From a bacterium (lineage in GTDB: Bacteria > Pseudomonadota > Gammaproteobacteria > Nevskiales > OUC007), in NCBI GenBank assembly GCA_018222345.1, contig JAAFAL010000015.1:1-36157 (forward strand): a DNA stretch of 36,157 nt, in the 5' to 3' direction. The position numbers and the translations under genes were made by a program. Below, piece after piece: positions 1 to 36,157 of the stretch (positions within the stretch are counted from its first letter, which is position 1; each line of letters starts with the position of its first letter). Under the pieces are notes generated by a model. That model was not told where the DNA came from. It searched no databases and worked only from the letters and a program-made list of their open reading frames with translations.

Positions 1-304
1 GCACACTGCCATACAAGCCGTAGGCAACGCCCCAGCCAGCACCAAGCGCGAGGATGATTGCGGCATTCATCACGGTAATCGGTACAAAGGCCAGGCAGGC
101 GGCGATGTATGCGCCGCCAATGCTCAGCGGCGCCCAAGGCGAACTGCTGAGCGCGCGCAAACCGTCGGCAACATTTTCCGGCGTCGCCCATTCAGACAGC
201 GGCGTAAACCGCCACGCGATCAGGCCGGCAACGACCAGGCAGAAAACGCCGACCAAGGGAATCCATTGGCTGGGGCGCAAGCGCGTCCTTGTGCTTGAGT
301 CCAT
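1..304 (-). CDS. VTT-domain (TVP38/TMEM64, DedA-like) membrane protein, N-terminal part
   Basis: The minus strand is open from an ATG at 304-302 to the left edge, giving about 101 residues. They begin MDSSTRTRLRPSQWIPLVG, followed by a membrane segment, then FTPLSEWATPENV, a segment reading SSPWAPLSIGGAYIAA, and a second hydrophobic stretch around FVPITVMNAAIILALGAG. The FTPLSEW and SPWAPL pattern and the following FVPIT segment are typical of the start of TVP38/TMEM64 (VTT) inner-membrane proteins, which are DedA relatives proposed to act in lipid or ion transport. The C-terminus lies outside the window, so a fusion (for example to a phospholipase D domain, known in some proteobacteria) cannot be excluded. 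The ribosome binding site is weak. The mobile-element copy at 374-621 separates it from the XRE gene on the same strand; without that insert the two would have been 2 bp apart. Confidence 0.72.
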   Translation of the reverse strand, partial: MDSSTRTRLRPSQWIPLVGVFCLVVAGLIAWRFTPLSEWATPENVADGLRALSSSPWAPLSIGGAYIAACLAFVPITVMNAAIILALGAGWGVAYGLYGSV

Positions 305-373
305 GCCTATAGGGTAGCAGGCGTGATGCTCCGCCTCGCGCGACGAACAGAACGGAGCCGCGCCAGACTTTCG

Positions 374-621
374 TAGCCCGACTGTTTCACGTGACCGCTT
401 GTTACAGCTTGTAGGCTCATGATTGGATTTGCCGATCTGGGGTTCTTTGAGCAACCGCTTTGTACCGGCGCATCGCTTGCACAGCATCTGGCTTGTCTCG
501 ACCGCCCTGGGCTTGCTCTTCACTCCAAACGTAGCTATTGCTACGTTTCTCGCTCCAGAGCCGCGCCCAGAACGTCCGATCCTGCGTCAGCTACCGTGCA
601 TCACGTGAAACAGTCGGGCTA
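374..621. mobile_element. MITE-like element, copy A (19-bp perfect terminal inverted repeats, TA ends)
   Basis: A 248-bp non-coding element flanked by TA on both sides (374-375 and 620-621). Its ends are perfect inverted repeats reading inwards GCCCGACTGTTTCACGTGA. A second, diverged copy in opposite orientation lies at 4907-5153; the two align through most of their length, best over about 165 bp on one side. A 9-bp stem with a 4-nt loop lies at 527-548. The ORFs inside are short and not conserved between copies, so it encodes no transposase. The size, inverted repeats, TA duplication and intergenic location fit a miniature inverted-repeat transposable element of the IS630/Tc1-mariner type, which targets TA; the family assignment is inference. 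Its right end supplies the G of the TAG stop codon of the XRE gene. Confidence 0.82.
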
Positions 622-888
622 GTCGCCTGACGCGCTCCACTGCAAGTGGTCCGGTGCGGGCTCGTCTGGTAGGCGAAACAGCGCCTCAACCTCAACGCCG
701 AACAGGCGCGCCAACCTCAGCGCCAGTTCTGTCGATGGCACAAAACGCCCGCGCTCGATGGCATTGATGCTCTTGCGAGTCACGCCTACGGCCTCGGCCA
801 GGTCGGCTTGCGTCCAGTCGCGCATGGCGCGGTGCACCTTCAAGGTGTTGAGCAGCCGCGGCGCGTCGGTGCTCACCGGCTCAACCAA
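619..888 (-). CDS. XRE-family helix-turn-helix transcriptional regulator
   Basis: An 89-residue protein whose residues about 15-72 form a Cro/C1-type helix-turn-helix, with the recognisable stretches WTQADLAEAVGVTRKSINAIE and LALRLARLFGVEVEALF. It resembles the small YozG-like regulators that usually accompany a membrane protein. The start is a TTG at 888-886 preceded by a TAGGTAGGT Shine-Dalgarno-like stretch; it overlaps the end of the upstream membrane-protein gene by 16 bp, so the two are probably cotranscribed. The stop codon TAG at 621-619 is formed by the TA target of the adjacent mobile element plus the first base of that element. Without the insert the frame would run 22 codons further to a TAG 2 bp before the VTT gene. 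The regulated targets are unknown; autoregulation of its operon is a reasonable guess. Confidence 0.85.
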   Translation of the reverse strand: MVEPVSTDAPRLLNTLKVHRAMRDWTQADLAEAVGVTRKSINAIERGRFVPSTELALRLARLFGVEVEALFRLPDEPAPDHLQWSASGD

Positions 889-1334
889 GAAAACCTACCT
901 AGCGCAGTAGCAATGCCCACCAGAATTGACAGCATGGCAGCAAATACCACGGTGATAGCTGAGTCGATACCGGCTGCGGCGTTCAGGCCCGTATCGAGCA
1001 GGATCAATGCCACCTGACACAGCAACATGGCCTGAAAACCGCCACTCATCGCTTTGTCGCGGATGCGACTGACCCGCTCATCAATAACAACGGGGCGTTT
1101 GTCGGCTTGCGACCACAGGCTCATCGACCGCAGCACGGCGATAATGAACAGCGCCCAGCCAACAACAGAAATAATCGCGGTCAACACCAGCCACGGCGTC
1201 GCAGCACCAAGCAGATCCAGCGCCTCGCCGGCGACAAATGCCAGCAGGCCTATCAGCACGCCGACAAACTGCAGCCCAGTCAGGCTATCAAACCTGCGTT
1301 CGGATGGCGCATTGCCCTTGTCGTTGCGTGTCAT
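873..1334 (-). CDS. Small multi-pass membrane protein paired with the XRE regulator
   Basis: A 153-residue hydrophobic protein with about four predicted membrane segments: around residues 22-40 (LQFVGVLIGLLAFVAG), 47-68, 100-116 and 123-145. A cytoplasmic loop containing VIDERVSRIRDKAMSGGF separates the pairs. The loop and size recall DUF2178-like membrane proteins that are commonly encoded just upstream of a YozG-type XRE regulator; I do not recognise a biochemical function. The ATG at 1334 has a GACGAGG Shine-Dalgarno-like stretch about 6 nt upstream. The gene overlaps the start of the XRE gene by 16 bp, which supports a two-gene unit in which the membrane protein may modulate or be controlled by the regulator. 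Confidence 0.75.
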   Translation of the reverse strand: MTRNDKGNAPSERRFDSLTGLQFVGVLIGLLAFVAGEALDLLGAATPWLVLTAIISVVGWALFIIAVLRSMSLWSQADKRPVVIDERVSRIRDKAMSGGFQAMLLCQVALILLDTGLNAAAGIDSAITVVFAAMLSILVGIATALGRFSWLSR

Positions 1335-1362
1335 ACCGGCCTCGTCCGTCGAATGAGGCCAA

Positions 1363-1388
1363 AATGTAACCTTTACTGCTCTTTTTGG

Positions 1389-1392
<4 letters not shown>
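1363..1392 (-). promoter_or_regulatory. Candidate sigma-70 promoter for the membrane protein/XRE unit
   Basis: On the minus strand TTGACC (1392-1387) is followed after 18 bp by TACATT (1368-1363), close to the -35/-10 consensus. The -35 box overlaps the stop codon of typA, and the start codon of the membrane protein lies about 29 bp downstream. Assigned by eye only. Confidence 0.4.
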
Positions 1393-3230
<1,838 letters not shown>

Positions 3231-3279
3231 TGGGGCGAAAAGCGCGGTATTGTACGCGCCCCCTATGCAATATGTTGCA
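3231..3279. promoter_or_regulatory. Divergent intergenic region typA / DUF4197 with a small palindrome
   Basis: This 49-bp gap must hold the 5' signals of at least one of the two divergent genes. It contains the dyad TGCAA-TATG-TTGCA at 3266-3279, immediately before the DUF4197 start. Whether this is an operator or chance cannot be told from one sequence. No clear -35/-10 pair is visible. Confidence 0.3.
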
Positions 3280-4029
3280 ATGCGTCAAAATACTCGATCA
3301 TTAGCCCTCACATTGGTCTGCTGCGCCGGCTTGGCCGCAAGCCTCAATACAAGCGTGGCCCACGCCGGTATCGGCGACTTCTTCAAGAGCATCTTCCAGC
3401 AACCTGCCACCGAAAAGCTGCTCGCCGAGGGCGATGCCGTGGCCGGCATCCGCGAGGCCCTGGCCAAAGGCACCGAAACTGCTGTGAACACGCTGGGCCG
3501 CACCGACGGTTTTTGGGGCAACGATGCTGCACGCATCCCGTTGCCAGCCCGTGTGCAGCAAGTCGGCGACGGTATGCGCAAGATCGGCCTCGGCGCGACC
3601 GTGGATGAGTTCCACCTGACCCTGAACCGCGCCGCCGAGCAGGCCGTGCCAGAGGTGGCCAGCATCCTTGGCAACGCCGCGCGGAACATCACCGTGGCCG
3701 ATGCCGTGGGCATCATCAAAGGCCCAGACGATGCCGCTACGCGATACTTCGAAACCACTGCCGGCGAGACACTATTCGCCCGCATCCGCCCCAAGGTCGA
3801 AGAAGCCACGGCCAAGGTGGGCGTTACGCAGCAGTACAAATCGCTGGTCAACCAAGCCGGGCCGTTCATGGCGCTGGCCGGTGGCGAGTTGCCTAGCGAC
3901 CTCGACAGCTATGTAACTGAGCAGGCCATGGATGCGCTGTTCGTGCAGATCGCCAAGCAGGAAAAGCTGATCCGCGACAACCCGGCCGCGCGCACCAGCG
4001 AGATCCTGCGCGAAGTATTCGGCAAGTAA
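3280..4029 (+). CDS. Exported DUF4197 family protein
   Basis: A 249-residue protein beginning MRQNTRSLALTLVCC, with a signal peptide and a likely signal-peptidase I site after AHA (residue 29). The mature part, GIGDFFKSIF... to TSEILREVFGK, matches the all-helical DUF4197 family: repeated helices with KIGLGATVDEFHLTLNRAAE, an internal GPDDAATRYF segment and the C-terminal NPAARTSEILREVF. Function is unknown. I chose the ATG at 3280 because it opens directly on the signal peptide; upstream in-frame starts at 3217 and 3265 would add residues not typical of the family, and the first would overlap typA. ubiA follows after 13 bp on the same strand, so the two are probably cotranscribed, without an obvious functional link. 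Confidence 0.85.
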   Translation: MRQNTRSLALTLVCCAGLAASLNTSVAHAGIGDFFKSIFQQPATEKLLAEGDAVAGIREALAKGTETAVNTLGRTDGFWGNDAARIPLPARVQQVGDGMRKIGLGATVDEFHLTLNRAAEQAVPEVASILGNAARNITVADAVGIIKGPDDAATRYFETTAGETLFARIRPKVEEATAKVGVTQQYKSLVNQAGPFMALAGGELPSDLDSYVTEQAMDALFVQIAKQEKLIRDNPAARTSEILREVFGK

Positions 4030-4042
4030 TTCCCGCGAGCCC

Positions 4043-4909
4043 ATGACCGCGGTGCAAACCCGGCTGCGCGACTATGCGTTGCTGATGCGGCTGGACAAGC
4101 CCATCGGCATTTGGCTGTTGCTATGGCCGACGCTGTGGGGCTTGTGGATTGCTGCCGGCGGCTTACCGGACCGCGAAGTGCTGCTGATCTTTGCCGCTGG
4201 CGTCGTACTGATGCGTTCGGCCGGCTGCGTGATCAACGACTTTGCCGACCACGACATCGACCCACATGTAGAACGCACGCAGCAACGGCCGATTGCTGCC
4301 GGCCGCGTGCGGCGCAGCGAGGCTGTGGTGTTGTTCGTACTGTTGGCATTGGCCGCCTTTGCACTGGTGCTGCAAACCAATCGGCTGACCATCGTGCTAT
4401 CGGTGCCCGCCGTGCTGCTGGCTGCCAGCTACCCGTTTGCCAAGCGCTTTCACCATATGCCGCAGGCGCACCTGGGCGCTGCGTTTGCCTGGGCCATCCC
4501 CATGGGCTTTGCCGCGCAAACCGGCACCGTGCCGCCGTTGGCGTTTGGCCTGTTCACCATCGCATTGCTGTGGACGGTTGCCTACGACACCTTTTACGCC
4601 ATGGCCGACCGCACCGAAGACCTGGCCATCGGCGTCAAGTCATCCGCCATCATGTTCGGCCGCAACGACCGGGTGATTACAGCGCTGCTACAGATGCTGG
4701 TGCTGGCCGGGCTGGCGCTGGTGGGCCGGCATTTGGGCTACGGCCCGTGGTTTGCCGCCGGTTTGCTGGCTGCTTTTGCCTTGGCTGGGTGGCAGCAATG
4801 GTTAATCCGCAACCGCGAGCCCGAGGCGTGCTTCAAGGCGTTTTTGAACAATCACGCGTTTGGCGCGGTGATTTTCGCAGGCGTGTTGCTGGAGACGTGG
4901 CCTGGCTAG
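4043..4909 (+). CDS. ubiA: 4-hydroxybenzoate polyprenyltransferase UbiA
   Basis: An integral membrane prenyltransferase that attaches the polyprenyl chain to 4-hydroxybenzoate, the second step of ubiquinone synthesis. The 288 residues carry the first aspartate-rich motif NDFADHDID at residues 65-73 and the second, YDTFYAMADRTED, about residues 180-192, with around eight or nine membrane segments; the N-terminal LMRLDKPIGIWLLLWPTLW is characteristic. No ubiC (chorismate lyase) is adjacent; the XanB2-like chorismatase at 12637 could supply 4-hydroxybenzoate, as XanB2 does in Xanthomonas. The TAG stop at 4907-4909 coincides with the TA boundary and first base of the second mobile-element copy; in the reconstructed empty site the codon is also TAG, so the insert did not change the protein. 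Confidence 0.96.
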   Translation: MTAVQTRLRDYALLMRLDKPIGIWLLLWPTLWGLWIAAGGLPDREVLLIFAAGVVLMRSAGCVINDFADHDIDPHVERTQQRPIAAGRVRRSEAVVLFVLLALAAFALVLQTNRLTIVLSVPAVLLAASYPFAKRFHHMPQAHLGAAFAWAIPMGFAAQTGTVPPLAFGLFTIALLWTVAYDTFYAMADRTEDLAIGVKSSAIMFGRNDRVITALLQMLVLAGLALVGRHLGYGPWFAAGLLAAFALAGWQQWLIRNREPEACFKAFLNNHAFGAVIFAGVLLETWPG

Positions 4910-5153
4910 CCCGGATGATTCACGTGATGCGCAGCAGCTGGCGCAGGATCGGTTGTTCTGGGCGCCGCTCTGGACTGAGAAACATAGCCGTAGCTATGTT
5001 TGGAAGGAAGAGCAAGCACAGGGCGGCCGAGACCAGCCAGATGTTGTGCAAGCGATGCTCAGGTACAAACGGGTTTTTCAGAGAACCTTGAATTGTTTTT
5101 TACAATCATATTGTTACATGCGCTAACAGCGGTCACGTGAAACATTCGGGCTA
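4907..5153. mobile_element. MITE-like element, copy B (inverted relative to copy A)
   Basis: A 247-bp element with TA at both boundaries (4907-4908 and 5152-5153). Its imperfect terminal repeats read inwards GCCCGGATGATTCACGTGA on the left and GCCCGAATGTTTCACGTGA on the right. Reverse-complemented, it aligns with copy A at 374-621. The internal hairpin at 4980-5001 is retained with one compensated base pair relative to copy A. An AT-rich patch around 5090-5117 differs from copy A, so the two are clearly diverged and old. It fills almost the whole gap between the convergent genes ubiA and the ketoreductase; the reconstructed empty site would leave only about 6 bp between their stop codons. It might also act as a bidirectional terminator. 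Confidence 0.8.
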
Positions 5154-5160
5154 GGAATGC

Positions 5161-5895
5161 CTAGGCCATCCCGCCATTCACACCAATCACCTGCCCGCAC
5201 ACATAACTGGCAGCGTCGGAGCACAAAAAGCCCACCACCTGCGCCACCTCGTCGGGTTGGCCCATGCGCCGCGCCGGCACCATGTGGCGGATGTGCTCGT
5301 CGGGGAACAGGCCCTCGGTCATCTTGCCGGCAATGATGCCGGGCGCCACGACATTGGCGGTGACGCCGCGCGAGGCCAGTTCCATGCCCAACGACTTGAC
5401 CGCGCCGTGCAGGCCGGCCTTGGCGGCTGCGTAGTTGGCTTGCCCGCGATTGCCGGTTTGCCCGGCAACGGACGACACCGCCACCACGCGGCCCCAGCGC
5501 GTACGCATCATGGGCATGAGCAGCGGTTGCACGGTGTTGTAGAAACCACCTAGCGAAACATCAATGACGCGCTGCCATTGCTCGGGCTTCATGCCCACCA
5601 GCGGGGCGTCGTCGTGAATGCCGGCATTGCTGACGACGGCTTGGATGGGCCCATCGGCCAAGGCTTGCTCCAGCGCCTGGCGTGCCGCCGCGCCGTCGGT
5701 CACGTCGAACTGCAGCGTTGTGCAGGCGCCGCCGGAAGCATTGATGGATTCGGCCAAGGCTTCAGCTTTTGCCGCATTGCCGTTGTAGTGCGCCAGCACA
5801 GCGAAACCATCCGCCGCCAATTGCCGGGCGATGGCTTGGCCGAGGTCGCCGCTTGCACCGCTGACCAGGGCGCGTTTTGGCTTGCCGGCGCTCAT
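5161..5895 (-). CDS. 3-ketoacyl-ACP reductase (FabG/ApeQ-like) of the pigment cluster
   Basis: A classical short-chain dehydrogenase/reductase of 244 residues. The NADPH-binding loop is a GASGDLG variant around residues 13-19, NAG is at 90-92, and the catalytic Ser142, Tyr155 and Lys159 lie in SSVAGQTGNRGQANYAAAK. The C-terminal PDEVAQVVGFLCSDAASYV and GGMA are typical of FabG. It would reduce the beta-keto group on the carrier-protein-bound polyene at each elongation cycle. Its ATG overlaps the upstream dehydratase stop as ATGA, so it is the last gene of a translationally coupled series. A housekeeping role in fatty-acid synthesis cannot be excluded from sequence alone, but the context points to pigment synthesis. 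Confidence 0.92.
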   Translation of the reverse strand: MSAGKPKRALVSGASGDLGQAIARQLAADGFAVLAHYNGNAAKAEALAESINASGGACTTLQFDVTDGAAARQALEQALADGPIQAVVSNAGIHDDAPLVGMKPEQWQRVIDVSLGGFYNTVQPLLMPMMRTRWGRVVAVSSVAGQTGNRGQANYAAAKAGLHGAVKSLGMELASRGVTANVVAPGIIAGKMTEGLFPDEHIRHMVPARRMGQPDEVAQVVGFLCSDAASYVCGQVIGVNGGMA

Positions 5896-6308
5896 ACCGT
5901 GTCTCGCAGGGCTACCGTGACACGGCCGCTGGCCAACGGGACATCGTCGGCAACCACGTCAAAACTGTATTGCATGGCGGCCTCGCTGCCGGCCAAGCGC
6001 GTGGCCGTGACAGCCAGCGGCGATGCACCTGGCACATGATCGACGTGCAATTGCACGCCGCGGAACGCCGCCACAAACCCGGCTTGGGGCTCGCCATCGG
6101 CAAGCAGCGCGCCGTGGACTGCCGCCGCCTGCGCGCCATATTCGGCCAGGTGAATGGCAGACAAGGCGCCGTCGCGTCGCAATGGATGGTCGGTATCGGC
6201 GTGCCGGTTGGCTTGGCAAGTAATCGCTTGCTTATCCCACCGCACCACCGTGTCGAGCAGGCACATGCTGCCCGCGTGCGGCACCAAACTGCGAATATCT
6301 GGGGTCAT
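5892..6308 (-). CDS. ApeP-like hotdog-fold 3-hydroxyacyl-ACP dehydratase
   Basis: A 138-residue protein matching the ApeP family of aryl polyene clusters. The opening LVPHAGSMCLLDTVVRWD carries the putative active-site His11, and HLAEYGAQAAAVHGALL carries Glu56, in the place of the hydrolase/dehydratase acid of FabA/FabZ-type folds. Together with the ApeI-like protein at 10006-10311 it would dehydrate the 3-hydroxyacyl chain to give the conjugated double bonds. It starts within the stop codon of the exporter (ATGA) and ends within the start of the ketoreductase (ATGA). Confidence 0.86.
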   Translation of the reverse strand: MTPDIRSLVPHAGSMCLLDTVVRWDKQAITCQANRHADTDHPLRRDGALSAIHLAEYGAQAAAVHGALLADGEPQAGFVAAFRGVQLHVDHVPGASPLAVTATRLAGSEAAMQYSFDVVADDVPLASGRVTVALRDTV

Positions 6309-8515
6309 GGCGCCAGCTTACCCGGCGGCCGCGCCGACAGGAACCCGAACACGGCGCCCAGCACGACGCCAATAGCAACCGTCTGGCCAATCGCGGCCAA
6401 TACCGGAATGCTTGCCGTTGCCAGCACGCCGAATACGCACAGCGTCGAAGCCGCACACACAAGCACCGCGTGCAGCGTACGCGGTGCAGCCTCACCGGCC
6501 TCGCGGGCGAAAAACACGGCGTAGTCCAGTGACAAGCCGCCGACCAGAATCAGCGACACTAGATGGAATAGGCTAAGCGCCTGCTCGGCCAGCACGTGAA
6601 TGCCTGCTGTGCCAATCACCGCGGCAGCAACCGGCAGCAGGCAGCGCCAAACCAACGCGCGGCCTGCCAGCAGCCACAGCAAGCCGGCAATCAAACCCAC
6701 AGCAATGGCCATCGCCACCAACACGTGGCCGCGGTAGCGCGCAATCAAGCCCTGCGACACTTGTTTGAGGTCGATCTGATCCGTCGCATCGCTGGCATCT
6801 GCAGCGGGTTTTACCAATGCCCAGCCCGCGCCCCAGGGCAACAACTGGCTTTGCATGGCCTGGCCCAAGGCTGTGCCTGCGATGGCATCCGGGGTCAGCG
6901 GGGCGGCCTGCCTGGATTGCTGGACGCCGGCAACAAACGGTTCGAAAAATGCGGCCGACAGCGGCAACGGTTCCACCGCAGCATCGACCGCTGCACGCAA
7001 TGCGTTCGCAGCCGGCAGGGCTTGCTGGCGGGCTTGTTGGGTGGCCACACTGGGCAGCAACGGTGTCGCGCCGGCGGCCTCGGCGGCTTCCAGCGCAGCC
7101 TGCTGGGTTTGCCCGGCATAGACGTTCAAAAGCCGCGCCTCGGGCACGCCCAATGCGCTGCGCAATCTGCGGTCTTGTGCCAATAACTCGGCCGAAACCG
7201 GGCTACTGGCGGCGATGTCGGATTGCCAGATAGCACTGCCCCGGCTGGCCAGCAAGGCCGCCGCCAACATCAGCACGGCTAGTGGAAGCAAACGCAAAAC
7301 TGCAGGCGCCGGCCATGTTGCAAAGCGGCCCAGCCAAACCGGCAAAGCAAGTTGTGGCGCCCGATGCTGTAGCAGGCTTGGCAACACCCAGCGTGTCACG
7401 CTCGCCGCCGCCAACAAGCCGGCAATGGTCATCACCGCCAACTGCGCCAGGCCCTGCACACCAGCGGCAAACAACGCAGCGTAGGCCACGCAGGTGCTCA
7501 ACAAGCCAATGCGCAAGCTGGGCCAGATCGCACGCGCAGCAGCGCGGGTGTCGCCTTGGCTGCGTGACAGCCAGTGGATGGGGTAGTCCAGCGCAACGCC
7601 CAGCAGGGTTACGCCGAATGCCAGGGTGATGCCGTGCACGGTGGAAAAGCACAGCGCGATAGCGGCCATGCCTGCGAGCACGGCTGCGGCCAGTGGCAAG
7701 GCGCCGAGCAATACGGCCGTTGGAGCACGATAAACCAGCAGCAGCAAGGCAAGAATCATTGCGCTACCCAGCAGGCTGAGGCGCGTTGCATCGCGGCGCG
7801 TGTCGGCACGCACCCGCGCGGCGAATGCGCCAGGGCCACCGATCACAGCGTTGGTGCCGGCGTCGGCAGCCGCTTTTTGCACGGCGGCTATCACCTGCGC
7901 CTGCGCCGCGGCATCCAAACCCGATGCGGTGGTGGCCAGCACCAGCAAGGCGGTATCGCGGGCGCCATCAAACCACACGCCCAGATGCGATTGCGCGCCG
8001 CCGACGGGCTGCAAGCGCTCGGCCAAGGCCAGGCTCTCCAGCGTCGGGTCGGCGCGCAAGACGTCCTCGGCCAGCAGGCCGACTGGCGAGGTCAGGTCTT
8101 GCAGGCGCTCGGCGAACGCTTCGCGCAGCGCGTCGGCGTGCCACGTTTTGGCAGTCAATCGGTCGCTAAGCAAGTAGCGATAGTCGAATAGCAGCGTGTC
8201 GTCGCCGGCCGTCTGCTCGGCTGCCTGGGCGCCGTTGGCTACCCAGGCAATGTCATCACGGCTGGCGAGCCTGTCGCGCAAGCTGTTGCTGGCCGCGGCC
8301 AATGCCTCGGGTGAGTCACCGGCCAGGCCCACGAGCAACAACTGCGCGCCGCGCTGGTTGCCCAGCGACTCGACCAGAAAACGTTCGGCCGGCGATTCCG
8401 GCGGCGGCAGGAATGCGCCCAAGTCGGTGGTGACGCGCCACTGCGTGGCCAAAATGACGGCGCAAAACACCGCGCCGGCAGCGAGTACAACGATGGGCAG
8501 CGCCCGCCTGCTCAC
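6305..8515 (-). CDS. MMPL/RND-superfamily exporter of the aryl polyene cluster
   Basis: A 736-residue membrane protein with the duplicated RND layout: an N-terminal membrane helix, a large periplasmic domain (about residues 30-245), six membrane helices, a second short periplasmic domain and a second helix set. The proton-relay aspartates occur in LLGVALDYPIHW (Asp310) and GGLSLDYAVFFARE (about Asp664), the usual GxxxDY positions of helices 4 and 10. MMPL proteins of this kind are constant members of aryl polyene and xanthomonadin clusters and are thought to move the lipid-linked pigment out of the inner membrane. The start is GTG at 8515-8513, overlapping the stop of the LolA-like gene (GTGA). 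Confidence 0.9.
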   Translation of the reverse strand: MSRRALPIVVLAAGAVFCAVILATQWRVTTDLGAFLPPPESPAERFLVESLGNQRGAQLLLVGLAGDSPEALAAASNSLRDRLASRDDIAWVANGAQAAEQTAGDDTLLFDYRYLLSDRLTAKTWHADALREAFAERLQDLTSPVGLLAEDVLRADPTLESLALAERLQPVGGAQSHLGVWFDGARDTALLVLATTASGLDAAAQAQVIAAVQKAAADAGTNAVIGGPGAFAARVRADTRRDATRLSLLGSAMILALLLLVYRAPTAVLLGALPLAAAVLAGMAAIALCFSTVHGITLAFGVTLLGVALDYPIHWLSRSQGDTRAAARAIWPSLRIGLLSTCVAYAALFAAGVQGLAQLAVMTIAGLLAAASVTRWVLPSLLQHRAPQLALPVWLGRFATWPAPAVLRLLPLAVLMLAAALLASRGSAIWQSDIAASSPVSAELLAQDRRLRSALGVPEARLLNVYAGQTQQAALEAAEAAGATPLLPSVATQQARQQALPAANALRAAVDAAVEPLPLSAAFFEPFVAGVQQSRQAAPLTPDAIAGTALGQAMQSQLLPWGAGWALVKPAADASDATDQIDLKQVSQGLIARYRGHVLVAMAIAVGLIAGLLWLLAGRALVWRCLLPVAAAVIGTAGIHVLAEQALSLFHLVSLILVGGLSLDYAVFFAREAGEAAPRTLHAVLVCAASTLCVFGVLATASIPVLAAIGQTVAIGVVLGAVFGFLSARPPGKLAP

Positions 8516-9063
8516 AACGGCGCAAATTCCAGCAAGCGTTTGTCGTCGTCAGGTTCGAGCATTTGCACTGCATCGATGTTGCCGCCGGTTCCGGTGACGG
8601 TAATTCGAGTCAAGCGCTTGGCCAGCTTTGCGTCCAGCGGCTCCAGGGTCAACGACCAGTCGCTCAGCTCACCGCTGGCCTGCAAATCGTAGTGTGTGCG
8701 CAGCGCAGCAACATCGCCGAGCAACACCCCGCGCAAGCCGATGAGCAGGGCGGCCACATCCGACCGTGTTGCCGGAACGGTACGCTGCTGCCCGTCAGCA
8801 CGGGTCAGCGACAAGGCATCTTCGCTGATGCGCACAATCATGGCCTCGGGCTCGCGGGTGATCTTGGTCAGCGTGCCGTCGGCTTCCAGCTTGACGAAGC
8901 CCGTTTGCACTTGCGGCGTTTTCAGCCACTTTGAACTGACCGTTTCGGTAAACGCACGCGGCGGTTTCGGTGCCTGCGCAATCGCCGCGAGTATGGCGTC
9001 AGGCGCGGCTTGCGCGCCAACCGGCTGCACAACAAAAATCAACAAAAGCAATATGATACGCAT
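8512..9063 (-). CDS. LolA-like periplasmic lipid carrier of the pigment cluster
   Basis: A 183-residue secreted protein with a signal peptide (MRIILLLLIFVVQPVGAQA, probable cleavage near residue 19). The mature region has the LolA-related features FTETVSSKWLKTPQVQTGFVKLEADGTLTKIT and SDWSLTLEPLDAKLAKRLTRITVTG. In aryl polyene clusters such proteins are presumed to carry the lipid-linked product across the periplasm after the MMPL exporter. This is not the housekeeping LolA, judging by its divergent sequence and position. It lies 1 bp after the acyltransferase stop and overlaps the exporter start by 4 bp. Confidence 0.86.
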   Translation of the reverse strand: MRIILLLLIFVVQPVGAQAAPDAILAAIAQAPKPPRAFTETVSSKWLKTPQVQTGFVKLEADGTLTKITREPEAMIVRISEDALSLTRADGQQRTVPATRSDVAALLIGLRGVLLGDVAALRTHYDLQASGELSDWSLTLEPLDAKLAKRLTRITVTGTGGNIDAVQMLEPDDDKRLLEFAPL

Positions 9064-9064
9064 G

Positions 9065-10009
9065 TTATGCCGCTTGTTTAGCAGCCGTCACGGCCGACGG
9101 TTGCGCCCAAAAGTCGTGGAAGTTGAACCAGTTGCTAGGCGCCTGTTGCGCGTGATGGGCAAGGCGGTCGGCGTAGGCCTGCGCCCACTGCTGAATTTGC
9201 GCGCTGCGCTCACCCCGGCGCAGGGTGACGGCCGATGCAAACGCCTCGAAGATCAGCTCGTATCGATTACCGCCACGGTAGAGTCCGAAGCACAGAATGA
9301 TTGGCGCGCGGCTAATGGCGGCCAACGTGAACGCACTGGTTGGCAGCCACGCCGGTGCACCCAGGAACTCGACCCGCGTCGTCGGCTCGGCTTCGCCGGC
9401 GCGGTCACCCAGAATGCCCACCAGCCCGCCGGCCTTGATGGCCTGGTTGATGTCACTGGCGACGCTGACCGGGTGCTTGTCGGCATCGATGATGGCTGCC
9501 TCGACATCCGGGTTGAGCGCAGCGAGTTGATCCATCAGGGCCGAGTTGTGCTGGCGTTTCATCAGGATGTGAATGCTGGCGTCTGGTTTCGACCGCCCCA
9601 GCGCACGCAGGGTTTCAAAACTGCCCAAGTGCGAGCCCAGCAAAATAGCGCCTTCGCCTTTGGCCAGTTGAGCATCGAGCAGGTGCAGGCCGGTGCTGCG
9701 GATATCCAGAGCGCTGAGGCCGCCGGTGAGCAAAAACACGCGGTCGAGGATGGTCGTGGCGAAGTCGCGCACAATACGCCAGCGCAGCCAGAAACTGCGC
9801 AGCCCGATGGTGCCCTGCAGGCGCCGCAGGTAGTCGGCCAGTGCCGCTTGATGGGCGCGATTGGCAAGCACGAAATACAAACTCACCGGCCACAGCACCA
9901 ACCGCATGACCGCGCGGCCGCCGTGGGTTGCAAGCCACAAGCCAGCACGCAGTGCCCATGGGCTGCCGAGCTCACGTTGCTTGGCCCAATGGCCGCTGCC
10001 GCCGGTCAT
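9065..10009 (-). CDS. LPLAT-superfamily (LpxL/HtrB-like) acyltransferase
   Basis: A predicted 314-residue acyltransferase with the HX4E active-site motif HLGSFE at residues 127-132. It also has the downstream GILGDRAGEAEPTTRVEFLGAP segment, typical of the lipid A acyltransferase-like COG4261 group, and a hydrophobic N-terminal anchor around residues 22-50. In xanthomonadin/aryl polyene clusters this enzyme is thought to attach the polyene acyl chain to a membrane lipid. I start it at the ATG 10009-10007, which overlaps the upstream dehydratase stop as ATGA; the longer frame up to 10063 would cross that gene's end and adds unfamiliar residues. Confidence 0.88.
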   Translation of the reverse strand: MTGGSGHWAKQRELGSPWALRAGLWLATHGGRAVMRLVLWPVSLYFVLANRAHQAALADYLRRLQGTIGLRSFWLRWRIVRDFATTILDRVFLLTGGLSALDIRSTGLHLLDAQLAKGEGAILLGSHLGSFETLRALGRSKPDASIHILMKRQHNSALMDQLAALNPDVEAAIIDADKHPVSVASDINQAIKAGGLVGILGDRAGEAEPTTRVEFLGAPAWLPTSAFTLAAISRAPIILCFGLYRGGNRYELIFEAFASAVTLRRGERSAQIQQWAQAYADRLAHHAQQAPSNWFNFHDFWAQPSAVTAAKQAA

Positions 10010-10311
10010 ACGCCGCGCAGGGTCATTTGCCCGCGGCACAACACGCCATCGGCATCGCTGCACGAGAACGTGATGCGCGAATCACCACGCTGCAGCTCAA
10101 TGTTGAACGGCTGGCCGGGCAGCGCCGGCCGCAAAAATTTTGCACTGGGAACGCCGCCGATATGGGCATCGGGCCATTGATCTTGAACACCGGCAATCAC
10201 GGTATCGAGCAGCAAAACGCCCGGCACCACGGGCTGGCCGGGGAAGTGGCCGGGCAAGCAGGGGTGGTCGGCAGCGATACATGCGGTGTGCGTAGCGGCG
10301 CTGGTGCTCAT
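10006..10311 (-). CDS. ApeI-like hotdog-fold dehydratase
   Basis: A short 101-residue protein carrying HPCLPGHFPGQPVVPGVLLLD with the putative catalytic His22, a signature of the FabA/FabZ-like and ApeI dehydratases, followed by SAKFLRPALPGQPFNIEL. It probably supplies the second dehydratase activity of the polyene pathway, or a hetero-partner of the ApeP-like protein. The start ATG at 10311 shares bases with the preceding stop (ATGA) and the stop overlaps the acyltransferase ATG (ATGA). A longer frame on the same strand extends to 10542, but it lies over the coding region of the COG4648 gene and gives non-homologous residues, so I reject it. Confidence 0.88.
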   Translation of the reverse strand: MSTSAATHTACIAADHPCLPGHFPGQPVVPGVLLLDTVIAGVQDQWPDAHIGGVPSAKFLRPALPGQPFNIELQRGDSRITFSCSDADGVLCRGQMTLRGV

Positions 10312-10940
10312 GCGCTTTGCGGCCGCCAACCGGCGCGGGCCATCAAGCGCAGAAAGCCGGCGAAGTTTCGATACGGCAGGCGCGGACCGAAGCGCAGATG
10401 GCGCAGCGCGTACTCGGCAACAAACAGCACAGCGATAGCCGCCAAGTTGAAGCCGTTTGTCACCCACGACCACAACGTTTGCGGCCCGGTTACGGCGAGC
10501 ACTGCGCTGAGTGCCGCCAGCGCCAAAAACAACAGCGCCCACACCACAGTGACGCCGGTCGAATAGCGGCGCACGTCTTTAGCCATCGGCGCGGTATCGC
10601 CGGCTGCAACATGCATGCGCTGGACAATTTGTGTGATCAGCGGTGTGCGGCCCGGCAACAAAGTTGCGGCAAAAAGCATTGCACCGAACAGGTTGAGTAG
10701 CACCGGCGGTGCGTAAGCAATCGCCTGCAAGGGCAATGCGTGGGCGCCGGCAAGCAAACCAACAAAAACCACAGCGGCCAGCAACCAGCCGGGCCAGCGC
10801 GGCATCCACAGCGGCGTGGTCAGCGACAACAGCAGGCAAGCCAAACCCACTGCCAGCAAGTTCGGGTTGGCCGACAAGGTGCCGACATGCACGGACACCG
10901 GGTAGCCGACGAGCAGCACGATGGCGACTGCGGCACGCAC
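10308..10940 (-). CDS. COG4648-like membrane protein of the pigment cluster
   Basis: A 210-residue hydrophobic protein with about six membrane segments. It contains PVLLNLFGAMLFAATLLPGRTPLITQIVQRMH, an arginine-bearing soluble loop with MAKDVRRYSTGVTVVWALLF, and a C-terminal RFGPRLPYRNFAGFLRLMAR. This pattern matches the uncharacterised membrane proteins that recur in aryl polyene/xanthomonadin clusters; its role is unknown. The GTG start at 10940 lies 5 bp after the carrier-protein stop and the stop overlaps the dehydratase start by 4 bp. Confidence 0.8.
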   Translation of the reverse strand: MRAAVAIVLLVGYPVSVHVGTLSANPNLLAVGLACLLLSLTTPLWMPRWPGWLLAAVVFVGLLAGAHALPLQAIAYAPPVLLNLFGAMLFAATLLPGRTPLITQIVQRMHVAAGDTAPMAKDVRRYSTGVTVVWALLFLALAALSAVLAVTGPQTLWSWVTNGFNLAAIAVLFVAEYALRHLRFGPRLPYRNFAGFLRLMARAGWRPQSA

Positions 10941-10945
10941 CGCGG

Positions 10946-11221
10946 TCAGGCGCTCTTGTTGGCCTGGACGTGCGTGTTCAGAGCCGCCAGCGAGGCGAAA
11001 ATCTTGGCGTTATTTTCGTCATCCGAGCGCATCTCGAAGCCATACTCTTCGGAAATCGCCAGGGCCAGTTCAAGTGCATCGACCGAATCCAGGCCCATCG
11101 GGCTGTCGGGGCCGAACAACGGCGCCTCGGGGTCGATGTCATCGATACCCGCCTCCTCAAGGTTCAGGGCTTGAATGACGAGGTCCGCCAAGGCTTGTTC
11201 TTCGGGGGTCTTGCTGCGCAT
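10946..11221 (-). CDS. Acyl carrier protein of the pigment cluster
   Basis: A 91-residue acyl carrier protein. The phosphopantetheine attachment site is Ser46 in PMGLDSVDALELALAISEEYG; the protein is acidic and helical with the expected spacing. It would carry the growing aryl polyene chain, a role like XanC of Xanthomonas or ApeE/ApeF of Escherichia coli. It is the first gene of the eight-gene minus-strand operon. The ATG at 11221 gives a normal carrier-protein length; the same frame continues upstream over the halogenase region, but those residues are not homologous. No strong Shine-Dalgarno is seen. Confidence 0.93.
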   Translation of the reverse strand: MRSKTPEEQALADLVIQALNLEEAGIDDIDPEAPLFGPDSPMGLDSVDALELALAISEEYGFEMRSDDENNAKIFASLAALNTHVQANKSA

Positions 11222-11301
11222 TTTGAATCTGTCGTGGTGGTCGAAAGCGGCCCGCCAAGCCGCGTGGCTATTGTAAACTACGGCCATCCTCGTTTGATGT
11301 T
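11222..11301. promoter_or_regulatory. Divergent promoter region between carrier protein and halogenase-like gene
   Basis: An 80-bp gap between the divergent arms of the pigment cluster, relatively AT-richer around 11269-11280. On the minus strand TACAAT occurs in GTTTACAATAGCC (about 11270-11280), a good -10 match for the operon; the -35 region is poor. Position and divergence make coordinated control of both arms likely. Confidence 0.4.
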
Positions 11302-12636
11302 GTGCCCACCGTGGAGAGTCTGTCTGTGCAGCCATCGCAGCCCCCGGTGGCAATTGATTTCGCCGACGAAACAGCCGACGTGGTGGTGATCGGTGGCGGC
11401 CCGGCTGGCACAACCACGGCGCATTTGTTGGCGCGGCGCGGGTGGCGCGTGACCCTGCTCGAACAAGCCCGGCACCCACGCTTTCATATTGGTGAATCGC
11501 TGCTGCCCATGAATCTGCCGATACTGCAGCGGCTGGGCGTGTTGGATCAGGTGGCTGCACAGGCCGTGTATAAACCTGGCGCCGAGTTCGCGCCGCACCC
11601 CGGCGAGGGCGTGCTGCAATTTCACTTTGATGCCGCCCTGGGGCGCTCGCCTGATCACGCCTACCAGGTTGATCGCGCGCAGTTCGATGCCACCTTGTTT
11701 CACGCCGCTGCCGCCGCCGGCGTTGATTGCCGCAGTGGGTGGGCGGTCAAATCTGTGACGCGGGTTGGCAAGCAGTTCCGTGTGGCGATCAAGCACCCGC
11801 AGGGCCAGCGCAAAATTGCCGCCCGCCACGTCGTCGATGCCAGCGGCCGCAGCACCGTGCTCGCGCCCATGCTCGGCGGCAAGCAAAAAGACCCGCGCCA
11901 TGCCAGCGCCGCGGTCTATAACCACTTTATTGGCGGCCCGGCCATGGCCGAGCCGGCCGACGGCAACATTGGCGTTTATCACCTGCCGGATGGCTGGTTG
12001 TGGTTGATCCCGCTGCCGGGTGACCGCCTCAGTGTCGGCGCGGTGTGCGGGCCCGAGGCGCTGAAGGCGCGGCGCGGCAATCTCGACCAGTTTTTGGCTG
12101 AGCAGATCGCCGCCTCACCGGAGGCCAGCCAACGGCTGGGCCGTGCCAAACCAACAGGCCCGGCTCAGGCCGAGGGCAACTACAGCTACGCCGTGCGTCG
12201 TTTTGCGGCACCGGGCGTCACTGCAGTGGGCGACGCGGGCTGCTTTGTCGATCCGGTGTTTTCATCCGGCGTCTATTTGGCGATGTCCGGCGGCGAGCGC
12301 GCAGCCGAGTGCGTCCACCGTAGCTTGCAGGCACCTTGGTTGGCTCAGCTAGCGCGTTGGCGCTATGCGCTTGCCGTTCGGCGGCTGGTGGGCAGCTTTA
12401 GTTGGTTCATTTATCGCTTCACCACCCCAGCCATGCGCGAACTGTTCGCCAATCCGCGCAATGTGCTGGGCCTGGAACAGGCAGTCATTGCCATGCTGGC
12501 TGGCAACGGCGCCGGCAGCCTTGGCATCCGCGCCCGCTTGCTGGCATTCCGCGCGGTTTACGCGCTGACCGCCTGGCGGCTCAGCCAAACGCGGCGCAGC
12601 AACACCCAACCCCCAACACTGGACCCGGTGACCTGA
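11302..12636 (+). CDS. Halogenase-like FAD-dependent oxidoreductase
   Basis: A 444-residue flavoprotein. The FAD-binding GGGPAG lies at residues 31-36 with the following Glu54. GESLLP at 64-69 and WLWLIP at 232-237 match motifs of flavin-dependent halogenases, the former of the phenolic-substrate type. GDAGCFVDPVFSSGVYLAMSGG is the second FAD motif. Such proteins occur in xanthomonadin clusters, whose pigments are brominated, so aryl halogenation is the leading idea; a different oxidation of the ring is possible because WxWxIP-like motifs also occur in non-halogenating relatives. The start is uncertain: GTG at 11302, 11311 or 11326 are all in frame. It directly abuts the chorismatase gene (no intergenic base). 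Confidence 0.85.
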   Translation: MPTVESLSVQPSQPPVAIDFADETADVVVIGGGPAGTTTAHLLARRGWRVTLLEQARHPRFHIGESLLPMNLPILQRLGVLDQVAAQAVYKPGAEFAPHPGEGVLQFHFDAALGRSPDHAYQVDRAQFDATLFHAAAAAGVDCRSGWAVKSVTRVGKQFRVAIKHPQGQRKIAARHVVDASGRSTVLAPMLGGKQKDPRHASAAVYNHFIGGPAMAEPADGNIGVYHLPDGWLWLIPLPGDRLSVGAVCGPEALKARRGNLDQFLAEQIAASPEASQRLGRAKPTGPAQAEGNYSYAVRRFAAPGVTAVGDAGCFVDPVFSSGVYLAMSGGERAAECVHRSLQAPWLAQLARWRYALAVRRLVGSFSWFIYRFTTPAMRELFANPRNVLGLEQAVIAMLAGNGAGSLGIRARLLAFRAVYALTAWRLSQTRRSNTQPPTLDPVT

Positions 12637-13599
12637 GTGCCGTTTGACGTACAGTTCGACACGCCCGCAAGTGCCGGCGGCTTGGCACGCGTGGTGTTCG
12701 ACAGCCTGAAGGCCACACCGCACACGGTGCCGGTGCCGTTGCAAATACTGCGTGGCAGCCCAAACGAGCATTGGACGGCCGCCGAACATTGCGAACCTGT
12801 CGAGCATGGCCCCGTCAGTGGGCACGCCGACGGGCATTGGCTGTTTGGTCAACTGGTCGTCAATGACCTGCTGGGCGAGCAGCTTGAACAACGCGTCGCC
12901 GCCGCTTATGCCGAGCTCTACCAAGCCATTGACGCGCTGGGTTATCCGCACATGTTGCGGGTGTGGAATTACATGTCGTGCATCAACCAGGGCGCTGGCG
13001 ACAGCGAGGTTTACAAGCGTTTTTGCGTCGGCCGCGCGCAGGGTATTGCGCAGCGCGTGCGTGGCAGTGGTTATCCAGCGGCCACCGCCATCGGCGGCGC
13101 CGACGACGCCAATGCGCTGTACATCAGCTTTGTTGCCGGTAAGCAGGCGGGCGAGGCGCTTGAAAACCCGCGCCAGGTCAGCGCCTATCACTACCCACGC
13201 CAATATGGCCCGCGCAGCCCCAGCTTTGCTCGCGGCTATGTGGTGACTAGCGGCGGTCAGCGCGTGTTGCTGGCCAGCGGCACCGCCAGTGTGGCCGGCC
13301 ACGAGACTAAATGGCCCGGCGATGTGGCGGCGCAAATCGGCGAGAGTGTGATCAACCTGAGGGAACTGGTGGCCGCCGCCGATGGCGACTTTGCGAACAC
13401 GCGGCCCATCCTGCGGGTTTATTTGCGTGACGCTGGCGACCTCGAAGCCACCGAGCGCGCCTTGGAACCACTGCTGCCCAGCGGCGCATCCTACGTGTTG
13501 TTACGCGGGGATATTTGCCGCAGCGATTTGCTGGTCGAAATCGACGGCGTGTTTCATCTGCCGCTGCTCGGCGGCGAGGCGGTCGAACACGGCGAGTAG
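12637..13599 (+). CDS. xanB2: XanB2-like chorismatase (hydroxybenzoate synthase)
   Basis: A 320-residue enzyme of the FkbO/Hyg5/XanB2 chorismatase family, which cleaves chorismate into hydroxybenzoate (or a dihydroxycyclohexadiene acid in FkbO) and pyruvate. Conserved stretches include RVWNYMSCINQG followed by YKRFCVGRAQG, PAATAIGG, ENPRQVSAYHYPRQYGPRSP, SGTASVAGHET and the C-terminal GDICRSDLLVEIDG. XanB2 of Xanthomonas makes 3-hydroxybenzoate for xanthomonadin and 4-hydroxybenzoate for ubiquinone, and both uses are represented in this window. Product specificity cannot be read from the sequence by eye. The start is GTG immediately after the halogenase TGA. The last 99 bp overlap the convergent ligase gene. 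Confidence 0.93.
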   Translation: MPFDVQFDTPASAGGLARVVFDSLKATPHTVPVPLQILRGSPNEHWTAAEHCEPVEHGPVSGHADGHWLFGQLVVNDLLGEQLEQRVAAAYAELYQAIDALGYPHMLRVWNYMSCINQGAGDSEVYKRFCVGRAQGIAQRVRGSGYPAATAIGGADDANALYISFVAGKQAGEALENPRQVSAYHYPRQYGPRSPSFARGYVVTSGGQRVLLASGTASVAGHETKWPGDVAAQIGESVINLRELVAAADGDFANTRPILRVYLRDAGDLEATERALEPLLPSGASYVLLRGDICRSDLLVEIDGVFHLPLLGGEAVEHGE

Positions 13600-14883
13600 C
13601 CCGGCGCGGGGCAGCTTGCCCACACCATTGCGCGGCAAGCTGTCGGTGAACACCACTTGCCGCGGCAAGAATGCGGTATCGACATGCCGAGCCAGTACCC
13701 GCCGCAGTTGCGCGGGAGTGAAGCCCGGCGCGGCAACCAGCGCTGACAAGCGGCCTGGGCCGCGTTGAAAAATCACGCCATCTTCAACGCCGTCGATAGC
13801 CAGCAAGTGTTGGTTCAAGGCCGCCAGTGATGCCCGTTTGCCGGCCAATTTGATCAGGTCGCTGTCGCGGCCGATCACCTCAAAATGACGCTGATCGGCG
13901 CTAAGCTGCACACGGTCGGGGAGCGCCTGGGCGGCAATGCCGCGGCTGGGAATTTGCACTTGCGGTGTCTCACCGCCGCTATCCAAGCGGACGCTGCTGT
14001 ACAGCGCCCAGGCCGGCCCTGCCACCGTGCGGCGGTGAGCAATCACGCAGGTTTCAGTGGCGCCGAAAACCTCATGCACCTCCGCGCCAAACAATTGCTC
14101 GGCCTCGGCAGCCAGCGCGGCATCCAGCGGCGCGGTTGCGCTGACAATGCGGCTCACATTGGGATAGCGTAGCCCGGCACGAACAAAGGCGCGCAAATGC
14201 ACCGGCGTGGTCACCAGCACGATTGGCGCCGAATGTTCTTCCAGTGCGGCCAACAAGTCTTGCGGATAAAACGGTTGCGCGGCCACCAGGCCCAAACCAG
14301 CGAGCAATGGCTGCAACACCGATAGTTCGAAACCATACATATGCTGGGCCGGCACGGTGGACAAGATCGCCGCGCCGGCTGGCAAACCTGCCAGTGCATG
14401 CTGGCGATTGTCGGCAGCGCTGGCCTGTAGCGCGCCCCAGGTTTTTCGGTGTGGCGTAGGCGTGCCAGTGCTGCCGGAGGTGAACGCAATCAGTGCGACC
14501 GCGTCTGTTGGCACGGTGGTCAGTGCATCGGGCACTGCCGGCGCCGCGGAATCCGGCGGCGCGATCACTTGCGTGCGCGCCCGGCTACTGGTCAATTCCA
14601 GATGGTCGCTGAGTACGTAGCAATCGCCGTAGTCGTCGATTAGTGCATCGACGACCGCGCGCGAACGCACGGCCGGCAGCAAGGTCGTCTGCCCACGAAG
14701 CAGGGCGGCGGCAAAGCCAGAAACAAACGCGTGACGGTCTTCGCAGACATTGATGGCATAGCGCGCAGATGGCAGGTCTTGCGCCAGCGCAGTGGCATGG
14801 CCGAGCACATGCGCCAGGCTCGCCGCATCGGCGCCGGCGCGTAGCCAGCCGTCTGCATGATCGGTTTGCCTATGATGCTGCAT
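13501..14883 (-). CDS. Acyl-AMP ligase (XanA2/ApeH-like) that loads the aryl starter
   Basis: A 460-residue member of the ANL adenylate-forming family. The P-loop is FTSGSTGTP near residue 134, the A5-type motif is GATET, the hinge region is IGRDSDLIKLAGKRA, and the catalytic lysine lies in LPRNGVGKLPRAGLL. In xanthomonadin and aryl polyene clusters the equivalent ligase activates a hydroxybenzoate and transfers it to the acyl carrier protein. I start at the ATG 14883, which leaves a family-like N-terminus; a GTG 11 codons upstream is also in frame. The last 30 or so residues lie antisense to the chorismatase and look like a non-conserved tail. Confidence 0.88.
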   Translation of the reverse strand: MQHHRQTDHADGWLRAGADAASLAHVLGHATALAQDLPSARYAINVCEDRHAFVSGFAAALLRGQTTLLPAVRSRAVVDALIDDYGDCYVLSDHLELTSSRARTQVIAPPDSAAPAVPDALTTVPTDAVALIAFTSGSTGTPTPHRKTWGALQASAADNRQHALAGLPAGAAILSTVPAQHMYGFELSVLQPLLAGLGLVAAQPFYPQDLLAALEEHSAPIVLVTTPVHLRAFVRAGLRYPNVSRIVSATAPLDAALAAEAEQLFGAEVHEVFGATETCVIAHRRTVAGPAWALYSSVRLDSGGETPQVQIPSRGIAAQALPDRVQLSADQRHFEVIGRDSDLIKLAGKRASLAALNQHLLAIDGVEDGVIFQRGPGRLSALVAAPGFTPAQLRRVLARHVDTAFLPRQVVFTDSLPRNGVGKLPRAGLLAVFDRLAAEQRQMKHAVDFDQQIAAANIPA

Positions 14884-15007
14884 GCCCCGAGCCCCAGCTT
14901 GGATTTGGTACCGCACAACCCCCCGGCAGTGCGCGCGGTCTGATGCCGCGAATGACCAAATTTTAACCAGTTTGACGCCGAATTGCTTGCAGGCCCGGCG
15001 CGATCAG

Positions 15008-16708
15008 TTAAAGCAACATGCGCCGTGGGTCGGCTAGCAAGCCTGACAGGTGGACGATGAAGCGCGCCGCAGCAGCGCCGTCGATGACACGATGGTCGTA
15101 CGACAGACTCAGCGGCATCATGTTGCGCGGTTCAAACTCGCTGCCGTTCCACACCGGTTTGGTCTGGTTGCGCGACACGCCAAGAATGGCCACCTCGGGC
15201 GTGTTCACAATCGGCGTGAACGCCGTGCCGCCAATGCCGCCCAAGCTGCTGATGGTGAACACCGCGCCCTGCATGTCGGCCGGCGACAATTTGCCATCGC
15301 GCGCCTTGCCGGCAAGTTCGGCGCAATCGGCGGCGATTTGCACCACGCCTTTTTGGTCGGCATCGCGCACCACCGGCACCACCAGCCCATTGGGCGTGTC
15401 GGCGGCAAAGGCAATGTGGCGGTAGTGCTTCATCACCAGCGATTCGCCATCCGGCGTTAGCGAACTGGCGAACTCGGGGTAGGCGTCGATGGCCTTGGCC
15501 ACGGCCTTGATGATGAACGGCAGCATGGTCAGCTTGGCCGCGTGCTTGTCTTTCTCGGCCTGGCGGAAGGCTTCGAGTTCGGTGACATCGGCGTCGTCGA
15601 ACTGGGTGACATGCGGCACCAGCAGCCAGGAGCGCGACAGGTTCTTGGCTGACAGCTTGCGAATGCGCGCCAGCGGCTTTTCCTCGATCTCGCCGAACTT
15701 GGCGAAATCGACCTTCGGTGCTTCCGGCAAGCCAGCACCACCGGCAGTTGCGGCATTGCCACCACCGCTTTGCATGATCTGCTTGACGTGCGCCTCGACG
15801 TCTTCCTTGATGATGCGGTCTTTCGGCCCGCTGCCTTTGACTTGGCGCAAATCCACGCCCAACTCGCGGGCGAACTTGCGCACCGACGGGCTGGCATGGG
15901 GCAGCTCGCTGGCCGGCACGCGCGGCGCCTCTTTGCCTGTGGCGGTGTCGGCCTTGTCAGGCTGCGCTTCGGTTTTTTTCGATTCGGGCTGCTTGGCTGG
16001 CTTAGTACCACCGTCGTCAGGTTTCTCGGCCTGCTTTGCCGGTTTGTCAGACTCGCCAGAATCCTTCTTGGACTCGCCGCTGCCCTCGATCACCGCAACC
16101 AAATCACCCTGGGCAACCTTGTCACCGACTGCCACCTTCATCGCCGTGACGGTTCCGGCGGCTGTGCTGGGCACGTCCATCGTGGCCTTGTCCGACTCCA
16201 GCACGATCAAGCCGTCTTCTTCGGCCACCGTGTCGCCCTCGGCAACCAGCACTTCGATGACTTCGACAGCATCGAAATCACCGATGTCGGGCACGGTCAC
16301 TTCAGTCGATGTGGCTGCACCCGACGCCTCTGACGCATCATCGTCATCGTCGGGGTCGCTGTCGGCCGCGTCAGCGCTGGCTTGGCTGATCTCGCCTTCG
16401 TCCGAGTCGTCGGCCGTGTCTTCCGTCGCCTCACTGTCTGCATCGTCGCTCGCAGCGGCCTCCTCGTCTTCGGCTTCGACCACGCCTACCACATCGCCCT
16501 CGGCAACCTTGTCGCCCACCGACACCTTGAGGCTGATCAGCTTGCCGGCGTGCGTGCTGGGCACGTCCATCGTGGCCTTGTCCGATTCCAGCACGATGAG
16601 GCCGTCTTCCACAGCCACGGTGTCGCCCTCGGCAACCAACACTTCGATGATTTCGACGGCGTCGAAGTCACCGATGTCGGGCACCTTGATTTCGATTTGC
16701 TCAGCCAT
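15008..16708 (-). CDS. aceF: Pyruvate dehydrogenase E2, dihydrolipoyl acetyltransferase
   Basis: The 566-residue E2 core of pyruvate dehydrogenase. Two lipoyl domains carry Lys44 and Lys174 in [12 protein letters not shown] peripheral-subunit-binding domain contains [17 protein letters not shown] (about residues 275-310), and the catalytic acetyltransferase domain ends in [15 protein letters not shown] with His and Asp of the active site. The linker between the lipoyl domains (about residues 80-133) is almost entirely Asp, Glu, Ser and Ala rather than the usual Ala/Pro-rich type. The ATG lies 3 bp after the aceE stop, so they form an operon; no E3 (lpd) gene follows, which means it must be elsewhere. 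Confidence 0.97.
16164..16684. repeat. Direct repeat inside aceF encoding the two lipoyl domains
   Basis: Two ungapped 131-bp direct repeats, 16164-16294 and 16554-16684, agree by hand count at about 119 of 131 positions. They encode the N-terminal halves of the two lipoyl domains up to and including the lipoylated lysine. Most differences are silent or conservative, which suggests a recent internal duplication or gene conversion between the two domains. Confidence 0.85.
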
Positions 16709-16711
16709 GGC

Positions 16712-19411
16712 TTACACCGTCACCGGGTTGGGTTTTTGCGGGTCGATGCCGTAGTGGCTGATGGCCTCAGCCACTTTGTCGCGGCCGACTTCGCCTTGCT
16801 CCATCAATGCGTGCAGGGCAGTGACAACAATCCAGCGGCGATCGACTTCGAAAAAGTCGCGTAGCGCTTCACGGGTGTCGCTGCGGCCAAAGCCGTCGGT
16901 ACCGAGCACGTGATACGGCATGGGCATGAACGGCCGCACGAGATCGCCGTAGGCTTTCATGTAGTCGGTCACTGCCACGGCAGGGCCGTTACGACTGCCG
17001 ACGTGCTGCGCCACATATGGGATACGCGGTGATTCGTTGGGGTTGAGCTGGTTCCAGCGCTGGCAGTCCAGGCCATCGCGGCGCAACTCGGTAAAGCTGG
17101 TCACGCTCCACAGGTCGGCGGCCACGTCCCATTCCTCGGCCAGCATGTCGGCGGCAGCTTGCGCCTCACGCAAGATGCTGCCGCAGCTCATCAGTTGCAC
17201 GCGGTGGCTCTTTTTCTTCGGGCCCTCGCTGAGCAAATAAATGCCGCGCTTGATGCCGTCGATGATGCGATCGCCATCCTTGCCCTCGGGCAGGGCCGGG
17301 TGGGCGTAGTTCTCGTTCTCGACGGTGATGTAATAGAACACATCTTCCAGGTCTTGATACATGCGCTGCATGCCGTCCTGGATGATGACAGCCACTTCGT
17401 AGCCAAATGTTGGGTCGTAGGAGCGGCAGTTGGGGATACAGTCGGACAACAGGTGGCTGTGGCCATCCTGGTGCTGCAGGCCTTCGCCGTTCAGTGTTGT
17501 GCGGCCGGCCGTGCCGCCAATGAGGAAGCCACGAGCGCGCATGTCGCCGGCCGACCAAGCCAGGTCCATGACGCGCTGCATACCGAACATGGAGTAAAAG
17601 ATGTAGAACGGCACCAGTGGCGTGTGGTGATTGGCATAGCTGGTGGCAGCAGCAATCCACGACGACATGCTGCCGGCTTCGGTAATGCCTTCTTCGAGGA
17701 TTTGCCCGTCAATGGCTTCCTTGTAGAAGGCCAACTGGTCGGAATCCTGTGGCTCGTAGAGCTGGCCAACTGGCGAATAAATGCCCAACTGGCGGAACAT
17801 GCCCTCCATACCAAAAGTGCGCGCTTCGTCGGGCACGATGGGCACAATGCGCGGGCCGAATTTTTTGTCGCGCGTCAGCGTTTGCAGCAGACGCACAAAG
17901 GTCATGGTGGTTGAAATCTCGCGGTCACCACTGCCTTTGGTGAGTGCTTCCAGCGCATCCAGGCCCGGTACAGGCAGCTTCTCGTCGGATGGCCGCCGGC
18001 TGGGCAGGGGGCCGCCGAGTTCCTTGCGGCGGGCGCGCAGATATTCCATCTCCGGCGAATCATCAGCCGGCTTGAAGTAGGGCACGTCGGTGAGCTGCTC
18101 ATCGCTTAGCGGCAAGTCGAAGCGGTCGCGAAACTTCTTCATCGCCTCCTCGCCCATTTTCTTCTGCGAGTGGGTGATGTTCTGGCCCTCACCAGCCTCG
18201 CCCATGCCGTAACCCTTGACCGTCTTGGCCAGGATCACGGTCGGCCGGCCGTCGGCTTCGTTCACCGCCTGGTGGTAGGCCGCGAACACCTTGTGCGGAT
18301 CATGGCCCCCGCGGTTGAGCTTGGCGATCTCGTCGTCCGACATGCGGGCGACCATCTTCTCTAGCTCGGGGTATTTGCCGAAGAAATGCTTGCGGGTGTA
18401 TGCGCCGCCCTTTTGCTTGTAGTTCTGGTATTCACCATCGACGCACTCGTTGAAGCGTTGCAGCAGCTTGCCGCTGTGGTCTTGAGCGATGAGTGCATCC
18501 CAGGCCGAGCCCCACACCACCTTGATGACATTCCAGCCGGCGCCGCGGAACACGCCTTCGAGTTCCTGGATGATCTTGCCGTCGCCGCGCACCGGGCCGT
18601 CGAGCCGCTGCAGGTTGCAGTTGACGACAAAGATGAGGTTGTCCAGGCCTTCGCGTGCGGCAATGTCGATGGCGCCCAGGCTTTCCGGCTCGTCCATCTC
18701 GCCGTCGCCGCAAAAGCACCACACCTTGCGATTCGTGGTGTCGGTCAGCTTGCGGTTGGTCAGGTACTTCATCATCCGCGCCTGGTAAATCGCGGTGATG
18801 CCGCCCAGGCCCATGGACACGGTGGCGAACTGCCACACGTCGGGCATCAGCCAAGCATGCGGATAGCTGCTCAGGCCCTTGCCGTTGGATTCAATGCGAA
18901 AGCGATCGAGGTCGTCCTCGCTGAGCCGGCCTTCCAGATACATGCGCGCATAAATGCCCGGTGCGCAGTGGCCTTGGATATACAGCAGGTCGGCGCCGTC
19001 TTTGTGATCCGGCCCTTTGAAAAAGTGGTTGAAGCCCACGTCGTACAGCGTTGCCGCCGAGCCATAACTGGCAATGTGCCCGCCGATGCCATCGTGTTCG
19101 CGGTTGGCCGCCACCACCATGGCCATGGCGTTCCAGCGGGTGAGGCTGCGGATAGTCCATTCCAGCGCATGGTCGCCCGGCGACTGCTGCTCGAGGTGCG
19201 GCGGAATGGTGTTGACGTAGGCGGTGTAGGGCGAATGCGGGATGAAGGTGCCGCCGCGGCGTGCGCGGTCTAGCAGGTTCTCCAGAATATAGTGCGCCCG
19301 CTGCGGGCCTTCGCGCTGGATCACTGCTTCGAGCGCGTCCAGCCATTCTTGGGTTTCGGTCGGGTCGCTGTCCTGGTCTTGCGCCAGTGTGGTCATGCGG
19401 CCTGCGGTCAT
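16712..19411 (-). CDS. aceE: Pyruvate dehydrogenase E1 component, homodimeric type
   Basis: The 899-residue thiamine-diphosphate-dependent E1 that decarboxylates pyruvate and acetylates the E2 lipoyl groups. The length is that of the homodimeric (gammaproteobacterial) type. Visible signatures are GHIASYGSAATLYDVGFNHFF near the N-terminus and the TPP/Mg-binding FCGDGEMDEPESLGAID with NCNLQRLDGPV. The middle domain contains DEARTFGMEGMFRQLGIY and the C-terminal domain contains VLGTDGFGRSDTREALR. I start at ATG 19411-19409 because a strong AGGAGA Shine-Dalgarno lies about 5 nt upstream; the same frame runs 13 codons further without such a site. It heads the aceE-aceF operon and is divergent from the amidoligase gene. 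Confidence 0.97.
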   Translation of the reverse strand: MTAGRMTTLAQDQDSDPTETQEWLDALEAVIQREGPQRAHYILENLLDRARRGGTFIPHSPYTAYVNTIPPHLEQQSPGDHALEWTIRSLTRWNAMAMVVAANREHDGIGGHIASYGSAATLYDVGFNHFFKGPDHKDGADLLYIQGHCAPGIYARMYLEGRLSEDDLDRFRIESNGKGLSSYPHAWLMPDVWQFATVSMGLGGITAIYQARMMKYLTNRKLTDTTNRKVWCFCGDGEMDEPESLGAIDIAAREGLDNLIFVVNCNLQRLDGPVRGDGKIIQELEGVFRGAGWNVIKVVWGSAWDALIAQDHSGKLLQRFNECVDGEYQNYKQKGGAYTRKHFFGKYPELEKMVARMSDDEIAKLNRGGHDPHKVFAAYHQAVNEADGRPTVILAKTVKGYGMGEAGEGQNITHSQKKMGEEAMKKFRDRFDLPLSDEQLTDVPYFKPADDSPEMEYLRARRKELGGPLPSRRPSDEKLPVPGLDALEALTKGSGDREISTTMTFVRLLQTLTRDKKFGPRIVPIVPDEARTFGMEGMFRQLGIYSPVGQLYEPQDSDQLAFYKEAIDGQILEEGITEAGSMSSWIAAATSYANHHTPLVPFYIFYSMFGMQRVMDLAWSAGDMRARGFLIGGTAGRTTLNGEGLQHQDGHSHLLSDCIPNCRSYDPTFGYEVAVIIQDGMQRMYQDLEDVFYYITVENENYAHPALPEGKDGDRIIDGIKRGIYLLSEGPKKKSHRVQLMSCGSILREAQAAADMLAEEWDVAADLWSVTSFTELRRDGLDCQRWNQLNPNESPRIPYVAQHVGSRNGPAVAVTDYMKAYGDLVRPFMPMPYHVLGTDGFGRSDTREALRDFFEVDRRWIVVTALHALMEQGEVGRDKVAEAISHYGIDPQKPNPVTV

Positions 19412-19510
19412 GCTGTCTCCTGTGCAGTGTGCCCAACAATTTTGGGACACCGGCGCTGGGCGGACGTGTAGGCTTGCGATAGTACGGTAGCGCCAGTCAC
19501 CATTGCCAGC

Positions 19511-20500
19511 ATGACCAAACCCCTCTTACCGCCCTGGCGTAAAACCGCCAACGGCGATGACCGCCGCATCGGTGTCGAACTGGAATTTTCCGGCTTGGGC
19601 ATCGAAGCTATCTCCCGGCTGCTCAAGGAACACTTGGGCGGCAGTATCGAGCCGGTGTCGCAGTATGAATTCGAACTGCAGGACACCGAATTCGGCACGT
19701 TTCGGGTTGAGCTGGATTTCGATTACCTCATCCGCGCCGGCCGTGAGCAGCGCGATGTCGATGACAGCTTTGATCTCGACCGCATCCCCGACGAGTTACT
19801 GGGCCTGATCGCGCGGCGGGTCGTGCCCTTTGAGGTCGTTACGCCACCCATCCCCATGCCGGCGCTGGGCAAGTTGCAGGACGTGATTGCTGGTTTGCGC
19901 GAACTCGGCGCACTGGGCACGCGGCGCTCGCCCATCTACGCCTTTGGCCTGCACATGAACCCGGAGTTGCCGGACTCGAAGGCCGAAACCCTGCTGGCGT
20001 ATCTACAGGCCTTCGTGTGCCTGTTCCCGTGGTTGCTCAAACGCAGCGAGGTGGATTGGTCGCGCCGCATCGCGCCGTATATCGACAAGTTCGGCAGCGA
20101 CTACGTGCGCCACATTGTTGCTGCCGACTACGCGCCGGACCTCAGCACACTGATCGACGACTATTTGAAGTTCAACCCAACGCGCAACCGCGCGCTGGAC
20201 ATGCTGCCAGCATTTGCCGATGTGGACGAAAAACGCGTACGCGACGTTGTTGATAGCAACTTGATCAAGCCGCGGCCGGCGCTGCATTACCGCCTGCCGA
20301 ATTGCCTGATTGATGACCAAGACTGGAACCTGGACACGCCCTGGCAGCATTGGCTGCAAGTGGAACACCTGGCCGCCAACGATGATGCCCGCCGCGACAT
20401 GATGGCAGCGTTTCTCGACCACCTCGACGACCCGATCAGCAAACTGCTGGACGACTGGACCAAGCGCACCGCGACCTGGCTGGTTGATCTCGGCGAATGA
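19511..20500 (+). CDS. Amidoligase family protein (glutamine synthetase/GCS-like fold)
   Basis: A 329-residue cytosolic protein opening with RRIGVELEFSGLGIEAI, the GxExEF segment that marks the Amidoligase_2 family, an ATP-dependent carboxylate-amine ligase group with a glutamine synthetase-like fold. Further family features are RVELDFDY and VVPFEVVTPPIPM (metal/ATP ligands expected), YAFGLHMNPELPD, and a helical C-terminal half ending PISKLLDDWTKRTATWLVDLGE. Its substrate is unknown; amidoligase/GATase pairs have been predicted to make or trim small gamma-glutamyl-type amides or peptide tags. The stop codon overlaps the start of the next gene as ATGA, so the two products are probably made in step. 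No Shine-Dalgarno of note. Confidence 0.87.
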   Translation: MTKPLLPPWRKTANGDDRRIGVELEFSGLGIEAISRLLKEHLGGSIEPVSQYEFELQDTEFGTFRVELDFDYLIRAGREQRDVDDSFDLDRIPDELLGLIARRVVPFEVVTPPIPMPALGKLQDVIAGLRELGALGTRRSPIYAFGLHMNPELPDSKAETLLAYLQAFVCLFPWLLKRSEVDWSRRIAPYIDKFGSDYVRHIVAADYAPDLSTLIDDYLKFNPTRNRALDMLPAFADVDEKRVRDVVDSNLIKPRPALHYRLPNCLIDDQDWNLDTPWQHWLQVEHLAANDDARRDMMAAFLDHLDDPISKLLDDWTKRTATWLVDLGE

Positions 20501-21189
20501 AGCGCCCGCTGATCGGAATCACCGGCCCCGACAAGCGGCTGGCTTGGGGTTGGTGGTTCGGTGCGCTATCAGTGTGGCTGGCGGGCGGGCGGCCCGTGCG
20601 AATTACGCCCAAGCGCCAGCATTGGTTGCAGCGTTTTGACGAGTTGCGCGGCCTGATCATCGGCGGCGGTGATGATATCGACCCCAACCTCTACACCGAT
20701 GTCACCGACCTGGACTCCGACGTGCAAGGCGAATACGACGCCGCCCGCGATGCGCTGGAGTCCGACGTCATCCGCCGCGGGCTTGCCGCTGGCCTGCCGA
20801 TGTTGGGCATTTGCCGCGGCGCGCAGCTCATCAACATCGTCAAGGGCGGCAACTTGATTGGCGACCTCAAGACCGTGCGCAAACGCACCTCGAACCGCTG
20901 GTTCGTATTGCCCCGCAAAACCCTGCATGTGGAGCCTGGCTCACAACTGTCGCAGACACTCGGCGGCGTCCGCGCCAAAATCAACAGCCTGCATCATCAG
21001 GCGGTTGACCAACTGGGCGATGGTCTGCGCCGCGTCGGCCATGACCTGGACGACATCACCCAAGCAGTGGAATCCAGCGACGACAGCTTTTTGCTGGGTG
21101 TGCAATGGCACCCCGAATACATGCCACAAGTTCGGCGCATGCGGCGCATCTTCCGGGCGCTGGTTGACCGGGCCAGGGCGCGGGCATAA
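20497..21189 (+). CDS. Class I glutamine amidotransferase-like hydrolase (peptidase C26)
   Basis: A 230-residue protein of the gamma-glutamyl hydrolase/PuuD-like group. The nucleophile is Cys106 in GICRGAQLINI, and His205 and Glu207 lie in GVQWHPEY, so the catalytic triad is complete. IIGGGDDIDPNLY precedes it in the usual place. PuuD itself cleaves gamma-glutamyl-GABA, but here the gene is coupled (ATGA) to an amidoligase rather than to putrescine genes. The more likely role is to supply ammonia to, or hydrolyse the product of, that ligase; which of the two cannot be decided from sequence. An intrinsic terminator follows the stop codon. Confidence 0.9.
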   Translation: MKRPLIGITGPDKRLAWGWWFGALSVWLAGGRPVRITPKRQHWLQRFDELRGLIIGGGDDIDPNLYTDVTDLDSDVQGEYDAARDALESDVIRRGLAAGLPMLGICRGAQLINIVKGGNLIGDLKTVRKRTSNRWFVLPRKTLHVEPGSQLSQTLGGVRAKINSLHHQAVDQLGDGLRRVGHDLDDITQAVESSDDSFLLGVQWHPEYMPQVRRMRRIFRALVDRARARA

Positions 21190-21224
21190 AAAAAGGCGGC
21201 CCCCGTTACCGGAGGCCGCCTTTA
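21190..21224. terminator. Bidirectional intrinsic terminator between the GATase and RRM genes
   Basis: A GC-rich hairpin with arms AAAGGCGGCC (21192-21201) and GGCCGCCTTT (21214-21223). Read on the minus strand the stem is followed by seven T residues, a strong terminator for the RRM gene. On the plus strand the T-run is only three long, giving a weaker terminator for the GATase gene. Confidence 0.85.
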
Positions 21225-21242
21225 AGCGTTAGACGCGAAGGC

Positions 21243-21524
21243 TTACCAGCCGCCGCGACCGCCGCCGCCAGGGGCGCGAGGCTTGCGAGGTTGAGCCTCG
21301 TTCACCTTGATGGCACGGCCGCCCATATCGGTGCCGTTGAGGGCCTCGATCGCTTGGTTGGCTTCTGAGGCGTTAGGCATCTCGACGAAGCCAAAGCCCT
21401 TGGAGCGGCCCGTTTCACGGTCAGAAATGACCTTTGCGGAAGTGACCGTTCCATGAGCGCTGAAGGCACCCTGCAGATCAGCGTCTTGAGTTGAGTACGG
21501 CAGGTTGCCGACGTAAATATCCAT
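21243..21524 (-). CDS. Single-RRM glycine-rich RNA-binding protein
   Basis: A 93-residue protein consisting of one RNA recognition motif: RNP2 is IYVGNL (residues 3-8) and RNP1 is KGFGFVEM (42-49), followed by a short Arg/Gly-rich tail (PGGGGRGGW). Proteins of this type are common in Gammaproteobacteria and cyanobacteria and are often cold- or stress-responsive RNA-binding proteins; the targets here are unknown. It has its own terminator downstream and a 113-bp leader containing an inverted repeat upstream, so it may be transcribed on its own and regulated at the RNA level. Confidence 0.94.
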   Translation of the reverse strand: MDIYVGNLPYSTQDADLQGAFSAHGTVTSAKVISDRETGRSKGFGFVEMPNASEANQAIEALNGTDMGGRAIKVNEAQPRKPRAPGGGGRGGW

Positions 21525-21542
21525 TCTGTATCTCTAAACAAC

Positions 21543-21584
21543 GGTTGGTTTCATTCGTCGATCGTCAGCAGCAGTGAACCAACC
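21543..21584 (-). promoter_or_regulatory. Inverted repeat in the leader of the RRM gene
   Basis: Perfect 8-bp arms GGTTGGTT (21543-21550) and AACCAACC (21577-21584) are separated by 26 nt, about 18 bp upstream of the RRM start codon. In the minus-strand transcript they would form a hairpin loop ahead of the ribosome binding region, plausible for autoregulation by the RNA-binding protein or for temperature sensing. There is no comparative support in the window. Confidence 0.4.
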
Positions 21585-21637
21585 CAATAAAAGGCTGCTC
21601 GCCGACGAGTCCTGCTGGCAGGTGCCAAGCTGGAAAT

Positions 21638-22150
21638 CTAATTGTTACGCGGGAATGTGACAGTTTCGGGATCATGGCCACGTTGCCGCAACCAATCACG
21701 CAATGCCAAACCGGTGGCCAGCGGCCACACACGGCATTGATCAGGTGCGATGAGCTTGTATTCAACCAACTCTTCGCCTAACACAATGTCCCCTTGCGTG
21801 CGCACATGATACGCGATGATGACCTGGTTGCGCGGGGTAAATTCATAAACACCGATCAGGTCACCCAATTCGCCCGTCACACCCAGCTCTTCGTGCACCT
21901 CGCGCAGCACACCCTCGGCCGGGTCTTCGCGGGGTTCCAGAAAGCCTGTGACCAGCCCGAACATACCTGCTGGCCACTCGGCATTACGGGCAATCAACAC
22001 CTGGCCGGCATGCTCGACAACAGCCGCCACCACCGGCGTGGGGTTGTCCCAGTGCACAAAGTCGCAGGCGCTCGCCGGGCAGGCCAACCGCGGCCGGTCG
22101 CCGAGTTCGATTGTTTCCAAAGCTGTGGCGCACAAGGGGCAGAACCGCAT
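21638..22150 (-). CDS. NUDIX hydrolase with N-terminal zinc ribbon
   Basis: A 170-residue protein. Cys4, Cys7, Cys24 and Cys29 (CPLC and CPASAC) form a zinc ribbon like that of NudC, followed by DNPTPVVAAVV. The NUDIX box GX5EX7REVHEELG begins at Gly69 (GFLEPRED...LREVHEELGV) and is intact. It probably hydrolyses a nucleoside diphosphate derivative such as NADH or ADP-ribose; the specificity is not visible, and the protein is shorter than classical NudC (about 257 residues), lacking its N-terminal domain. It lies on the same strand as the RRM gene 113 bp upstream of it and is divergent from the beta-helix/cytochrome gene. Confidence 0.93.
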   Translation of the reverse strand: MRFCPLCATALETIELGDRPRLACPASACDFVHWDNPTPVVAAVVEHAGQVLIARNAEWPAGMFGLVTGFLEPREDPAEGVLREVHEELGVTGELGDLIGVYEFTPRNQVIIAYHVRTQGDIVLGEELVEYKLIAPDQCRVWPLATGLALRDWLRQRGHDPETVTFPRNN

Positions 22151-22288
22151 CGGCCCAGTATGACCGTTTATCGCATGGGATCAATTTACCATTGCCGCTG
22201 CGCAGCTTATTTGTTGTGATAACTGGCTGAATAAACCAATTAGTGGTTGCATTTGCGGCCAACAACAACGATTCGAGGCGACACCATC

Positions 22289-25200
22289 ATGCGCACGTTA
22301 GGCGTTCAGGCCCTTGCGGCACTCTTCATTGCAACCCTGCTGACAGCCTGCGGCGGTTCGTCGTCGAGCGCGGACCCCACGACGCAGACACCGGTTAGTG
22401 TGCCGGACACTCCAGGCACAGATACGCCGCCACCCGTTGCGCGCACTGTAATCATTCAGCCCGGCCCTGACGCCACGCTTGACGCGCTCAACGCGTTTGT
22501 TGACGCTCGGCCTGGCGACACCATCGAGTTCGACTGCGGCTTTTTCGATATCGAGTCCACATTGCTGCTGAGTAATGTAGAGAACATCCTTATCAAAGGT
22601 TGCGGCGTGGACGAGACCGTCGTGTCATTCCGCAACAGCGACGGGGTCGAGGGCTTTTTGTTCGACAACGTGCGCGGAGTAATTATTGAAGACCTGACAA
22701 TGGCCGACTCCGACGGCAACGGCTTCGAACTGCGCAGTGTCGAGCACGGCACCTTGCGACGGGTGCGCGCGTTTTGGTCGTCGAACGGCGGTCGCGAAAG
22801 CGACGACCCGATTACAGCCGACAACTACCAAGACGGCCGCCTGGATGTACCGTGCACGGACCCAGCCTTCCAAAATCCCGACGTTCCCGAAAATGCCGGC
22901 GGCGATACAACGTCGCCTGACTACACAGTGAGTCAGCAGGCTGGCCGCTACGGTATTTACCCCGTGAAATCCCAGCACATCTTGGTTGACGGGGCCGAAT
23001 CTATTGGGGCTTCGGACGCAGGCATTTACGTCGGGCAGACAACCAACGCGATCATTCGTAACAGCCGCGCGGCGTACAACGTGTTCGGCTTCGAGATCGA
23101 GAACGTACAAGGTGGCGAGTACAACAACAACTTGGCCGAGTGCAACACTGGCGGTTTTCTGGTGTACGACTTGGACAACCTAACCCAGTACGGAAGCCGC
23201 ACGCGCGTTTACAACAACGTCTCACGCAACAACAACACCTACAACTTCACCGAAGGCGGCATCGTCTCTCAGATTCCTCCTGGCACCGGCATGTTGACGT
23301 TGAGCTACGACCGAATCGATGTGTTCGACAACATCTTCGAAAACAACAACACAGGCGGTTTCATTCACGTCAGCTACGAGTTGTTGCCAGAAGGTGACCG
23401 GCCCAGCGAGCGCAAGATTGATTGGTACTCGGAAGGGGTGCGTATTTTCCGCAACACCTTCACCAACAACGGCAACATGCTCCCCGTTGCAACAACAACA
23501 GACCTTGCGGAAGAGAATGTCGCGAAAGTTCTACCTGCACTGATCGGTTTGAAAACTCAAGCCGGGTGCGCAGCCGACCCAACGGCCTGCCCAGATGGTG
23601 ATGGCTTCCGAGGTGCACATATTGTTTGGGATGGCCTGCTGCCCGAGTTGGATGCTGACTGCCCCTACCCGGTGGATCAAAACGGTAACCCTGTGCCGGC
23701 GGATGAAAATGGCAAGCCACAACACACGGAGTCTGACCCGAACCCTGACTGCCACTACAACGCTTACAAGTTCGACACCACAGACCCACAAAACCCCGTG
23801 CGGATTGCGCCGCTGTGGTTCGCCTCGTGTATCGATAGCGACAACACCTTTTCCGACGACAGCCTGCTCTATACCAACTTCAAAGGAACAAAAGGCGCGG
23901 ATGCCGCCATCGCATTGTCAAGCGGTGGCCTGCCTACGCCGCAGCAACTGGCAGAACTCCAGGATTTTCCAGCCGACCTGGATTGGACTCCGCACCAGTG
24001 TGAAGACCAGTACGGTGAAAACTTGGCGCTGCTGCCGCCAGTCGTGATCCCGCCATTTGTCCCCAGTGCGAACATCGACCCAGCACCCTCGCTGGAAGAA
24101 GTGACCCGCCTTTGTACTGCAGAGGTGGCTGATGGCGAGGTGAACTTTGGTGCGGCAACGGTAGATTGCCCGCTACTGGAGCAGTACAACCTGTTCGCCG
24201 ATGCCGACGACCCGACCAGCACGCCGAACAGCGGCGGCTACCCATTCGTGCTGAACACCAAGCTGTTTTCCGACTACTCGGTTAAATATCGCGTGGCCTA
24301 CCTGCCTCCCAATACACAATTGGTTTATCGGGAAGGCGCCGGCACTAGCCCTAATGCCACCATTGTTTATCCGGTGGGCACGATTATCGCCAAAACCTTC
24401 TCGTTCCACGACAACGGTAGCGAGGAGGCCATCGAGACGCGGCTGATCATCAAACGGCGCAATTCGATGGGTGAGCCGCGCTGGGTCGGCCTACCGTACG
24501 TCTGGAAAACAGCTACCGACGGAAGTCGTTTTGCCGAACTGCAACCCGCTGGTGCATCAGTGGAAGTGAGTTGGGACTACGTGGATGCCGATACGGGAAC
24601 ACGCCACACCGGCAGCACCGACGCCTACAGCGTGCCGAACGCCAACCAGTGCAAAAGCTGCCATACCAACGAAGATGTCGATGCTGGCACGGCGCCAATC
24701 GGGCCGAAGGTGCGCAACCTCAACCGGCCATATGAATCGGAGTCACCGGCGGCAACTGGCCAAAGCCAGCACGAAATTGCTGACCGCAATCAGATTGAAT
24801 ATCTATGCAGCACCGGCCGTATGGTGGGATGCCCGTCTGATTTGGGTGTTGATGCCGCAACGCAAATTGCTGCCAACCTGCCGCGGTCGCCCAAGTTCAA
24901 CGTGCCAGGCGATTCCGGCTTTACCGCCAACTCGGACGAAGATATCGAAGCACGCACGCGCGCATGGTTGGAAGTGAATTGTCAGCACTGCCATAACAGC
25001 CGCGGTTTCGCCGCGAACACCGGGTTTTATCTCGACGTCTTCCGCCAAGTTGATGCCAGCTATGGCATCTGCAAAGGGCCCACTGCAACTGGTGCCGATG
25101 GCTCAGGCGGCCGTGAGGTGGACATCCACCCTGGTTCAGCCAATTTGTCGATTCTGGAATTCCGTATCAGCCCCGACGCCGTCTCGCCATCAGCCAAGAT

Positions 25201-25321
25201 GCCGCCAATCGCGCGCAGTGTGGTTGATGAAGAAGGCCATGCACTCGTCGCTCAATGGATCAACGATGTCGTGGTTCCGGACGAGTCCCGCTACCCCGGC
25301 TCGACGAACTGCACGCAATAG
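22289..25321 (+). CDS. Lipoprotein fusing a parallel beta-helix domain to a diheme cytochrome c-type domain
   Basis: A 1010-residue exported lipoprotein with lipobox LTAC and lipidated Cys21, then a Ser/Thr/Pro-rich linker. Residues about 50-400 are a right-handed beta-helix rich in Asn and Asp, with repeating turns such as NNTYNF and FENNNTGGFIHVSYE. A middle insert with several paired Cys follows. The C-terminal part (about 610-1010) has FVLNTKLFSDYSVKYRVAYLPP and two haem-binding motifs, CKSCH at residue 788 and CQHCH at 898, with AKMPPIARS as a possible Met ligand. In other bacteria these two parts usually occur as two neighbouring genes (as I recall TIGR03805 and TIGR03806, the latter including SO2930-type diheme cytochromes), function unknown; here they are one chain. 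Start ATG 22289 opens on the signal peptide with a GAGG upstream. A strong terminator follows. Confidence 0.85.
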   Translation: MRTLGVQALAALFIATLLTACGGSSSSADPTTQTPVSVPDTPGTDTPPPVARTVIIQPGPDATLDALNAFVDARPGDTIEFDCGFFDIESTLLLSNVENILIKGCGVDETVVSFRNSDGVEGFLFDNVRGVIIEDLTMADSDGNGFELRSVEHGTLRRVRAFWSSNGGRESDDPITADNYQDGRLDVPCTDPAFQNPDVPENAGGDTTSPDYTVSQQAGRYGIYPVKSQHILVDGAESIGASDAGIYVGQTTNAIIRNSRAAYNVFGFEIENVQGGEYNNNLAECNTGGFLVYDLDNLTQYGSRTRVYNNVSRNNNTYNFTEGGIVSQIPPGTGMLTLSYDRIDVFDNIFENNNTGGFIHVSYELLPEGDRPSERKIDWYSEGVRIFRNTFTNNGNMLPVATTTDLAEENVAKVLPALIGLKTQAGCAADPTACPDGDGFRGAHIVWDGLLPELDADCPYPVDQNGNPVPADENGKPQHTESDPNPDCHYNAYKFDTTDPQNPVRIAPLWFASCIDSDNTFSDDSLLYTNFKGTKGADAAIALSSGGLPTPQQLAELQDFPADLDWTPHQCEDQYGENLALLPPVVIPPFVPSANIDPAPSLEEVTRLCTAEVADGEVNFGAATVDCPLLEQYNLFADADDPTSTPNSGGYPFVLNTKLFSDYSVKYRVAYLPPNTQLVYREGAGTSPNATIVYPVGTIIAKTFSFHDNGSEEAIETRLIIKRRNSMGEPRWVGLPYVWKTATDGSRFAELQPAGASVEVSWDYVDADTGTRHTGSTDAYSVPNANQCKSCHTNEDVDAGTAPIGPKVRNLNRPYESESPAATGQSQHEIADRNQIEYLCSTGRMVGCPSDLGVDAATQIAANLPRSPKFNVPGDSGFTANSDEDIEARTRAWLEVNCQHCHNSRGFAANTGFYLDVFRQVDASYGICKGPTATGADGSGGREVDIHPGSANLSILEFRISPDAVSPSAKMPPIARSVVDEEGHALVAQWINDVVVPDESRYPGSTNCTQ

Positions 25322-25339
25322 CGCCGTAGCGCTTCACAC

Positions 25340-25372
25340 GAAAAAGGCCACCCAGCTGGGTGGCCTTTTTTT
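25340..25372. terminator. Bidirectional intrinsic terminator
   Basis: A perfect 20-bp palindrome (25346-25365, arms GGCCACCCAG and CTGGGTGGCC) is flanked by an A-run on the left and seven T residues on the right. It can terminate both the beta-helix/cytochrome gene on the plus strand and mnmE on the minus strand, which converge here. Confidence 0.93.
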
Positions 25373-25389
25373 ATGGGCGCATGCGAGGG

Positions 25390-26721
25390 CTACTTGCCGA
25401 TACAGAAGCTGGAGAAAATCTCGCCCAGCAAATCGTCGCTGTGCACCGCGCCGGTGATGCGGCCGAGCGCGTCCTGCGCCAAGCGCAACTCTTCGGCGAG
25501 CAATTCACCGGACTGTGCGTCAACAAGTTGCTCGCGGCCGCGGTGGATTGCTGCCACGGCGGCGGCGATGGCGTCCAAATGCCGGCGCCGGGCAGAAAAA
25601 CGGCCATGCTCGGCGTCACTGGCACCAGCCAGTTCGGCGATGGCCAGTTCCAATGCTTCCACGCCGTCGCCGGTCTTCGCCGACAAGCGCAAACCATCAT
25701 CCGTGGTGCCAACCGCGGCGCCGCTCAGGTCAGATTTATTGTAGAGGCAAAGCACCGGCAAACTTGCCGGCAAGCCCGCCAAAGCGGCCGCATCGTCGGC
25801 GGTGTAGCCCTCGCTGTCATCCACGACCAGCAATACCGCATCGGCCCCTCCAGCCTGGTCGCGCGCCCGCTGCACGCCGATTCGCTCGACCGCGTCGTCG
25901 GTGTCTCGAATGCCAGCGGTATCAACAACCGTAATGGGAATGCCGCGCACGACGATGTGCTCGCGCAAGCTGTCGCGGGTGGTGCCCGCAATGTCGGTCA
26001 CGATCGCCGCCTCGGTGCCTGCCAGACGGTTGAGCAAACTGGATTTGCCGGTGTTTGGCCGGCCGGCCAGCACCAGCGTCAGGCCCTCGGTGAGTGCGCG
26101 GCCACGGCCCGCTTCGGTTTGCACGGCGGCCACAGCTTCGGCCAGCGCATCAACGCGATTGAGCACGGTGTCGTCGGCGAGAAAATCGATGTCTTCGTCT
26201 GGGAAGTCCATTGCCGCCTCCACATACACACGCAATTGGGTGATCTGCTCGACCAAGGCTTGGATGCGCGCGGCGAACTCGCCACTGAGGCTGCGGTTGG
26301 CGGCACGCGCGGCGGCTTGGCTACCGGCATCAATCAGGTCGGCGACAGCCTCGGCTTGGCTGAGGTCGAGTTTGCCGTTGTGGAAGGCGCGCTCGGTGAA
26401 TTCGCCAGGCTGCGCAGGGCGGGCGCCCAGTTGCAGCACGCGCGCCAGCAACTGGTCCAGTACCACCGGGCCGCCGTGGCCGTGGAGTTCCAGCACATGC
26501 TCGCCGGTGTAGGAGGCGGGCGCAGCGAAGTACAGCGCCAGGCCCTGGTCGATCGGCGTGCCATCGGCAGCGGTGAATTTGGCTAGCGTTGCAAACCGCG
26601 GCTTGGGAAGGTTGCCAAGTAGCGCCGGCGCAATGTCGCACACGGCGTCGCCGGAAATACGAACAATGCCCACACCGCCGCGGCCGGGCGGTGTGGCAAT
26701 GGCGGCGATGGTGTCATTCAT
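25390..26721 (-). CDS. mnmE: tRNA uridine-5-carboxymethylaminomethyl modification GTPase MnmE
   Basis: A 443-residue GTPase that with MnmG modifies U34 of certain tRNAs. The N-terminal MNDTIAAIATPPGRGGVGIVRISG is the tetrahydrofolate-binding domain start, the G domain has GRPNTGKSSLLNRLAG, DTAGIRDT and NKSD, and the C-terminus ends CIGK with the conserved cysteine. I start at ATG 26721, which gives the canonical N-terminus; the same frame continues 25 codons upstream into yidC. It lies 13 bp downstream of yidC in the conserved origin-proximal series. Unusually, mnmG does not follow; the next gene is unrelated and convergent. Confidence 0.97.
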   Translation of the reverse strand: MNDTIAAIATPPGRGGVGIVRISGDAVCDIAPALLGNLPKPRFATLAKFTAADGTPIDQGLALYFAAPASYTGEHVLELHGHGGPVVLDQLLARVLQLGARPAQPGEFTERAFHNGKLDLSQAEAVADLIDAGSQAAARAANRSLSGEFAARIQALVEQITQLRVYVEAAMDFPDEDIDFLADDTVLNRVDALAEAVAAVQTEAGRGRALTEGLTLVLAGRPNTGKSSLLNRLAGTEAAIVTDIAGTTRDSLREHIVVRGIPITVVDTAGIRDTDDAVERIGVQRARDQAGGADAVLLVVDDSEGYTADDAAALAGLPASLPVLCLYNKSDLSGAAVGTTDDGLRLSAKTGDGVEALELAIAELAGASDAEHGRFSARRRHLDAIAAAVAAIHRGREQLVDAQSGELLAEELRLAQDALGRITGAVHSDDLLGEIFSSFCIGK

Positions 26722-26734
26722 CGCCTGCGATCTC

Positions 26735-28447
26735 TCAGGACTTGCGCCCCAAGCCCTCACCATCAAGCTTGCGATAGATGTACCACTGCTGGGCAATCCC
26801 CCACAGGTTGCTAACCAACCAGTACAGCACCAAACCGGACGGGAAGAAGGCGAAGAAGGCAGTCAGCGCAATCGGCATGGCGGTCATGATGCGCTGCTGC
26901 ATCGGGTCCATGGTCATTGCCTGGCCGGACAACTTCTGCTGGAAGTACATCGACACGCCGAACAGCACGGGCAGAATGTAGAACGGGTCGGGTGCCGACA
27001 AATCCTGCAGCCACAGCGCAAACGGCGCGTGGCGCAGTTCGACCGACTCCAGCAACACCCAGTACAGCGCAATGAATACCGGGAACTGCACCAGCATTGG
27101 CCAGCAGCCCGCCAACGGATTGAAGCCCTCTTTTTTATAGAGGTCCATCATCGCCTTTTGCATCTGCTCGCGGTCATCGCCGTAACGGTCCTTGATGGAC
27201 TGAATGCGCGGGGCAAACTTGCGCATTTTTGCCATTGACCGGTACTGCGCTTCGCTGAGCTTGTAGAAAATCAGCTTGATCGCCAGCGTCAGCAAGATAA
27301 TCGCCACGCCCCAGTTGCGGACGATGTCGTGGACGCGGTCGAGCACCCAGAACAACGGCTCCGACAAGGGCGTGAGCAGGCCGTAATCGACGGTGAGTTG
27401 CAGCCCCGGGGCGACGTCGCCCAAACGGTTTTGCAACTTGGGGCCAAAGTACAAACGGTGGCCGAACTTACTTGGCGCATCGGCGCTGACATTGCGCTTG
27501 GAGCCAATCAATTGCGTCAGATGGCCGCCTTGTTTGGCCGGCTTGGCCACCATACGCACCGCGGCATCGTCAGCCGGCAGCGCGGCGGCCAAAAAGTAGT
27601 GCTGCATGACAGCGAGCCACCCGCCGGTTTGGCCGGCATCCAGCGGCTCTTCGCCGAGTTTTTCGAACTGCCGCTTCTGGAACTTGTACTTGTCGCCGTC
27701 GTCTTTTTGCGCGTACCACGCCACGCCATTGAACTGCTCGATGAATGGCGGGCCGTCGCTGCTTTCTTGCAAGTTGCGGGTATTGAATTGTATGTACGGG
27801 CTTACCGCCCAGTCGGCAGCGGCTTGCACGGTGTAATCGACATCAACGGTGTAGCGGCCGCGATGCACGGTCAGGGTTTTATCCACCACTTGGCCATTGG
27901 CGCCCGACCAACGCAATGTGGCCGACACTTGGTCTTGACCATCGTTGAGCGTGATGGCCTTGGCCGGCAGTGCAAAGTTGGCTTGGTGGGTTGGCGCATC
28001 ACCGTCGCTACCCAACAGGCCGGTTTGCGCCAAAAACTGGCTGGTTTGGCGGCGGTGGAGCAAGGTCAGCGGCGTGTCGTTGTCGGCCTCGGTGTTGTAA
28101 CTGAGCAACTCGACCTGGCTGATGGTTCCGCCACGCGCATCGACGCGTAGGCGCATGACGTCGGTGGTGATCCAAAGGCTGTCGCCAGCTTGTGTGGGCG
28201 TTGCAGCCACGACGCTGGTGTTTGGTGTTGCGCGGTCGGCGACTTCTGGTGCCGGAGGTGCGTCGGGAGCTTGATCCAGGCTGGGCAGTTCGTCGTTATC
28301 TTCGCCAGGCACCGCGGTATCGAAATCCTGGCTGGACTGTGCTTGTGGCGGATTGACCGGCGCTTGCTGTTCGCTGTCCCACGCCTGATACATGAAAAAC
28401 AGCACCACGCCGACGAGACAAATCAGGGGGAATCGAGCTGACTCCAT
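26735..28447 (-). CDS. yidC: Membrane protein insertase YidC
   Basis: A 570-residue inner-membrane insertase for Sec-dependent and Sec-independent proteins. The N-terminal helix (ICLVGVVLFFMYQAW) is followed by a Pro/Gln/Asp-rich linker and a large periplasmic P1 domain (about residues 90-340). The conserved core is WGVAIILLTLAIKLIFYKLSEAQYRSM, the coiled cytoplasmic loop with REQMQKAMMDLYKKEGFNPLAGCWPMLVQ, and the last helices with SGLVLYWLVSNLWGIAQQWYI. Length and order fit the gammaproteobacterial family. It is cotranscribed with yidD and rnpA upstream and mnmE downstream. Confidence 0.98.
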   Translation of the reverse strand: MESARFPLICLVGVVLFFMYQAWDSEQQAPVNPPQAQSSQDFDTAVPGEDNDELPSLDQAPDAPPAPEVADRATPNTSVVAATPTQAGDSLWITTDVMRLRVDARGGTISQVELLSYNTEADNDTPLTLLHRRQTSQFLAQTGLLGSDGDAPTHQANFALPAKAITLNDGQDQVSATLRWSGANGQVVDKTLTVHRGRYTVDVDYTVQAAADWAVSPYIQFNTRNLQESSDGPPFIEQFNGVAWYAQKDDGDKYKFQKRQFEKLGEEPLDAGQTGGWLAVMQHYFLAAALPADDAAVRMVAKPAKQGGHLTQLIGSKRNVSADAPSKFGHRLYFGPKLQNRLGDVAPGLQLTVDYGLLTPLSEPLFWVLDRVHDIVRNWGVAIILLTLAIKLIFYKLSEAQYRSMAKMRKFAPRIQSIKDRYGDDREQMQKAMMDLYKKEGFNPLAGCWPMLVQFPVFIALYWVLLESVELRHAPFALWLQDLSAPDPFYILPVLFGVSMYFQQKLSGQAMTMDPMQQRIMTAMPIALTAFFAFFPSGLVLYWLVSNLWGIAQQWYIYRKLDGEGLGRKS

Positions 28448-28459
28448 AACAACAAAATC

Positions 28460-28687
28460 CTAGGCTTTGGGGCCAGGCGGCACGGGGTCGTGCCCACCGG
28501 GGTTCAGGGGGTGACAGCGGGCGATGCGGCGCAGCGCCAAAACGCTACCGCGCCAAGCACCATGTTGCTCGATAGCAGTAATGGCATACGACGAACAACT
28601 GGGCGCAAACCTGCACTGTGGCCCCAACAAGGGACTGAGCAAGCGCTGGTAGCAGCGGATGAGATTAACAAGTAGCTTGCGCATCAT
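28460..28687 (-). CDS. yidD: Membrane protein insertion efficiency factor YidD
   Basis: A 75-residue protein matching the YidD family: a short amphipathic N-terminus ([20 protein letters not shown]) and the conserved cysteine-bearing [25 protein letters not shown]-rich residues [12 protein letters not shown] close it. YidD assists YidC-dependent insertion. I chose ATG 28687, which overlaps the rnpA stop as ATGA; the following in-frame ATG (28684) is also possible. A longer frame starts at 28726 inside rnpA and is unlikely. Confidence 0.95.
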
Positions 28688-29028
28688 GGCTTGAGCGACT
28701 TTTCCAAATGGCGGAGCGACGCCCACAATTGTGGCTTGGTTTGCCGGCTAACACCGCCGCGGCCCAGCACAACTACGTCGATGGCCGGCAGGTCGGTTTG
28801 TGCAAACCATGCTCGCACGACACGCTTGATGCGATTGCGCGCCACAGCCCGCTTGTCGATCTTTTTGGAAATAGCCAAACCCAAACGTGCATGGCCCACG
28901 TCGTTGGGCTTGACGATCAAGCCAAAACTGCGATTGCCCAGCCTGCGGCCGGTGGAGAACACGGCGCGGAAGTCGGCCGGTGTTAGCAAGCGCTGGCTAC
29001 GGCGAAACCGCGGTGTTGCGCCCGGCAT
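28684..29028 (-). CDS. rnpA: Ribonuclease P protein component RnpA
   Basis: The 114-residue protein subunit of RNase P, which assists 5' maturation of tRNAs. The family signature [15 protein letters not shown] (the RNR motif) and the N-terminal [22 protein letters not shown] are clear; the protein is basic throughout. It starts 32 bp after rpmH and overlaps yidD by 4 bp. Confidence 0.97.
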
Positions 29029-29060
29029 CTCGAACGCCAGTTCACACCGACTCGCTGCGT

Positions 29061-29198
29061 TTATTTGCAGGCGAGACGCTTGCGGCCCTTGGCGCGGCGG
29101 TTCTTGATGACCTTGCGGCCACCTACGGTGGACATGCGGGCGCGGAAACCGTGTGTGCGTTTGCGGCGTAGATTGTGCGGCTGGAATGTGCGTTTCAT
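29061..29198 (-). CDS. rpmH: 50S ribosomal protein L34
   Basis: A 45-residue basic protein, [20 protein letters not shown] followed by [20 protein letters not shown] and a short tail, unmistakably L34. The ATG at 29198 begins the canonical N-terminus; the reading frame continues further upstream but without homology. It is the first gene of the rpmH-rnpA-yidD-yidC-mnmE series and is divergent from dnaA. Confidence 0.98.
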
Positions 29199-29244
29199 GG
29201 CAATGTCCCGGCCGGGTGCCAGGTGGTGCGAAAAAAGGGCGCGG

Positions 29245-29274
29245 ATTTTACAGCGCGCAGGGCCGCCAATGCAA
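29245..29274 (-). promoter_or_regulatory. Candidate rpmH promoter
   Basis: On the minus strand TTGCAT (29274-29269), an 18-bp spacer and TAAAAT (29250-29245) lie about 47 bp upstream of the rpmH start. They fit a sigma-70 promoter for the ribosomal protein operon. Assigned by eye. The rest of the 290-bp rpmH-dnaA gap holds one DnaA box and otherwise GC-rich sequence. Confidence 0.5.
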
Positions 29275-29343
29275 GCCGCCACCGCACATCCTGCAGCCTG
29301 TTCCGCGGCTAATTCAGCCGCCCGTCGGCCGGTGGTGGAGGCC

Positions 29344-29352
29344 TGTGGATAA
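29344..29352 (-). promoter_or_regulatory. DnaA box upstream of dnaA
   Basis: TGTGGATAA on the plus strand is a perfect TTATCCACA DnaA box on the minus strand, 137 bp before the proposed dnaA start. A single box here suits autoregulation of dnaA. Confidence 0.75.
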
Positions 29353-29488
29353 GTCCCGCGGCCCACGGTATGCTGCGAGCCCGCGTGGCGGCTTGCTGCC
29401 GCTGCAACAACATTTTGCTTCTTGTCGCGTTCGTCGCTGCCGGCCCTGCTGCCAGTTTTGCGAATGCGGCTCCCGAATTGGCTCGAAC

Positions 29489-30865
29489 TTGTCCAACGCC
29501 GCACGCCATACAGCGCCTACTTCGCCCGACCAAAACAGCGTCTGGGCGCAATGTATCCGCCGGCTCGAAGAGGTCTTGTCGGAAAGCGAAGTGGGTACTT
29601 GGCTGCGCCCGCTGCAAGCCATTCAAGACGATGATCGCCTGGAACTACTGGCACCCAACAAGCCGGTGATGGACAACGTTCGCGAACAGTATCTTGCGAC
29701 CATCAGCGCCGTGTGGGGTGAAATCTCTGGCAGCGAGAACGCGCAGATTTCTATCCGCATCGGTTCTTCGGCCCGCGCTGCCAGCGTGCCGCAAGCAGAC
29801 GACACCGCCGGCCACACGGCACCGCGCGCGCATGCCATGGGCACTGGCAACAAGCTTGATGCGCGCTACACCTTCGAACACTTCGTCGAGGGCAAGTCCA
29901 ACCGCATTGCACGCGCTGCAGCACAAAAAGTGTCGGACACGCCTGGCGTGGCCTACAACCCGCTATTGATCTACGGCGGTACCGGCCTGGGTAAAACCCA
30001 CTTGATGCATAGCGTGGGTAACGCCTTGATTGCCAGTGGGAATAAAAAACGCGTTGTTTATATCCCGGCTGAACGTTTCGTCAACGACATGGTGTCGGCC
30101 GTGCGCCACAACACCATGGACGCGTTCAAGGCCTTTTACCGCAGCGCGGACGCCTTACTCATAGACGACATTCATTTCTTCGCCGGCAAAGAACGCACGC
30201 AAGAAGAGTTTTTCCACACCTTCAACTCGCTGCTGGAAGGCAAACAACAGATCATCCTGACCTGTGACCGGCTGCCAGCGGAACTTGATCAATTGGATGC
30301 ACGGCTGCAGAACCGCTTTTTGTGGGGCCTGTCAGTAGCAGTTGACCCGCCCGAGCTCGAGACCCGCGTTGCCATCTTGATGAGCAAAGCCGAAGCCTTG
30401 GATGCCGACTTGCCCGAAGACGTGGCGTTTTATATCGCCACGCGCATCCGCAGCAATGTGCGAGAGCTCGAGGGCGCCCTCAACCGCTTGGTGCATACCG
30501 CTCACTTTACCGGCGACGCCATCGATATCGACTTCACCCGTCAGGCGTTGCGCGACATTCTCAACGTCCACGAGCGCTCTGTGACCATTGAGGCCATCCA
30601 GCGCACAGTCACCGAATACTTCGGCATTCGCTTGGCGGATCTGTCATCAAAAAGCCGGCGCCGCGCCATTGCGCGCCCGCGCCAGATAGCCATGGCTTTG
30701 GCCAAGCAGCTTACCGAGAAAAGCCTGCCAGAAATTGGCGATGCCTTTGGCGGTCGCGATCACACGACTGTGCTGCACGCCTGCCGCACCATCGCCACCA
30801 AGCGCGATGAAGAGCCGCAAATTCGCGACGACTACAACGCCCTGCACCGGACACTCAGCCAATGA
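29489..30865 (+). CDS. dnaA: Chromosomal replication initiator protein DnaA
   Basis: A protein of about 458 residues that binds DnaA boxes and opens the origin. Domain I is [28 protein letters not shown], domain II is short, and the AAA+ domain has Walker [10 protein letters not shown] (residues 163-171) and Walker [13 protein letters not shown]. Domain IV carries the DNA-binding signature [14 protein letters not shown]. The frame is open far upstream, but homology starts only at SVWAQC; the only sensible in-frame start near it is TTG at 29489 ([17 protein letters not shown]), which has no good Shine-Dalgarno, so the start is uncertain. No ATG is available close by. Confidence 0.96.
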
Positions 30866-31141
30866 CGCGGGCTGTGTATGGTTTGGCGCACAACATGGGG
30901 CTATCCTGTGGACAAGCGGTGGGCAACATGGCGCGGCGAATCAACGCACATGTTATCCACAGCAATGCAGATGACTTGTCAGACCAGTTTGAGCCGGCAA
31001 AAAGAATTGTAAGTTATTGTTTTGAAAAGATAATTTATCTTATCAACAGCGTAAGTAGTTGCCTATTATTACTACTATTTCTTAGCTTAAAAAACACACT
31101 ATTAATAATCTATAGCCTGTCATCCAAAGCGAGCGCGCACG
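30866..31141. other. Candidate replication origin (oriC), dnaA-dnaN intergenic region
   Basis: This 276-bp gap contains a perfect DnaA box TTATCCACA at 30953-30961, one-mismatch boxes TGTGGACAA at 30907-30915 and TTATCAACA at 31040-31048, and a strikingly AT-rich stretch from about 31010 to 31125 in an otherwise GC-rich window. The AT-rich part would be the unwinding element. The position between dnaA and dnaN is a common origin site. The dnaN promoter must also lie in this region; it was not resolved. Confidence 0.8.
31040..31077 (-). promoter_or_regulatory. DnaA box plus DnaA-trio array (basal unwinding element)
   Basis: On the minus strand TAG-TAG-TAA-TAA-TAG (31077-31063), five consecutive DnaA-trios, is followed 3' by a 14-nt spacer with G/C at both ends (31062-31049) and then the box TGTTGATAA (31048-31040). 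This is the order and strand described for the basal unwinding system in which DnaA extends from a box along the trios. The match is by eye. Confidence 0.6.
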
Positions 31142-32242
31142 ATGAAGTTTGAAATTGATCGCGGGTCATTCCTGCACACCGTCCAGTCCGTCATTGGCGT
31201 TATCGAACGCCGGCAGACCATGCCAATCTTGTCGAATTTCTTGGTCGAGGCGTCTGACACGGGCTTGCGCTTGACCGGCACCGATCTTGAATTGGAACTT
31301 GTCAGCCACGTCGAGGCCGAGGTTACGCAGACTGGCGAAACCACGGTTCCAGCGCGCAAGTTGTTCGACATTTGCCGCGGCCTGCCAGAGGGCGCGCGGA
31401 TCACCTGCGAGCTCAGCGAGAGCCGGTTCACCGTGCGCTCGGGCCGCAGCCGCTACACACTGGCCACCCAGCCCGCCGCCGAATACCCACGCATGGGCGA
31501 AATTGAAGGCAGCGACAGGCATCAAGTGCCGCGCGAGGCCCTTGCCCAAGTGTTGGCGCGCACGCAGTTCGCCATGGCCCAGCAAGACGTACGCTATTAC
31601 CTCAACGGCTTGTTGTTGTGCTTGCGCAAAACAGGCTTGCGCGCTGTCGGTACCGATGGCCACCGGCTGGCTTTGTCGGACTACGACACCGAACTTGAGG
31701 TCAGTGAAGAGCAGCAGGTTATCGTCCCGCGCAAAGGTGTGGTCGAACTCAGCCGCTTGATTGGCGACGACGAGGATGACGTGTCACTAACGCTGACGGG
31801 CAATCACATTCAGGTTGACCTGGGCACGATTCTTTTCACCAGCAAATTAATCGACGGCCGCTTCCCAGACTTCGAAAAAGTGATCCCGGCGGCGAATGAC
31901 AAAGTGATGATTGCCGACCGCGAGCTGGTGCGCGCCGCCCTGTCCCGCGCCGCAATTTTGTCGAACGAGAAATTCAGAGGTGTGCGCATCGTGCTCGAGG
32001 GCAACACCCTGAAATTGCAAACCGAAAACCCCGAGCACGAGCAAGCCGAGGAAGAAGTCGAAGTCGATTACGGCGGCAGCGCGCTGGAGATCGGCTTCAA
32101 CGTCAATTATTTGCTCGACGCCTTAGGCGTGATGACTAGCGAGAACTTCCGCTTCCTGCTCAGTAGTTCCGATGCCGGCGGCTTGCTCAAAGAAGTTGGT
32201 TCCGACGCGCACGCCTACGTGGTCATGCCCATGCGCCTGTAG
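31142..32242 (+). CDS. dnaN: DNA polymerase III beta subunit (sliding clamp)
   Basis: The 366-residue ring-forming processivity factor. It begins MKFEIDRGSFLHTVQSVIGV and ends ...DAHAYVVMPMRL with the conserved VMPMRL C-terminus; internal landmarks include RQTMPILSNFLVEA and GTDGHRLALSDYDTEL. Length is normal. It follows the candidate origin and precedes recF by 30 bp. Confidence 0.98.
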   Translation: MKFEIDRGSFLHTVQSVIGVIERRQTMPILSNFLVEASDTGLRLTGTDLELELVSHVEAEVTQTGETTVPARKLFDICRGLPEGARITCELSESRFTVRSGRSRYTLATQPAAEYPRMGEIEGSDRHQVPREALAQVLARTQFAMAQQDVRYYLNGLLLCLRKTGLRAVGTDGHRLALSDYDTELEVSEEQQVIVPRKGVVELSRLIGDDEDDVSLTLTGNHIQVDLGTILFTSKLIDGRFPDFEKVIPAANDKVMIADRELVRAALSRAAILSNEKFRGVRIVLEGNTLKLQTENPEHEQAEEEVEVDYGGSALEIGFNVNYLLDALGVMTSENFRFLLSSSDAGGLLKEVGSDAHAYVVMPMRL

Positions 32243-32272
32243 CCGTTTGCCGCAGTATTGCGGCGTACGCGC

Positions 32273-33334
32273 ATGCATCTTGAACACCTCAGCCTCACCA
32301 ACCTGCGCTGTCACGACAGCGTAGAGGTCGCCTTGCCACCCGGCTTGAGCGTTTTTGTTGGCGACAACGGCAGCGGCAAAACCAGTTTACTGGAGGCCGC
32401 TTACCTCCTCAGCCGCACGCAATCGTTTCGGGGCAGCCGTAGCGGCGACCTGATTCGCCGCGGCACGCAGTCTGTCGTAGTGTCGGGCCAAGTGCAGTCC
32501 GCCGAACAGGCTCAACGCGTTGCCGTCGAGCGCAGCCGGCAATCTTTGAGCACACGCCTAGGCACGCAGCGCGACGTTGGGCTGATGGACCTGCTTCGCG
32601 CTGTACGCGTTCAGGTCATTGATCCGCGCCTGCATCAATTGGTTGATGATGGCCCCAGTTACCGTCGGCGCTTCCTGGATTGGGGAGTGTTCCACGTGGA
32701 ACATGGCTTTGTTGATGCGTGGCGCAGCTACTCCCGCCTACTGCGCCAGCGCAACGCCGCTTGCAAAGCTGGCGACCGTCGCGCGCTAGCGGCGTTCGAT
32801 CCAGCCTATCAACGTGCCGCTCTGCACCTACACGAACTACGCAGCCAATATTTAGCCAACCTGGCCGATCGGTGGGCGGCGATTTGCTCGACATATTTGC
32901 CTGACCTTCCAGAGCCCAGCTTGCGTTACAAAGCCGGTTGGCCTGCCGACCGCAGCCTAGCGCAAGCGCTGACCGATTCGCGGCAACGTGAACTTGAGGC
33001 AGGCTACACACTCGTCGGTCCGCATCGCGCTGATTTCGTCGTTGCTTGCGATGGCCGGCAAGTGCGCCACCAGTTATCTCGCGGGCAACAGAAAATGCTC
33101 ATCATCGCCCTAGCCGCTGCGCAGATGTTTGGCGTGGCGCATGCGACTGGCGAGACGCCGATCATGTTGTTGGATGATTTGAGTTCGGAACTTGGCGCCA
33201 ACTATCGCCGCGCGCTTTTTGACATTGCTAGATCCACGCAAGGGCAATGGCTGATGACGCAGCTCGAGGCAACAGAACCGGTTGCTGATGTGCAGATGTT
33301 CCACGTGGAACATGGCGCCGTAACGCCGAGATAA
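32273..33334 (+). CDS. recF: DNA replication and repair protein RecF
   Basis: A 353-residue SMC-like ATPase of the RecFOR recombination mediator pathway. Walker A is GDNGSGKT (residues 30-37), the signature motif region is LSRGQQKMLIIALAAAQ and Walker B is IMLLDDLSSELG. The ATG at 32273 gives the usual N-terminus. Two parS-type palindromes lie inside the gene, each read as FHVEHG (residues 140-145 and 343-348); the second forms the extreme C-terminus, where RecF sequences vary, and so may have been tolerated as an add-on. Confidence 0.97.
   Translation: MHLEHLSLTNLRCHDSVEVALPPGLSVFVGDNGSGKTSLLEAAYLLSRTQSFRGSRSGDLIRRGTQSVVVSGQVQSAEQAQRVAVERSRQSLSTRLGTQRDVGLMDLLRAVRVQVIDPRLHQLVDDGPSYRRRFLDWGVFHVEHGFVDAWRSYSRLLRQRNAACKAGDRRALAAFDPAYQRAALHLHELRSQYLANLADRWAAICSTYLPDLPEPSLRYKAGWPADRSLAQALTDSRQRELEAGYTLVGPHRADFVVACDGRQVRHQLSRGQQKMLIIALAAAQMFGVAHATGETPIMLLDDLSSELGANYRRALFDIARSTQGQWLMTQLEATEPVADVQMFHVEHGAVTPR
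32688..32703. promoter_or_regulatory. parS site 1 (ParB binding palindrome) within recF
   Basis: TGTTCCACGTGGAACA is a perfect 16-bp palindrome identical to the parS sequence known from Pseudomonas and one base pair per half away from TGTTTCACGTGAAACA. Its origin-proximal position is where ParB-parS partition complexes normally form. parA and parB are not in the window. Confidence 0.9.
33297..33312. promoter_or_regulatory. parS site 2 at the 3' end of recF
   Basis: A second identical copy of TGTTCCACGTGGAACA, 609 bp from site 1 (start to start), encoding FHVEH just before the RecF stop. Two exact 16-mers in one gene are very unlikely by chance. Confidence 0.9.
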
Positions 33335-35845
<2,511 letters not shown>

Positions 35846-35858
35846 TCGCCATATTTTT

Positions 35859-35899
35859 GCATGCTGCTAACTTAGGCGCTGCCATGATTAACAGCATGC
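35859..35899. other. Hairpin downstream of gyrB
   Basis: GCATGCTG (35859-35866) pairs with CAGCATGC (35892-35899), extended by a further 3 bp after one mismatch. It starts 13 bp after the gyrB stop. There is no clear T-run on either side, so it may be a weak or Rho-assisted terminator rather than a classic one. Confidence 0.45.
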
Positions 35900-36157
35900 G
35901 CAGATCGTCTATTTAGAGTTCTACGCACTGAAGCGTAGCTGCGCGCAACCACCATGGCATTATCATGGCAGGTCGTGACTCATTGCACCAAGGCAATACT
36001 GCTTGCGACAAAAAGGGCAGGACGCCCGCCCCACGTGCGCCTTTGGCGCAGCCGGCGCGCGCAGCGTATTTCGGGAGGCAAGCGAGGACGTGTTTGAGCG
36101 ACTGAAAGGAGCGAGTTCCGCAGCGCCCGAAATGCGTGAGCACGACGGGCAGTCGAA
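35900..36157. other. Non-coding end of the window with several GC-rich inverted repeats
   Basis: I see no convincing gene here. Visible structures are CCATG-GCATTAT-CATGG near 35952-35968, TGCGCC-TTT-GGCGCA at 36036-36050, and a wider inverted repeat CGTATTTCGGG (36065-36075) with CCCGAAATGCG (36126-36136), 10 of 11 matching. A 76-codon minus-strand frame spans them but lacks any recognisable motif and is probably spurious. The composition (GC-rich, many short dyads) suggests an interspersed extragenic repeat cut by the window edge. Confidence 0.5.

Follow-up and report, generated by a model that had tools for sequence, protein, structure and literature searches.

The beta-helix family TIGR03805 and the diheme cytochrome family TIGR03806 of NCBIfam (HNE_0200/SO2930 type) form a pair for which, to our knowledge, no function is known, and which in Shewanella is assumed to be another outer-membrane electron conduit. 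In excerpts of three papers S. oneidensis is credited with five outer-membrane cytochromes, one of which is SO_2931 (PMC12175506, PMC4837345, PMC5357785), and an excerpt of a fourth lists it among the genes removed in the delta-omc-all strain (PMC5829830). The same excerpt gives the loss of cathodic current, which amounted to 95.7% when all outer-membrane cytochromes were deleted, compared with 88.2% for mtrC and omcA alone (PMC5829830). A function of its own is not reported for SO_2931 in these excerpts (PMC12175506, PMC4837345, PMC5357785, PMC5829830). In the Shewanella loci of our collection (L152-L154, L157, L158, L163, L164, L179), a fused TIGR03805-TIGR03806 chain of 880-905 amino acids is followed by a separate TIGR03806 gene; judging from the gene order in S. 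xiamenensis (L158), on which the equation rests rather than on the S. oneidensis gene itself, the fused chain most likely corresponds to SO_2931 and the separate gene to SO_2930.

Cytochrome P460 and its c'-beta relatives provide the second point of reference: the known lysine-linked P460 members act on hydroxylamine, and the c'-beta relatives bind NO. The haem is cross-linked by Lys106 in NsP460, by Lys70 in NeP460 and by Lys78 in McP460, and the corresponding position of c'-beta is occupied by Met or Phe (PMC11928373). Neither a P460 connection of TIGR03806 nor a functional paper on HNE_0200 or TIGR03806 was found in the literature searched.

The window analysed here, the whole 36,157-nucleotide stretch of contig JAAFAL010000015.1 from a bacterium of the Nevskiales (OUC007), carries one gene that combines both families. 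A first-pass annotation of this DNA had described it as encoding a single-chain lipoprotein of 1010 residues with CXXCH motifs at 788 and 898, and this description is correct: a single open reading frame, free of internal stops, runs from the ATG at 22289 to the stop codon at 25319-25321 (a TTG lies in frame 42 bases 5' of the ATG), with the lipobox cysteine at position 21 and matches to TIGR03805 and TIGR03806. The gene stands alone in the origin region (yidC, dnaA, dnaN, recF, gyrB), with a Nudix gene on one side and a convergent mnmE on the other. The stem-loop between the gene and mnmE is strong and likely a terminator; a simple scan did not return it, its T-run probably pairing with the preceding A-run. 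Cytochrome c assembly genes are present in the source genome, so that attachment of haem to the protein is possible. The features are as follows:

22289 to 25321, plus strand: whole gene of the 1010-residue beta-helix/diheme cytochrome lipoprotein (open reading frame, NCBIfam matches, 26 of 40 relatives alike)
22289 to 22351, plus strand: predicted lipoprotein signal peptide, residues 1-20, with the lipid-modified Cys21 (LTAC-GG; sequence)
22442 to 23503, plus strand: right-handed beta-helix, residues 52-405, TIGR03805 (NCBIfam, PF13229, AlphaFold2 model, Foldseek)
22949 to 23170, plus strand: conserved patch on successive rungs, Y221, Y224, D243, Y247, Q250, E269, E271 and N272 (42 diverse helices)
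23504 to 24166, plus strand: residues 406-626, linking helix half and cytochrome half (alignment A1)
24206 to 24667, plus strand: haem-1 domain, residues 640-793, probable remote relative of P460 and c'-beta (hhalign, enrichment of P460 HMM matches)
24392 to 24394, plus strand: Lys702, counterpart in the alignment of the lysine that cross-links to the haem in P460 (118 of 119 proteins have lysine here; K106 of 6amg)
24650 to 24664, plus strand: CXXCH of haem 1, residues 788-792 (invariant in 119 proteins)
24896 to 25288, plus strand: residues 870-1000, haem-2 domain of the class I type of cytochrome c (48 of 85 members matched by Cytochrom_C)
24980 to 24994, plus strand: CXXCH of haem 2, residues 898-902 (sequence; invariant)
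25199 to 25201, plus strand: Met971, which likely provides the sixth ligand to haem 2 (M-P invariant in 119 of 119)
25346 to 25372, no strand assigned: stem-loop GGCCACCC-AGCT-GGGTGGCC followed by seven T, between the gene and the convergent mnmE (read directly)

Cys21 is followed by Gly22, a residue other than Asp, and a lipobox was detected in 50 of 60 fused relatives, mostly with Gly or Ser in the next position; the protein is thus, as had been proposed, a probable outer-membrane lipoprotein. TIGR03805 matches it in two stretches with 225.7 bits (curated cut-off 141.5), and PF13229 matches the helix with 29.2 bits (cut-off 25.9). The match to TIGR03806 covers positions 2-313 of the 314 in the profile with 255.8 bits (E 5e-76), but misses the curated cut-off of 313.3. 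The hallmarks of that family, two CXXCH motifs (788, 898) and the conserved Met of haem 2, are present, and on sequence grounds the cytochrome half is homologous to TIGR03806, but divergent. The MauG/CCP diheme peroxidase domain PF03150 gave no match in the 1010-residue protein. Between the two halves, residues 406-626 include stretches that are extra in a long sub-clade (about 1000 amino acids) in comparison with the fused forms of 880-910 amino acids (alignment A1).

The join of the two halves is genuine. The same single-frame architecture recurs in 26 of the 40 related genomes, whose best copies show 42-66% identity, which rules out an assembly error as its cause; the fusion is found alike in independent isolates and MAGs of Stagnimonas, Hydrocarboniphaga, Solimonas, Alcanivorax and Marinobacter. 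The first-pass annotation regarded the two families as usually neighbouring genes, which applies to the phylum, but not to the order of the source organism, in which fusion is the norm. Among the 299 genomes of the phylum sample, 27 hold both families above or near the cut-offs, and in each of the 27 the two are adjacent (21) or fused (6). In the survey of fused versus split pairs that had been suggested, the helix gene precedes the cytochrome gene in 43 of 44 split pairs, mostly with an overlap or a gap of less than 20 bases; adjacency or fusion throughout and this constant order bear out the close partnership that had been postulated. The lone exception in gene order probably represents an over-extended frame (L161). 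From a scan of GTDB genomes only the best 80 matches were kept, which biases this sample toward fused forms; within it, the long fused form occurs in Stagnimonas, Hydrocarboniphaga, Solimonas, Alcanivorax, Marinobacter, Zhongshania, Limnobacter and others, shorter fused forms in Shewanella, Halieaceae, Planctomycetota, Bdellovibrionota and others, and split pairs in Caulobacterales, Microbulbifer, Bacteroidota, Myxococcota and more. When the cytochrome halves were placed in a quick tree, the label fused or split switched about six times, with at least two switches forced by well-supported branches; the 1010-residue protein sits in a supported clade whose 38 rows are without exception fused. 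At four related MAG loci (L169, L174, L185, L202) the helix is found without a nearby cytochrome.

In comparison with the split pairs described by NCBIfam, the two domains and their order are the same, yet what are adjacent genes there is one chain here, and the TIGR03806 score of this chain falls under the curated cut-off. The fusion is not a novelty, since fused chains are carried by Shewanella (as the presumed SO_2931; PMC12175506) and by several further families; the fusion is a known architecture, represented here in a long sub-clade that is divergent by sequence comparison. The SO_2931-type chains of Shewanella share with the 1010-residue protein the fusion, the two CXXCH motifs and the lipoprotein character. 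They differ from it in that identity is only about 33-35%, our protein is more than 100 amino acids longer and falls in another all-fused clade, and the separate extra TIGR03806 gene of the Shewanella loci is absent from its locus. The operon context was rejected as a guide to a substrate, the recurring neighbours (AraC-type regulators, alpha/beta hydrolases, TonB receptors, acyl-CoA synthetases, SDRs) being diverse and low in number, and none of them is a conserved operon partner that would name one. A large M19-peptidase-like lipoprotein lies directly upstream in Marinobacter/Alcanivorax and at one Nevskiales paralogue, to which it is confined.

An AlphaFold2 model of residues 52-1010 (pLDDT 90.2, pTM 0.90) was used for comparison of the helix with known structures. 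The nearest Foldseek matches are the polysaccharide lyase RbmB (E 5e-7), the epimerase AlgE4 and PL6 lyases, in agreement, at the level of the fold, with the initial likening to polysaccharide-acting proteins; for an alginate epimerase/lyase, the rmsd was 3.1 and the TM score 0.48 on the target. RbmB, AlgE4 and PL6 share the right-handed beta-helix with our protein at a sequence identity of 9-15%; with identity this low, and the repeat fold being common to them, the modelled likeness to lyases and epimerases is a statement on architecture only. A catalytic His or Lys is conserved in AlgE and PL6 enzymes. Across 42 diverse helices, in contrast, neither an invariant His nor an invariant Lys was found, and the proposed cutting of a polymer by the helix therefore lacks support. 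Invariant or nearly so in these 42 helices are the eight residues of the patch listed above (Y221, Y224, D243, Y247, Q250, E269, E271 and N272), which differs from that of RbmB, AlgE4 and PL6, and here, unlike in these enzymes, a cytochrome is attached. The patch probably faces the solvent, as suggested by strand alternation together with the rung register of the AlphaFold2 strand table, and could plausibly be a binding or metal site other than the known lyase/epimerase machinery. A resemblance of the rung YGIYPV to an epimerase active-site motif is conceivable, but nothing in the present argument is built on it. Profile searches of the helix half found no PQQ, flavin or metal cofactor domain. 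A match of the helix to NosD (E = 8.8e-5, 22.5 bits) remains under the cut-off of 23.6, which is exceeded at L079, L080 and L158.

What is new is not the fusion but the proposed P460 connection of TIGR03806. This kinship was examined after a likeness to cytochrome P460 had been noticed in the motif of the haem-1 domain, F-P-x-G-T-x-x-x-K ... E-T-R-L ... W ... W ... CXXCH; F-P-x-G-T-x-x-x-K ... W ... CXXCH is found in collinear order in P460 and c'-beta proteins (6amg, 2je3, 6hih) as well. Compared by hhalign with 23 P460-family proteins gathered by PF16694, the domain gave 91.2% on alignment A8, and 78.6% when it was used in full length with a larger set. Omission of the additional strands that lie between W739 and CXXCH raised the value to 94%, with the alignment reaching CXXCH, and six choices of border gave 93-95%, this trimming of an insertion of 20-42 residues being post hoc and guided by the strand list of the model. 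In the controls, the values were 1.4% for reversed P460, at most 0.8% for shuffles, 6.9% for the haem-2 domain and 0.1% for the beta-helix. A P460 HMM reached at least 5 bits in 68 of 119 haem-1 domains cut before CXXCH, which are mutually related and thus yield matches that are not independent, versus 16 of 2245 unrelated decoy frames. PF16694 itself matched 9 of 85 TIGR03806 members at E <= 0.01 (best 1.2e-4), whereas its gathering score of 27 was reached by none of ten members scanned singly (best 22.2 bits), and the 1010-residue protein gave no match. The AlphaFold2 model of residues 601-1010 (pLDDT 92.3, pTM 0.91) shows a beta-rich haem-1 domain in which the CXXCH helix comes after the strands; with this cytochrome model (pLDDT 92), Foldseek returned no P460 structure among the top 50 matches and nothing under E = 0.1, and a sequence search of the PDB gave no convincing solved relative of the cytochrome half. 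Unlike P460 and c'-beta, the haem-1 domain carries the extra strands of its 20-42-residue insertion before CXXCH and has a second haem domain attached, and it stands apart from them in the sub-gathering Pfam score and the missing Foldseek match. Weighing these data, we consider it probable that the haem-1 domain is a true member of the P460 superfamily.

Position 702 is a lysine in 118 of 119 TIGR03806 proteins, four GSDH fusions included, and pairs with lysine 106 of 6amg in the profile alignment, while in the collected P460 superfamily set only 11 of 23 proteins have a lysine there. Besides the His of CXXCH, no conserved His or Met was found in the haem-1 domains of the 119 proteins, which makes a canonical sixth ligand of haem 1 unlikely; in the lysine at the cross-link position as well as in this absence of a conserved His/Met ligand the domain resembles P460 and c'-beta. 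E716 and R718, each of them shared by 118 of the 119 proteins, lie on the strand after K702, in the region of the distal carboxylate of P460, but in a register uncertain by 1-2 residues. An actual lysine-haem cross-link at K702 is suggested by the alignment, but we regard it as doubtful. Haem 2 is likely a class I c-haem with His/Met ligation. The view that both haems are plain electron-transfer centres thus finds no support, haem 1 looking P460-like by hhalign and by the P460 HMM.

Each of the two halves also occurs with other redox or carbohydrate partners. A second TIGR03806 module in the source genome (G000:C147, L003, 727 amino acids) is fused to a PQQ glucose/sorbosone dehydrogenase (PF07995, 151.6 bits), and the same TIGR03806-GSDH fusion exists in G286 and G226. 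The protein at L003 has the diheme module, the K702 equivalent and the Met ligand in common with the 1010-residue protein, but its N-terminal partner is GSDH instead of the beta-helix, and it falls in a separate clade. In two genomes belonging to family f8, the TIGR03805 helix is combined with a C-terminal cytochrome c of its own and adjoins a MauG/CCP-type diheme gene; the helix hence keeps the company of a c-haem also where another cytochrome takes the place of this one.

The reading that we favour, at roughly even chances, is that of an SO_2931-type outer-membrane redox lipoprotein in which a glycan-type helix is combined with two haems, one reactive and P460-like, the other a relay. The single chain, the similarity to both families, their close pairing, the conserved ligands and lysine and the remote P460 likeness are observed; where the protein is located, whether haem 1 is open, how electrons travel, what class of substrate is used and any chemistry are inferred. 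In this scheme, the N-terminal helix would bind, and possibly process, a glycan-like polymer via its acidic/aromatic/amide patch, and would present the substrate or tether the protein to the polymer. Haem 1, housed in the P460-like domain and either open in its coordination or linked to the lysine, would be the reactive site, its reactant being a small molecule or the helix-bound substrate. Haem 2, in its class I domain with His/Met ligation, would act as a relay that gives electrons to, or takes them from, a partner in solution or at the surface. Oxidative attack on polysaccharides and surface electron exchange, the alternatives offered in the first-pass annotation, are both possible.

Surface electron exchange as an explanation of the protein appears rather improbable. 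Here the helix would be only a scaffold or serve adhesion, and the haems would shuttle electrons to extracellular acceptors, as is assumed for SO_2931. The recognition of SO_2931 as an outer-membrane cytochrome in the excerpts cited (PMC12175506, PMC4837345, PMC5357785) and the pairing of the fused chain with a separate TIGR03806 gene in the Shewanella loci are in line with such a role, but the haems number only two, an Mtr-type porin-cytochrome conduit (a multihaem partner and a porin) is absent among the recurring neighbours, and most carriers among the best 80 matches of the GTDB scan are not classic metal reducers. Simple conduction, moreover, needs neither a conserved patch on the helix nor a P460-like lysine, and the current losses of 95.7% and 88.2% given in the excerpt of PMC5829830 leave little for SO_2931.

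We give a similarly low probability to an extracellular dehydrogenase system, in which the helix would be, or bind, an enzyme acting on a sugar polymer, with the diheme half as its dedicated electron acceptor. The fusions of the diheme module to GSDH (PF07995) in G000:C147, G286 and G226 would provide a precedent, and the fold of the helix resembles that of lyases, epimerases and glycoside hydrolases; none of these three kinds of chemistry, though, releases electrons, and neither a cofactor domain for PQQ, flavin or metal nor an invariant His or Lys was found in the helix half. Still less likely is a redox-maturation or metal-handling pair, conceived by analogy with MauG-type partners and NosD-like helices, whose cytochrome half would oxidatively modify or protect a helix with a metal-binding acidic patch. 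The NosD match, above the cut-off at L079, L080 and L158, the MauG/CCP-type neighbour in two genomes and the ZrgA zinc-uptake gene adjoining the Limnobacter locus speak for it; yet matches to NosD and PF13229 are expected of any asparagine-ladder beta-helix, the MauG neighbour is limited to one family, and ZrgA is a neighbour at only two loci.

Returning to the P460-like reactive haem as the preferred reading, its extension to the whole family is a more tentative matter. TIGR03806, including SO_2930/SO_2931, might constitute a hitherto unrecognised branch of the P460 superfamily in which a lysine-cross-linked catalytic haem, wired to a class I haem, is mounted at the surface of the cell on a glycan-type beta-helix or on a PQQ sugar dehydrogenase, which at present we think possible but on balance unlikely. 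No report of a lysine-haem link in such a setting was found. If this reading of TIGR03806 is true, P460 chemistry would occur outside nitrogen metabolism, and if haem 1 is of P460 type, the family would shift from passive electron carriers to candidate enzymes.

The genome of the window (G000) carries a second SO2930-type diheme module, on contig C147, where it shares a single chain with a PQQ glucose/sorbosone dehydrogenase (GSDH):

G000:C147:12939-13826 (locus L003, 1489-3669, minus strand; also L121), SO2930-type diheme module, joined to GSDH in one lipoprotein of 727 aa

Such modules also lie within proteins of about 2000 aa at two loci of genome G226 (L083 and L084), the L083 protein (read as L051) containing GSDH and several F5/8 type C domains, of the carbohydrate-binding type, besides the diheme module.

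The fused beta-helix/diheme gene occurs twice in tandem in one MAG. In Marinobacter and Alcanivorax, and also at one paralogue from the Nevskiales, a gene for a large M19-like lipoprotein lies directly 5' of the fused gene:

L126 5890-12090 (L118 is the same locus), plus strand, two tandem fused beta-helix/diheme genes
L128, L129, L140 and L143, about 3200-5870, plus strand, large lipoprotein weakly similar to peptidase M19
L120 9966-12296, minus strand, large lipoprotein weakly similar to peptidase M19

Elsewhere in the window there is a two-gene unit:

19511-21189, plus strand, Amidoligase_2 gene and, directly 3' of it, a peptidase C26/class I glutamine amidotransferase gene

In four gammaproteobacterial MAGs (L169, L174, L185, L202), no cytochrome was found within about 6 kb of the TIGR03805 helix gene, whose neighbourhood is common to all four. 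At two further loci the helix has its own cytochrome, and a MauG/CCP-type diheme gene adjoins:

L079 1042-3806, minus strand, TIGR03805 beta-helix with C-terminal monohaem cytochrome c
L080 36-2787, plus strand, TIGR03805 beta-helix with C-terminal monohaem cytochrome c

This arrangement is a separate, independent association of the helix with a cytochrome.
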